From contig NC_089426.1 in assembly GCF_013426205.1 (NCBI RefSeq), forward strand, positions 1,054,001 through 1,118,000: a stretch of DNA of 64,000 nucleotides. The letters run 5' to 3'. This document shows, in pieces, positions 1 to 64,000 of the stretch. Positions within the stretch are counted from its first letter, which is position 1, and every line of letters starts with the position of its first letter. The DNA is from Metarhizium brunneum (taxonomy: Eukaryota > Ascomycota > Sordariomycetes > Hypocreales > Clavicipitaceae). Under the pieces are notes generated by a model. The model was not told where the DNA came from. It ran no database searches and was given only the letters and a program-made list of their open reading frames with translations. The translations under genes were made by a program, and so were the position numbers.

Positions 1-1018
1 GCCCATCCACACGCCAATTGAACACCAGCGAGAACGCGCTTAGATCGCTTGCGCGACGGGGTACCCTAACTGTCTGTAGACAAAACAAGACCGACCAATC
101 CTCCCTTGATTTTTAAGTAGACATTGTAATCGAGCCAGTCGCAATAAAAGGGGGGACAAACCAGAAACGAGAGAAGAATCAAATTAACAAAAAGAAGAAG
201 AAAAAAAAAACCCAAAACGTTTGGTGCCGCGAGGCATAGCCGTCTTCTTGTAACATGAAAACCGAACGAAAAACACAACGAAGATAAGTAGAACCAGGCC
301 TATCCATTACAGCATATGCAGAAACAGCAGTAAAGCCACCCCGAAGTTTCCCGCCCCCAATTACCTTTTGTTACTAGCCGCCATGGAGGAGAGGGTCTTG
401 ACTGCTTCGACCACTATCAATGTCGGCGACAACAGTGAGAAAACACACCTGCGTGCAAGACCATTGCAAGGGCAAAAAAATCAGATAAAGACGGAAAAAG
501 CATGGAAACGACTGGGGAATTGAGCCGCGGGTACAACACCGAGCAAAGAAAAATAAAAGCAAATAATGTAAGCGAGAAAAAAAAGAGACAAGAAAGTCAA
601 GTGTTTGTTGCCAAACCAATGGTTGTTCTAATTTGGGTTCCGCCGACCTTTTATCGTTGCAAAACCACCCCCCAGCGTTTGTTCGCCAAAATCGTTAATT
701 TGATGTGCGCGTTCATATCATCTCGTCAACGAGATGAACGGCTGAAGTTGTCGAAAGGCTAGTCGACGCAGCCATTCGGGGGAAAACGTGCGCACGAATT
801 GACCAACTGTCCGGCAGTGTCAACCTAAATTTTGTAGTCTTTTTTTGTATTTAGCTTCCTCTTGCTTTTCTCCAAGAAGAAAACTCCCAGCTCCGTAAGC
901 ATTTTCAGATGACAGACTTGGGCCATTCCAAGCTTTCGACTCCCGAAAATCTCCCCTTTCACTCCCTCGTCTCATAGAAGCAGATGCGCCAATGCTTTTT
1001 TCAATGAGACATGCCCCG
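1..1018. other. Gene-free flank downstream of the Zn2Cys6 gene
   Basis: I see no open frame with protein-like composition here. The part next to position 1018 is presumably the 3' untranslated region of the minus-strand transcription factor. There are A-rich stretches (for example around 196-210) but no repeat or RNA gene that I recognise. Confidence 0.5.
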
Positions 1019-2520
1019 TTAGGCTCCAGCTGGTGGCGATCCCCTGGGGTCTCGAGGCCGGTTAAGACGATCAATCATTCCTTTATCGATGTCGTTTTTA
1101 TCAACAAGATTGCTTAGACTCATCACGGAAGAAGAAGCCTGCTGGGGTTGGCGCTGAGCTTGTGATGGCGTTGAAGCTCCGCTAGAGCCGTTCTGACCTC
1201 CTGGCGAGCGACCTCCAGGAGCAATGGCACCGTGACTCGCAGTTGCTGGCGGATGTGGCAAAGATGGATTGCGGGGGCTTTGCCTAGGGCCGCTGCCCTG
1301 ATACGGAAGATGTCCAAGCCCTCCAGGGCTCCCATTGCTTGAGGCTTCAGCAGGAGACCTTCTGCGAGGATCGTCGTCGGGCATAGTGTTTCGGGGCGGA
1401 GGCAGACGATATCCTTCCTCCTGTTCTTCTGGCGTTCGACGTCGTCGCCGCCCTACTACCTGGTCATCTCCTCTCTGGTCCCCATATGATGAGAATGAAT
1501 CAGTTGGAGATTGCATCGGCTGGTAGTAGTTTCCAGCGGCGGTAGGAGGGGGCGGAGGCGGGCCACCGGTGGCAGCGTAGTGATGAGCAGATGGTACTGA
1601 ATTAGGCGCCAAAGGTTGCCCGTAGGCTCCAAAAAGCTGGGTACCAGGAGGGACGCCACCTGGTACTGCAGAAACGGGAATAAATGCTGTAGAGCTTGAG
1701 GAAGAAACAGGCTGAAAGATGCACTCTTGATTCATTCTAGCACAATTTTGACACTTTCCACCTGGGGCACTCTGATAGCCGCTGCATCGAATCTATTTTT
1801 GTGTCAGCAAGCGGATAGATCAGTCGACAGATAGGGTATTGAAAGGAAGAATAAAAATTCCACTTGGGCTCTGTGAGGGTGCTGGAGCTAGAGAGAACAA
1901 ACCTTGCGTTTTCTGCAGTACCTGCAAGCAATGGAAGTCCGCTGCCGGGGGGCGGCCTGTGCCATTTGGGGCGGTGCATTGCCAGGTTGAGCATACTCTG
2001 GACCATATGCTCCAGGATGCGGTCTGGGATAGCCGTTTGGAGGAGCACCAGGAGGTCCTCGATAGAAATAGGCGTCTTGGCCATAGGCAGCGTCGGGGTG
2101 AGGTGGCCCTCTGCGGTCGTCATAGTAAGGCCCTCTGTGCTCCGGAGGGGGATAGGGGGAGCCTCTTGGGTCCTGAGACTGCATTGGCGGCAAGTACGAA
2201 GCTGGTGGCTGGTGGCCGGCTGGTGGTGGTGGATAGCCGTTGACAGCATTTGGCGAGGCGTAACGAGGATCATGGGGATAGCCTCGCCCACCTGAGAGGG
2301 GAGCAGGAGGGCCGTAGCTGCTGGAGCGGGGGTCCTGAATAGACGGGAGAGTAACGGATGCGGCCATGCTGGGTCGAGAAGAGTCTGACGATGCGCGAGG
2401 CTCGTCTGCTGGAGGAGGAGGAGGAGGAGGAGGAGGAGGAGGTTGGCGAGAGAGCTGCGATGGCTGGTCCTCTGGGCGATTCTGCTGAGGACGGTCCTGG
2501 CGGTAGCGGTCGTCGGCCAT
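1019..2520 (-). CDS. Zn(II)2Cys6 transcription factor, proline-rich
   Basis: Predicted nuclear DNA-binding regulator of 463 aa from two exons (2520-1903 and 1792-1019) split by a 110-nt intron (GTTTGT...AAATAG). The zinc cluster is reconstituted only after splicing: Cys199, 202, 209, 220, 223 and 230 give C-X2-C-X6-C-X10-C-X2-C-X6-C, and the intron falls exactly between Lys206 and Ile207 inside it. Residues 1-190 are Pro/Tyr/Gly-rich and include a run of about eleven prolines; the C-terminal part is also low complexity, with a basic RRRRR stretch. I see no fungal-specific transcription factor middle domain, so this looks like a short, largely disordered regulator. The start chosen is the ATG at 2520 (MADDRY); the frame stays open 27 nt further but only from a GTG. 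Target genes are unknown. The family call is firm; the specific orthologue is not recognised. Confidence 0.9.
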
Positions 2521-5500
2521 GCTATGCCGTTCCAAAGGCTGAGGCACGGATTTGGCCTCTGTCGGGGCAGAAGGCCAAGAGGGATATCGAGATTCTCCTT
2601 TCTAGACAGATGGGCGAATGATGGCGTGCCGATGGTGCATTACAAGCGGTTGGGGGCGCAAAAGAGACCAGACCAGGGGAGTTTAGTTAACAGCCGGTTA
2701 ACGGCCGGCGCAACTAAGAGAGTAGTTGGCGCCGAGTCTTGGAATTCCTCTTTGACGGCGAAAGGAAGAAATAAGGTCGACCTGGAGATGGTTCCTTGAT
2801 GGAACAAGTCGCGCGCAAAGACGCCAAGTGCGGGTCTGTTGTGATGGCGGAGTGGCAGACGGAGGCTCAAAGTTGCGCTGCGTGGCCACGGCAGAAAGGA
2901 ATCTTGGGAGGCAACAATACCAGCGTTGGATAACAATTGAAGTTGATTTGGAAAGACAAAGCCGAACGTCCAAATACGACGCCAGTTGGAGTTGACTGTA
3001 TGCGAGCGGGCGCGACGGCCTAGGGCAAGGCCAACTCCAACTCCAACTCGGGCAGCAGGGCTGTGGGATAATGTCGAACCCGCACACACTACGGCGTACT
3101 CAGATCGGGATCGGGATGCAGATGCAAGACTAGTATCCAGCGTCCGGTATCCGGGATCCGGGATCCAGTGTCCAGTCGAGCAGCAGTAATGAAGAGAATG
3201 CACTCACTCTCTCCAGAGGAATCTGCGGCGATAGCAGAGGGCGAGAGAGAGTGCGAGTGCGAGGGAAGAGAATGGTTGTGGAGGAGGAGAAGTCAGGTTG
3301 GGAGCCGAGCGAGAAATAAAAGTGTGGTGCGTGGTGTGGTGTGTGGTGGGTGAGGCCTGGTGTGCGGGAAGGTGCGAGGTGCATGCGCAGAGCGAGGGAA
3401 GGAAGGCCAGGCAGAGAGGCGAGACGAGAGGCAAAGGCGAGCCAAAAGCAAAGCACACGATCAAGTGGTTTTGTAGACGGCACTAGACGCAGCCAAAGCA
3501 GAGAGGAGAGCAACTGAAGCAGCCAGCAAGTTGCTTGTCCAAGTACGGAGTACGGAGTACAACCAACTCTTGTTCGCTGGTCTCCGTGCCTCCTTGCTCC
3601 CGTTGTCGCTGCTCCTCCGTACTGGGGCTGGGGATGGAACCGGGAGGGTGTGTGTCTAACAGCCATCGTTCACGGGGGTGTGTCTCTAGATATGAAGACT
3701 GGACACATTTTGTATTCAGTACTCGGTATCCTGTACTTCACCTTGGCTCCTTGCTTATTGTGGTGCCCAGGCCGTCGACTGTCGACTGCGCACAAAATGC
3801 CCAGCCTGCGTGCTCCAATGCTGGCATGCTGGCTTGCTTGGTGCCGCAGCAATGACGGCCACGACCACCGCCGAACCAGCGTCCACGCCTGCAAGACAAA
3901 ACACTATTGGTTGAATGGCGCAACATGGGCGACATGTGACCTTGTCTTCAGCGCTGGACTTTGACTCGAGTGTGTATTGAGGCCATTCATTATTACCATC
4001 TAGCGATAATACATACATAAACACCGGCCAGCCCGGTGTTGTGTAGCCTGTGAGACGTCTCACTGTGCTGACGGCGGCCCTGAAGCTCTGGCCAAACAAG
4101 AAAGTGGCCAAACGACTGTTCCTTCTAATACGCAGGCCAACACCTTGATAGGTTTTGATGGTGCGAGGCAATAACTGGCCCGCGTGAAGCTTCTGACGAC
4201 ATGGCATATCCCTGACATCATCTTCCAAGCAAGGCCTCTGTCCCTAGTCCCTAGGCCAATGGGGACTAAGTTACACTGTACCGGTCGACATCTGTCAGTG
4301 ACTCTTTAGCGGTGGCAACTTGGACCCGGACCAGAAGACAGCGCCTGAGATCAAGTGACGAATCCTGACTGGGCGGTACCCTTGGCGTGCCCTGGTGTGT
4401 ACAGTAGTGTACGGTTGACCGACCGTCTACGACTTTGGACGAGCCAACAGATAGAAACCTACAGAAACAGTTGGGGCTCGACGACAATTCAGGAGGAGCC
4501 AGACCGCTAAAAGACTGAGGGCGCCCCGTGGTCCGTGGCACCTGGAGCTCTGGAATTGGTGATGGCGCCCCGGACCGAGTAGTTGCGGAGCCATGGCCGC
4601 GGCCGTGGGTGTTTCGCCTCTCAGTCCGTCCACCAGTCAGTCTACTCAGCGAGAGCCGTATCGGTACCTACCGGCTTGTGCAATGAGGCAGTGAGTCGTC
4701 TCGCGATTGCGACTGCGTTTCCGTCCTTGCATTCGGTTTGTGAGGGGCAGCACAACCAAACGGATGGCCAGGGCCTCGGGCAGAAGAGGGAGGGCGTGCC
4801 ACTAGAGAATCAGCTGCCAAAGTCCACGGCTCCAGGTTCAAGGTTCTAGGGCCAAGGAGCGAGGTCCAAGGTGAGGTCCAAGACCGCCTTAGGCCGCAGC
4901 CCAGCCTGCTCACACTTCTGTTATGCAGGGAAGACGAGAGGCAGACTGTGGGCTGTAGCCTGTGGGCGGTCGACGCGGAGTGGACGAGGCAAAGGGCAGC
5001 AAACCTTGGGACGCATGGAATGACACGGCATGGGAACCCAGAGGACCCAGAAGACGGGAATGTAATGACGGGCGGATGGGCCGGCGTCGTGCCGTTCCCA
5101 GTGCTCGGGCCCAGATTGAGGCTAACTGAGCTTGCTGGGTCTAGGGCAGCGTCATGGCAGCATTGCCAGCCCCCGAGCACTCGCGCCAGGAGGCCTTGAA
5201 GCCGTCGAGTGCCTCCAGCCAAGCCCATGGTGGCCCTTCAACAGCCAAGCATCTGGGCGTGACGACGGTCATGGTGATGCGACGCTGACCTCAGATCCAG
5301 CATAGTTGACAAGTTGCTCCACGTATACACTCCTTACTCTGTCCGGGTTGGATGGCTTCTAAGGTTGGGCCGAGCCGCAACCGGACTTCTCGCCAGTCAA
5401 CCAGTCCTCCCAAGGGCCAATATTCGAGGGGCGTGTGCTCACCTAACACCCACTGTTGTCGTGTGGTACCAAGGGAAAGATTTTTCCCCTTCTCGTCCCG

Positions 5501-8500
5501 TTTGGTCTGTTGTTTTCGGGGTTTGCTCAAATGCCCTTTGCTTTGTTGCCCTGCTCCCCCGCCTTCTTCTTCAGTCGTGTTTCGTTTCGCATCCATTCAT
5601 TGGACTATGAGGACAGCCGCCGGCCCCATCCGCTGATGATGGATTCTGCCGAGCAGAGGCTGACGGTTGAGGGAAGAGCCATGAAGCTCGGAAACGGGAA
5701 CCGGCCCGTCCGCCACCTCCCGCCCGTGGACAACTGCAATTCCGGAGAGTTGGGTTGGGGCTGGCTCAGATTTCTTTTTCTCGCTCCTCGGGAGCAAAAA
5801 AAAAAAAGGACACCTCTAGAAATAGGTAATAATAAAACAAAACAACAAATACTAACGCATAGGCAGGTGCGCCAATATGACCAAACCCATGATTCAATTC
5901 AATTGCATGTATGCCCACCCCCGTCGGTTGTCGCTTGAAGTTTTCGGCCGCACATGTTGCTTACAAGCTGAAGATGGCCGCACTCAGAGCACGGTGCATT
6001 GATCTGTAGGGTTCATGGCATAAAGTAGTCTAGTTATTGTTCGGGCAGGCGCTCGGAGGCTCTTTTTTGCATTGGGGAACAAGGTTCGGCGCGATACGAC
6101 CCGACACCCTGTGCCAACGGTATTATTGCTGCATTTGACACCAAGTGCAGAGGCTTGCGTTCGCATAAATTGCTAATACTCTGACTGCCGAGGATTCTGA
6201 AGGGCGGTGAAGACCATTCAATCGTGATGTCGTTGTCTGCATTCGGCCCAGTCATATATGGCTACTCCGCAACATGCCTTGACAATAAGCAGTTGAAATG
6301 CCCGCAAGCTGTTCCGTCAAAAGCAAGGCTATCTTCAAGGTCAAGATAATTTCATTAAAAAAAGCCAGGGGCAAGGCATTGCAGCTGATTAAAGCACAAT
6401 TTCCAAGTCAACACTCTCATTCATCCTCGCTAGGGCATTTGGCCTGTTTTCCGCACCATATGTATTGGTTCTTTTTGCATTTGGGTTTGTTCTTGCAGAT
6501 GTCTCGTCACTCAATCCCTCCTTGTTGATTGTAAAAAGGACCAGGGTCCCATGGTTGGTTGCCCACAAGTTCTGTATTGTATGCGCCAGGGTACAAGCAA
6601 TCCAGGTCAAGTAATATCGCAGCAGAGGGATAATACATACAGGCAGGACACAAATTGTACGGGCGGGAATGATGCGCATGCCCCTCACTGGCACCGGCAT
6701 TGGCTTGATGGATGGACAAGATGCGTGCTAAGGCAAAAGAGGTTGAAGCTTCTTCACGCTCCATGAGGATGAGGATGGTTGTCGGTGACGAAATCGATGC
6801 CAGGGGAGTGGCGGCGAACCATGATAAATTAGCCGCGACCCAACAGGGCGGATGGAACAGCTCGTTGGCTACCGGTTATGCACCTCGTTGGTGTAAGCAA
6901 AGCAGAACAGGTTCCTTGTCGCCGCCGTTCCGTTTGAGGACATGCTGAATGGCCATTCATGACAGCCGTATCCCGTACCCACGGCTGATGCCGCAATAGA
7001 CGTGTCCCGTCTTGCCCGTGTATAAGACCGTGACCACGTTCCACCGAGATTCCTCCACAAAAGACAGCTGGCCCGCTCATGCCGCGGAAGCACGATGCAA
7101 ATAAACGGAGGAGGAGACGCCCTGCTGGCGCAAGCGAGCGAGCCACAATCGGGCGATGAGAACAAGTGTGCCAGACGCCACGAGAACAGTGGATAAGGGG
7201 TGTGCAGCCGTGGTGCTGGGTCCATGACAGGGACTTGGTGCGTGGCAGGGTGTGTGTGATATGATGCGTGGATGCTTGGATGGATGCGTCGTGCTGCCGT
7301 GTGCGTGGCGTGTGGGCTGTGGTCGTGTGTGGAAGCAAGTCCGGGACTGTGTGCGTTGCTGATGCCTCCTACTTACGGAGGACTTGGACTCGTTGGCAAC
7401 CCACCGAGATGGTGGGCGGACTTCATAGTTTGGCAGGCGAGACGAGAACCCTCCACTAGTCCGGTGCTATTGCCACAGAGAGAACAATTCTAGGTTGCAA
7501 AATGTAGAAGCCTCCGGCAAACCGGGAGACAAATCGGGATACAACAAGTGTCACGGGCAGTTCGCCGAATCCAGCTCAGACCGACAACCCCATATTTAAA
7601 AATCGTGGAGACAGCGATGGCTATGGCGTCCTTGTCATGGTCCTCCCTCGTGCTGTTTTCTGTATTTGCTGTCGTCATCGTCGCCGAAACCATGCTTCGG
7701 ATTCTGGCCCTACGGCTGGCCTCTAGCCTACTCTTCCGTTTTGCGACATGTTGTACACGCGTGTGCCGCCATGTACTATGTGATTCTGGGCCTCACGTCC
7801 TCAAGGCAAATCGGAAAAAATGCGCATGCTGTGAAAGACGTCCTTGATTCATGGTAGGGGCGGAGAAACACCGTTTTCCCTTGCCTTTTCCTCAAGGCCA
7901 GGGCGCGTACATGGCCACCCACAAATAAGCAACTCAGGTCCGTCCATCTGGGGTCCCGAAGGACCGCGCCCGTTCCCGAGAGCGGGTTGGCTGCAGAGGC
8001 GGCCGCAGGATGCACGAGTAGTGTGCTGCGTGGATGGTGATGGGTCCTCCCGCAGCTCTTGGCTTATGTTTGTCGCCTTTCTGGTACGGAGTATGTCGTA
8101 GTTGTCCTGTGCTGGTTCATAACTGTGTCTTGCTGCAGGGGTAGATGCCAAGTGCTCAAAGTAAGGCTAAGTGTCATCTTGGATGGATGAGTAGATGCTC
8201 CATGCTATGCATGGCGGACGGGCTTCGTCATCGCGAGCTGTTTAGGAATGTTAGCATTTAAAAGCGGGTTAGCATTTGTCTAGAAGTGGCGCCATCCCAT
8301 TCGATGTATTAGGCTCGGCAAACAAATACTTTTTTTTCGTAATTGCTAATGAACTCCTGGCGGCTGCAGCCCTTGGAGCTGAAATACTGCGCCATCGGCG
8401 ACTCGTAATGTGTCCATGTGGTGAAATTCGGCGAGAAATGCTACGGCCCGGCCCGGCAACGCCGCTGACCCTACATTATTTTCTGAAGGCGTTATGTTGC

Positions 8501-11500
8501 ATGCTCTCTATTATTTTATTTTTTTATTGGATTCCGCGTCTCTCCCATAAGTGGGCGGCCGCCCGACTAACGAAGAGAGCGCTCGAACTACCAAGGTTAT
8601 ATTCTGGCACCAAAAGCTCAAGTGCCAACCTTGGTAGCTCTCTAAAAGACGACGCAGGTGGATCGTCTTAGTCGAACTCAGGTAGTGCTGCTCAAGGGTA
8701 CATCGTGCGAGTTCAAAACTTAAACCTAGTTGTGTGAAATTGAAGTCATGCTTCTGATTTGCAAGTGATCTGTCCTCCCGGCCTCAAGTTTGGCGTTCAT
8801 CCATCAGGGGATACACCCGCCTTGTTCCTGCAGTGACGGGAGACGGCACAAAGTGGGTAACCCAGACATGTAACTAGCGCGATGGATATTGAAGGAGTAA
8901 GAACTTCACTCGGACCTGTTCTATCAGCGTAGACATGAATCCTCAACGGGCTCGTATAGGCTTCTGTGCTAGAAATGCCAATCCTGGCTTTGGAGCTTGG
9001 TGGTTTTCTCAGGGTCATTCGCCCAGTCAATGCTCAAACTCACCCTGGAGCCATCCGGCGGATCACAGTTGTGGGTGTCGGGCATTGGTCCAGATAGCTT
9101 CGTATGCAAAAAACGCCGGAGGTAACTATTGGTAAACCACTTTTAGCTAGTTTGGTACGATGCCTCGGTTGCGAATCGCGATAGCCTCTAGCGGCGGCGG
9201 CCAGTGTTTTCCTGCCACACTCGTGTTCGCGTGGATCTTGTCCTCATCCCAGTAGCTGCCACCAAAGTAGCATGAGGGAGCGTCATGAACCACGCTGTGG
9301 GTCAGTTTTAGTGCTTTCCGACCGTCTGGGAGCATACCTAAACTTGGTCGCTGGTTGGTCTGGCTGGAAAGCAGGGTTGTACACAGTCGTCCAGTGAGAA
9401 TGCAAAACGCTCATGTTCCTCCTTGCTACGAGCAACGGTCGGCGGTGTGGCTTAGGTCGAAGCACTTACTAAACAAATTTTGAAAGAAAGCGTGACAGTT
9501 CCGCTGACACCCATCAGCTGAGCAGCGTCCGACAAGCGACGGCTGTACCTGCAAGACTTGTTCCTACACCCTGCTAGTTGCCTAGTAGGTCAACAAAAGT
9601 AAGGAGAAAACTTGTCATCCTCGACGGTGAATGAAGGTATGCAAGCGTGTCTTCGCACCCACTCTGTCCACTCCGGCTTCAATAGAACGAGCCTGGTAAG
9701 AAATCAAGCACGGCAGCGGCCGGGTTGAACCAACGGTGCCTAAACAGCCGGGGTTACATTGCGTACAAACACGGGAGCCAGGGAGGGGGTGTCATTGAAC
9801 ACGGCTTCGGCCAAACGCAACAAGGCTCGTCCCGTCCTTGCCGCGCCATGTCCCTGCACTCATCCTAGTCGTTTGTACCTCGTACAAGCAAGTGTATGGC
9901 TCATCACCAGTCCAATTTGTCGCTTGTCCAGGTAACGCGTCGTGCCGTAGAATACTTCCGGCTCAGATATTGAGAAACATGATGTCGTCAATATTTTAGT
10001 AGACGGGGTCAAAGGATACTCCAAGCGTGGTACAACAAGAGTTGCTCCTAGGTCGCATCTTTTTAGCAGCTGGGCAGGGGTGGATTAAGGAGAAGAATGA
10101 ACTGGACCAAGATCAACAGCGTCGTTCTCTCTCCAACACTCCTGGCACCTTATGTGACATTGCTGATATGGCCAATATGGCATGCCGTTTCAATGACCAA
10201 CACGTTCGGCTGCCGGAAGCCGCAAATCAAGCAAGAACCTTTGATCGGGCTGGAGATTACTCCCCACGCTCGATGGTTGTTTTGCGCTAGTTTGCATGCT
10301 TCGGCACGATAAGGCTCGTGAAGGGGCACAGACAGGGGTATAACAAACAGGAAACACTGAAACGCATGCGACAGGCCGGGTCGCGAACCGCTGCGATTGC
10401 AAAAAGGCCATGGTCGGCTTTGCAAACTATCGGCTTCACCCGCTAATGTCAGATGCAGGACCACACACGCCGCCCATGAAGATATCCGTGAGGACGCAAA
10501 GTGCATTTTCCCTGATAGAGATGCGTTGGTAGGAGTCTCTCGCCAAGCTTGGGTAGATGCCCGTTTGTTATGTTGGGTTGATTGTTGTAATTTCTTGGTG
10601 CAGCCATACTTGGTTTGGCATAAGTCGGAATAGGACATAGGTCCTTCAAAATTGTGACCATCCACATTTGAAAGTGGTCGGAGCTTCGTATCGCTTGCCG
10701 ATTACCATTTGGTATTTGTTGGTGCAACCGGCGCTCCAAATCATCGTCTGTGTCCTGCGAAACGTTGACGCTGGGCGTGGGAAGCAAGTCGGCGTTTGCT
10801 GACGAATGTATTATGACGTCCAGCCAACTTGCTACCACCAAAAGATGCGGCACACAATCCGGCGACCGATACATCCCATGTCTTAGCATGCACGCGTCAC
10901 AGTCGGGGACCACGGGCTTCGACGAACCTTTGAATTGAATTGATTGGCATCGTATGTATGTAGTATGAATGAGGTTTCGCGGCCTGACTGGCCGGGTCCG
11001 TCACCACATACATGCAGCTTCATGTTCCAGCCCAGGATTTCATGCAAAAACAGCCATTACAGAAACCGGGTCGTTGTCATCGCTGCGTGCCCGGTTTGTG
11101 TGTCGAGGGTGGGTGATACTTGCTTTGTTCAACGTTTGTTCCATGCGGGTTTCCTTGGAGCTACACCCACCAGACGAGATAACCCCACTTTACTCTTTAG
11201 GCACAGTGCAGTCCATCAAGATACGGGAGGCGCCTTCCCCTTGTGCCAAAGTCCAAGCACGTTGTCCAGACGGCAACTACGACCCGGCATCGAGTGTTCA
11301 ACAGCCACCGCACATGGAAGGCTTCGATTTAGAATTTCATAACAGCTACTTGGAGCCCTGTCAGAAATCGTTCGGGCTCTCTTTGCTTGTCTCTTGTTTT
11401 TTTTTCTCCCCTGCTTCTCGTTTCGCGGAGAGGATGGAAGGGGATTTGCTTTCTCTCTGCGCCTACGCTATTGCCAACAAACCAGCATCCTCGTACATCC

Positions 11501-14500
11501 GTCACCAAATAGATTCCTACCTGTAGGTGCGCAGCGCAAGCTATCAAATCAGCATGTACATTTCTCATGGGGGAGTATACCAGATACCAACCGCCTCTGC
11601 ACCATGTTAGCAGCGAAAAGAGGAGGGCGACGTGTCATGTCGGCCACTACAACCAGACACAAGACACAAGACACAAGACGCACGACTTGGCACTTTGAGT
11701 AGTGCTGGCCAACCGCCCAACACCACGAGACTTGGCGAGTTGCTAGTTGGAGTAACGCAACCACCCCGCACCCGAAGTCCAAGAGTTGAAGGAGCGAACA
11801 AAATGAGCGGCCTACACATGGGCAAGGTCGTCTACGCCAACACAGCCCTCGGGAACTGATCCCCTCATACGCCCTACATACATACATAAGTACGGACCGA
11901 GTTGCTGAGGGCCAGAAGCCCCACTCTCATTCAACCGCTCTAAACTCGGTCTCGGGGGTACTACTACTGCCATCAACGAGTCGCATCAAGGTCGAACACC
12001 CATCCTTGCTGGTGACCTCAATTGTAGACCGACCCACATCAATGCATTGTCATGATGCCAGACGAGGTGACATGTCGGGTCAAACGTGAGAACACCGGGG
12101 TAACAGCGGGTGCACCTTCAAACACCAAACGCGCGGCTGCATGGTAAGCCGTTAGTCCCGGCTCAATGATTGTCAGCTTGCCACCTTGAGGTTGCTTTCA
12201 CTTCCCTTTTCACGACGCACTGGCTGCCACTTGCTGCCACACCGACCTTCTCAGAGTCCCAGGTTGCACTACGTCAACACCATGCACCATGTCGGACTCA
12301 GGGGCTGGCCATTGGAGGGACGTGTGTCCGACACATTGATTCAGCCTGCACAAACATTGTCCTGGATTCATTGGCCCGAACCAAGGCCCGTCCCGCTCAC
12401 CAACCACAGAGGCGGCACATCACGTGATGGATTTTTCATGCGGCCATGCATGCAGCCCGGGAAGCCTGCATCTGTCCGCGCGCTCGGCCCCAATTTTCGA
12501 GCAGGATACTACTGGTGTGTTGGCGACTAGGCGACGTGATGACTATGCCTGATGAAGCAAGACATTTGGCCTCGTCGACCGACCACCACCCCATCTGCCT
12601 CCCCCTTCCGACTCCGCGATCAAGTGCGTGGATATGGGGCGGCCGATCGACACCGAATGCCATGGCCGGCTCAAGTCTGCTCCCCGCCGCATTCACGACA
12701 CATGCCTAGTCCCGAACGCCCTCGACAATACCACCAGGGTCATTGACGGAGGGGTGGCGTAAAGCTCATCTCACGTAGCCGAGTCTTTGTGCCAGGTGTG
12801 AGATTACCAGTGTGACCTGGCAAGGTCAACCACATTTTACTATCCCGCAGGCTTTTGGCGTGGAAGAGTTTTGATTGATTCACGACCACTTTGGATCATT
12901 CCTTTAGGCACAACACCTTGAGGGGTCAAAAGCCTCCTGGCAATGAGCACTAAAAAATGTGCTTCTGTGACTGTCTGGAGCGATGTAAGGCTGACATACA
13001 AGACGGCGTGGAAACATGTCTGAAAGTCCCGTGTCTCCTACGCAAACGAGTCTTGGACGAGACACTTGGCTCTCAAAATGCATACACCTCACAAAAGGGA
13101 CAAGCCAAGGTGAAAACGAAAGCATAAATAATACGTCTGACATGTCGGCCTTCTGCATCTTCATCGACTGCGATGATACGAGCCACGGTATGGTATGGGC
13201 TTGTGGCCCATCAGCGGTTGTTTCAAACTCAATATGTATTTTACATTCCATGCCCAGCCGAGATGTGGTACTATAGGATATTGGCGATGGGGCAAATCGA
13301 TGCGCACTTGTTTTGTAAATTTCCATTCCATGCGCTCAACAGACGTTTCTTTCCAGTGAAACCAGCGCGGCGGACATGGGACATGGAATTTCCAACTGTT
13401 GGTGAGAGGCAGTTAGTTGGACAGGGGGGCATTCCATTGCACAAGTTCAGTGGATGAATAAGCCGGGAACAGCAAATGGTGCGTCAACTACCAAGTATGT
13501 ATGAGACATGACCTTCCCATGCCCGGCACGTCCTGAGCAGCCAACAGTGTTGCGGCCAAACACACCACATTACTCCGTGCCAAGCTCGGGAAGCAGCGGT
13601 GAGCGGGCAGCTGCAGGTGGACGTTTCGGGAACCATCCAAGGAGTCGCCTGCGGGGTTCACGGAGCGAGGGATCGTTGGCTGAGAATTGCGCCCATGCGA
13701 TTGAGTCACGTCTGGTCTAGGGCGAAGCCACGGTTATCACTACGGCAAATGCATCGACGACGGCATTAGAAACGGCCGGCAAGGAACTGTGCAGCGAATA
13801 CCAGAGGAAGGGGAGGCAGGGCGCAAGCGGAGGACTCTGTATACCGTTGTGCGTGGACAAGTTGGCCTGGCTCACGGCCCGTCGCCAAGGATCCATCCAC
13901 TACCCAGAGGTCTGCAGAATAATTGATATGCAAAGGTCAAATATGATGCTGGTGCCATGTTTTGTTCAATCGGCTTCAGAACCATGGCCAGGTGGACCGG
14001 GGCAGACCGGAACGTACTTGAGTACATACATACTATTGTGAAGATGCAATGTGCAGATGCCCTCCCTGCACGCCCCTATCTATCCAAGACAGCGACGACC
14101 GGCCACGGACTGACTGCATGAAAACGAAACTTTAGCTGGGGCACGGAACGGTGCGCGCCTGCAGCTGCATGATCACCCGTGATCCGCTGGTGCTGCTAGT
14201 GTCCATGGACACAGAGCTGACAGATGGTTCTGCTGCCCTGGTCTTGCACTGCCTGTCTGTATACCAAGTACGTATCGAAACCTGCCACGTTTCGTTGCAG
14301 GCACCTTGCCCCCCTGCCAGCCTTGCACAGGACGATGACGGGGGTTGCGCATGCCGTCGAGCTGCCGTCACATTTCACTTCACAGCGGGAGGAGACGCTG
14401 AAGTCTGTCTGGTCTGGTACCTTTCAATGTTGGTGCTCGGTAGCGTCTGGTGGTACTCTGCCTGCAAGAGTCACTGGTCCATGTGCAAACCTTGCCATGC

Positions 14501-16233
14501 CCAGGGCGTGCCATGGAAGCTGATGTGCGCATAAAATCCCTCGACCGACGATGGGGAGACAACCCTGGCCAGACATGCACAACAAAAAACAACACAGCCA
14601 ACAGAAGTCATGTGAACCAGCCACGCCCGCGAAGCATGAAAGAGCAGCACACTCTCCTATCATGCAGGAGACATGTAGGGTTCTGCAAGGAGGCATGCTC
14701 CGGTTTACTGCAGTTTTCGTTGCACAGAACCTCCTGGGCCAATTTGTCTTCGCCAACATCCCTGATTATATGTATTCTGCCTGGTCACATCGGTTGTTGC
14801 TACCCAACACTTGGCAGCAGGACTTGTTGTGCTTGGCTGGCTGCTCCGAATGATGCTTTGTGGCATCGCAACGCCCGACAAGAACGGCCTGCCTTCCACC
14901 GACCAAGCAAACGGCAATAATAGGGGACATGTTGCGGGTAGTCAAAGGCTCTTCTTGAAGACATGTGCTAGAACCTCGACGGCTGTTTGGCAAGCAAATT
15001 TGACTTGCCAGCCGAGTAATTAGGTTCAATTGGAATAGGGCCCTCGCGCTATTATGAAACTGCTTGACCATCTGTTCCAAAAGAAAATGCATTCACCGGG
15101 TCTGGAGTCGGTTCTCGCTATTCACAGTGGCCAAACACTTGATTAAGCAACACCCAGTCGCTCCTCACTATTTGTCTGTATGCAATGTTGAATTTCTCCC
15201 ATTTTCGGTCATGGCATGATAGGCTGACGTGAAGCAAGCCATAGCTGGATATTGGACGGTCGCCAATGTACGGCAAAGTTCTACTGGATTTCACATTCGA
15301 CTGCCAAGTCCATCCAGTCTTGGACCGGACTATGTCCATTGAGTCCTCCTTCTCCTTGCCCAATGATGCCACAAATGTGGCTGCTTTGCAAATTTGTGAG
15401 CTTCATAGACGCTTCAGGCATGGGAATACAGACAAAGGCAGGCTATTCTGACGGCTCATCACGACTGCAGTAGTATCCGACTCGAAGCCCTGAGCTGTAG
15501 TAGTTTTGGCCGCTGTCGTTCTTGTAGGATATTGCCGTCGTACATGCACGACCTTGTGGGCGTAACCCCCCTGCTGGCAAACTGCTGGAAGTCCGGACGA
15601 GGAGGCATGTTCGACTCCATCAACACGATTTGAAGAGTGACTATTGAAGCACGCACTGCTCATGCCGATTGTTGACCGTGACAGGCAAGCTGCGTGGCGC
15701 AAAAGTCTGTGGAGGTTGGAGAGTATGACGACCAAGTGTTGGGCGAAGGAGTACAGCCTCCTTGTTGGGCAAAAAGAAAAAGCACGCAACAGGTTCGATT
15801 TGGAGACGTGCCCTCCTCTCCACTTCCAGCATCTGTATCAGCATCAGCATCAGCATCAGCATCCAGTCCGAAGCTAGCCTTGACTTCTGCGTCAACTCTG
15901 CTCCAGTTGATCTTGGGTTGAGACCAGAATCGTCCACAGCGGGGTTCATAGTCTGGTCTGCCTCCATTCGGCAACTTATGACAGCGGGAGGTTTTGGTTT
16001 CCACGCGGCGAGATACCGAGGAGAGAAACGTGCCGAGAAGTGTCCGCGATGGGCAAGATATAAAATCAAGCTCAGTCCCTTCCACATACGTACTTTTCAG
16101 TCCCAAGCTCCATCGTCGAAGGATTCATTCAGTACATTTTGGAATATCTTGCTTGCAAAACCTTGCGACTCAAAGTGTGCTTCTTCGCGCGTGCTCGGGT
16201 CCATTTTCAGCAACTCAGAAAAACGCCACCACC
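2521..16233. other. 13.7-kb gene-poor stretch
   Basis: No convincing protein gene. Open frames of 60-190 codons occur on both strands in all frames with no family motif, and they overlap one another, as expected of non-coding DNA of near 50% GC. The first kilobase (about 2600-3600) has the pyrimidine-rich look of a fungal 5' leader and promoter for the minus-strand Zn2Cys6 gene. Small simple repeats are present: GTACGGA units near 3543, ACACAAG units near 11660, GCATCA units near 15836. A hairpin lies at 8575-8642. A 62-codon minus frame at 9335-9147 has protein-like composition but no context. The stretch may hold long regulatory regions or non-coding transcripts; that is speculation. Confidence 0.5.
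8575..8642. repeat. Imperfect inverted repeat (hairpin)
   Basis: An 11-base arm at 8588-8598 (CTACCAAGGTT) is matched exactly by its reverse complement at 8627-8637. An inner 5-base pair of arms (GGCAC 8606-8610, GTGCC 8622-8626) closes an 11-base loop, and GAGAGC/GCTCTC flank the outside. A seven-base bulge separates outer and inner stems on the left only. It lies in gene-free DNA; role unknown. Confidence 0.6.
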
Positions 16234-17287
16234 ATGTCGGATGCTACCACAGGCATCAACCAGGCTTACTTCAAGTACGTCGCTTTGCATCTCCATAATA
16301 TATCCAGAATAAACGCCATCCCCAGCATGGACTCGGCGGGACAGTCCGGAACCTCCGAGGCATTCAGTGTCTCGCCATAATGACGTCCATGCCAGCCCTA
16401 CATTGAACGCTCTGCAGTTGAAAAATTTCTAACAAGTGCTCTATTTGTAAATAGTAAGCTCGCTCCGGACTATGACGAAATATTTCAAAAGACCGTTGGC
16501 CAGCTACACGAGGAGCTGCAACAGCGGTCCGACTTTCTAGGAGTAAAACCCGGCGGTCGACTTCTCGACTATGCCTGCGGCACAGGGCTTGTGAGCAGGG
16601 TAAAGTGCACCGTTGACCAGAGCATCCTCACGCCTTGACTCGACGAATGCTAACGAGACGGCCAAAAGGCTCTAGGGGCTGGCCTGAGCCAGTGCGTGGG
16701 CATTGACATTGCCGAATCCATGGTCGAGCGGTACAACGCCAACGCCAAAGCCAATGTAAGCCAAAAACACAAGCCATCCGCCTGGGAATTCAGACTTGAT
16801 CGACGCAATACTTGATGACTCCAGACATCTAATCCATTTCCAGGGCCTGGCAGTGGACAAGCGCGCCGCATACCTCGGCAACCTTTTGTCTCCGGACGAC
16901 CCGTCGCCCGCGGCTTTCGCATCCCCAAACTTCTTCGACTTTGACCTCGCGGGCGTCGGCCTGGGTTTCCACCACATTGACGACTGTGTGCTGGCGGCGA
17001 AAAGATTGTCAGAGCGCCTGAAGCCGGGAGGCAGCCTCTTCATCGTCGACTTTGTAAGCCATGCGCCGCTCGACCACGGCGCCACATCCTTGGGTATCCG
17101 TCACCACGGGTTTTCCGAGGACCAGATCCGGGCGATATTCGATGAAGCCGGCGTGGGAAACAACTTCAAGTTTGAGACCATGGATGAGGACATTTCCTTT
17201 GACCATGCGCATGGAGGGAACCACATGGTGCGAAGGGTCTTTTTCGCACGAGGCGACAAGACGGCCTCGACGACTGCTCACATCTGA
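16234..17287 (+). CDS. Class I SAM-dependent methyltransferase
   Basis: Predicted 238-aa soluble methyltransferase from four exons: 16234-16274, 16455-16599, 16669-16755 and 16844-17287. All junctions are GT..AG and the frame is continuous across them. Motif I, the SAM-binding glycine loop, is seen as LLDYACGTG at residues 50-58. The acidic residue ending strand 2 is in VGIDIAESM (Asp75), and the post-motif region carries LKPGGSLFIVDF before a long C-terminal cap. Length and motif order fit the Methyltransf_11/25 type of small-molecule enzyme. The substrate cannot be read from the sequence. Start context is ACCACCATGTC, good for a fungal start. Intron 1 is long (180 nt). The gene stands alone, about 1.4 kb from its convergent neighbour. 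Confidence 0.85.
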
Positions 17288-18652
17288 GGCTGTCGAGTAG
17301 CTGATGGCGAAGCCTGTCCTGTCATCAAGATGTCGAGGTTCCCTGTGCATAGTCACCGCATTACAAGAGTACACGAGATTCCAAATACAAATAGAAAGGA
17401 AAAATAATCACCCGTCCTTCCTAGTACCAGTACCTGTGTCATAGCTGCAGCATCAATACATGTAGCAAGCCAGCCTCCAAAACTATTCCCTCCCCCCAAA
17501 TGGCGTCCCAAACCACCAGACACCACTGGCGGCCCTTTTCAAATTCAAAAACATGACGGCTCGCCACGCCAACCCCCCAAGCCAAGGAACACCATTGCTC
17601 ACGCATCCAAGTGTCAGGCTAGGCCGTCCATTGACGGAAATCAAATATCAAAAACAAACGTCCGGACGGAAATACCGCAGCCCCGCATTATTGCCCGTGC
17701 ATCCGACTCCATCCCAGACGTGCAGAAGTCAATCTCACCCGCCAACAAGGGGTGTTCCAAATCCCAGCTGCCAGCGTACGCTTATCAACGAAACATCAGC
17801 AGGTTAAGGGTCTAAACTACGCTTGGCGAAATACTATCCGTCATAACAAAGAAGGAACCGTTTACTATCTCTGGGGATAAGTGACGCAGAGAATTTCTAA
17901 AAATGCAGTGCGTGGATTTTGAGCACGACAGCCAGGACCCAGGGATAGCGGAGGTATTCTCAATCTTTGTAGTGAAGCAGGCGTGACCCCGTGATCAAGT
18001 CCATGCATACTTAAGTAGGTTATGAGAAAGTGTTGTGTCTGTGATGGAACAGTTGGGCATTTACGTTACAGCGAAGAGCTACAGCGTGGAAAGGGGTTAA
18101 CGCTTGATATCACGGGTTCTAGGCTGGGGACACGACTTGAAGACGGTCACAGACGCGGCCGCATACTAGACCTGGCCCATCCCCCAGGGCCGAGGATGAT
18201 ACATGCCGTGGCGAGAATCCACTCCTGAGGGGAGAGCTTGGTGTTCTGATATGGTATTCCAGGGCAGAATCAGTGCACATTGGTGTCTTAGCGGACGCCT
18301 CCTATCTGCGCTCCTGGGCTCTTGGGCGGTTCATCTTGCCCGTGTATCTCGGTATCTTGGGCCCCGTTTAGACCCGGATTATGACCTTTGCAATAACACC
18401 GTGCTTGAGGTGTAGGGAGAGTTTTGGAGTGCGGCGATGCGTTTGCAAATGTAAACTGATGGAGTTTGAATAACGAATGCGTATATAGTGAAGCGGCGTG
18501 CGCCACCCCAAAAATAAATTAAAAAAATAAAATAAGCGGTTCAAAATGTCAAATTTCTTTCATGTTGCTAGTTTGACGTCTAGGTGCATGCCGTGCTATA
18601 GGTGTAGTCTATATATTCAAATCGAGTCTGATGCCGGCGCCTCTAGTCTCTA
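17288..18652. other. Intergenic region between convergent genes
   Basis: Lies between the 3' ends of the methyltransferase (+) and the SHB17-like gene (-), so it should hold both terminators and untranslated tails. No further gene or repeat is seen. An AT-rich tract (AAATAAATT/AAAATAAAATAAG) near 18510-18535 is a plausible polyadenylation region. Confidence 0.4.
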
Positions 18653-20107
18653 TTACTTGTCGTCAAGATCGACCATGAACGAACCGCCGAGCAGGATGGC
18701 CGGCTCGTCCAACTTATGATGCTCGTAGCTAGCAAACTATTAGTACGAAACCCCCAAAAGGTTGTATGTAAGCTGCTTTTTTTTTGTCAAGATTCACGCA
18801 CCTCAATGTGCCGACGCCACCGGCTTCGAGCAAAAACGCCGGCCCGTCCTGCAGCGACTTGCCAGCCCATCTCATGGCCAGGGCACGCAGGATGTGCCCA
18901 TGCGCCACGATCAACACGTCGCCACGGACATCCTTTTCCTTGGGTTGTCCAATGGCGGGCTTGTGCCATTTTTCGCGGATCTCGCTAATCAGGCGGTCTA
19001 GACGCTCGGTGACCTGCTCCGGGCTCCTTGTACGCAAAGGAAGTCAGCAAACGCAAAGCATCAAAAAGGGGGGAGGGGACGCGCAAGAGTGCAGCGGTGA
19101 CATACTCGCCGCCGGGACACCCGTCCCTCCAGATATCCCAGGTCCCTTGTATGCCCTGCTGGGCGCGAATCTTGCGGATCTCGGGAGACGTGATGCCCTC
19201 GTAGTCGCCATAGTCCCACTCCCTCACGTCCTCGGTCACTTCGATCTTTGCGCCGCACTCCAGGCCCTTCTCGGCGCCCTCACCGTGTGCCTTCCACGGC
19301 AAGTCACCTGATATTCCCAGATTTATCAGCTCAAACGTCCGCTGGGCACGCTTCCGCGGCGAGACGTAGCTAGGATTACCGGTCAGCATGTGCTTGGACT
19401 CTTGGAGACTTCCTGGCCCCGTTGGCGAGGGGGGGGGAAGAGCATGCATGAATGCAAAAGAGAGCAGGCATTGGTACGATGGTGCATGCAGGGAGCGTCG
19501 TGGCTCCAGCCAGAACGTCCTTACACGACGGCGGTATTATGACGCTGGGGACTTGTGTTATAGGAGGGGGGGTGAAGGAGAGGAGCGCGTTATGCAAGTA
19601 GATGCAGGCCGCAGAGCTCGGCCCGTTGGCGGCGGCGTAGAAGGGGCCGTAGCAGCACGGCTTGGGCAACAGGCATCAGTATCCTGGCATAGAGGGTTTG
19701 TCGTATAGGTATAATAGCCAAGGGGGGAAAAGGCGGCATGCCATGGGCCAAAGGCTGCCCAGGTGTCGGCTTCGTGTGCGGAGTTGTCGTACACCGAGGC
19801 AATTACGCCCTGCGCGGGGAACCTTGACGGCGAGCATGTCCAGGGTTTAGGACTCAAGGAGGGGGAAGTGTTGGAGAAGAGAAGACGCAAGGGAGGACGG
19901 TGCATGATGTGTGATGCCGTATGCTTACATATGTACCAACTTGCGCGGGACGATGAGGCGATCAGGGCCAACGAGGGCCTTGCCCGTGGCGCGGACTCGC
20001 TTCTCGCCGCTGGCAGTGAGGGGAATATCGGTGCGGCCCGTGTGCTTTCCGCTGAGGGACCATTCTGTTTCGCCGTGGCGGACGAGGAACAATCGAGGCG
20101 TGGACAT
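18653..20107 (-). CDS. SHB17: Sedoheptulose-1,7-bisphosphatase-like histidine phosphatase
   Basis: Predicted 247-aa cytosolic enzyme of the histidine phosphatase (phosphoglycerate mutase-like) superfamily. In yeast, Shb17 hydrolyses sedoheptulose 1,7-bisphosphate to feed ribose synthesis without NADPH production. Four exons: 20107-19929, 19369-19106, 19026-18802 and 18728-18653. The phospho-histidine motif is RHGETEW (His11), followed by the family's HTGRTDIPLT segment. SPRKRAQ begins exon 2, the general-acid region EWDYGDYEG follows, and the second catalytic histidine is in VAHGHILRA (His190). The last exon encodes SYEHH and the hydrophobic tail expected in Shb17. Length is close to the yeast protein (271 aa). 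Intron 1 is 559 nt, unusually long here. The function is inferred from family resemblance; a generic phosphatase is the alternative. Confidence 0.88.
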
Positions 20108-21196
20108 GGTGGTTTGGATGTCTTTGGGGGCGGGCGAGCGATGGATGGACGGATGGATGGATGGACGGAATCAGCGAGCGGGAAGCAGATCTAGCCAATT
20201 GGCGGCGTACGAAGGCAGGCCCGGCGTTGGATGGCAAGCAAGGACGGTGTTTGATTTTTTTGATTGTCAAAAACGAAAGAAGCAAGACGGGCTGGGCCAC
20301 GTCTCTACTTCATCTCCTGGCGAGGAGAGAAACGGAGGGGTGAAGGAGATGGAGGGGCATAGTGACAGCATCGGTAATCGATCGAGCTTATGTGGATCTC
20401 GGCGTCTGAGACTGTTGGCCGTTGGCCAGAACTGGCTTTGCTAATGCCTCTTGTCATCAGTTACTAAACATCACCAAGCGACAACAAACAACCCGAGTTG
20501 GTGCTCGGCAAGGCGTGTCTCTTGACAATACATAGACGCAACGACTGACTAACTACTCCCTACTCTACTCAGGCACTGTTCCACCAGACAGGCCGGCTGC
20601 ACATGGCACGCAAGTGTTTCAAACGCGTTTCCAACACCCGCACCTATTAGACGCACCAGACTGGACATGGCGAAACCAAGCCGGCATACATGTACGTTTC
20701 AGGCGGGGCCGCACGTCAAACGGGAATCTTAAGTCATCTGAGCATCAATTCATGTCCATGACCTCAACCACCAAAAAAAATTAGAAGGAAAAAATAAATA
20801 AAGCAACTCCGTCAATGCCCTCAGTTGCATCCAATATAAGCAGCTTATCCCACTGACACACGGGATTAGTCATGCCCCCTGCACGTCCATCTCCAAACCG
20901 GCCCCATTGCCGCCTCCAACACCCATGGCGCGCCGGTCCACCTTGAAACTCCATCCTCTCCGACGACATCAAGCCGTCAGCCTTTACAAAGCAAGCCCTC
21001 AACCTCATCGCCCTCCTCGCACTCCGCACCGCAGCCCTCTTCAATCGGCAATCCGCACTGCCGCTCAGCTCCCGAACCCTGCGACACCCCATCCCGCTCA
21101 CCCATGACACTTGGCTAAGCTTCTCCGTCACGAGGCCCGGGGAACACCCAACACCCGCGGAACCAGACCACCGAACCAGAATAAAGAAGGGGGGAA
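20108..21196. other. Shared upstream region of two divergent genes
   Basis: Divergent promoter region between the SHB17-like gene (-) and the 94-aa gene (+). It includes a GGAT/GGAC microsatellite at about 20140-20168 in the predicted 5' leader of the SHB17-like gene. No other gene is seen. Confidence 0.4.
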
Positions 21197-21539
21197 ATGG
21201 CGTATCAGTGGACGCGCCCAGAAAAGTTCAAAAGAGGCGTGTGGTCAGTGGCCGTAGCTGCCGTTATTTGCGTCGGCGCAATCACGGGCGCGCAACTAAA
21301 GTCAGATCAACAAAAGGGACAGGTAAGACGTTTTCAAACTCCCTTGACGGAGCAACTTGAGTTTGCTGATGGGAGACAAGGCCATCAAACAATTCAGAGA
21401 AACGTCGACGGCGGAGCAGGTTGCTATTTTGGAGGCGCAAAAAGACCACTTGACACAGCAGAAGCTGGGGTTGGAGCGGAAATTAGAGTCCTTCAAGGAG
21501 CGGGTTAGGGAACGGCACGAAAAGGGCGGCAAGTCATAA
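21197..21539 (+). CDS. Small single-pass membrane/coiled-coil protein, 94 aa
   Basis: Two exons (21197-21322 and 21381-21539) joined by a 58-nt intron (GTAAGA...CTGAT...CAAG) give 94 aa. The N-terminus is basic and aromatic (AYQWTRPEKFKRG), followed by one hydrophobic segment (about residues 16-34: VWSVAVAAVICVGAITGA). A strongly charged, probably helical region rich in K/E/Q/R then runs to the stop. This layout resembles small inner-mitochondrial-membrane assembly factors such as the Pet117 group, but I cannot match conserved residues with certainty, so no function is assigned. The intron acceptor was chosen because only the AAG at 21380 joins the two open frames and it has a good branch site. 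Confidence 0.7.
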
Positions 21540-21776
21540 TGGATTGCGCGTATATTGGGAAATGTATGATACAATGCATGGACGGCGTTTTCAGAGATAC
21601 CCATACACATGTACAATAATATCTGTGTAGCGAAAAAAAAGGCGGGGTTTTACATCTTCATCTTATCCTGCGCTATCTTGTCCTGCCGATGTCACCACTC
21701 CACTCTTCAAAGGTATTCGCCTCATCTATTGCGTTCCTCATTCCGATACGCCGTCAAAACGAACAGCTTGCCGCAT

Positions 21777-23538
21777 CTACTCCATGGTCCCCTCAGATGA
21801 AGGCAAGGGAACAGCCTTGTACAGCAAAATCAGTGCCGAGTGCGACTCGCCGCCGCCGGCCAGGGCCTCGACCTTGTCCACGGTAACCTCAGTCACCTTG
21901 TCGTCGTTGAACCACCACCACTTGCCGTCCTCCTCACCCTTTTCCCCAGTCTTGGGGTCAACGGGTGCTGACTTCTTGACGTACGAAGTGTAGTGGCCGC
22001 TATCCGCGCTAGCACCCTGATGGGTGACGACGCCACGGAGCTCGTATAGGCCTGACTGGTTTGCACCGTCGTCATTGCGAAGTGCCGGGTCGATCAACGA
22101 ATTCAGTTCCTTCTTGGCAGCCAGAAGTGCAGCATCCTTCTCTGCGTCAATTTCCGCGTCCGTCTTGAAAGCCTCGTCCATCTCTGTGTCACCATCAGCA
22201 GACGTCTGGGGCTTCTTGTCGGCCTCTTTTTCCTTCTTCTCCTTCTTCTCTCTCTCCGAAGGCAAACCCGCTCCTCCGGGAATATCACCCACGTCTTTGT
22301 CATTGTTCTTCTTACGGCGCTTACGAGCCCGCTCAATATCCTCTTCGTCCTTCCTCACCTCACGAACTTTGTCACGCACGGGTATCAACGCCTTCTTCAA
22401 CTCATCCGAGCAAAATTCAACAATATCCAACTCTTGAGGAAAGGTGACTTTTCGCATAATCTTGGCCTTTTTCTGCGTCTCTCGCTTCCAAAAAAATCGT
22501 ACAAAGTGAACAGTCAGGTATTTGGGGGCGCGGGAAATCTTGGACTTTTTGGTATAAGTAGCGTCGCGGCCCAAGACATCCGACTTCTTCTCCAGCTTCT
22601 CACTCAGAGCAGCAAGAATTCCGTCACGCAGATGGTTCGTAGATCCGTCAATATGGCAGTTGAGCTTGTAAAATTGGTCTTTGGATGTCATGACTTGCTC
22701 GCCACCATTGCGGGCTTCTTCCTCATCGCATTCCAAGGTTGAAGAAAATTCGCCCGACATGTACTTATCAACAAAGGAAATTTCCGGCGCATCATCTGAT
22801 TCCTTGATCTTGACCTTTTGGCTCAGTTGCTGAACAATTTGCGACCAAGCCTCCTCTGCGTCCTGCTGAGCATAGCCGTTGTTCGATTTGGCCTTTTCTG
22901 CAAATTGAGGGAAGACAACCCTCAGAGCGGTGAGGAAGTTCATGGGCGGGAATGCGTCTTGCGTCTCGCTCATTTTCCTGTACAGACTGGCCAGCTGCGA
23001 AGCCAAGTCGGCCGAGGCCATACCTGCCATCAGCCCAGACGAATTGGGCTTATATGTCTGCAACGAGGTCTGAAGTTCGGGGATGGATCGCAACGTTTGG
23101 AGAGTCGAATTCAAATAGCACGTGTTTCCCAGGTTGACCAAGCCGGCGGGGGTAGCTCCGACTTGCTGAGCTTGTTCGGCTTCGGTCATGTCCTCAACAA
23201 ATTTGATGCTATCCTTGGGGCGCACAAGATCACCGCCGCCGGATCCGGGAGTGCCCATCATCATTATGACTTGGTTGGGCTTAAGCCCGAGCTTGGTCAT
23301 GTCGGCATCGTCCTTAAGCTGTCCACCTTTAATCAGGATCTTCTGTCGTTCCGGCTCAACGTTGGTGAGGCTAAAGAGTTGTAGCTTGAAGTCTTCGCCA
23401 GTCGATGAGGGGTCGATTTCGACATCGTACTTTTTGCCCTGGTGCTTGACCACGACTGAGGTTGCACTTGTCAGCAAGTTGCCACCAGCGGTGAAGCTCG
23501 ATGGATGGAGGGGTAAACAAACCAGTCAGTGACGCCAT
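21777..23538 (-). CDS. UBP6: Ubiquitin carboxyl-terminal hydrolase 6 (USP14/Ubp6)
   Basis: Proteasome-associated deubiquitinase that trims ubiquitin chains from substrates at the 19S particle. Two exons: a 16-nt first coding exon (23538-23523, MASLT) and 23455-21777, total 564 aa. The 67-nt intron was placed so that the product begins MASLTVVVKHQGKK, as the family requires for the first strand of its ubiquitin-like domain (about residues 3-75, with VEPERQKILIKGG). The USP domain follows: catalytic Cys118 in NLGNTCYLNS, the QQDAEEAW box, and catalytic His493 in SADSGHYTSYV with WWWFNDDKV near the end. A Lys/Glu-rich insertion at roughly residues 370-430 is normal for fungal members. Length is close to the family's 490-570 aa. 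Confident by family signature. Confidence 0.95.
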
Positions 23539-24843
23539 GGCTGCAAGACAAACGCGAGAGAGTCAATACACAGGCAGCAACAGATGCTTTCTCGGAGATG
23601 TCCTCCAGGGAGAGAAGCGAGGAATCTTGCGATGCGAGAAATGCTAGAAGTGAGCGGCAAAGGACTGGTAAGAATGGCGACGGGGATGGTGGGGAGAGAA
23701 GCTTTGGGCCTGGAAGCAAGCAAGCAGCCCGCTGCGTCACGGCTGGTACCTGGCGGCCATGAACTCGGCACCGAAGGATGCAAGTTGAGTACTTCAGGTG
23801 GGGCCAGCGAATCAAGTCGACCACTCGAGAATCTTGAGCACCAGGAATGACGGACCATGGCCATGCAAGCCTTGTGCAGATATGAGAATGCCTATATTTG
23901 AATACTATTTTGGAGGAATAATAGTCTTGTGAGAACTTCCTTATTAATTTCAGCAATGACGCCTGCCTTGGTATCCATCCCCCTTCCCACGGACGGAACA
24001 CTGTGGCCAACTCCTCGTTGGACTGGGATGACGGGAGCAAGGTCCGCGATGATGGCGCGCTACCCTAAAGCGTGCGCAGCCGAAAAAAAAAATAAAAAAA
24101 AAATAAAAAATTCGAAACCCTCCTATAGACTACTGTGCAGGCGCTCTCGGCAGCTTGTGGCAGGTTGTACTGTTTGTGCTTTTGTTTTTAGTCATCATTG
24201 TTGTTGGGTGTGACATTTTATAGTCATATTCAAGTTGGGAAAGGAAGTACGGAGTAGACGATCTAGTCTGGTGAAGGTCCTGGCTTCTTTGGTATGGCGT
24301 CGCTTTGTAGCATGCATTTTCAGGATATCTGAAGTAAATTGCCCAGACCGAGTTAACACAATAGCTCAAAGGCCAATATGTTTCAAGTCGTATCTCATTG
24401 GACCGTTAACAAGTTCGTCATCATCAAATAGCTACTTTCATGACAGGCACAGACATTGCGGTACCGCAGTTCCGAGCAAGAGGGGCACTCTTGGCTGAAC
24501 AAAAGCGGTTCTTAGACATGACTTCACATGTGCGCTTGAACAAATGAGAGACGGCAATGTACAAGAAATGGCAAAGGTAAATTCGTACATATTTCCTTTA
24601 CCCTTTGTAATTTTTGACAAGCCAGTCACCATCCCAACTTCAGTCACTCAGACATCACGTCACGTCACGTCACGTGAGCACAGAAGCCGTGGCCTCCTGG
24701 AGTAGCTACGGCCCCACGCAGCAACGTCAGACGGGCGGCCTGAGCCATCCTGAACGACCCCGCTGAGCTGCTCAAGACATCACCGCTGGCGTCACCCAAC
24801 GTGATTCCTCCCAAGCTGTCAGAGCTCGCCTCTATCAGCAATT
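23539..24843. other. Divergent promoter region UBP6 / ARPC4
   Basis: 1.3 kb between two divergently transcribed housekeeping genes. It contains an A-rich tract at 24083-24113 and the clustered TCACG repeats listed separately. No gene is seen. Confidence 0.45.
24655..24676. promoter_or_regulatory. Tandem TCACG (TGACGT on minus) element cluster
   Basis: Four back-to-back TCACG units end in a palindromic CACGTG. Read on the minus strand this gives overlapping TGACGT cores, the ATF/CREB-type bZIP half site, plus an E-box-like CACGTG. It sits about 170-190 bp upstream of the ARPC4 start codon and about 1.1 kb from UBP6. Regulatory role is inferred from motif and place only. Confidence 0.4.
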
Positions 24844-25601
24844 ATGGTGAGTAGGGTCGGATTGAAAGGATTGTGGTGATGGGTCTTGGTCTAATCTTTG
24901 CCTCTTTGATAGTCTCAATCTCTGCGGCCGTACCTCCAGTGCGTGCGTAGCAGCTTGACTGCTGCGCTGACGTTGTCCAACTTTGCCTCACAAACCGCGG
25001 AGCGTCACAATGTCCCCGAGATCGAGGCCCAGACATCTCCTGAAGTCCTTCTGACCCCGTTAACGATTGCGCGAAACGAAAACGAGCGGGTTTTTATCGA
25101 GCCCAGCATCAATTCCATCCGTATTAGCATCAAGATCAAGCAGGCAGACGAGATTGAGCATATCCTGGTCCACAAGTTTACAAGATTCTTGACACAGAGA
25201 GCTGAGTCCTTCTTCATCCTACGAAGAAAGCCAATCAAGGTTTGTTATTCGCTGACAGATAGAGCAAAGAGCTTCCCGCGCAGCTGCTGACGTGTGCCTA
25301 CAGGGATACGATATCTCCTTTTTAATAACAAACTTCCACACGGACGAAATGTTGAAGCACAAGTTGGTCGACTTTATTATACAATTCATGGAGGATGTAG
25401 ACAAAGAAATTTCCGAAATGAAGCTTTTCGTACGTTGTGAACACGCCGTGCAGCGTTCCGTTTGGAGTTTCTCACAACAGCTGACATGGTGCAGTTGAAC
25501 GCCAGGGCGCGATTTGTGGCAGAGTCTTTCTTGACACCGGTAGGTTGATTGTCTTTTTAGGGTGGAAATCGACAGCTCTGACACTTGCGCAGTTCGATTA
25601 A
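24844..25601 (+). CDS. ARC19: Arp2/3 complex subunit ARPC4 (p20)
   Basis: 169-aa subunit of the seven-protein Arp2/3 complex, which nucleates branched actin filaments at endocytic patches. Five coding exons: 24844-24846, 24913-25239, 25304-25429, 25495-25539 and 25593-25601, all with GT..AG introns of 53-66 nt and continuous frame. The protein begins [16 protein letters not shown] and carries the characteristic [31 protein letters not shown] and [12 protein letters not shown] segments. It ends with [16 protein letters not shown], the conserved C-terminus. ARPC4 in other eukaryotes is 168-169 aa, so the model is complete. The start codon is an exon of its own: the GTGAGT donor follows the ATG directly. 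Confidence is very high on identity. The symbol given is the yeast name; ARPC4 is the general one. Confidence 0.96.
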
Positions 25602-26784
25602 ATGAGGGAGGGCGACAAAAAAAAAGAGCAAACTTAGCTACGGCGAACTGGGACTCAACATTGTACGGGCATCTTCGCTCATCTCTTGACTGGAGAAATG
25701 CACCATCTTGAATGAACTTATTCGGGCACCATTCCAAACCAGAGGGACGAATTCAATGAATTCAATGAATAGATGTGATGCTATCCTGGTAGCAGCAATG
25801 AACACAATTATCACAACTCGTTTCTTTACTGACATTTTTGCATTGAATTTCCTGTGAAGCTTTTCATCACTTATAAAGCAAGATGCAGAATCTTTGTGAA
25901 AAAAAAGCATCAAAAGCCGCCAATGAGCTGCCTTGGGCGATATCTGAGTTGTGACGAGGCTTCTTGCTATCGCTTCGTTTCGCGAGTCTTCACCTCGGCA
26001 CATTGCTAACCCTACCAGACATTCTGCTTGCACTCGGGTTTCGCATGAGGACACTTGAACATGAACAATAAAGAAATCTAAACTAAAAGAATCACGAAGC
26101 AGTAATCAAGACTGGTTTTATTATTTATTTTGCTCTGCCAGCTGCAACCGCGCGCTGGCATCCGCCCGCCAGCTGGCATTGCCAATATACAGGTTAAAGC
26201 GCGACTGCGACCTCTCCACTACTTCAACCACTCACATTATTAATCTCGGCGCCATAACAATAACAATCCTTTTGCACCCTTGTGAACGTGAACAATAGGG
26301 TGGTTGGGCTTTGTTAAACGCCGCTCTTTACAAACGTATTTTGGGCTTTTTTTTTTTTGACCGACTCCTCCCTTGTGCTTTCATTCCTCGTCTTTCCAGT
26401 TCCAACACATTTTCTGGAGAATTGAAAGCTGGACACAAGGCTCTAATCCCAGTTTCGCAACTGGGTGTCTGCAGCTTTACTTTTGCGGCAGAACTTGCAG
26501 CGAGAACCAAAAAGGTGGGCTACTTCGTTCCCTGCCACTTTTCGAGAGCCTAGACACTAGCTCTGACTTGTCTGTCATTTCTTTGTGTTCAAGAACCATG
26601 CTTACCAGAGGTAGAAATTTGTTCGTCTGATTTGGTTAGGGATTGGCGAAATTATTACGACCTTTTCCAGGAAATCCATAACACTGTCCACCGAAAAGCT
26701 AGTTGCTAATTTCAATTCTGAGCCCGGCGCGACCACAAACTGCCTCGAAAGCTGCCAAATCGATTTGCGAGTACAAACTTGACC
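25602..26784. other. Intergenic region
   Basis: 1.2 kb between ARPC4 and the RRM gene in tandem orientation. It should contain the ARPC4 terminator and the promoter of the RRM gene. Only short open frames without recognisable features are seen; a T-run occurs at 26349-26359. Confidence 0.4.
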
Positions 26785-28994
26785 ATGAGCTCCTTGACGT
26801 CGCTTAACCCGCAGTCTGCGGCCTGGCTTCCCCAGGAGACAAGCGTCTCCAGCAATGAAAGCGAGGTAAGCACTACTACCAAAGTTCAATGAGACTAGGC
26901 TGATCCGTAACTATTACAGTCCTCGCGCGGAACATCTGGCTACAGAGTTGGGGGCTCTGAAAATACCTGCTCTACTACCACGAGCTTTACTGGCTCTCTG
27001 GAAGGGAGCGTGGCACTCGAACTGCTTTCGCATGTGCGACGTTGCGATGCCGAAAAGGACGCAGTTCTCTAGGAGGGAACCAAGTCCAAGACGGTTGACC
27101 AAGGTATTATCTTCAACCACAGCCAGACCAGTTTGCTCGATCGTCCTGCTGACAAGACTTGCAACTCGTAGCTGTGGTGCAAAGCCCCGAACCTGCCCAG
27201 CACGGAGTGTACTCGCAGAGTCACTATAATGAACGAGCATTTTCACCTCCCCGAGCTGGTGCTGGTTTGCCGAGCAGCCACTCGTGTCACTCTGCCTCAG
27301 CCCTGTTGAGCCCCAGCACCAGCGGCAGACTTAGCTACGTTGGCTCTGTCTCTGAGACTATGAAGAGTCCTGATTATACCAGGCTTGGGACACTGACGGA
27401 GCCGCGAAATTTTGCTCCTCAAACCTTTGGGCTCTCTGCAGCGGTGACGAGCGAACCGCCGCCAAAGTTTGACCTGAGTCTGGCAACTGGTGTTCGAAAA
27501 AACGACACCGTTTCCACTAATGCACAGACTATCGTCCATACGACATACTACCCTTCTGGGACTGACCATGATATTGGAAGCACCGCAATTGTGCCATTTG
27601 CTGATCACCGCCATGTGTCACCTCATAGCCAAATCCGGAATTTGCGCTCCGACACCCTTAATCACTTAACGGCCACAGAGTCTGGATTGCCTGCGCTTCA
27701 TAATGCGCTGGATCCGCAATATTTCCCATTTCTCGAAGGTGCTCGTCAGGCTGTTGCCACAAACCATGGTGTTGTGAAGCTAAAGAATGTGAGTTTCAAA
27801 GTGCCAGGACCTGAGTTGTTGTCTAATCCAGCTTGTAGATTCCTTTCGCTACGAAACGATCGGAAGTTATTGCTTTCTTGGGACGCAACTCTAAAATTCT
27901 AAATGACGCCGATGAGCCGGTTCACATTATCATGGAGAGAGTGACGAGTAAGACTATGGATGCATATGTTGAGTTTGTCACTCTTGATGATGCGAATAAG
28001 GCGGTAGAGAAGCATCAACAAAATATCCTCAGCGGTCGCGTCAGTCGACTTGGCGATCGACCAGTTGAGGTGGAGCTCTCCAGCCAAGAAAGTCTCATGA
28101 AGGATTTGTTTCCTCTTGCCAAAGGGATTATGTGGAATGGAGCGTCTCCTCAGTTCAAGCCGCTCAATCCCAGCGAACCGTGGGAAAATTTCAAAGGCTT
28201 CGTATCGGAAGAAGAGATGATTATGCTCGTGAAACATGTCGAGGTCCCTCATCGCGTGAGTCTCGTTGTAATTTCGCTTATTGGTCCCTCACTGATCCCT
28301 TCCTTTTTTGCAGTCTCCATTCTCCAAAGACTGCCCACAGCGCCCCTACGAATGCTTGATCAGTACCCTGAAGAAATTCCCTTGGTATGTCACGGATCGC
28401 ATTACCATTAGCCAGAGGCACGCTGTATTCAAGGCTACCTGCGAACTCGCCCGACTGCTGTCCCGCAGCATCCAGAAGCAGGATGACCAGGTCAACCTGA
28501 CGCATCAGCTTTACCGGCGGCTGATAGCCACTGCTATGAAATGCCCTGGCTTTACACCCCTGATGAAAGACGATATTTCCTATCTGGCCAACTTGTCCGA
28601 TATGGAAGAGCGCCGGTACAACCAGCCACGATTTGCGAGTTGCTGGCGTCATCAGTACAGCCTTGCTCCAAAGCCAGGCATGCCACTTGACGTGATTGAA
28701 GTAAGTTTTCTCCACTGAACAGCTTTTGGGGTCCGGTCACCACTAACGCCATTGCAGTGGTATATTGCCATGATCCGCGAGCAGACGCATCGCGACATGG
28801 TGGCCCGCCCGCATGTGGAACGCACCATCCTCCTGGAAAAGTCTGAGGAGACAGACATGTACTGGGGATACTTTTGGGCCGAAATTGGCTACATGTTTGG
28901 ACCGGCCTTTGACCAAATGACCTTGTCGCAGGCAGCCCACGCAGAGTTCACTGCTGTTGAGCGCATCCTCGCTCGCGCGCTGACTCCCCAGTAG
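26785..28994 (+). CDS. RRM-domain RNA-binding protein with an in-frame TAG
   Basis: Six-exon model: 26785-26865, 26920-27103, 27172-27788, 27839-28255, 28314-28700 and 28758-28994. It totals 641 codons and every junction keeps frame. The middle carries one RNA recognition motif (about residues 289-372): VKLKNIPF is the RNP2-like strand and DAYVEFVTLDDANKAV the RNP1-like region. A conserved C-terminal part of about 270 residues follows (PWENFKGFVSEEEM, CPQRPYECLISTLKKFPWY, and the WYIAMIREQTHRDMV region). The N-terminal 290 residues are Ser/Thr-rich and probably disordered. The second exon holds an in-frame TAG at 27070-27072 (codon 78), with sensible protein on both sides. Either this allele is interrupted, or a further in-frame intron of 51 or 57 nt (donor GTGCGA at 27034) removes the stop. 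It resembles a conserved ascomycete RRM family; the exact orthologue is not named. Confidence 0.8.
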
Positions 28995-29584
28995 TGGCTT
29001 GAATACATATCATCGGAGATGGGGTTTTATTGGGATGATGAATTGGTGAGTTTCTGGACAATGGGGAATTAAGGATATGACAGGATTTGGGAACAAATTG
29101 GGTTGTGGTGCTGTGACAAAACAGCTTGGCCCTTGAAATTTTACGATGGTGCTGGGCTTTACTACCCCGGAAAACTTGGGCATTTTGAGGAAATGGCTGC
29201 CGTATGGGTCTTGAGGAGTTATGCTATTGCACCTGGGAGGATGTATTGGCATGGGTTTGTCCTACAGTGATTTGGCCGCGATGATTTGCTTCTTGGGGAG
29301 CATGAGGCAAGGATTTCTGCCAACTGGGCTGCGATAGTGAAGAGTCGTGAATCGGATTACACTTGCTTTATAGTAAACAATTTTTTTTTTGGCAAATGAA
29401 GGAAACTAGATGACGGCATAGCTGCTGGCTCCTGGGTGTCGATATGACAGTGATGGGGCGTATTTCGATTAAAGAAGGTGGTAGCGATGGAACAGTGCGA
29501 AGGGCCACGGACAGTGCATCATCTGATCTCACCCGTGCCTGACTTGACTGCCGGTACTCGATAATTACTGGATACCTCGCATCA

Positions 29585-29632
29585 AGCGCTCCGTCTAGCG
29601 CTCCGTCTAGCGCTCCGTCTAGCGCTTCGTCT
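29585..29632. repeat. 12-bp tandem repeat, four copies
   Basis: Four head-to-tail copies of AGCGCTCCGTCT; only the last copy has one change (T for C). Each unit contains the palindrome AGCGCT. It lies in the intergenic region before the SFH5-like gene. Confidence 0.85.
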
Positions 29633-30075
29633 ACCCTCTTGTTGGAAAAACAAATGCACCAGTCAATTGCGCGTCCTTTGTCATGCACTGGGCGTGGACG
29701 GGGTGACTGGACGTCGAGATTGGCTCGGAGCTAGTCGGTGAGCCGCGACGCAGAATTGCATGTTTGATGAAGCCACAATTTAACCAGTTGACGGTTCAAT
29801 GTCGCCTCTGGGTTGCACTGACCCCTGGGGATGGCTGACCCACAGAAGCTTCCTCCGCCAGGTACGAAGATACTTGAAGCAGGCACGAAGATGGGCAGGT
29901 GTGCAGATGTACACGGCTCAACGGTTGGTACTGCCGGTACTTCGTACCTGGGTGTCATCAACTTATCTCCTGGCCAAACGCCAATTTATTTCTTCTCTCT
30001 ACTTACTTTCCCCCCCTTCTTCTCGTCCCCAGACGTTTTTGTCTTTCGCATCTCCAGCGATCCAGCCCTTCTGAA

Positions 30076-30122
30076 CGCGAATTGCTCGGCGGGCTTACTC
30101 TTTTTGCTAGGTGCGCTTACGC
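30076..30122 (+). mobile_element. Terminal fragment of a Mutator-like MITE
   Basis: The sequence starting CGCGAATTGCTCGGCGGGCT is nearly identical to the terminal inverted repeat of the MITE at 40517-40886, including the following TTTTTGCTAGGTGC-type segment. As in that element, TA-rich DNA follows (to about 30205). No matching 3' terminus is seen before the SFH5-like ATG at 30251, so this copy is truncated or decayed. It now lies in the proximal promoter or leader of that gene. Confidence 0.6.
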
Positions 30123-30250
30123 CATATTGCTTAAAAATTTAAGTAATTTATTTTACAATATATATAAACATATTTATTTATTTCATAATATACACAAATA
30201 TATTCCCAACACGGCACTGCCAGCGCCAACGTCAGGCAACGTCACCATCA

Positions 30251-31381
30251 ATGTCTACCGAACAAGTTCCCGCCACTGAGCCCGTGGCTGCGGCCCAGGC
30301 TGCTGGCGATGTGGCCACTGAGACTGCCACGGAAACGGCTACTGAGACTGCCACCCCGCCTGCCGAAACTCCTCTCACCAAGCTGACTGCCCGTTTGCCT
30401 GACATCACTAAAAAGGCTGACCACGATGAGATGTGGGGGGTTGATCTGTCCGCCGACAGTGCCCACGCTCCTACGCAAGTTGTCCTCTACAAGTTCCTCA
30501 AGGCCAACAACAATGATGTCGCTGCCGCCGAGAAGCAGCTTACGTCTGCCTTGGAGTGGCGCAAGAAGATTCAGGCCGGGAAGCTTGTCACTGAACCCTT
30601 TGACGAGGGCAAGTTTGGTGACTTGGGCTTCGTGACCGTTCACAAGGATGCCAATGGGGAAAAGGAGACAGTCATTACGTGGAATATTTATGGCGCCGTC
30701 AAGGATAAAAAGGCCACCTTTGGAAATGTCGACGAGTAAGCCAACCAAAGTCTCGGTAGTCGTTTGATCCAGCTGACAGACAATAGCTTCATTCGTTGGC
30801 GTGTTGCCCTCATGGAGCTCGGCGTCCAGAAACTCCGTCTCAATGAAATCAAGGAACCCCTTGCATTGGACGCCCCGGACAGCCATCAGATGCTCCAGGT
30901 CCACGACTACCTGTCCGTCAGCTTCCTCCGCATGGACCCTGACGTCAAGGCTGCTACCAAGAAAACCATCGAGACCTTCTCCATGGCGTATCCGGAACTA
31001 CTTGCCCACAAGTACTTTGTTAATGTGCCAGCCATCATGGGCTGGATGTATGCCGCTATGAAGCTTTTCCTGCCCACCGCTACATTGCGCAAGTTCCATC
31101 CCATGGCCTCGGGAACCACTCTCGCCGCTGAGTTGCCGGACATTTCAGCCTCTCTGCCCAAGGAGTATGGTGGTCAGGGCCCTAGTGTGAAGGAAGGCGA
31201 AACTGTCAAGCTGGTTGATTTGACACCCAAGGCAGAGGAGACGAAGGCCGACGCTGCTCCCGCTGTTGCCGGTGCAGAGGTTCCAGCTGCCGGGTCTGAG
31301 CCTAAGCCTGCCGTGACACCTGCTGCTGACGTTGCCCCCAAGGTCATCGATGAGGCGGCCGAGAAGGAGACTGCTGCCTAG
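30251..31381 (+). CDS. SFH5: SFH5-like Sec14/CRAL-TRIO phosphatidylinositol transfer protein
   Basis: 359-aa protein from two exons (30251-30735 and 30787-31381) with a 51-nt intron (GTAAGC, branch CTGAC, AATAG). The first 60 residues are a low-complexity Ala/Thr/Glu region with repeated ATET units. Then comes the MWGVDLS motif typical of fungal Sfh5 and a CRAL-TRIO N-terminal helical region (KFLKANNNDVAAAEKQLTSA). The lipid-binding CRAL-TRIO fold follows, with AYPELLAHKYFVNVP and WMYAAMKLFLPTATLRKF, to about residue 290. The acidic Ala/Pro-rich tail is again disordered. Sfh5 moves phosphatidylinositol between membranes and binds haem in yeast. The leader carries a transposon scrap (30076-30122). 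Family assignment is strong, exact orthology likely. Confidence 0.92.
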
Positions 31382-34300
31382 ATGCTGACTGGTAGAGAGA
31401 AGGCGACTTGTCCTCTTGACGTTTGTTGTAGATGGTGACTTGGCGGCCCTTGTTTAGATGGAGATAATACCCTTTCCCGATGTATTTGGAAGATAGATAT
31501 GGATTGCACAGCGATGCGCGACGTACCCGGCTGCCCCTGGGCGTCTAGATAGTGGGAGCAGGACTGACTGCGCGACTGGTTCGACCGGCTGTTTAGATTC
31601 GGGACGAGTGCGTAAGCGATTGTCTTTGCTCGGCACTTGTTTAATTACGCCGGACAATTAGATAGAGTATTCACACGTTGTTTTGACGTCATGTTCTGTA
31701 GCCACCATGTGTCATGCTGCTCAAGGTGGCCATTTTCTGCCTGTTGGCCCTGTTGCAGAGCCTACGTGCCATGCGGGTGCACGTGAAAGGCATATTCGTA
31801 AAAACAATATTGCTTCAACTCTATTGCAGAAGTTGGTGTTTGGCTCGTTTCCAGCTTGGGCAAAGTACAAGTTATACTCATGGGCACACGGTGCAGATTG
31901 GAAATCTCGGGAAGGGAGAAGTGTTGAGGGAACTCGTAGCGGACCGATGGTGGATTAGAAGACGAAGACGTGGATGGATATACTTGGACTGTGCCACGAT
32001 TGAAGTGGCTTTATAAAGGGATGGTTCTGAGCTGAATCGGAGTTGAGAACCCGGGAGACACGATGACTCGGCCATGCCGCCGTGTCGACTGGTGGCGTGT
32101 CGTGAGCCCATGACGATGGTTACTCGGGCATTGGTTCCTTTTACTGCAGAAGAGTGCGACGGACGAGTTCACTGTCCAGATGGGCATGGACTACATTGCT
32201 GCCAGAGGCGTATTGAAGCTTACGCTTGATTGGGGAAGATTCTTGAGGCCGTCTGTCTCTGTTGATGGAGTTGTGCCCGAGTATGGACATGATTGCTTGA
32301 AGCAGCTTTCTGGGCTACGAACTTGCGAAGCTGAGATGAATGAATGCATAGGGGGTGCTGAAACTTAAAAAAATGGCCGTGTATAGATCCCGTGCTCGCA
32401 AAGTGCCTGTTCACTGAGCCTCGGTGTGATTTCACGGAGTTTTGTGTGGTTACGGGCGGTGCTGTTGCAGACGAGGCATGCCTCGAGCATCGATTGGGGA
32501 GGAGTCTGGTGCGACCGAGGTCGTTGGTCGGTTGGACACTTGTTTCTTTTTTGTTTGTTTTGGGGAGGGGGGTTGGATGGGAGGAGGACTCGCTCTTGGT
32601 GTGAGTTGCGGCCCTTGGTGCCCTGTTTGCGCGATGTAGCAGAGTGCTGGTGTTGGTAGGGGACCGAGATGGGCATGGCGGATTGTCGTGACGACCGCCG
32701 CGTGGGAGTCGAGTAATAGAGTACGCAAATATACACAACTGAGATGGGAGATTTAGAGGCAAAGATTTTTTTCCCCCGGAATGCTGGAGCTGCATGATGG
32801 GTGTTTTATCAGTGAGTGACGAGGAGGTGGAAGCACATGGGTCTGGAGAATGAAGGCTCGGAGGCTTGGAGGCAAGACTAAACGAACAGAGTGAGTTTAT
32901 GAAGGAAACCTCCATGCGTTGGGGATGCCTCTTTGGCGCAACTTGGTGGTTTTTTTTTTTAAAGCGTGGATGCTCACGGCCTTGGTGTACCTCGTCAATT
33001 GATGCGCACCGGGGGGTTTGTCACTCCGCAGCAAGGCCGGGACGAGGACAAGGCGCAACTCAGGATCAGTTCCAACGGAGGACTCGGTAGGGGACATGAC
33101 TACATCGTGTGATTTACATGTACTGCCACGGTGGGAAAATACGTTAAATACGCCAGTCTCTGGAACTTGATAGCGGCGGGAGGATGCAAAGTCCAAGGCA
33201 GGGGTCATGCTGGCGTTCAGCTAGGACAGCCGGTGGCGCCAATGGTATCGACCCGACACGTTCTGGGGACGGGCATCGGGCCCCCTTTCTGCCTTTGTGC
33301 GTGTGTCTTGGTGAAGAAAGGCTTTGGTGGTGCGGCCTGGCGATGTCGACGGTGGCATTTGGAGGCGCGTGGCCACTGCCGGACCGGGCACTGCGGGGGG
33401 ATGAATCGTGTCGGCAAGGCGATTGATTGTAGCCATGGCCAAGGACGGAAATTGATTTTTGAGTTTGCTTGTGTTGTGCCGGTGTCCAGGCATACGCGGA
33501 TGTTGGTCGAGGGTGAGTGAGTGGGCGACGGCGTCTATGTTTCATGGCGATAGAGCCATCTCAAGCGTCGGATGGGGGGAGGGGAACTGAAGAGCAGTTT
33601 GCCAAACTGTGAATGCTCGCTGATTGTCGTCAACGGAGGGAAATATCTGGTACTTGTATACATCATTGATGGTGTATAGTACCCGGGTATGTATAACGTC
33701 GTGGTTGTGGTGATTCAGCTGTGGATGAGTTGCAGGCCGGTGAGGCTCGGCAGCAGCACGCTCGAGGCAATCAGCTTCGCAGTTGAGATGCAACAGGCAT
33801 GGAGTCTTGGACGAGGCTGCGGCCGCGGTCGTGACCTGGTTGTTGGTGGTCTTGTGGAGGTGCGTTGTTCTGTCCATGTCCATGTCTCTTGTTCACACAT
33901 AAGGTCCAGCCCTCGTTAAAATAACCGGGCATCCCGTTCCCACCTTGGACTGGCCAGTTTGCCCGCTTTTTCGACGGACGGGGGGAAATTTATCATCTTT
34001 GTTCTGCTCAAAGTCCCTCGCGTGAGCCTTGGGAGCAGAGGCGCCTTTTTTTCTCCCTCCCTCTCCTTACACACGCGTGCGCGAGCTGCTGCGTTATCGA
34101 CCATCCGGGAACGAGCTGCAACGGGACGACCGTCTCTCCTTTTCTTCCGCTCTTGCTCTCTCTTCTTTCTCCTCTGCTTCTCAAGAGCCAGCAGCCACTG
34201 TGTTCCTGACGCGGCGGTTCATGCGTGGCCCTGCATTGTTGATCCTATTCGGCCTCGAGAGTGGCCACCTGGAGCCTCGTGTTGCTGCTACATGTACGCA

Positions 34301-34793
34301 AAAGTCGACTCTTTGACCTGAACACTGCACTCTGCACACCCGACATTGGCACCAACTGCTGCATTGCCTGTTTCGTTCAATACGGACCGCATTAAAATTG
34401 GCTTTGGGTCCCGTCCCTCCCCGGCCACCAGGCGCGTCTGTTCTTGCTGCCCACCTTCAGCCATCCGCCGTCCGCCATCCACATCGACCATCAATCAGCT
34501 TTTGGCCATCAGCCATCAGCCATCGGCCTATTACGCCTTTTACGCCCTTTATCCACCCATCACACGCTTTGCTGCTACGCCTCGCTACGCTTGTTTGATC
34601 TTGCCCTTTGGCCCATTACTTGCTTGCTTACCTGTCCACACAACCACTCCATTCCTCCTCATCCTCCACCTCTCGTCCACCTCCTCTCGCTCCTCCGGCC
34701 GCCCGTGCTGCTGGCAAGGCCCATTGACGCGGCATCCGCACATGAGCGCACCGGTTTTGTGAGCAACACGCGCCGTCCTCTTGTCTGCTGGCC
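31382..34793. other. 3.4-kb region upstream of the SET-domain gene
   Basis: No convincing gene. A long minus-strand open frame (32915-32220) is low complexity with no family features and is probably chance. The last 700 bases are pyrimidine-rich, with GCCATCA repeats near 34505, as in fungal 5' leaders; they likely form the promoter and leader of the SET gene. Confidence 0.45.
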
Positions 34794-37296
34794 ATGTCTC
34801 TGTTTGCGGAGAGCAGCTTGTCCGGCGCCACGACCGACACCTCGTCGACCCTCGCGTCTTCGAGCTCGACGCCCCCGACCACCCTCTCCGACACGGACAG
34901 CCAGCACTCGGACGCCCCTAAACACGACGTAATCACCGTCGCCGACGATGCTATCCACGCCGCCCCCGTCCAGGCCCAGGAGCCTTCGCCCTCCCAGTCG
35001 CCTCCCGCTCCGAGTCGACCACGACGCACACGTGTCTCGGAGCCTGTCTACAATCTGTCCAGGCTGAGCGGCACCGCTGATCACGGAAAAAGACGCGCCA
35101 ACGGCGATGCTGTGGCCGACAAGCGCCGCCGGACCATCTCCGGAGACACCTTGGTGGGCAGCATCGAGGTTGCTGCTGACGGGCCCCCCAAGGCCCAGGA
35201 TAAAGTCCTCAGGGCAGGCATTGACGCGTTGAATCTTCAGTGGTCGCCCCAGAGCTTGCATACACCACGCACACGCCGCCAGGCTCAAGTTTCGCCGCGT
35301 CCCTTGCGGACCTCGTCGCGTCGGAATGCCGTGTCCTCCATCGCTACCACTCTGTCCAGCATGGGCAAGAAGGGGCGCAAGGCCGTCAACATGGGTGTTG
35401 CCAAGATGTCGCGTGAGCTGCGGCGGCTGCAAGACACCAATGAGTATTCCGGCATCGACGACCGTCCTGTCATCCATACCGTCTGGGCGAATGGCAAATT
35501 TATTGATCCCAATGCACCGCCGCCCGAGCCAGCTCGCAAGAAGCCCAAGGTCCAAGAACCTGCCGAGGAGGACGAGTCCGACCAAGAAGAGCAGGAGCCC
35601 ATCACCAACACTAGGAAGAATCGCGTCAAGAAGTATCTCGACAAGGGTCTCTACGCCGGCCAGGAAATACCCGTGGATGTGTTCAAGGGGCTCACCACGA
35701 GTGAAAAGAAGAAGCTTGCCAACCTGCCGGAATTGGCCCTCACGGGCCGCGTGAACAATGCTATGCCTTCTCCCATCTACACTGGTTTGCGCATGTTGGT
35801 TTCTGGGCGCGATTTCAAGCTTCCCTTCAACATCTGCAATCCCCTCCCGCCCGGCCAACCCAAACCAGATGAATGGAAAAAGATGACCAAGAGTGAGTGT
35901 GCACCTCGCAACTGGTGTCAACCTGAAAAAAAAACGCGACGTATGACCCTATTAGCTGACAAATTACCACATAGACCGATTTATTGGTGATTCAAAGGAC
36001 TATTGGCGCAAGATGCCTCACATGCACGACTTGTCCAAGTGTGTTTGCAAGCCTGAAGATGGCTGTGGTGATAACTGTCAAAATAGAATTATGCTCTACG
36101 AGTGTGATGCTGGCAATTGCAATATCGGAAAGGAGCTTTGCACCAATCGCTCATTCAGCGATTTGGCCGCTCGACGCTCCAAGGGAGGCAAATATAGAGT
36201 TGGCGTAGAAGTGATAAAGACGTCGGACCGTGGCTACGGCGTTAGAAGCAACCGCTGCTTCAAAGCAAACCAGATCATTATGGAATACACGGGAGAGATT
36301 ATTACAGAGGAGGAATGTGAGCGCCGCATGAATGAAGAATACAAGAATAATGAGGTGAGAGCAAAACAACAACAACAACAACACATTGCTCGAATGAGCT
36401 GTCGCTCTGACTATGCCGCTAACTCTTCCTCTTCCTCTTCTCTTCTACAGTGCTACTATTTGATGAGCTTCGACCAGAACATGATCATTGATGCCACTAC
36501 TGGCAGCATCGCTCGATTTGTTAACCACAGTTGCAACCCCAATTGCCGCATGATCAAGTGGATTGTCTCGGGACAGCCTCGCATGGCTCTTTTTGCTGGG
36601 GACCGGCCCATCATGACGGGGGATGAGCTCACCTACGACTACAACTTTGACCCCTTCTCCGCCAAGAATGTGCAGAAATGCCTCTGCGGTGAACACAACT
36701 GCCGCGGAGTCCTGGGTCCGAAACCACGCGACGTCAAGTCTTCCAAGACGGACATCAAGAAGACGGTCAAGGCAACTGTCAAGGCTGGGAAGCGCAAGCT
36801 GAAGGAGCTCATTGGAGAAGAGGAAGCCGTAAACGGGAAAGCAAAGAAGCGCAAGTTTGCGGCCGCCACGGGTGTCCAGCGATCCATTTCGAATGCCAGT
36901 CTCAAGGCCGCCAAGGGTGCTGCGACGGCCTTGAAGAAGGGCGTGTCGTCCATCACGGTCAAGGGAAAGAAGTCGATGGCGAGCAAGTCTCCTGTCCAGA
37001 GACGCGTTAGTACGGGAGGCGCCATTATCAAGAAGAAGACTACCACGAAGCTGGTTAAGAAGAATGGCCCTGGCGGCCGAGTTGCCCATGTTTCGTCGCG
37101 AGCTTCAAGCATGACTATAGTGGCTGTTGCTGATGAGAACGCCAAGCCTGGTAAGAAGGGCAAGGTGGTGTCTCCTGCCGGGGCTAAGCGGACGCTTTCG
37201 GAGTCCAACATGGTCTCGCGCGTGTCGTTGAGCTCGACTGGCCGTGTTCTTAAGCCTTCGCCCAAGGCCAAGATTCGACTGGTCCCTCAGGAGTAG
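34794..37296 (+). CDS. ash1: ASH1-type histone H3K36 methyltransferase (AWS-SET-postSET)
   Basis: 774-aa nuclear enzyme from three exons (34794-35892, 35975-36354 and 36451-37296). Residues 1-365 are disordered with basic patches. The AWS domain starts near Cys389 (KCVCKPEDGCGDNC) and runs to about residue 430. The SET domain carries GYGVRSN, the SAM/knot motif NHSCNPNC (518-525) and YDYNF (555-559). The post-SET cysteines are in KCLCGEHNC (Cys570, 572, 577). A Lys-rich, chromatin-binding-like tail of about 190 residues follows. Domain order without WW or SRI domains argues for the ASH1 group rather than SET2. In filamentous fungi ASH1 deposits H3K36 methylation over silent, often subtelomeric, chromatin. 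Intron 2 (36355-36450) is 96 nt, divisible by three and free of stops in frame. Confidence 0.93.
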
Positions 37297-40200
37297 CGCG
37301 GCTGTAGTCCGGAGGCAGGTGGGCAGCAAGGGGAGAGCGCGGGAACGGGGAATGTGACGAGGGAGGAGCTACATACTGGATCGGTGGAGTAACTCGAGCT
37401 TCCCGTCGAATGGCTTTTTTTCTTCTTGTTTGCTGTGATTTGCTGTGAGGGACATGTTTGGTTGAAGGGATGTATTTGGCGCACAGGCGAATTACAGGAA
37501 TTTTTGGCACTGTATAGTATATGGGTTGCTTTTGCTCAGCGGTCATGGAGGCGAACACGAGGGGGGGATATGTAGCTTCTTGAACGATTGTTTGTGTGGT
37601 TTGATGTTGGTGTGCTGTGCGTGTGATGGTGACTGGTACGCCGTGGATGTTGGCTGTGTCGGCTCGACTTGTGGCTGCTTGTTGGAACTTGGACCCGCGC
37701 TATACTCCGCCGTTGTTTACGTCTTGCCGGTTGCTTGTATGTGGGTTTGATGGCCTAAGGGTCGGCTGTAGGCTGGATATTAGACTCGGCGGGTTCTGCT
37801 GCGTCAAGGTGACTTGACGGGCAGACCTGGTACCGGACCCTTCCTCGGTGACGGTTCTCTTGTCGCCTACCCGTTAGTGACTATGGCAAGACTCCTTGGT
37901 TGTACACGGTACATGTACACCGTGTGCGATTGGTGGGTGGGTGAGATACAGTGACGGTGTTTTGGTCTGGTGTTGGTGTTCTGATGGACGGCGTGAACTC
38001 ACGGCCCTTGGAGAAGAGCGCTGTTGCCTCGGTAGATGGACACAAAGCACAGCTTGGCCTTGTATTATACTTGTATTAGTATTCATCTTGGAAGGGGAAT
38101 AATAAATGACTTGATGTATATGTTTGTTGCATATGACAGTCTGGCAGATGATATTTACCCACCAATAAGTATGCACTTGAATACTGTGGTTGTGTTATAT
38201 TATAGGGATGATGGAGCATCATGGCCGGGTATACGATCCGGTTGACTGCTTTTTGCCTCGCACCGCATGTCATGTCTTTTCTCGCATGTTACTGCACTAG
38301 GACAGGACGTCACATTACATTGACATGATTCATACTCTGCAATCCGTCCCGGGTGCTGCTTAAAAGCAAGACAGCGAAGCATACGGATACCAACTCTTTC
38401 GTCTCCTCCTCCTCTCTAGCACAAGAGCCCTGACACCGTATCCAATTTCAGATGCCTCCGAGCGAGATAGACATGAACCGCAACCACGATTACTATTCAC
38501 AAAACCTCACATCGAAACTGCCATCCGTCAAATTGAACTTGAGGGTTATCGTCAGGGGTCCTCAGGGACTTGCAGGGGCATCCGAAAAAGGGTCAAGTTT
38601 CCGGGATTTTTTCATCAATCAACTCGGAGCTTGCATTGCCATTGTCAAGTCAATAGAAAGCTATTTTCATTAATCGAGGCCCTACATAGCTTCCCAAATA
38701 CCGTCCTTTTCCAATGTGTAAATTGCTGTTGAAAACTCCACAATATCAAGCCTTACCATTGCTCCCGTTTGACCGAGCAACGTCCGGCTTGCAGACGGCC
38801 ACTTGGCCAGCCCATGCAAATCCACGACGGCTACCATGGAGAAGACCGACTTGCCGCAACGTCCAGATACTGTACGCAAAAAGCCTGTTCAACAAGTCAC
38901 GCGAAACAAGGTCCCTGTCCGCACGCCCAAGGGCAGCACCCTGATTTCAGAGGAAGCACTCCCGGGCCTGTAGCCACGCGAAGGGTGAAGCGAAACATAC
39001 TCGTAATCCTAGTGAAGCCATTCGAGCGAAGCTGTATGCGCCGCTCCCTTGCCCACGATTTCGCGGCTGTTATGAGCCTGCTGCATAATCTGCTGTTTCC
39101 CGCAGCCCCTGAACAGTGTTTGTTGACTTGGTCTATGTGACTGGCTTTGTTTGGTTCTTGGCTGGAGATGGGGGCGTTGGCTTTGATAAGTTGCCTTGCT
39201 GTTCAAAGTGTCAATTGCTAGATGCATGTAGACCAACTCACTTGAGAGGGTTTTTTTTGTCGCTGTAGTTGTCCAAACAACTTTACAACATGCCGTCATT
39301 GTGATTGTCGCTTGGAGCATGAACCAATAAGCGTATTGATCTTGCAGGTGAATCCATCATCTCACGAATGACTCCAATCCAACAGTGACAACCCCTGGCC
39401 TCGCCAAATATCGGCCCAGTGGCCGCAATGATGCTCGGCAGCGGCAAGGTGTTGGCCAAACTCCGACATGGGACATGTTTGTCCTCAATACCGACGGTTG
39501 TGCGGACTAGATGCTCCCAGACACCAAACTGGGCTGTCCACGACGTGCTCGGCATTGCGACTTGCCGTGGCCACGCGGCTAAACGAGCGCTGTTGGTACG
39601 CGAAACGAGCAAGCCGAGAGAAAAATACATGTCCTCGTGATGGGCGGCCAGTATGTCCTGCAAGACGCCGTGATGGCTAGCCCAGGGGCTCACAACCGCG
39701 GGTACGGCCATGGCGTTCCCGTTGCCGCTGTGCAACTTGGTCAGACTGCACAGGCAGTGTCGCCGAATGACGCGGCCAAGAGGTTGGAGGGTTTCCAACA
39801 GTATCACCAATCACCATGAGGACGTCAAAGACGGTACGGCAACAGTTGCTTGCTTGGCTTCTTTCATAGCCATCAACTCCAACCACCCGCTGGGTTTGGC
39901 AGCATTGCCTTTGAGAAACGGTGCCGTGTCCATCCGAAGGGCGCACAAGCGGTTGGAAACATCAAAGCCCGTGAACCCAGAATCCCCACGCCTCGTAGGC
40001 AAACCGTTCCGGATTCGTCACTGACTCACTGCGTAGAACTGTGGCCGTGTGGCCAATCGTGCCGGACTGCCGGCTTTGTAGTTCTCATCTGATTACGTTT
40101 GCCGCTGAATGCGATGCGGGAAGCACGAACACACTCCTTACTGCCGCCTCTTTTTCTTTCAACGGGACGTTTCCGGGTGTGCCCGGTATGCTATTATATT

Positions 40201-40507
40201 TCGCTCGCTAGGAAACGGCTGGATGACTTCCCGGGACAGCTTGGCCAGCGGATGGCTGGAGGCTGATGCCTCCCAGTGGATTGGGCATATCTGATGGGAG
40301 GTGTAAAAAAAAAAAGGCTTTATCAGGTTTTAAGTTGTATACTAGTAGATTAAACTTGCTGGGAAAAAAGACCTTCTTCGTTGAGATTATGTGCTACCAC
40401 AATTTAGCGCTATAGATCGCATCGAATGTGGACCTATTCCTTGACTGAATTTGGCCCGGTGTAATTAAAGCGGCACTAGGGTCTTTTGAGTTGGGAGTCA
40501 AAAGGCT
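37297..40507. other. 3.2-kb gene-free region with repeat relics
   Basis: Holds the 3' region of the SET gene, then no convincing gene. A 175-codon minus frame at 39810-39283 (together with 40002-39811) is the continuation of the repeated segment described at 39808-39969. It may be a decayed element-borne gene. Confidence 0.4.
39808..39969 (-). repeat. Inverted segment, copy A
   Basis: A 162-bp segment related, in opposite orientation, to 43541-43636 plus 44296-44336. Shared blocks include CCGCTGGGTTTGGCAGC, CCTTTGAGAAACGGTGC and GGTACGGCAACAGTTGCT. Read on the minus strand it encodes a protein-like stretch (DTAPFLKGNAAKPSGW) that is partly kept in the other copy, so an old coding sequence is likely. 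Confidence 0.75.
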
Positions 40508-40895
40508 TAGAAAAGGTAAATTGCTCGGCGGGCTTGCTATTTTTACTAGGTGCTTTTACTACTTATCCTTTATATTTATATATTAATATATACTAATATA
40601 TATTAATATATACTAATATATATTAATATATACTAATATATATTAATATATACTAATATATATTAATATATACTAATATATATAAATATAGGCTAATATA
40701 TATAAATATATACTAATATATATAAATATAAACTAATATATATAAATATAAACTAATATATATTAATATAAACTAATATATAGTAATATAAATAAATATA
40801 CCCTAGTATATACTAATATAAACTAATATATACTAAGCCTAATAGCTAGGTGTCTAGTAGGGCGTAAGCCCGCCAAGCAATTCGCATAGAAAAGG
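40508..40895. mobile_element. Mutator-like MITE with 9-bp target-site duplication
   Basis: A 370-bp non-autonomous element (40517-40886) has imperfect terminal inverted repeats (core AATTGCTCGGCGGGCTT on the left, AATTGCTTGGCGGGCTT on the right when reversed). It is flanked by a perfect 9-bp direct repeat TAGAAAAGG at 40508-40516 and 40887-40895. Nine-base duplications plus terminal repeats are the hallmark of Mutator-like (MULE) elements. The interior is an AT-rich tandem array with no coding capacity. A truncated relative lies at 30076. Confidence 0.85.
40566..40845. repeat. AT-rich minisatellite inside the MITE
   Basis: About 280 bp of tandem units near 18 bp (TATATTAATATATACTAA and variants). 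The units are most regular at the left and diverge towards the right. Confidence 0.9.
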
Positions 40896-41227
40896 CCATC
40901 TTCCAATGGCACTAAAAGAATGTAGCCAGTAGGTTTACTAGTTTGCTACTAGTCTGAACTTTCTAGGTGACTCATTTCTGATGACCCAAGCGACCTACTC
41001 GTTTACATGTGCGTATATATTACCATACGTCTGTTTGTACACAACATGATTCCCGTCCGTTTGCACATTACATCATTCACATCCGTTTGCACGCGTGATT
41101 ATTTGCACTTGACATTACATTGTTCTGGGACCTTCTATCACTATTTAACTCGACGCTTCCTCCCATCTTGCCAGCCTCTCTATCCTTACATCGACATCAC
41201 CGCACTACAACCTTCCTTTCTCTCTAT

Positions 41228-41266
41228 CGTTGACCTGAACCGTTGACCTGAACCGTTGACCTGAAC
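41228..41266 (+). repeat. 13-bp tandem repeat in the leader of the 483-aa gene
   Basis: Three exact copies of CGTTGACCTGAAC end 23 bases before the ATG at 41290, so they are probably in the 5' untranslated region. They contain TTGAC, the core of W-box-like sites; a function is not shown. Confidence 0.8.
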
Positions 41267-41289
41267 CTCCATTTTGCGAATCCATCAAC

Positions 41290-42741
41290 ATGAATACTAC
41301 AACTTCGACCCAAATCTTCTCTCCACTCGATGCGGCCAACTTGGAAAGCATTGGCCTGCTTGGACCCGTTGAAACTGATGGAAAGCGAAAATGTCACAAG
41401 CGTCGTCTTAATCGTTCTAGTGACGAAGAGCACAAGGACATTCCCCTTGATGTTAGTATAGGCTCTCCCGAAGCTGAAGAAGCCGACGCCTATGCTACTA
41501 TACCAGACGCCATCTTTTCTCGAGAAACGTTGAATTACCTGGGTTTCTCTACACACATGGCCGATACGATCTGGAACGGATGGGTTAACTGGCCCCTGGA
41601 CGGACCTGGTCGTGAAGTTGACGCTGCCACCGGCGGTCTTCGAGTCACCTTTATTGACTTTATTATCCTTCGCCACGTGAAGAAGGCGAACAACGTCTAT
41701 GAAGACGACGATTTCAAGTGGCGCCAATGCCTCAACGCATGCGGTATGAGCGATTCAGTACAAAATGCCATCATGGATGAGAACTTCAAGGAAATTCGTA
41801 TGTCTAGATCATGTGTCTATTGGGTTACCGACACCGTCCAGATGCGATACGCCGGGCTGAAGGAAATACAACGAGCCTCTCGTGAGCGAGATATGCAACT
41901 TCAGCGAGAACGCGCACGTCAGGGCGGTCCAAGTCGCCGCGACCGCACCAGCAGCAGTATGGGGAGCGATCAGAGTGGAAGTGCTCAGCGTCGTGGCCAT
42001 ACTCGTGGCAGCTCATCCCAGGGGGGACGATCGTTTTCAGGTGCCCAAGCGGATAGCACACCAGGCATTCACTCCGAATTATGGAACCCCAATATTATCA
42101 GGAGAGCACAAGTTGATCCGCAAACCCTTATTCTATTCAAGGGCATTGATCTTGGGCGTATTCCCGACCTCCTGAACCCAGACGGGACGGTTCAAAACAT
42201 CATGGCGCTTTCTTCTCCGCCGCCATCCGACTTCAGCAACAGCACCGCACTATTCTACTTTACGCCTGAAATGGAGGTAGCCGAATACTACGCAGCATAT
42301 GCTAAGCGTCGTGCCGGCTGCGAGGCTGTTGTAATGGTCACTTGTCACATTCCAAAGCAGGTCATCAATGACATGAAGGAGCCCAATATTTTCCGTCTGT
42401 ATTATCCAACGCCACAATGGAAGCAACTTGTCTGGCGCAGCAGGTCCAATCAACCATTTACCAAACCACTGAGAAAGTACGATGATGCCATGCTCATTAT
42501 TGGTAATATTTCCTCAGGGGATAACGACAATTATCGAAAGCTAGCATCTTGGGAGGAAATTGATGGGAGTTGTCTGCTTCGAGTTAAACGAATGGGGCAG
42601 AGTAACGCGCAAATATCGCGACAGTACGCCTTCACAGGCCGCCTCGCAGGACAAGACCTTCTGACTGAAAATGGCAAGTTCAACGCTTATCGCTTCTCGG
42701 ATGAGCACATCACTGCTTTAATCAGCCGTCATCGTGTTTAG
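41290..42741 (+). CDS. Hypothetical protein with putative ADP-ribosyltransferase-like (DUF3990-like) C-terminal domain
   Basis: Single-exon 483-aa gene. Residues 1-60 are charged and include a basic patch (KRKCHKRRLNR). Residues 70-195 form a predicted globular domain of unknown type. Residues 195-262 are an Arg/Gln/Ser/Gly-rich linker. The C-terminal 220 residues show a pattern I associate with DUF3990/ART folds: a strand with ILFKG (281-285), a DF pair (314-315), FYFTPEMEVAEYYA (322-335), a buried strand EAVVMVTCHIP, then WKQLVWRSR and KYDDAMLIIGNIS. This is fold inference from motif order; no catalytic residue is proven. There is no signal peptide or membrane segment. It sits in an island of repeats and mobile relics, and a rearranged scrap of it lies at 43740. 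It could be an accessory effector, defence or element-borne gene. Confidence 0.75.
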   Translation: MNTTTSTQIFSPLDAANLESIGLLGPVETDGKRKCHKRRLNRSSDEEHKDIPLDVSIGSPEAEEADAYATIPDAIFSRETLNYLGFSTHMADTIWNGWVNWPLDGPGREVDAATGGLRVTFIDFIILRHVKKANNVYEDDDFKWRQCLNACGMSDSVQNAIMDENFKEIRMSRSCVYWVTDTVQMRYAGLKEIQRASRERDMQLQRERARQGGPSRRDRTSSSMGSDQSGSAQRRGHTRGSSSQGGRSFSGAQADSTPGIHSELWNPNIIRRAQVDPQTLILFKGIDLGRIPDLLNPDGTVQNIMALSSPPPSDFSNSTALFYFTPEMEVAEYYAAYAKRRAGCEAVVMVTCHIPKQVINDMKEPNIFRLYYPTPQWKQLVWRSRSNQPFTKPLRKYDDAMLIIGNISSGDNDNYRKLASWEEIDGSCLLRVKRMGQSNAQISRQYAFTGRLAGQDLLTENGKFNAYRFSDEHITALISRHRV

Positions 42742-43054
42742 TGTGCCTTTACTAGGAGAGGAGCCTAAGTGTGTTCGTGTGAGGCACCATCAAATTGTTG
42801 TTATTGACGGCTGGCACCTTCTAGCTAGCCTGTTTTTTCATTTACGCGTTGGCAACTAAGTGCGTTTTTCCCCTTTACCCGTTGGTAATTAAGTGCGTTT
42901 TTTTCCTTCCACTACATCATGTTCAAGTCTTTCTCTCTTACTACATAGATCTCTTGCAATACACCCTTGTGCCTTCATCGTAAACCCTTCGCGTGGTCCC
43001 TCACAAAGTAGCCAGAAATTAGAAAATTGAACTTCAATTATGCCCAATACCTAG
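42742..43054. other. 3' region of the 483-aa gene
   Basis: No gene. A related segment is repeated in tandem (CGTTGGCAACTAAGTGCGTT near 42847 and CGTTGGTAATTAAGTGCGTT near 42881), about 34 bp apart. Confidence 0.5.
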
Positions 43055-43415
43055 ATATTTAATAATATCCGACAATATTCAACAATATCTAATAATATTT
43101 ATAATATCTAATAATATTTAATAATATCTAATAATATCTAATAATATTTAATAATATTTAATAATATCTAATAATATTTAATAATATCTAATAATATTTA
43201 ATAATATCTAATAATATTTAATAATATCTAATAATATTTAATAATATCTAATAATATCTAATAATATTTAATAATATTTAATAATATCTAATAATATTTA
43301 ATAATATCTAATAATATTTAATAATATCTAATAATATTTAATAATATCTAATAATATTTAATAATATCTAATAATATTTAACAATATCTAACAATATTTA
43401 ATAATACTTGACGAT
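43055..43415. repeat. AT-rich minisatellite (AATAATATCT/AATAATATTT)
   Basis: About 360 bp of 10-bp units alternating TAATAATATC and TAATAATATT, with degenerate ends (ACAATATCTA, ATGACATTTA). It lies downstream of the 483-aa gene, mirroring the AT-rich array upstream but with a different unit. Confidence 0.9.
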
Positions 43416-43540
43416 ACTTGATGACATTTAACGATAATCGACGATGGTATCCTCGCTGTAATATCCATAAAGCGGTCGAGAGTCTTGGAGAGAGTCTAAT
43501 CTAGTAGGCGGCATCAGCCCCCGGCCATCCGCTGCCAACA

Positions 43541-43636
43541 GGCTTTGGTGTTTCCCTCCGCTTGTGCGCCTTTTAGATGGACAACGCACCGTTTCTCAAA
43601 GGCGGTGCTGCCAAACCCAGCGGATGGAGTTGTTGA
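43541..43636 (+). repeat. Inverted segment, copy B part 1
   Basis: Reverse-complement relative of 39870-39969 (blocks CACCGTTTCTCAAAGGC and GCTGCCAAACCCAGCGGAT). The protein-like reading seen in copy A is broken here by a stop just before the MDNAPFLKG segment. The matching remainder of the unit resumes only at 44296. Confidence 0.75.
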
Positions 43637-43739
43637 TGCGATTGTGAATTGCTTGGTCGCAGGGACAGCGACACTGCTGCTGTCGGCGCGCGCGGCTAAC
43701 ATCAATCGAATGCCTTGAGTCTTAGAGGCAACCAGTGGG

Positions 43740-43815
43740 CCCGTTGAAACTGATGGAAAGCGAAAATGCCACAAGCGTCGTCTTAATCGTTCTAGTGACG
43801 AAGAGCTAGCATCTT
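43740..43815 (+). pseudogene. Rearranged scrap of the 483-aa gene
   Basis: Bases 43740-43805 match 41365-41430 of the 483-aa gene with a single change (C for T). Directly joined to this is CTAGCATCTT, which matches 42541-42550 of the same gene. The joint therefore looks like an internally deleted copy with an AG microhomology, in direct orientation to the parent. It carries no usable reading frame. Confidence 0.75.
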
Positions 43816-43983
43816 ATGCATAGCCAGGTCAAGGACTCGGCAGTAGGCTGGTACTGTGCAAGTGGTGTTGTTTTCGGCGGCATGCGTGCGCTCGTTGAGA
43901 GTTGAGTGGTTGGGTCAACTGGTTTGGTGCCTGCAGCAACAACAGCATCCAGACTGTCAAGTATCGACATGTAGGGCTGGACC

Positions 43984-44254
43984 GACGGTGTTACACGGTT
44001 GGCACACAACAAAGGGCGTTGGGCCAACAAAGGTTACACAACAACAAAGGCAACGGTCACGAGGCCCGAAGTCGGCTACAAGCGAGGGCTGCCTCAGGCA
44101 CACAGCCCTCACCGACTTCCTGTATTTATAGGGGCCTTTGGCCCTCTAAGGCCTCGTGCAAAACCAAGGACCTTTGATAACCCAAAGTCGATTATTATAG
44201 ATTGAATTGAACCCTCTGTTCCAAGCCCAGTTATCCTGCCCTTGTCACAGACGG
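43984..44254 (+). mobile_element. Solo LTR with perfect 5-bp target-site duplication
   Basis: A 261-bp unit (43989-44249) begins TGTTAC and ends GTCACA (TG..CA ends). It is flanked by perfect direct repeats GACGG at 43984-43988 and 44250-44254. A TATA-like TGTATTTATA lies inside at about 44122. Relatives are at 60163-60408 and 60564-60800. No retrotransposon interior is present, so it is a solo LTR. The superfamily (gypsy or copia) cannot be told. Confidence 0.88.
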
Positions 44255-44295
44255 TCTAGGGCGGCACTAAGCACTGGCGGATCAACCTGGTCGCG

Positions 44296-44336
44296 AGCAA
44301 CTGTTGCCGTACCGTCTTTGGCGTCATGGTGATTGA
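44296..44336 (+). repeat. Inverted segment, copy B part 2
   Basis: AGCAACTGTTGCCGTACCGT and the bases after it match, in reverse complement, the left part of copy A (39808-39850). It is separated from part 1 by about 660 bp that include the gene scrap and the solo LTR, so copy B was split by later insertions. Confidence 0.7.
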
Positions 44337-44585
44337 TCGATAACATGGCTGTTATCAAATGTTGACTCTTTAAATACCAGAAATGTCTATATACCTGTCA
44401 TCTTTAGTATAAGCCCCCTGCCAAACAAATACGTTATATCAACAAATAACCTTTATCAAAATCCGCGGCTACATTTCGTTTCTCCAAGATCATCCGCTAA
44501 CCCACCGTCTTCTATCAAACTCGGTACGCCCCTTGGTAATTCATCGACGGCTTCAACACATAGTAGCTCACCATCAGCTATTTAG

Positions 44586-46546
44586 CTATTTCCTGTCACC
44601 ATACTCATTCCGCCCGCCGCCAACAGAATGGTACAAGGCCTGGCTCGGCGACTGCGCCTCCGAGCCACGGTACGCAGTGCTCTCTTTGTGCCCATGGCTC
44701 CATTGCGAAGAAGGCGTCATGGCCACGTCAGCCTCGCCGCGCAACGAACCACCGGCCTTGCGGCGCCTTAAACGGTCCCTGTTGCGCTTGATTCCCTGGC
44801 CGTTGAGGTGCGTCAAGATGAAGATGGCGGCCCAGACAAAGGTAATGGTTGGCAGAACCCACGGCGTTCCCAGGAACACGTCGAGTTTCTCCTTGTCGTA
44901 CCACAAAGTGGCGACTAGGCCGGTGCCCAGACCCAGGAGGAGAATGATGGCAAGGCGCGCAATCGGCCACGGTTTGAACGGGGTGGTGCGCGCGATGATG
45001 GTAAGAAGAACCATGAGAACAATCGTACATCCCGCGGCGATGTAGCCGTACGCAAACTGTGGTGCGGAGGAAACTAGTCAGTCGGGGATCTTTACAGCTA
45101 TGCAACATGGTAAAAGGGGGGGCATGGTTTGCATACCACCAGGTTGTACCGTTGCCACGTCTTGCTGTAGATTAGAACCTGATATCCGCCGTCTTTGACC
45201 TCTTTAGCCGCCGTGGGGTATTTATGGGAGACGTCTTCCTCCAGATTGATGCCAAAGGCCGCAAATAGAGCATTGTACATGGCAATAATCAAGGTGACAA
45301 AAGCGTCGTTGGTCGTTGCCAAGTCGGCTTCGTAGCCCGGAGGCGCGGAGCTGAGGTCCGATGGCACGGTGCCGTTCACAAGCAAAGGCCAGAAGCTGTT
45401 GGATATGGTTGTGAAATTGTTCAATGCTTGGTTGACGGTTTCCACAGTGCTAAGAATTTTGGGCGGGTAGTCTTGGAAGAAGGCTTGCACCGAGGCGTTC
45501 ATGGAATCTCGGACTTTTAGGCTCGTCATTTCCTTGGCGTCGTCGAATGGATCAGCAATACTGAGGGCTCGTTCCGCCTGAACGGTTATCTTGGACCACA
45601 AGAGGTATTGCGTGAAGCCCTGCATGAATAAAACCAGGGCGAGGTGGAATGGCAAGTGTAGGCTTGTCCAAAGCTGCTGGCGGAGCCGGGGAAGGTAGAA
45701 TGAGTCCCTCAACCAGTCGAAATAGACTAAAAACACCAAGTAAATTGTCGTGGTGCCTGCCGTCACGAGACCAATCGTCGTGGGATCTTTGAAGCAAAGT
45801 GGTAAGCATAGGGCTCCAGGCGTATACTTCTCAGCAGACTGCTGTACTCACCCCATGCGGTTGGGTTTTTGACAATGGTTACGACCTCTTTGGCCAGTTG
45901 CTGGATGCCTTCGCCCATTATCATGACAGTCAAAAGCGTCATTCGCTTCATCAAGTGCGTCTTGGTGAGACTGGCAACAGAGGATAGATTAGACAGCAAA
46001 AGACTGAGGATGGCTTCGCCGCCCGCAATAAAGTACCACGTCATGTACACCCTGCTCTGCTTCTCGCTTGTAAAGCGGAAAGTGACGCCGAGGTAGACGG
46101 CCGAGGCGGCGGCGTGGAGGCCAATTTGCAGGTAGAGTGGCAGATGGGCCTTTTTATATCTTCGCACATGCCACAGCGTTGACGCATACTCGACGGCTAG
46201 ACATGCCCGCGAGAAGCACAGAATGAGAGCTGCAACGACTGGTTAACTGGAAGCTGCGGCCGCGACTAAACAGCCTACTTACACATGGCGCGCATTGTGT
46301 CGAGATCTTGGTCTTTGGGATTGAACTTGGGAGCGACGACTACGAAGCCGACCAAGACGCCGAGTTGAATGGCCCTAGTAGCGCGAGCTGGCACATCGGC
46401 GTTGTTTAGCAATGCGGCATATTGACGAATATCAACTGGGAGGAATCCAATGCTTACCAAAGAGGCTATCAGTGACATAGCGCACATCGAAGAGCGCGAC
46501 CTGAAACCAGGTCAACCATAGCAAGCTACAGTCATTGAATGGTCAG

Positions 46547-46619
<73 letters not shown>

Positions 46620-47104
46620 AGGGCCCATTCAAATGCGCCATGGCAGATTGCGAGACGGAACACACGAACCAGAAATATCCAACAGACGCTTTGAACTTGG
46701 TTTGGCCAGTGACTTGCTGGGTGTCATTAAAGACATTATAGTTGGCGGCGAAGAACAAATCGTAGAAGATTTCGAGAAGGGTCGGCTCTTCATACTATTT
46801 ATTGATGCCAAGCAGGCGACAGGTTAGCTTCCACGCAAGCAACGACATCAGCCGACAATTCCGAAAAGAAGCACAGGGTGAGAGAACACACGCGTTGGAA
46901 CTGCGGCAGGTCGTAGTCTTGATCGTGGCGATGATGCTCGCTATTGGATTCGTCGTGACCATCCTCGATGCGACGCCAGCTCCCCCCGTGCGCCGGGCCC
47001 CGTTGGCTAAGCCTGCTCGTACGCCGGACAAGCGGGCTGCTAAAGATGCGAAGCTTCTTGTGCTGGTGTTGATGATGCTGGCGGTCAAAGTCGTCTTCCA
47101 ACAT
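44586..47104 (-). CDS. LtrA-family multipass membrane protein
   Basis: 669 aa from seven exons: 47104-46892, 46794-46670, 46525-46458, 46387-46283, 46229-45852, 45786-45137 and 45056-44586. All introns are GT..AG and the phases agree. The N-terminus has FSSPLVRRTSRLSQRGPAHG and SWRRIEDG, as in fungal members of the low temperature requirement A family. Then EPTLLEIFYDLFFAANYN opens the membrane core, WLTWFQVALFDVRY and FNPKDQDLDTMR follow, and IMGEGIQQLAKEVV is the family's MGEG signature. About ten hydrophobic segments are seen, and the final 60 residues are hydrophilic and basic. The molecular function of fungal LtrA proteins is unknown. Intron 2 contains a (GA)n microsatellite. The gene is in tandem with the palmitoyltransferase upstream. 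Confidence 0.9.
46549..46610. repeat. (CT)31 microsatellite within an intron
   Basis: A pure dinucleotide run of about 31 units (GA on the coding strand) lies inside the second intron (46669-46526) of the LtrA-family gene. It makes up over 40% of that 144-nt intron. Confidence 0.95.
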
Positions 47105-48010
47105 GTTGTCGGCTGCGCTCTGCCCGCGACGTCGGTTCTTTGCCAGGAGATGATGCCGGCGAGGCAGATCGATGGAGGAGACAAAAAGATGAAGCAGTCA
47201 GTCCATTTGACTTGAAGCTCGTGCAAGGTTACTCAAACGCCATTTGACTCTTAGGGCTGAGGTTGCACTGCCCCTCCGTGGATCTTTTGCATGCAACGGG
47301 GATCGATCTACAAGAACGGTAATGAAAAGGCTAGGAGACACGAGTCAGGTTAGTTGAGAGTTGATGTGCCTTTGCCGCCCGACTTGGCTGTGTGTTGAGC
47401 TTGGAGTCATGGTGCAACGGCTGCCGGGCCGTCCATGTCGACCTTCATTTCGACGGCTCTGCCTGCAACTTTTCTGAAACGAACGCAAACGAAAAAGGCC
47501 CCTGGCCCGGTATGTATGTTGCCGGTCAATGTGACGAATGATATTCTAGTCCACTTAGTTGCCAACGGGTACTCCGTAGTCATCGAATGACTATTGCTCC
47601 TGGGCCAAGCGTGGCTATGGCTTTGACTAGCCGTTTGGACATCATTCATGGCACCGGGGCCAATCCCGGATGCGGAATGGTCCATGCAGCGCTTGGAACA
47701 CATGCATAATGGTCAAGTGTGGCGTTTCTTCAAGGCTCCGCTATCTGGGCTGTGATCGGTTAATATCATCAATGGCACAAGTCTGGTCATGACACTTCAA
47801 TGTTGACACCTCTTCCCGTCGCCATTGCTATTCCAAAATCCAAAATTAGGTACTACCCGCCATCAACGTCCAAAGCATGGTGTATGCCCGTGTCTAACTA
47901 TAACATAGATATGTATGCTACGCAACGCCCATCAGAACAATGCAAAACTCCGACGCGACACCCAAAAGGATAAAAAACACAAGCCATCATGTACATAGCC
48001 GCTCTTCAAG
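47105..48010. other. Intergenic region
   Basis: 0.9 kb between the LtrA-family gene and the palmitoyltransferase (both minus). It should contain the LtrA promoter and the palmitoyltransferase terminator. No additional gene is seen. Confidence 0.4.
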
Positions 48011-49348
48011 TTACACGCGGTCGGGTGACACGCCCCCGTCAGGCCCGTCAGGGAACTTGGGCAGTTCGTAGCGCTTCTTGAGATCATCGACAACGGGCCC
48101 GAGTCGGTAGTCGCTGTGCATGCTATCATGGTTACAACAGGGGGAGTGTCGAATGGGCAAGAACCACTCCCAGGGTTCGTTCCCCATGACGGATTTCCAA
48201 TTTTCCCAAAACCCAAGGTCCCACGGATTTTCGTACGGTTCGGTTTTTAAAATGGCAAAGGTGCGGAATGCGTCTTGGTCACGAGCCGACGTCGAGGCCG
48301 CAGCGTCGTCGTCCAGCTGGCCGGACCCGGTTGCACCCGCTACTTTTGGCAGTATTGGATAGGTTATGGTTTGGTATTTTGTTGACGCGGGTGTTCCCAG
48401 TGGAATTCGAACGGCCAAGTTGAATGTCTGCCTTCGTCGCAGCATGTCAATATTGGTGATGTTGGTCAAGAGGAAGCGCCCGCCCGTGAGGGTCATGCCG
48501 AGCGCGAAGAGGCCAAAGAATGAGGATATCACCAGAATGGCAATAATCCAGCCATCGACTTGGATTTCATCAGAGTTGAGTTCCGCGACGAGACAGTAGA
48601 TGGCGATTGCGGCACACAGCCCACAAAGACAAGAGGCGTAAAAGGTAAATTGAACAAAAAAATTAAAGGCTGGTGCCCTATCGGTTAGCAATATTTCCTC
48701 GCCATGCCACACGTCTGGCGAGAGGCGCCGCAAAACTCACAGGTTTCTGACACCATGCCGCCTACCCAGGGACACATGTGGTCCATCTTCCTGACACACC
48801 GACCCATTTCGCGAGAATGATGTGCTCTGTCGGGCTTCCACTGCCGGCATTCTGAGCACCACTTAGGCCGGCCGTCCGCCTCGCACGCAAACACATCCTT
48901 GCTGTAAAAGGCCTCTAGGCCGGGGCTGTCCGGATTCAAGTCGGGCGGAACCCAGGGCGGATCCTCGGGGTCCGTCTTGCGCCTCGATCGGAAACCACGA
49001 CGCTTCTCGCCCGGCTCAGGAGATTTGTCGTCGCGGCCATTCGTAAGGGGGACAAGGCCCGGGTCGCGCTGGACAGTGACGAAGAGCTGGGCGTAGCAGA
49101 CGAGCGCGAGTATGTACAGCGGGAAGAACAGCACCAAGAGGCCGGCAGCAAGACCCGTCTTGCCCTGGCGGCGTAAGATATATTCCACTGGGATTGACAA
49201 GTCAGGTTACTGCTCAGTAGCGCAGTTGTTGTCGGACGAAGAAGAGAGGCTCACCACAAAGACGACCTACGACAGCATATGCCCCAAGGCCAAAGACGCC
49301 GACGAGGAGGGCGGGGATGATGCTGAAGAGCCAGCGAGTATGGGACAT
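48011..49348 (-). CDS. PFA5: DHHC-type palmitoyltransferase, PFA5-like, with DHMC active site
   Basis: 399-aa protein S-acyltransferase from three exons (49348-49255, 49187-48741 and 48669-48011). Two N-terminal membrane segments (about residues 6-28 and 44-66) come first. A cytosolic cysteine-rich domain follows: WCSECRQWKPDRAHHSREMGR, then KMDHMCPWVGG, with active-site Cys170. Two further membrane segments come after the domain (CLCGLCAAIAIYCLV; IIAILVISSFFGLFALGM). The soluble tail contains NPWDLGFWENWKSVMG, the TTxE-like/PaCCT region typical of PFA5. The canonical DHHC is DHMC here (His to Met at the third position); I recall fungal PFA5 proteins having DHFC or similar, so this may be normal for the group. 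Exon 3's acceptor was chosen to give ETSFNFFVQF. Confidence 0.9.
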
Positions 49349-51455
49349 TGCACGCACTACAGCGGCATGGCTACCGCGAGATGTCGACGGACGAGAAGAA
49401 ATGAGGTTGGGCGGTGGTCTGGACGAGTGACGATCATGCAAGGCGGCATGGCGGAGCAGCAAAAAGGGACCGACGATGCGATGATGCAGCGACTTCAGCC
49501 GAGCCAAGTGATGACGCGGGAGCTTCAGTTGACCAAGCCCTCTGGTGCAAAAAAACGGTGCATGTGGCTGTGCGCGTTCACGGTGGCCTGCACAGCCTCA
49601 AGGCGACGAGGCGGAAGAATGGAGCTTCGTCCCCCGAATTTGTCCGTGCGCAATCTCCAGGTCTGGCAAAGTGCCCTCGTTGTTTCTCCTCATCCTTCCT
49701 CGTCCTTGACAAAACAAAGACCGCCTTCTTTTCACTCTCTCGGTCTGTCCACACCGCTGCCCTCGTTTTCCCATGTTTGCTCTACACACCGACCCTGAAT
49801 GGCCCTCGGTATTCTTTTCCCTTCAATGTTATGGCTTTCTCGCAGAGCCAACATGTTCGGGCCCTTCCTCCCATGCGTCATGCACAATCCATGGCGTCAC
49901 GCTGGGGCACCTTTCGGTCAATCGGCTTGCATGCCACCGCGCAAGGCCAACAAGGAAACGAACCGGTCGACCCCGAACGCTGAAAGTGGCACGGGTGCGC
50001 AGTTCCTCGGTGACTAAGGCCGCAGGTCTCCCTCCAACCCCCGTCACCAATCCTCTCCTCGACTTCAGTCGTTTCCCCCTACTCTCAACTCAACACGAGT
50101 CGTTGGCCCCAGGATAGGGAGTCAACCCATGACTAACAACGTCATTACACCAAGAGCCCTTATCATTTCCTCGTCTTGTGACCATCGTAGCCTCAATTTT
50201 ATAGATAACGGTCTGGGCGTGGAGGGCCGGAAGCAGCCGACAATTAATCACCTTGGACAAAATTGGCCAACCACAAAAGCATCAAACCAAGAACCATGGC
50301 CGCCGACACCGGACTCGCGGCTTTTGTGTCCAACACCAGTAATTCCCACCAGTGCCAGCTCTTTTCAACCCTTAGTTTTACGGATGAACACATGACGCGG
50401 GGCAGGAGCTGGACACAGCCGCCTTCTTTCCTGATCTGGTATTGCGTCGAAAGACGAGGCTGGACGGACCACCCATCTGCGTACACATTGACCCCCTTTG
50501 TGCGTCCAGTTCGCCTCAAGGGAAGAGTTCAGAGGGCCCTAGTTGACCTATGTCCCTGGCCTCGGAGCAGCGCGTTTTGCGAATTGCCATTGTCAGCATT
50601 GTTGTACAAAACATGTTTGTTTACTCGTTGAAGGAAGCCTCAATCTTTTTCCCTTGGTCCTCACCGCCCTCCAATCCAATGCCTGATGACAAGGGATCTG
50701 ACCACGTGCAAGATTTCACATAATTACACCGAAGAATTGTAAAACTAGACATCATGACCTTGGCCCCTCTGTCTTTAATGTCGACCCGCCACTTTAAACG
50801 GGGGAGGACAGCCCCATGTTCAAAGCATAGTCTAACCCACCGGGCCTCACGCTCACAACCAGTGCGATAACGCTCCTATGCGTACCGAGGCATCACGAGA
50901 ACACATTGCTTTCCCATTTCAAGGCGTTTTGCATCGAACCGGTCGAAGGCTGTGTAATGTAATATGACTTGGCAAGTGTGTTGTCACAATCCATAACATC
51001 CAACCAGTTGTGCGAGGGCGATATCATCTGTTGTTTCCCTTGCCCCATTGAGCCATTTCCCTTTCCCACAACTAGTTTCGGTGATTTTAACGTGTTACCG
51101 GGCGATCACTGCACCGTACCACAAGGTTTCTATTGGATGCTTGAACACCATGGTGCTTTCCCTTAGCAGTTGCCCCTTACACCAAACGCAGAGTGCGTGC
51201 TCTGTAACTTGCTTCCATGGCAGCCTCATTATATTTTGTCTTGTTGCGCGAGGCGTGCTGTAGTGGACATCCAGTGACCGAAGATATTATAATCCCTTTT
51301 TTTCGTATAAAGTTGCGATGCCGTCCTTGGAATTTCGTTTCATGATCACAACCAGATCACTAGCAACTCAGACAAGGCAACTGCCAACAGTCCTACACAA
51401 CTCTTCAAGGTCTTCTGAAATCAATTCTCCCAACCACCCTCCGTAAACAATCATC
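49349..51455. other. 2.1-kb gene-free region
   Basis: No gene that I can support. The plus-strand frame 49112-49798 overlaps the palmitoyltransferase in antisense and has no family features. The part next to 49348 should be the promoter of that gene. Confidence 0.4.
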
Positions 51456-51617
51456 ATGACGGGCCGGGTTCAATACGACGTTCAGTACTCCTGGAGATGC
51501 TGCTACTGCGGCACAGGGGTATTCCTCTACAACACCACGCCCTCCTGCCTCAACTGCTCTCACCCGCAATGCATGGACTGCCCCGTCTCTACGGACGATA
51601 TTCCTCGCAACTGCTGA
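51456..51617 (+). CDS. 53-aa cysteine-rich microprotein
   Basis: An ATG at 51456 (context ATCATCATGA) opens a 54-codon frame ending in TGA at 51617. The product contains nine cysteines and a tryptophan: SWRCCYCGTG, then SCLNCSHPQCMDCP, and it ends in a Cys. Paired CxxC-type spacing (C-x-x-C ... C-x-x-C-x-H-x-x-C-x-x-C) suggests a small zinc-binding domain of the zinc-ribbon or RING type rather than a secreted effector, since no signal peptide is present. Such tiny Cys-rich proteins are common in Sordariomycetes, where they are listed as hypothetical. The gene may have an upstream exon. Function unknown. Confidence 0.6.
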   Translation: MTGRVQYDVQYSWRCCYCGTGVFLYNTTPSCLNCSHPQCMDCPVSTDDIPRNC

Positions 51618-53735
51618 GGAAGGGCATCGGACATGCGAGGCCTCAATATGAATGACTACAACCACACATGGCTAATCTTGCACCAGCCAGGACGAGATTG
51701 GTCTTGGCTGGTGCGAGATTGGCAGCAAAAGACAATGGTACAACAGTTCGCCTATTCCTATACCAAAGCCGGCACGTGGCTAGCCATCAGCTTCATCATC
51801 GGCATTGTCACGCTGGAAATGACAAGCCATTTCGATTCAGCAATACCTTCTGCCTTGTTTCCATGTTGCACCCCCTTTTGTTTGTTTTTCGCCCTGGTTC
51901 ATGTTCTTTAGCGCCAACATACCTAGAAGGCGAGATATGGCTCACGTCATTGGTTGAAGACGGCGTCGGCGACATCGAGTTAGGGTTATGATTGGAGTTT
52001 CATATTTTTTCTGTTTTCACAGCTTGTTTAGCACGCTCTTTTAAATACTAGTAACGTTGCTTCTTGACGTCTTGCGTGTCAAATTTCCTAACGTGGGTGG
52101 TGGTTTCGATATGTAACGGCCCTCTGTTAACCAAGGACGATGTAGTTTGCGCAATTTTCCAAAGTAGCCGTCCGAGTAGAGGTGGCTAACTCAGTTCGTC
52201 TGTTGAGACACTCAAAATCGCTCTGCTGGCTGAATAATCGAGACACTATCGGTACTAGCACGGTGGTTGGCGCGTTTGACTTTTCGGCCAGGGAGGCAAG
52301 AGAAATCCGGCAATAGTAAACTTGATCGAATATTGATATCCGGCTTATAAATATGTCCTTTTGGCCCTCCCTTTATGGTCCTCACAGTTACGTACAGACG
52401 CGTAAATTGCGTTCTTTGCCCTCTTCCCTTGTCACATTTGTAGGGTACTCAAATCTCAGCTGAAACGAATTATGACGAATTGCCGGAATAGAATGCCGCC
52501 TGGCAAGTAAGTGGTGTGTAGGTCAAGGGTAAATACCTCCTGTAGACGCACCCAGTGCGCGCCAGGGTTGCTCGACAACCGCCCAGCGACAACCAGGTTC
52601 GCGTAGAATTTAATAGCGTGTGCCACTTACCAAGGGCTCGGCGGCCGGTTGCATCAAGCAGTCAACTTGATTGTATGAACCGAGCGTGCCTATCAAATGG
52701 CACTGAACTGCAGCTGCCCTGCGTCGATTGAGCAAGGGCCGCAAGCTGAGACGCGCGGTTGGGGATGTGCGACAACATCGCGAGTGAACCAGGTACGATT
52801 AAGTTTGTCGTGACTCGTCAAGAGCGTTGGGCCTAACCCGTCCAAACAGAGGAACGTTGAGTCTTGAGTCGTTGATCGAACGACTGATAGTCGATGACCA
52901 AGGCGAGATATCTAAGTTTAGAGATGATTTGCTGGCATGGGTTTCCCAAGATTTAACCGTTGGTTTATTACGGTTAGGGTTTGGATCCCGAAATCTTGAT
53001 CGGCCGTTGGTATAAACGGCTCGCGCCGCGCTCCCCGGTGCGGGGCGACATTGAACATCAATGATCAATTGATGCGTGGGTGCCTGGGAGAACCCCTGGC
53101 CTTACACAGGCGTGGTCAGTAGTGGCAGGCCCCTGCCGGACGAGCCTGGCAAATTAGGCCAGTGCCCAGATGTTCGCTAAGTTGACTGCCTTACCGGGCA
53201 AGACGATTGGAGCTCCAGGGGTTAGGCGCCTAAATCCAATCTATCCAAATATTTCGACGAGTTAAATCCAGTCTGACTAATTTTCCGTCTACTCCAGTCC
53301 AATCCGGATTGCCCACAATCCGATAACATCCATGTCACTGATCTTAGTGGTATAGGCGTGGCCAAGAGGGTTTGGCCAGCGGGAAACAACCACCAATACC
53401 CTCAGTGCTGCACGCCATCAAGGCTTTAACCGACAGCCACGACGACGTCCGCCCGCTTTGCAGGCAGCAACGCAAACCATCTTCCCTTGGTGCAGCCCAG
53501 GGCCGGCAGGCCTTGACTGATTGCAAGGAATGATGGTGGCTGTGGGCATGGTTGCGAGCCACCGTACGGCGCGAGAGACCGGTCAGCACATCAGGCAGCG
53601 GCGCATATCGTGCCATTGGAAGCATTAGAGGGACATGTGAAGGAGCTCTGACGAGGAGCGCAAACCAACCTCCCGTCGTCGAGTGCTCGCTGCCGGCCGA
53701 CTCACCGGAAGCATATAGCATTACCCACGCGTCCA
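51618..53735. other. 2.1-kb gene-free region
   Basis: No convincing gene or recognisable element. The region 52500-53300 reads like degraded sequence with scattered stops, and may be an old transposon relic, but no terminal repeats or domain are visible. Confidence 0.35.
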
Positions 53736-54380
53736 TCACACACAGAATAAATAGCCCGTCGATGCCAGAATATTTCTCTTCAGAAATATTGTATCAGAAC
53801 TATCCTCATCAAGGGGCCGCAAATCCAGCTTCTCTGCTAGAGGATGTACTTTGCTTGCCCATTGAGGTGCTGTTTCGAGCGGAACCTTCATTGGATCCTG
53901 GCCCTCAATCTGGGTGCCATCACGCTGCAACCCAAGCTTCAGCCTCCAATTGAATGTAGAGACGAGGGCTTCGGCGAAGCTAGCCAGTAATGCGTACCTC
54001 GTAGGGTCCGGGTCCATAGGATCAGGGATACGAGATAGCTGCCAACGTGCCTCAGCATGATAGAAGTAGTAGTCGCATTCGTAGCTCATCATGATAATGT
54101 TCTTAGAGCAGAGGTCCTCGTAGAGTCGATATAGGGAGCGCAGAGGCGTGTCTCGTACTCGAAATAGAGGTATATAAGAGAGTTGGAGCATGTCCGGCTG
54201 TCGAGATGAAGACATTTGGTCTCCGGTGTTCTGGAGCTCCGTCAGAGACAGCTGCACAGGCACTTGGAAGTGCCACGGAGATGGCCAAAGTAGACGAAAG
54301 AGGAGTTTTCGGCGGCAAGAGCATCTTCGAAGCCGGTTGAAAGATGCCCGCAGTTTCAGCGGACTTTGACTCCGGAACAT
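53736..54380 (-). CDS. Hypothetical protein, 214 aa
   Basis: Uninterrupted frame from an ATG at 54380 to a TGA at 53736. The first 60 residues are basic (FNRLRRCSCRRKLLFR). The rest is rich in aromatic and charged residues with a globular look: SLYRLYEDLCSKN, ECDYYFYHAEARWQLSRIPD, DPTRYALLASFAEALVSTFN. I associate this style with lineage-expanded hypothetical proteins of Hypocreales, but I recognise no domain. It lies next to a RIP-like AT-rich island, so it may be a remnant or a fast-evolving accessory gene. An overlapping frame begins at an ATG at 54420 but is less protein-like. Confidence 0.55.
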   Translation of the reverse strand: MFRSQSPLKLRASFNRLRRCSCRRKLLFRLLWPSPWHFQVPVQLSLTELQNTGDQMSSSRQPDMLQLSYIPLFRVRDTPLRSLYRLYEDLCSKNIIMMSYECDYYFYHAEARWQLSRIPDPMDPDPTRYALLASFAEALVSTFNWRLKLGLQRDGTQIEGQDPMKVPLETAPQWASKVHPLAEKLDLRPLDEDSSDTIFLKRNILASTGYLFCV

Positions 54381-56649
54381 GGTGTCCTGGGAGAGTTGTG
54401 AGGGCGTTGTGTATTGACATGGACGTACAGGTTTACGAGAGGCCGTTGTGTCGCGTTCTGGCGAGAAGATTAGTGGGCGTCACGTGAACCGCCCGCATCC
54501 ATGGCTGTGGCTTGACGCTATAATGCACCGGGCAGGTGTAATGTCAACGGTAATACGGCACCGAGTACCTCGACCGTTAACTAGAGCGTAGGACTCGCCC
54601 CAAACCAGATTACTGCCTTGGCTTTAGGCGTAATGCATTTAGCGAACACTAGCTCGCTAAGCTCTCACCATTTATGGGTGATTTTATTGGTGTAGACTAA
54701 ATATTCTTAAAGCTAAAATAAAGTCTACTAATAGATCTTTAACTTATTTTATCTTATATAATTATTAGTTAATACGTATTTATAACTATTATACCGTGGT
54801 TAACAATAATAATACAACTTGACGTATTACTACTATCTAATTCGCGAATACTTTTTTATAAAATTAGACGGTAAAGAAGAAATAGACGGTATATTAATTT
54901 ACTAAAAACGTATACAAGTTGTGGATGCCGTCTTATGTCAAGAGGCTGTGCTCAGCCATCTACCAGTTACCGTCTGAATTGGACAATAATAACCACCAAT
55001 TGCTTTAGCCGGATTATTACAGGACTTGCAGAGCCATCATTTAATCCAATTAGATGCTGACCTGCACGCCGCATGCCCCTCGATACACAATTTTTGAATA
55101 GGTTGGGCAAGACTTATTAATTGAATTCGTTGTTCGTCGGCATGAGGTCCACATGTAGTTACCAAAAAGATATGACGGCAATGCTTGGTGTTGGGCACAA
55201 GGCTAGACTATATACATTCACTATGGCATCTGAATAAAACGTTCTTGGTTGCATTTCAAATTCGGTACTCATAATCGTTCATGTTTTTTGTGCATTGCAG
55301 ATGATGGATGCGCGATCCTTGAGGTCCCTTAGAGGGGAGAATAAAGAGACAACAACCCGATCCACCAAATGTTTCGGCCATGTCACTTTAGACATTGACT
55401 CAACGAGCGGGAGTGCGATCCTAGTCCCCGTTGCCATGACAGGGGGCACAATAGCCGCCTTGGCGAGAGCTTGACTTGTTTGTGCGATAAGATGAATTCA
55501 TGACTTGTTTGCCATGTACTGCCGTACGTCCATGTCTGTTCACTGTTGTCGGACGATGGGAACAAACACAAGATGAGAGGGCTAACTTAACCCTCGGAGG
55601 ACTTGCCCCCTTTCCGCTTGCAGGCGGTCTCTCTTTGTTTTCTTTTTCCGTCTTGTGGCTCGGGCTTTGGTCCAATGACCTCGTAGCTGTGGATATAGGG
55701 TGCCTTTTCGTACCACAATGGCACCGGATGGCCAACGTCCGTACTTGTTTTGCCTGGTGTGTGACACGGGGAGGGTGCCGCTGATCAACACGGGCTTCAA
55801 ATATTGATTTCCTCGCGTCTCCCTTTGTCTGGGCTGGAGGGGTTGGTCAAAAATAGCGTGGGTGACGGGGCCCGACAGGGACAACGCTCGCGACGCGCGA
55901 CGAGGGCACATTGACGGCATTTGACGGCATTATGCCAGCACACAGGAGTCGCAGCGTCTGCAAACTGGAATGGTTGGGGGCCACGGCCGGTGACTGGGCC
56001 TTGCTGCGAATTTGTCAGTCTATTTCGGGGCGCAACCGCCAGTCATTTGGGCAGGGTTTCCTCAAGACGGAACCAACTGCATCGTGCTACGTATGGCTGC
56101 AGACGTGCAGTGCTGGTTGCTACCCAAGCACTCCCTACCCGTTACTCCGTACATGTAGTGAATATCCCGGTATCGAAGCTCGTCTAGCCATCTGACAGCT
56201 GACGGTACGCTGTCTCTGGACCGGGTCGCTTAACAAGGGTCAACACGCATGGCCTAGATGTTGAAATTAGCTTAATTTGAAATTGTTCTACAGACAAGTT
56301 GAGGCTGTATGACGGCGTACGGTCAGGTCAACGGTAGGAATCGCCCTGGGAGCTGGTCAGAGCTTTAGCCAAGCTGTTATTCATCCGATCCCTCGCCGTT
56401 GTGCGGCCGTGGTGATTATAATAATGCTCCCCCCGCAGCCTCCCCGGCGAGGTAGACACTCGTACGTACTTTTTCCTCGACAACAATATTGTTCGTCTCG
56501 TGTAAATATATAGACCGCCAAAGAGTTTTCGGCGCCAATCTCTCACTTTCGTGTCCCGTGTTTTGCGACATTCCCGCCACTCAACGGCACGAGATTTGTC
56601 ACAAGGGCGCGCATATCTAACCCTAATAAGCAGGCGTAGAACCTCCAGG
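54381..56649. other. 2.3-kb gene-free region with AT-rich island
   Basis: No gene. It includes the AT-rich island at 54650-54925, then ordinary DNA up to the promoter of the 852-aa gene. Confidence 0.4.
54650..54925. repeat. AT-rich, RIP-like island
   Basis: About 275 bp of very low GC with abundant TpA, in a neighbourhood of roughly 50% GC (for example TTATTTTATCTTATATAATT near 54742). It has no tandem unit, unlike the AT-rich minisatellites. This composition is what repeat-induced point mutation leaves in a duplicated element. No coding sequence or terminal repeat survives. Confidence 0.5.
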
Positions 56650-59326
56650 ATGGACAGCCAGTAAGTGAGAATAGCTTACATCTCAGTCACAAGACTATTG
56701 GGTCAAACATTTCTAATTGCAGGGCATTGTCTATCCTTAGGGGGCTGCCTTCCCCTCTCCTAGAGGCCGAGTGTCGGGAACAGGCCAATAACAGGAAGGA
56801 GTGTTATGCTCATATTCAACGCCTTTATAAAGCACGTCAACTCAGGGAATCGTTTGAGTCTCCAATGGCGACCTTTAATAGTAAGCTACAACAAATCACA
56901 GAAGAAATTACAGCTGTTCGCGCCAAGCTCCAAGTTCCCATGGCCAATCGGAATGGTCGGGACGACCAAGATACAGCTGACTATGAGACACAAAAACTTG
57001 TCAAGCAGCTAGCCGAGCTGGTCTCGCAACAACGTGCCCTGTTTCAAGACTATAATCAAGTTGTCCAGCAAGAGGAAGAATACGCAGCAGGACTGGAGAG
57101 AGAGAGGCGACAGGGCTATGCCGAAGTCGCACAGCTTGAGAAGATTGTGGCCAATTTGCGGGCAAAGCTACCCCAGGCCGGAGCGAGCTCATCGCCTGAT
57201 GTCCTTACAATGGACGCCTCTGCAGCTAATCAGGCCTCTGTTAGCAATAGCACTGGCCATGTCGGGCATGAGGAGCAGTCTTCCGGTATGTCAGACGACG
57301 CGAATGTGCCGGCAGCAGAAACCCCCCGACGCCACGGACGCCGTGGAAGTTCCATTGTTGTTGACACCAGCAGTATTAGAGCGCATGAAGAAAGGCCAAA
57401 GGACCTGGCATCGGAACGACGGGAGAGAAAGCGCAAACATAGAGTGAGCCAGGCGGCCTCGGGAGACAAGGTGGCGAAAAGGAGAAATACGGCAAACGCC
57501 AGACTGCTGGACGTGGACAGACCATTCACGGCGACCTTGGCCTCGAACTGGACAGAGGATCCGTGGATCAGCGACAATGGCACCGTCGACTTCCGCAACT
57601 TATATCACAATGGTGAAGTGGTGTCATACTGCATGGTCCTCGAGTATCCACCCGAGAGCGACCGATTTTACATCTTCTACTGTCAAGTTCACGACCAATT
57701 CATGAAAAACATTCCTCTCAACGGGGCAAGACGACACTTGAGGAAACACGAGATGTACGAGTCCGAGCCAGATGAAGTCATGGTTGAAATGTTTGGCGTC
57801 CGGGTCCTGGACTGCACCCAGGATCTAGCCAAGGAGTACAACGATGCCATCTACCCGCATTTCAAGGCAAAAACATGGCGCTCCAGGCAAAAGAAGAAGG
57901 CGGCAGCGAGAGGGACAAATCGATCCAACGGTGATGATGATGCTGTCAACAAGACATATAGCACACCGACGAGAGCGCCTCTTCGGTCGCTGATTCCCCC
58001 AGCCAGGCGATCATCTCGTCAGTGCGTATCAAGCCATACCCTCGGGACGAGACACTGGGAGACTTTGATTACAAATCCCAAAGTGGGCGAGATATACTGC
58101 CTGACCTGGCACAGAGATGACAGAAATTATGCCGTGATTGTACTGCCGATTGGGTCTTTCGAGCCGGTCGGAATTCCGGGCAGTATCCTGGCGACAAATC
58201 TACTGGAAGAGGGACGGCGAAAATCCCATGCCACTGATCCCTCGACTGGGGACTATATTTGGAGCCCGGGGTACGAAGACGGCGGGAAACGAGAAGACGA
58301 AAGAGAGTACCCAGTCATCTATTTTGACAACTCTCTGTTCCCACAGAACGCCAGCTATGGGTGGGCGATGGCCGCCGACCTGCAGGTGTTTGATTCCGAA
58401 GACGCGAGTATTCCCTATCTCAAGACCGTGACCGAGTTTCTCAAAGACAGAAAGGACCGTGGCCAGGCCAACGGCTCGGAAGATGATGGTGCGTGCCTTG
58501 TTCGTACTCCCACCAAAGAGAAGACGCATTAACCGCATAGACAGCGACGAGAGCCGATAGGCAAACCGAAACGGCGGTCGACTCGACACCCAGCGTGCCA
58601 GCCGTGCGAGATGAAAACCATCCCATCCCCCAAATCGACGCATACTTTAATGGCGCTCCGCGTTCCGAGTCTGGCAGCGATTTAGACGACGACGGCTACA
58701 GCACAGACGAGTGGTCCCTCGACCCTAGCGATGACGAGAAAGATGCCTCCACGGAGACCAACATCGCGAGCTGCCAGGATCGGCATAAGCCCCCGGTGGC
58801 CAGGATGGGCACAGGCACCTGCGAGGAGGATTCGTGGGACTTGCCAGGCGACATGATAGTCGACGGCCGTGCAAACGAGCCGAGCCAAACACGTTCTTCC
58901 ACGCAGCAGGCTGGCCTAGCAAGACTAGCATTAGCCTACGGCGAAGGCGCTGCGGAAAAGCAAACCCCCTCGTTGTCGTCGAAGAGCCAGGCGCCGCCGG
59001 ACACATCTGCAGCAGCAGCAGCAGCAGCAGCCGAGTCCCGGCCGTCCTGCGCAAACACCACGACGGCAATCTTCACGCCGAAGCAGCCGGAAGCTCTGGC
59101 CCTTTCGACCGGGGGGCAGGACGTTGGGCGCAAGCCCGAAGGCGGTAGTAGTAGTACGCATCTGAGACACAGTTTTGGGCGGATCCGCGAGACGTGGCCG
59201 GGCTTGGTGCTTCGGCCGGAAGTCCGGACACCGTCTTCGCCGACTTATACGGCTCAGCAGCGCATTACGATCGATCATCTCATGCACACTGCGGGGATGC
59301 CGAAAGCGCCACTGCACACGAGATGA
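56650..59326 (+). CDS. Conserved-looking coiled-coil protein of unknown function, 852 aa
   Basis: Three exons: an 11-nt first exon (56650-56660, ATG GAC AGC CA), 56723-58488 and 58545-59326. The start is MDSQALSILRGLPSPLLEAE. Residues 20-155 are a long heptad-like coiled coil rich in Q/E/K/A. Residues 160-260 are a disordered basic region with RRERKRKHR, a likely nuclear localisation signal. Residues 270-390 hold a globular region (DPWISDNGTVDFRNLY; SDRFYIFYCQVHDQF). A second globular region around 445-560 includes GEIYCLTWHRDDRNYAVIVL and IYFDNSLFPQ. The last 280 residues are acidic then Ala/Ser-rich with a poly-Ala run. I recognise no family; a chromatin or nuclear scaffold role is a guess from layout only. 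Confidence 0.85.
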
Positions 59327-60162
59327 GATGGGATGAGTCGATCGCGTAGCTGGGTTACTTGCTACGAGATTGTGAAGCTAAGATTAGATCGCGTAGCGGT
59401 ATTGTGTGGGATACGGGATGAACCGGGAGGTAACATGCATTCAGGGAGTTGGAGAGGCGGGACTTGCGGTCCTTTGAGCGTTTAGACTTTGTAGATTTGC
59501 CATGTCTTTACTTTCCTTCTGCTTCTCGGGGGATCTTTAAACTGTACTTGATGATAGACATTTACGTCGTTGGTTTTTCTGTGGCATACTCACGTCGACT
59601 TGTTGACTGGTCCGTTACGGACGGCTTCGGGCATGCCTTGTACTTGAGACTGCTTTTTCAACAAGGCCAATTGTTCCTGGGGCGCGAGACTCTTAAACTC
59701 TCTGAGGCCCTGTGTCTTGTGTCGTGACAGTGCTAGGGTTATGGCTAATCCGACCGAAGACTCGGCCGTGTATAATATTCAACCATGGCCGGTCTGACGT
59801 GTAAGCCGGCCACATGCATGCCATCCGCACTTGAATCGGTCGGGGGCTGCTCCTTCAAGACCCGTATAGACCAGAACGACAAGTCCGTCTCAGACCGGGA
59901 AATCAATGTAGTCGACGCCGAATACGGAGCTCAGTCGTGCGAGTAGAGCGAGGAATATCTCACATCGCTCCAAGCGTCCGGTCCGGCGTCGGCATCCGTG
60001 ACATCTGCATCCGGCCGCAGAGTTGATATTGGCAAAGCAGTCAGACGGGCTACTTGCCAATCATCTCATGCCAGTCGTCAGCCGCAGTGTACCCCTAACG
60101 CTGGCATCTCTGTCCAAAGAAGCGGGCCGGCTTTTCTGAGCTACTCTCCCGTTTCGGGGTTG

Positions 60163-60408
60163 TGTTACTCGGAAAAGGCCCAACGGATTGTGAAACCTAA
60201 TAAAGGGGCTTCACCGACAAAGGACTGATTGGTTACATAGATTAAACACATGCCCGCGCAAGAGGCCTAGGCGTATGCGTTCCCTTGTGTATAAAGTAGT
60301 CACTGCTCCCTTTGTTCTTCTTAAAACACCAAGGACCTTTGACACTCTTTGATATTATCCCTAAATTTAAACCCTTTATGTTCCGAGCCCTGTTGAGTCC
60401 TCGTCACA
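60163..60408 (+). mobile_element. Solo LTR (relative of 43989-44249)
   Basis: 246 bp, beginning TGTTAC and ending GTCACA like the element at 43989. It shares CACCAAGGACCTTTGA-type and CGAGCCC...CGTCACAG blocks. Flanking 5-mers GGTTG (60158-60162) and GTTTG (60409-60413) match at four of five positions, consistent with an old target-site duplication. A TATA-like TGTGTATAAAG lies at about 60289. Confidence 0.75.
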
Positions 60409-60563
60409 GTTTGTGATCGACATCACGCCCGATACCTGGGTCCTGTCGAGCCTACTGGACTCAGGGCAAAATGGGCGTGGGGGAGCAAGACATCTCCGTG
60501 GGCAAGTCGCACAAGTATCCGGTTACAAGTTATTGCAGGTAAGCCCGCACACAGCCTACGCTG

Positions 60564-60800
60564 TTGCACGGAAATGGCCCAGCTTGGAGGCCCCCTTATT
60601 GGGCCTCACCGACAGAGAACTTGGAGGTTACACAGAAACACATGACCACGCAAGAGCCTTAGGTACAGACGTTCCCCTTATGTATATAATAGTCACTGAT
60701 CTCTTTCTTTCTCTTGAAAAACCAAGCGCTTTTGACACCCTTTAAAATCATTTTGAAATTGAGTCGTTTGCTCCAAGACTTCTATTTAAACCTTGTCACA
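60564..60800 (+). mobile_element. Diverged solo LTR relative
   Basis: 237 bp, from TGTTGCACGG to TTGTCACA. It aligns along its length with the copy at 60163, sharing CTCACCGACA, GGTTACA, AGTCACTGATCTC and TTTGACACCCTTT. It has a TATATAATAG box at about 60684. No clear target-site duplication is seen. The 155 bp between the two copies shows no retrotransposon coding. Confidence 0.7.
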
Positions 60801-61589
60801 TGCACTGACCAAGATTTCTTAAGTGATACTGGCTACTGCAAGCCATTAATTATTTTCTATTTGGTATTTTTAGTAAAATGTGTAGGTTCTACAATCATTT
60901 GATTTGGCAATCGTTGTGGCCAGTCACGTTATGAGACTCATGATTCGGTAAGCTTTATAAAATCTTTATGACTGTTGTCCCCTCTTGTAAACTCTAGAAA
61001 CTCAAGATATGTAGTACTTTTCGAACACTGCTGTGTCAAGGACTCAAGGTAGTTTTCATACTGCTGTCCCGTATTGCGCATTGGGTGCTACTATTAACGA
61101 ATACAAGCTATTTGTGCTTGGGGCTTGATTTATCGTTTATTACCTATTTCATTTGATACCCGTTCGTAGGAACGTACTTGGTGACTACACTATTAATGAG
61201 GCTGTAACGGGCACGTATCGACCATAGAACTCTTGGGCTGGTGATGTGAGATAAACTTGAAACGGGCCGAGTATGCGACACCCGGGTCTTGATATCAAGC
61301 CCCTCTGATAAGTCAGCAATCCATTACGACTTTTATATCGTAGTAGTAAAATCATTTACGGTTAAAGTTTGTTAGAAGAAAGGGGCATCATTAGCTCTAT
61401 CGTATGGTGGCTAATAAACGTCAACGATACATCACAGAGCGACTAGGTACAGTCTCAATCATACACGACTGATCCTTGATAAATCTGCCTAGAACCAGAG
61501 AGAATTTCTACGTTGTATTAAAATATTAGACGCCAGCTACCGGCACTGGCTATTATATACACCCCGACCGGACTGACAACTTGGGAATC

Positions 61590-62847
61590 TCATGCCGTTC
61601 CCCCCTCAGTCTGACGACGGGACCACCTTCCGAACTTTTCCTCCGAAAACTCCATAATGTCCACATGGCCTCGATGCTGTTTTATTTCCTCCGTGGAAGA
61701 TATGCTTGTTCCCCTCGATTTTGAATTGCTCGAGGTCGAATCCCTGTCTTTGAGCAGTATATATTTGTCCACCAGCGGCTTGACTCCCGGGATTGACACG
61801 GCAATAATTGTGGCGCCGACCTCGGCAACCTCGACACAAAGCAGGTTGAGGAAGGCATACTCAAAAGTCTCATCCGTCTCGTCTTTACACCTAGTGCGTC
61901 AGTAGACCATCCAGTCCAACGAGGAAGAGCCGTACTTACAACCATACTTGGTGACTAGAACAATCCGCCCGGCAGAGATGCCAATCACGCTGCAACATGT
62001 CGTCAGAGAATGTCCATCATGTCCCTATATGCTATCATGTTTGGAGTACTTACAGTATGCCGGGAAACAGAGTATAAGCTAGCTGAAGCTTTTGCTTCCG
62101 TTGCAGCTCCAAGCCCTTGAGCATTATAGCCGGAATGCCAAAAAGTAGCAAGTCGCAGAAAAGAGAAATGCTGGAAATGATAGAGTATGTCTCATACCAA
62201 TACATGCAATAATATTTGGCGTTGTCGTCTTTGTTCCAAGGCGCCCACAATAAAGTTATAGGTTGGCAATGAAAGATGATGAGACAGAGCTGCGCCACGT
62301 ATCCCAGTATTATAACCACAAAGATGATTTTAATAGCTAGGAGAAACTTTGGATTCATGCGGCAAATGCGGTAGTAAAATGCCAGCCCCGACACTCGGCA
62401 AAGCACCAGCGTCGTGCTATACACCAAGTGCGTAATGGAATCTATGAGCTGTACTTTATAATCGTCTTCTGCCGTCATGATAAACCACTCAAAGAGGAAG
62501 TTTCGTCCGGCGCCTAGCACAAGGAGTTCTATGCATAGCGCTGTAAAGGGAATAAAGACCAGCTTTTAGAGGCAGCTTGTGTTAGCAGCCGAGGTCGAGC
62601 AGTGCCAATCTCAAGGGCAGCTTACCAGCGACGCGAGTGCTATTCCATCGTCGATGCCCAATGCGCCCTTTTTTGTAATGTACTTGCGCGAATAGAGTCT
62701 CAGCACGACGACCAACGTTGTCAGGACGAGGACGACGACAATGCCCGCAATGGCCGATGTGTCCCGCGATTCTCTGAGCAAATGGATAGGCACGTCCGGG
62801 GGAACATCGCCAGCGGCAATGGCCTCATCAATCCGAGGGTCGCCCAT
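61590..62847 (-). CDS. Fungal rhodopsin-like (Pth11-related) seven-helix membrane protein
   Basis: 357 aa from four exons: 62847-62626, 62562-62054, 61989-61940 and 61882-61590. The N-terminus is short and outside (GDPRIDEAIAAGDVP). Seven hydrophobic segments follow, starting with IAGIVVVLVLTTLVVVLRLY. After helix 1 comes the family-typical RLYSRKYITKKGALGIDDGI. HLVYSTTLVLCRVSGLAFYYRI and CQPITLLWAPWN match the conserved core of the Fung_rhodopsin/integral membrane family that includes Pth11-like receptors. No CFEM domain is present. The C-terminal 80 residues are soluble with a Ser/Lys-rich tail. A sensing role is the family expectation, not shown here. The last acceptor (TAAAG) was chosen because it alone preserves the frame into YETDETFEYAFLN. 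Confidence 0.88.
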
Positions 62848-63565
62848 TTTCCTTGAATTGCGTCCAGCCGCTAGCAGCAAAAGCGAGAAGGTCTCTGACG
62901 TCTGATAGAGGAATTTGAATTGTCACACGGCGAAATGAGGCTCAACAAACATGACATCTTCTGGACATGGGCTGCTGGCAGGTTCTGTATTTCAATCTTG
63001 CGGCTCGGCGTGATACTGCCCCCGAATCCTCCATCATGACTCGCACCTCGGCGGCATTTACAAACGCAACGCAGGGCAAGTTTCTGCGCCTGAAAAGACG
63101 CCGGCCTGCTTTTGAAGCCGTGGATCCATTTCATGTTTCGGCGTGTACATACAACATCGGCCGTTCCGCTGGGGAGACTCCTTGCTCTTGCTCGTGTGGT
63201 CGTTTCAGATCCGCCGCACTAGCAAGAGCCATCAATGCGCTGGGCACCGTACGTTGCTGCAAGATGTTTGGTATTCTCCAGCTATTCCGCTGGCATTGCC
63301 GCCAGTCGAGGCTGTTGAGGGAGAATGCTGCCACTGTCTCGTGGTTGTTTGGAAATCAAGCTACGCCTAGGCGCCAACCTCAGTCGGCCGAGTTTACCAA
63401 TTGGAAGGGTGTGCCAGCTGCTATAATGCAGAATCATCTGAGTCTTTACGGGAAAAGGCATGCTCTTGCGACAGGAATACTCCACCAGACACTACTTCTT
63501 GCGTCTGTCTCTGTGACCGGGTCAGAACGGGCCCGTGACGGCCACAATCACGACATTTACATTTA
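62848..63565. other. Intergenic region
   Basis: 0.7 kb upstream of the rhodopsin-like gene. A plus-strand frame from an ATG at 63036 to 63596 (187 codons, Arg/Cys-rich) has no family features and runs into the antisense of the neighbouring pseudogene; I do not call it. Confidence 0.4.
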
Positions 63566-64000
63566 TCACGGTACACTCGCCAGGTCTTGGTTCTGACCAG
63601 TCGCAGAGATATGATTGCATTCAGACGCAAGGTGTAAGTCAGATGTTTGTTTGTATAAGCACATCAGACAAGGTTGTTTAGAACCAGACTGGTGCCATGA
63701 TCGCCCACATCTGATCGGCCTTGCAGGGCCGAAGAGCTCCGTTTGACGGTTCCCCTTTTCCAGCGTCAAGGTTGATGGCTCCCGAATGAAAAAGGCCCGT
63801 CTGGGGTCCAAGTCCGCCTTAACGCTCCGTATGTTCTTACCCCAGTATAGTTTCTGTGCCGTGTCTACATCTAATTGAGTGTCGATATAGTCTGGATGCA
63901 TTCCCAAGTCCCCATCCGCCTATGAATTCATGATGCCATCTCTAAATAGATCGGCATTCTCATTTGCGCAACGGTGTACGCCCGTTCCATTTGCCAGTAT
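63566..64000 (-). pseudogene. C-terminal end of a broken FAD-linked oxidoreductase (BBE-type), partial
   Basis: Read on the minus strand from the window edge, the frame gives GTGVHRCANENADLFRDGIMN, then an in-frame TAG at 63922-63920. It continues as ADGDLGMHPDYIDTQLDVDTAQKLYWGKN and KADLDPRRAFF. That is the order expected for the berberine-bridge (BBE) end of vanillyl-alcohol-oxidase-like flavoenzymes (YIDTQL, WGKN, K..LDP...F). The TAG replaces a residue that is an aromatic in the family (N-S-Y-A-D), and the frame runs far past the usual C-terminus. The gene therefore looks disabled. The rest lies beyond position 64000, so an intact isoform or an intron artefact cannot be excluded. Confidence 0.6.

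What the first reader, a model, noticed from the sequence alone, without database searches (positions are those of the whole stretch)
41290..42741. Orphan gene with a putative ADP-ribosyltransferase-like C-terminal domain in a mobile-DNA island
The 483-aa single-exon product combines an unknown N-terminal domain, a low-complexity linker, and a C-terminal half whose motif order (ILFKG; DF; FYFTPEMEVAEYYA; WKQLVWRSR; KYDDAMLIIGNIS) parallels DUF3990/ART folds. Mobile relics flank it on both sides. Modular accessory proteins of this kind can be effectors, inter-strain conflict proteins or cargo of large mobile elements. The ART call is inferred from pattern; the island is seen directly.
Basis: partly seen in the sequence, partly recalled or inferred. 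Interest (0 to 1): 0.75.

Follow-up and report, generated by a model that had tools for sequence, protein, structure and literature searches.

The report
Fungal two-domain ADP-ribosyltransferase-fold protein
An insect-infecting fungus carries an intact gene for a protein that joins a helical front domain of unknown type to a back domain shaped like enzymes that attach ADP-ribose, a fold common in bacterial toxins; relatives are scattered among filamentous fungi in a way that hints at a mobile conflict or self-defence system.

The parts
41290..42741 (+). Gene: 483-aa two-domain protein (N-terminal domain + linker + ART-fold domain)
41290..41922 (+). N-terminal domain, residues 1-211; no Pfam family, folds alone in prediction, no PDB match found; conserved HKRRLNRSSDEE motif at residues 36-47
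41905..42075 (+). Low-complexity linker, residues 206-262 (pLDDT < 50 at 227-252)
42076..42738 (+). ART-fold, DUF3990-related domain, residues 263-483
42139..42141 (+). Codon of Lys284 (LFKG), at the place of the His of bacterial DUF3990 YHGS in the global profile alignment; K in 80 of 85 aligned proteins, H in 0
42256..42258 (+). Codon of Tyr323 (FYFTP), matches the Tyr of DFGxGFY; Y in 80 of 85
42622..42624 (+). Codon of Gln445 (RQYAF), matches the invariant Gln of bacterial DUF3990; Q in 82 of 85
40519..40882 (.). MITE-like element upstream: terminal inverted repeats AATTGCTYGGCGGGCTT around an AT-rich tandem array; related copies elsewhere in the genome
43989..44249 (.). Solo LTR (TGTTAC...GTCACA) with 5-bp target duplication GACGG (43984-43988 and 44250-44254); dispersed copies
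39802..39972 (.). Left arm of a local inverted duplication bracketing the gene (a weaker stretch may extend it to 40300)
43538..44342 (.). Right, inverted arm (matching pieces 43538-43638 and 44293-44342), interrupted by the gene relic and the solo LTR
43736..43806 (+). 71-bp relic copy of the gene's 5' part (codons 24-48, 97% identical)

Best explanation
The gene encodes an intracellular two-domain protein of a widespread fungal family of conflict type. SHOWN by computation: the C-terminal half has the ART fold and is a divergent relative of bacterial DUF3990, with a conserved Lys-Tyr-Gln in place of His-Tyr-Gln; the N-terminal half is a separate, well-conserved domain that also occurs as stand-alone proteins, one of them 32 kb away. 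INFERRED: the ART half uses NAD+ to modify or deplete something inside the fungal cell; the N-terminal half packs on it and holds it in check until a trigger (fusion with a non-self hypha, a virus or other invader, or loss of the antidote) frees it; stand-alone N-terminal proteins bind ART halves in trans as antidotes or regulators. The family spreads and is lost often, as selfish or immune genes do.
Confidence: 0.45

Rival explanations
1. Pseudo-ART sensor: the C-terminal half keeps the ART fold and perhaps an NAD+ or ADP-ribose pocket but no longer catalyses; the protein is a regulator in which the N-terminal domain is the output.
For: First triad residue is Lys in 80 of 85 and never His; the Asp of GxxAdD, 27 of 27 in the bacterial set, is Lys in 53 and Gly in 22 of 85 at the aligned column; stand-alone N-terminal proteins suggest that this half can work alone.
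Against: Tyr and Gln of the triad are kept; Lys itself is strongly conserved, which fits an altered active site as well as a lost one.
Confidence: 0.27
2. Ordinary accessory housekeeping or stress enzyme: an intracellular mono-ADP-ribosyltransferase with a normal substrate, patchy only because accessory genes are often lost.
For: Whole-length conservation in fungi of many lifestyles (lifestyles recalled); no leader in this protein.
Against: Cross-class near-identity and divergence among P. variotii strains, 60-74% identity within Metarhizium, relics and duplication at the locus.
Confidence: 0.15
3. Secreted effector against insects or plants.
For: Beauveria bassiana has a cluster of 17 secreted proteins with ADP-ribosylation fold, and their relatives are reported in Metarhizium and Cordyceps (PMC12099005, passages).
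Against: No hydrophobic N-terminal stretch (maximum KD 0.99; 3 of 85 aligned proteins above 1.8; a crude scan, not SignalP); relatives in Penicillium, Paecilomyces, Lasiosphaeria and others; the ART type is DUF3990-like, while that paper names diphtheria-toxin-like and heat-labile-enterotoxin-like groups.
Confidence: 0.06
4. Selfish gene or cargo of a giant mobile element (Starship) rather than a cell-level system.
For: Patchy, discordant trees; Starships are described from Pezizomycotina (PMC12134995, start of abstract in the listing).
Against: None of 17 DUF3435 matches in this genome lies on chromosome 5; what was found around the gene is a MITE-like element, a solo LTR and an inverted duplication. 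Starship ends were not searched for.
Confidence: 0.07

Closest known systems
Bacterial DUF3990 (PF13151), in some loci beside DUF3791
   Same: Motif order LYHGS / DFGxGFY / EWLxFVxxxR / YDIIIGxVA / NQxxF corresponds to the fungal ART half, blocks 2-5 in the local and block 1 in the global profile alignment; Tyr and Gln conserved.
   Different: The 27 bacterial ones lie in open frames of 156-290 aa, with His at the first position (26 of 27) and Asp in GxxAdD (27 of 27), and in 5 of 9 loci tested a DUF3791 gene adjoins; the fungal ones have Lys, lack that Asp, and carry a fused N-terminal domain of about 210 aa unrelated to DUF3791 by profile.
RES/ParT-type ART toxins of toxin-antitoxin pairs (ParT, MbcT, Xre-RES)
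   Different: No sequence match in the PDB search; in those entries the antitoxin is a separate chain, here the candidate control domain is fused.
Spok toxin/antidote genes of Podospora and Fusarium (PMC12693581, passages read)
   Same: One fungal protein joining two modules, fast-changing and in accessory regions; versions with working antidote but non-functional toxin domain are reported there, as N-terminal-only versions exist here.
   Different: That paper describes a nuclease and a kinase domain and has 0 occurrences of 'ADP-ribos'. No drive or toxicity is shown here.
Secreted ART-like proteins of Beauveria and Metarhizium (PMC12099005, passages read)
   Same: ART fold in entomopathogenic fungi.
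   Different: Those are secreted and compared with diphtheria toxin and heat-labile enterotoxin; this one lacks a hydrophobic leader, is DUF3990-like and has relatives in many Pezizomycotina.

Membership tests
ART superfamily | ART fold of the catalytic half | tested here: met
ART superfamily | NAD+ binding and ADP-ribosyl transfer or NAD+ hydrolysis | not testable with these tools
   Needs protein.
Pfam DUF3990 (PF13151) | Score above the curated cut-off | tested here: not met
   15.3 bits against 32.2 for this protein. 40 of 85 aligned proteins match at E <= 0.1, best 5.3e-7; 7 of 120 listed relatives carry PF13151 as a precomputed label. A six-frame search of the own genome with the family found nothing.
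Pfam DUF3990 (PF13151) | His of YHGS (26 of 27 bacterial sequences) | tested here: not met
   Lys in 80, Arg in 3, Gln in 1, Glu in 1 of 85; His in none. Pairing from the global alignment.
Pfam DUF3990 (PF13151) | Tyr of DFGxGFY and Gln of NQxxF (27 of 27 each) | tested here: met
   Tyr323 80 of 85, Gln445 82 of 85.
Pfam DUF3990 (PF13151) | Asp of GxxAdD (27 of 27) | tested here: not met
   Lys in 53 and Gly in 22 of 85 at the aligned column (residue 410); an Asp within residues 409-412 in 24 of 85, this protein included (D411), so the exact pairing depends on the alignment.
Toxin-antidote system (Spok-like in kind) | One module toxic, another protective | not testable with these tools
   No experiment.
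Toxin-antidote system (Spok-like in kind) | Stand-alone versions of the protective module | tested here: inconclusive
   Stand-alone N-terminal proteins exist; whether they protect is unknown and some may be truncated genes.
Starship cargo | DUF3435 captain near the gene | tested here: not met
   0 of 17 DUF3435 matches on chromosome 5; six-frame scan, a lower bound.
Starship cargo | Element ends around the gene | not tested
   No search for Starship ends was made.

The most novel reading that the evidence does not exclude
This is an undescribed class of fungal toxin-antidote or allorecognition gene: a DUF3990-type ART toxin with a changed (Lys-Tyr-Gln) active site, kept silent by a fused domain whose fold matched nothing in the PDB here, with stand-alone copies of that domain as trans-acting antidotes, moving horizontally between classes of filamentous fungi; a eukaryotic counterpart of bacterial DUF3990-DUF3791 pairs.
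Probability: 0.25. Interest if true: 0.87.

Novelty: new variant of a known kind. Interest (0 to 1): 0.62.

Why it matters
ART toxins are well known in bacterial conflict, while fungal self/non-self and drive systems are known (recalled, and from the papers listed) mainly through NLRs, HET domains, Spok and wtf. A widespread, apparently mobile fungal family that joins an ART domain to an unclassified, control-like domain would give fungi an ADP-ribosylation conflict system that can be tested at once in yeast. Even if it proves inactive, the N-terminal domain is a frequent, conserved fungal domain without a Pfam match and with a confident model that matched no solved fold here.

Tried and rejected

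ROWS DROPPED: alignment A1 used 85 of the 120 listed proteins (134 found). The ART-half hhalign kept 83 of 85 rows. The N-terminal tree used 36 stand-alone rows: 35 of the 68 hits plus the own paralog; the other 33 were longer chains with linker or ART pieces, or short or doubtful fragments (none of the 35 matches the ART profile). The class tree used 48 chosen named proteins, not all full length. The bacterial DUF3990 set is 27 of the 44 match rows (those given loci, nearly complete, no stops). The 10 neighbour ORFs were picked from 9 of the 16 loci inspected, so the DUF3791 share is not a survey. The match count is inflated by AT-rich repeats and is not a copy number. One search, with the right flank as query, did not list the known inverted copy in the left flank, so 'no other copy of the arms' is not firm.

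Full report
WHAT AND WHERE. Six of the seven contig lengths seen equal the chromosome lengths published for Metarhizium brunneum ARSEF 4556, and the genome total of 37,771,916 equals the sum of all seven (PMC7842015, Table 2, section 13 read). The window is chromosome 5, 1,054,001-1,118,000. The gene at 41290-42741 (+) is an intact 483-codon frame. Its third-position G+C is 0.50, against 0.63 for two long ORFs in the window (SET domain at 36013-37296, ubiquitin hydrolase at 21777-23477).

NOT AN ORPHAN. A search of 5.8 billion proteins gave 134 at E <= 1e-3 including this one; 99 of the 120 listed align over more than 90% of it. The named relatives that I saw are filamentous ascomycetes (Pezizomycotina; grouping recalled except for the three genera looked up). 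Many rows are unnamed metagenome proteins. No bacterial or viral relative was confirmed.

A CHANGED ACTIVE SITE. In the 27 bacterial sequences the three catalytic-type positions are His (26), Tyr (27) and Gln (27). In the fungal set they are Lys (80 of 85, never His), Tyr (80 of 85) and Gln (82 of 85). The bacterial invariant Asp of GxxAdD is also missing at the aligned column (Lys 53, Gly 22 of 85), though an Asp lies nearby in 24 of 85, this protein included. That ART enzymes use His-Tyr-Glu or Arg-Ser-Glu triads is recalled, not from a call. The Lys is conserved like core residues, so this looks like an altered site under selection rather than decay; whether it is active is open.

STAND-ALONE N-TERMINAL PROTEINS. 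A profile search with this domain gave 68 proteins; 58 show no ART match at E <= 0.01, and 40 of those are 190-250 aa long. In this genome one lies 32 kb from the gene, on the other strand, beyond the window (C5:1128803-1129414): the frame stops right after the long helix, and no ART remnant was found in the surrounding 9 kb or elsewhere in the genome. Its nearest relative, an unnamed protein (cluster of 14 members), is 97% identical and ends at the same place. On a tree of 121 rows the stand-alone form needs 22 changes (at least 18 forced by well-supported branches; shuffled mean 31.5, 0 of 500 as low), so it arose or was lost many times yet is clustered. One clade of 8 (support 100/99), five of them named Fusarium species, shares a similar tail in 7 of 8. 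Others may be broken genes, contig ends or artefacts of gene calling.

SIGNS OF MOBILITY AND FAST CHANGE. P. variotii (Eurotiomycetes) copies are 79-85% identical to copies from Claussenomyces and Bisporella (Leotiomycetes), much like P. variotii strains among themselves (85-88%), but 36-45% identical to two Penicillium proteins. In a tree of 48 named proteins these five form one clade (100/100), apart from Penicillium; the Metarhizium proteins group with a Xylariaceae protein (96/92) and with Hypoxylon, Gaeumannomyces, Grosmannia and Sporothrix (100/100) rather than with Fusarium, Trichoderma or Tolypocladium (that the latter are nearer kin is recalled). Horizontal transfer is the simplest reading; old paralogy with loss is not excluded, and the Claussenomyces genome is a metagenome assembly. 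The named relatives in M. majus and M. anisopliae are only 74% and 60% identical. Between this protein and the M. majus one the ART half has diverged 2.25 times as much as the N-terminal half, the highest ratio of 93 pairs (median 1.02), with 20-residue blocks ranging from 35% to 90% identity; since the median is near 1, this is a local feature, not a family rule.

THE LOCUS. Upstream lies a MITE-like element (40519-40882); its terminal repeat occurs 3 times in the window against 0.05 expected, with related copies elsewhere. Downstream lies a solo LTR (43989-44249, duplication GACGG; 48 further matches listed). Segments 39802-39972 and 43538-44342 are inverted copies of each other; a search with the left flank found no other copy, but the reverse search missed this very pair, so that is not firm. 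The right arm also holds a 71-bp 97% copy of the gene's 5' part (score 132 against at most 31 in 200 shuffles), followed by a 12-base word that recurs in the gene's 3' part, as if from an internally deleted copy. No DUF3435 captain match lies on chromosome 5 (0 of 17), and there is no consistent RIP signal over the gene.

BACTERIAL PARALLEL. Of 10 small ORFs that I picked beside bacterial DUF3990 genes (9 loci), 6 (5 loci) match DUF3791, 1 has a helix-turn-helix and 3 match nothing convincing; several overlap the DUF3990 gene by 4 bases. Both bacterial DUF3990 proteins tested match candidate anti-phage models PDC-M13, M10 and M42; this protein matches PDC-M13B weakly (E 0.0033, residues 303-442). 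That the bacterial relatives are toxin-antitoxin-like is inference. The fungal N-terminal domain is not DUF3791 by profile.

HOW IT MOST LIKELY WORKS. An intracellular protein (no hydrophobic leader by a crude scan) in which an ART-type effector domain is held by its N-terminal domain and released on a conflict signal, with stand-alone N-terminal proteins acting in trans. The nearest analogy in kind is Spok, a one-protein toxin/antidote with reported versions whose toxin domain is dead, tested in a yeast screen (PMC12693581, passages read). The steps after the fold assignment are inference.

PRINT. I found no paper on this family: DUF3990 occurs in 4 held papers, six locus tags of relatives in none, and a term set on fungal ART/toxin-antitoxin/allorecognition gave 7 papers, none on it by title and abstract start. 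Only open-licence PMC papers were searched.

Noticed in passing
window 30080-30203: Part of the same MITE-like family lies about 50 bases upstream of an ORF starting at 30251, in its likely promoter.
   Followed up: no
window 40577-40835 and 43060-43400: Two long AT-rich arrays of about 10-base units on either side of the gene; the first lies inside the MITE-like element, the second does not.
   Followed up: no
L005:3372-4328 (-): A 318-aa ORF lies beside the stand-alone N-terminal paralog; not identified.
   Followed up: no
window about 46549-46612: A long (CT)n tract in or beside an unidentified minus-strand gene downstream.
   Followed up: no
BFVD A0A0H3UZB3 and A0A5K0U8F4 (Yasminevirus): Viral proteins with structural similarity to the model (Foldseek E 2.6e-5 and 2.2e-3); possible viral ART relatives.
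   Followed up: no
P0129 and P0215 (Coniochaeta sp. 2T2.1, locus tags GE09DRAFT_232634 and 232635): An ART-half protein and an N-terminal-half protein carry neighbouring locus tags, perhaps a split or broken member.
   Followed up: no
L033, L034, L036, L041, L056: Bacterial DUF3990 genes overlap or adjoin DUF3791 genes, a pair with almost no held literature (1 paper names DUF3791).
   Followed up: partly
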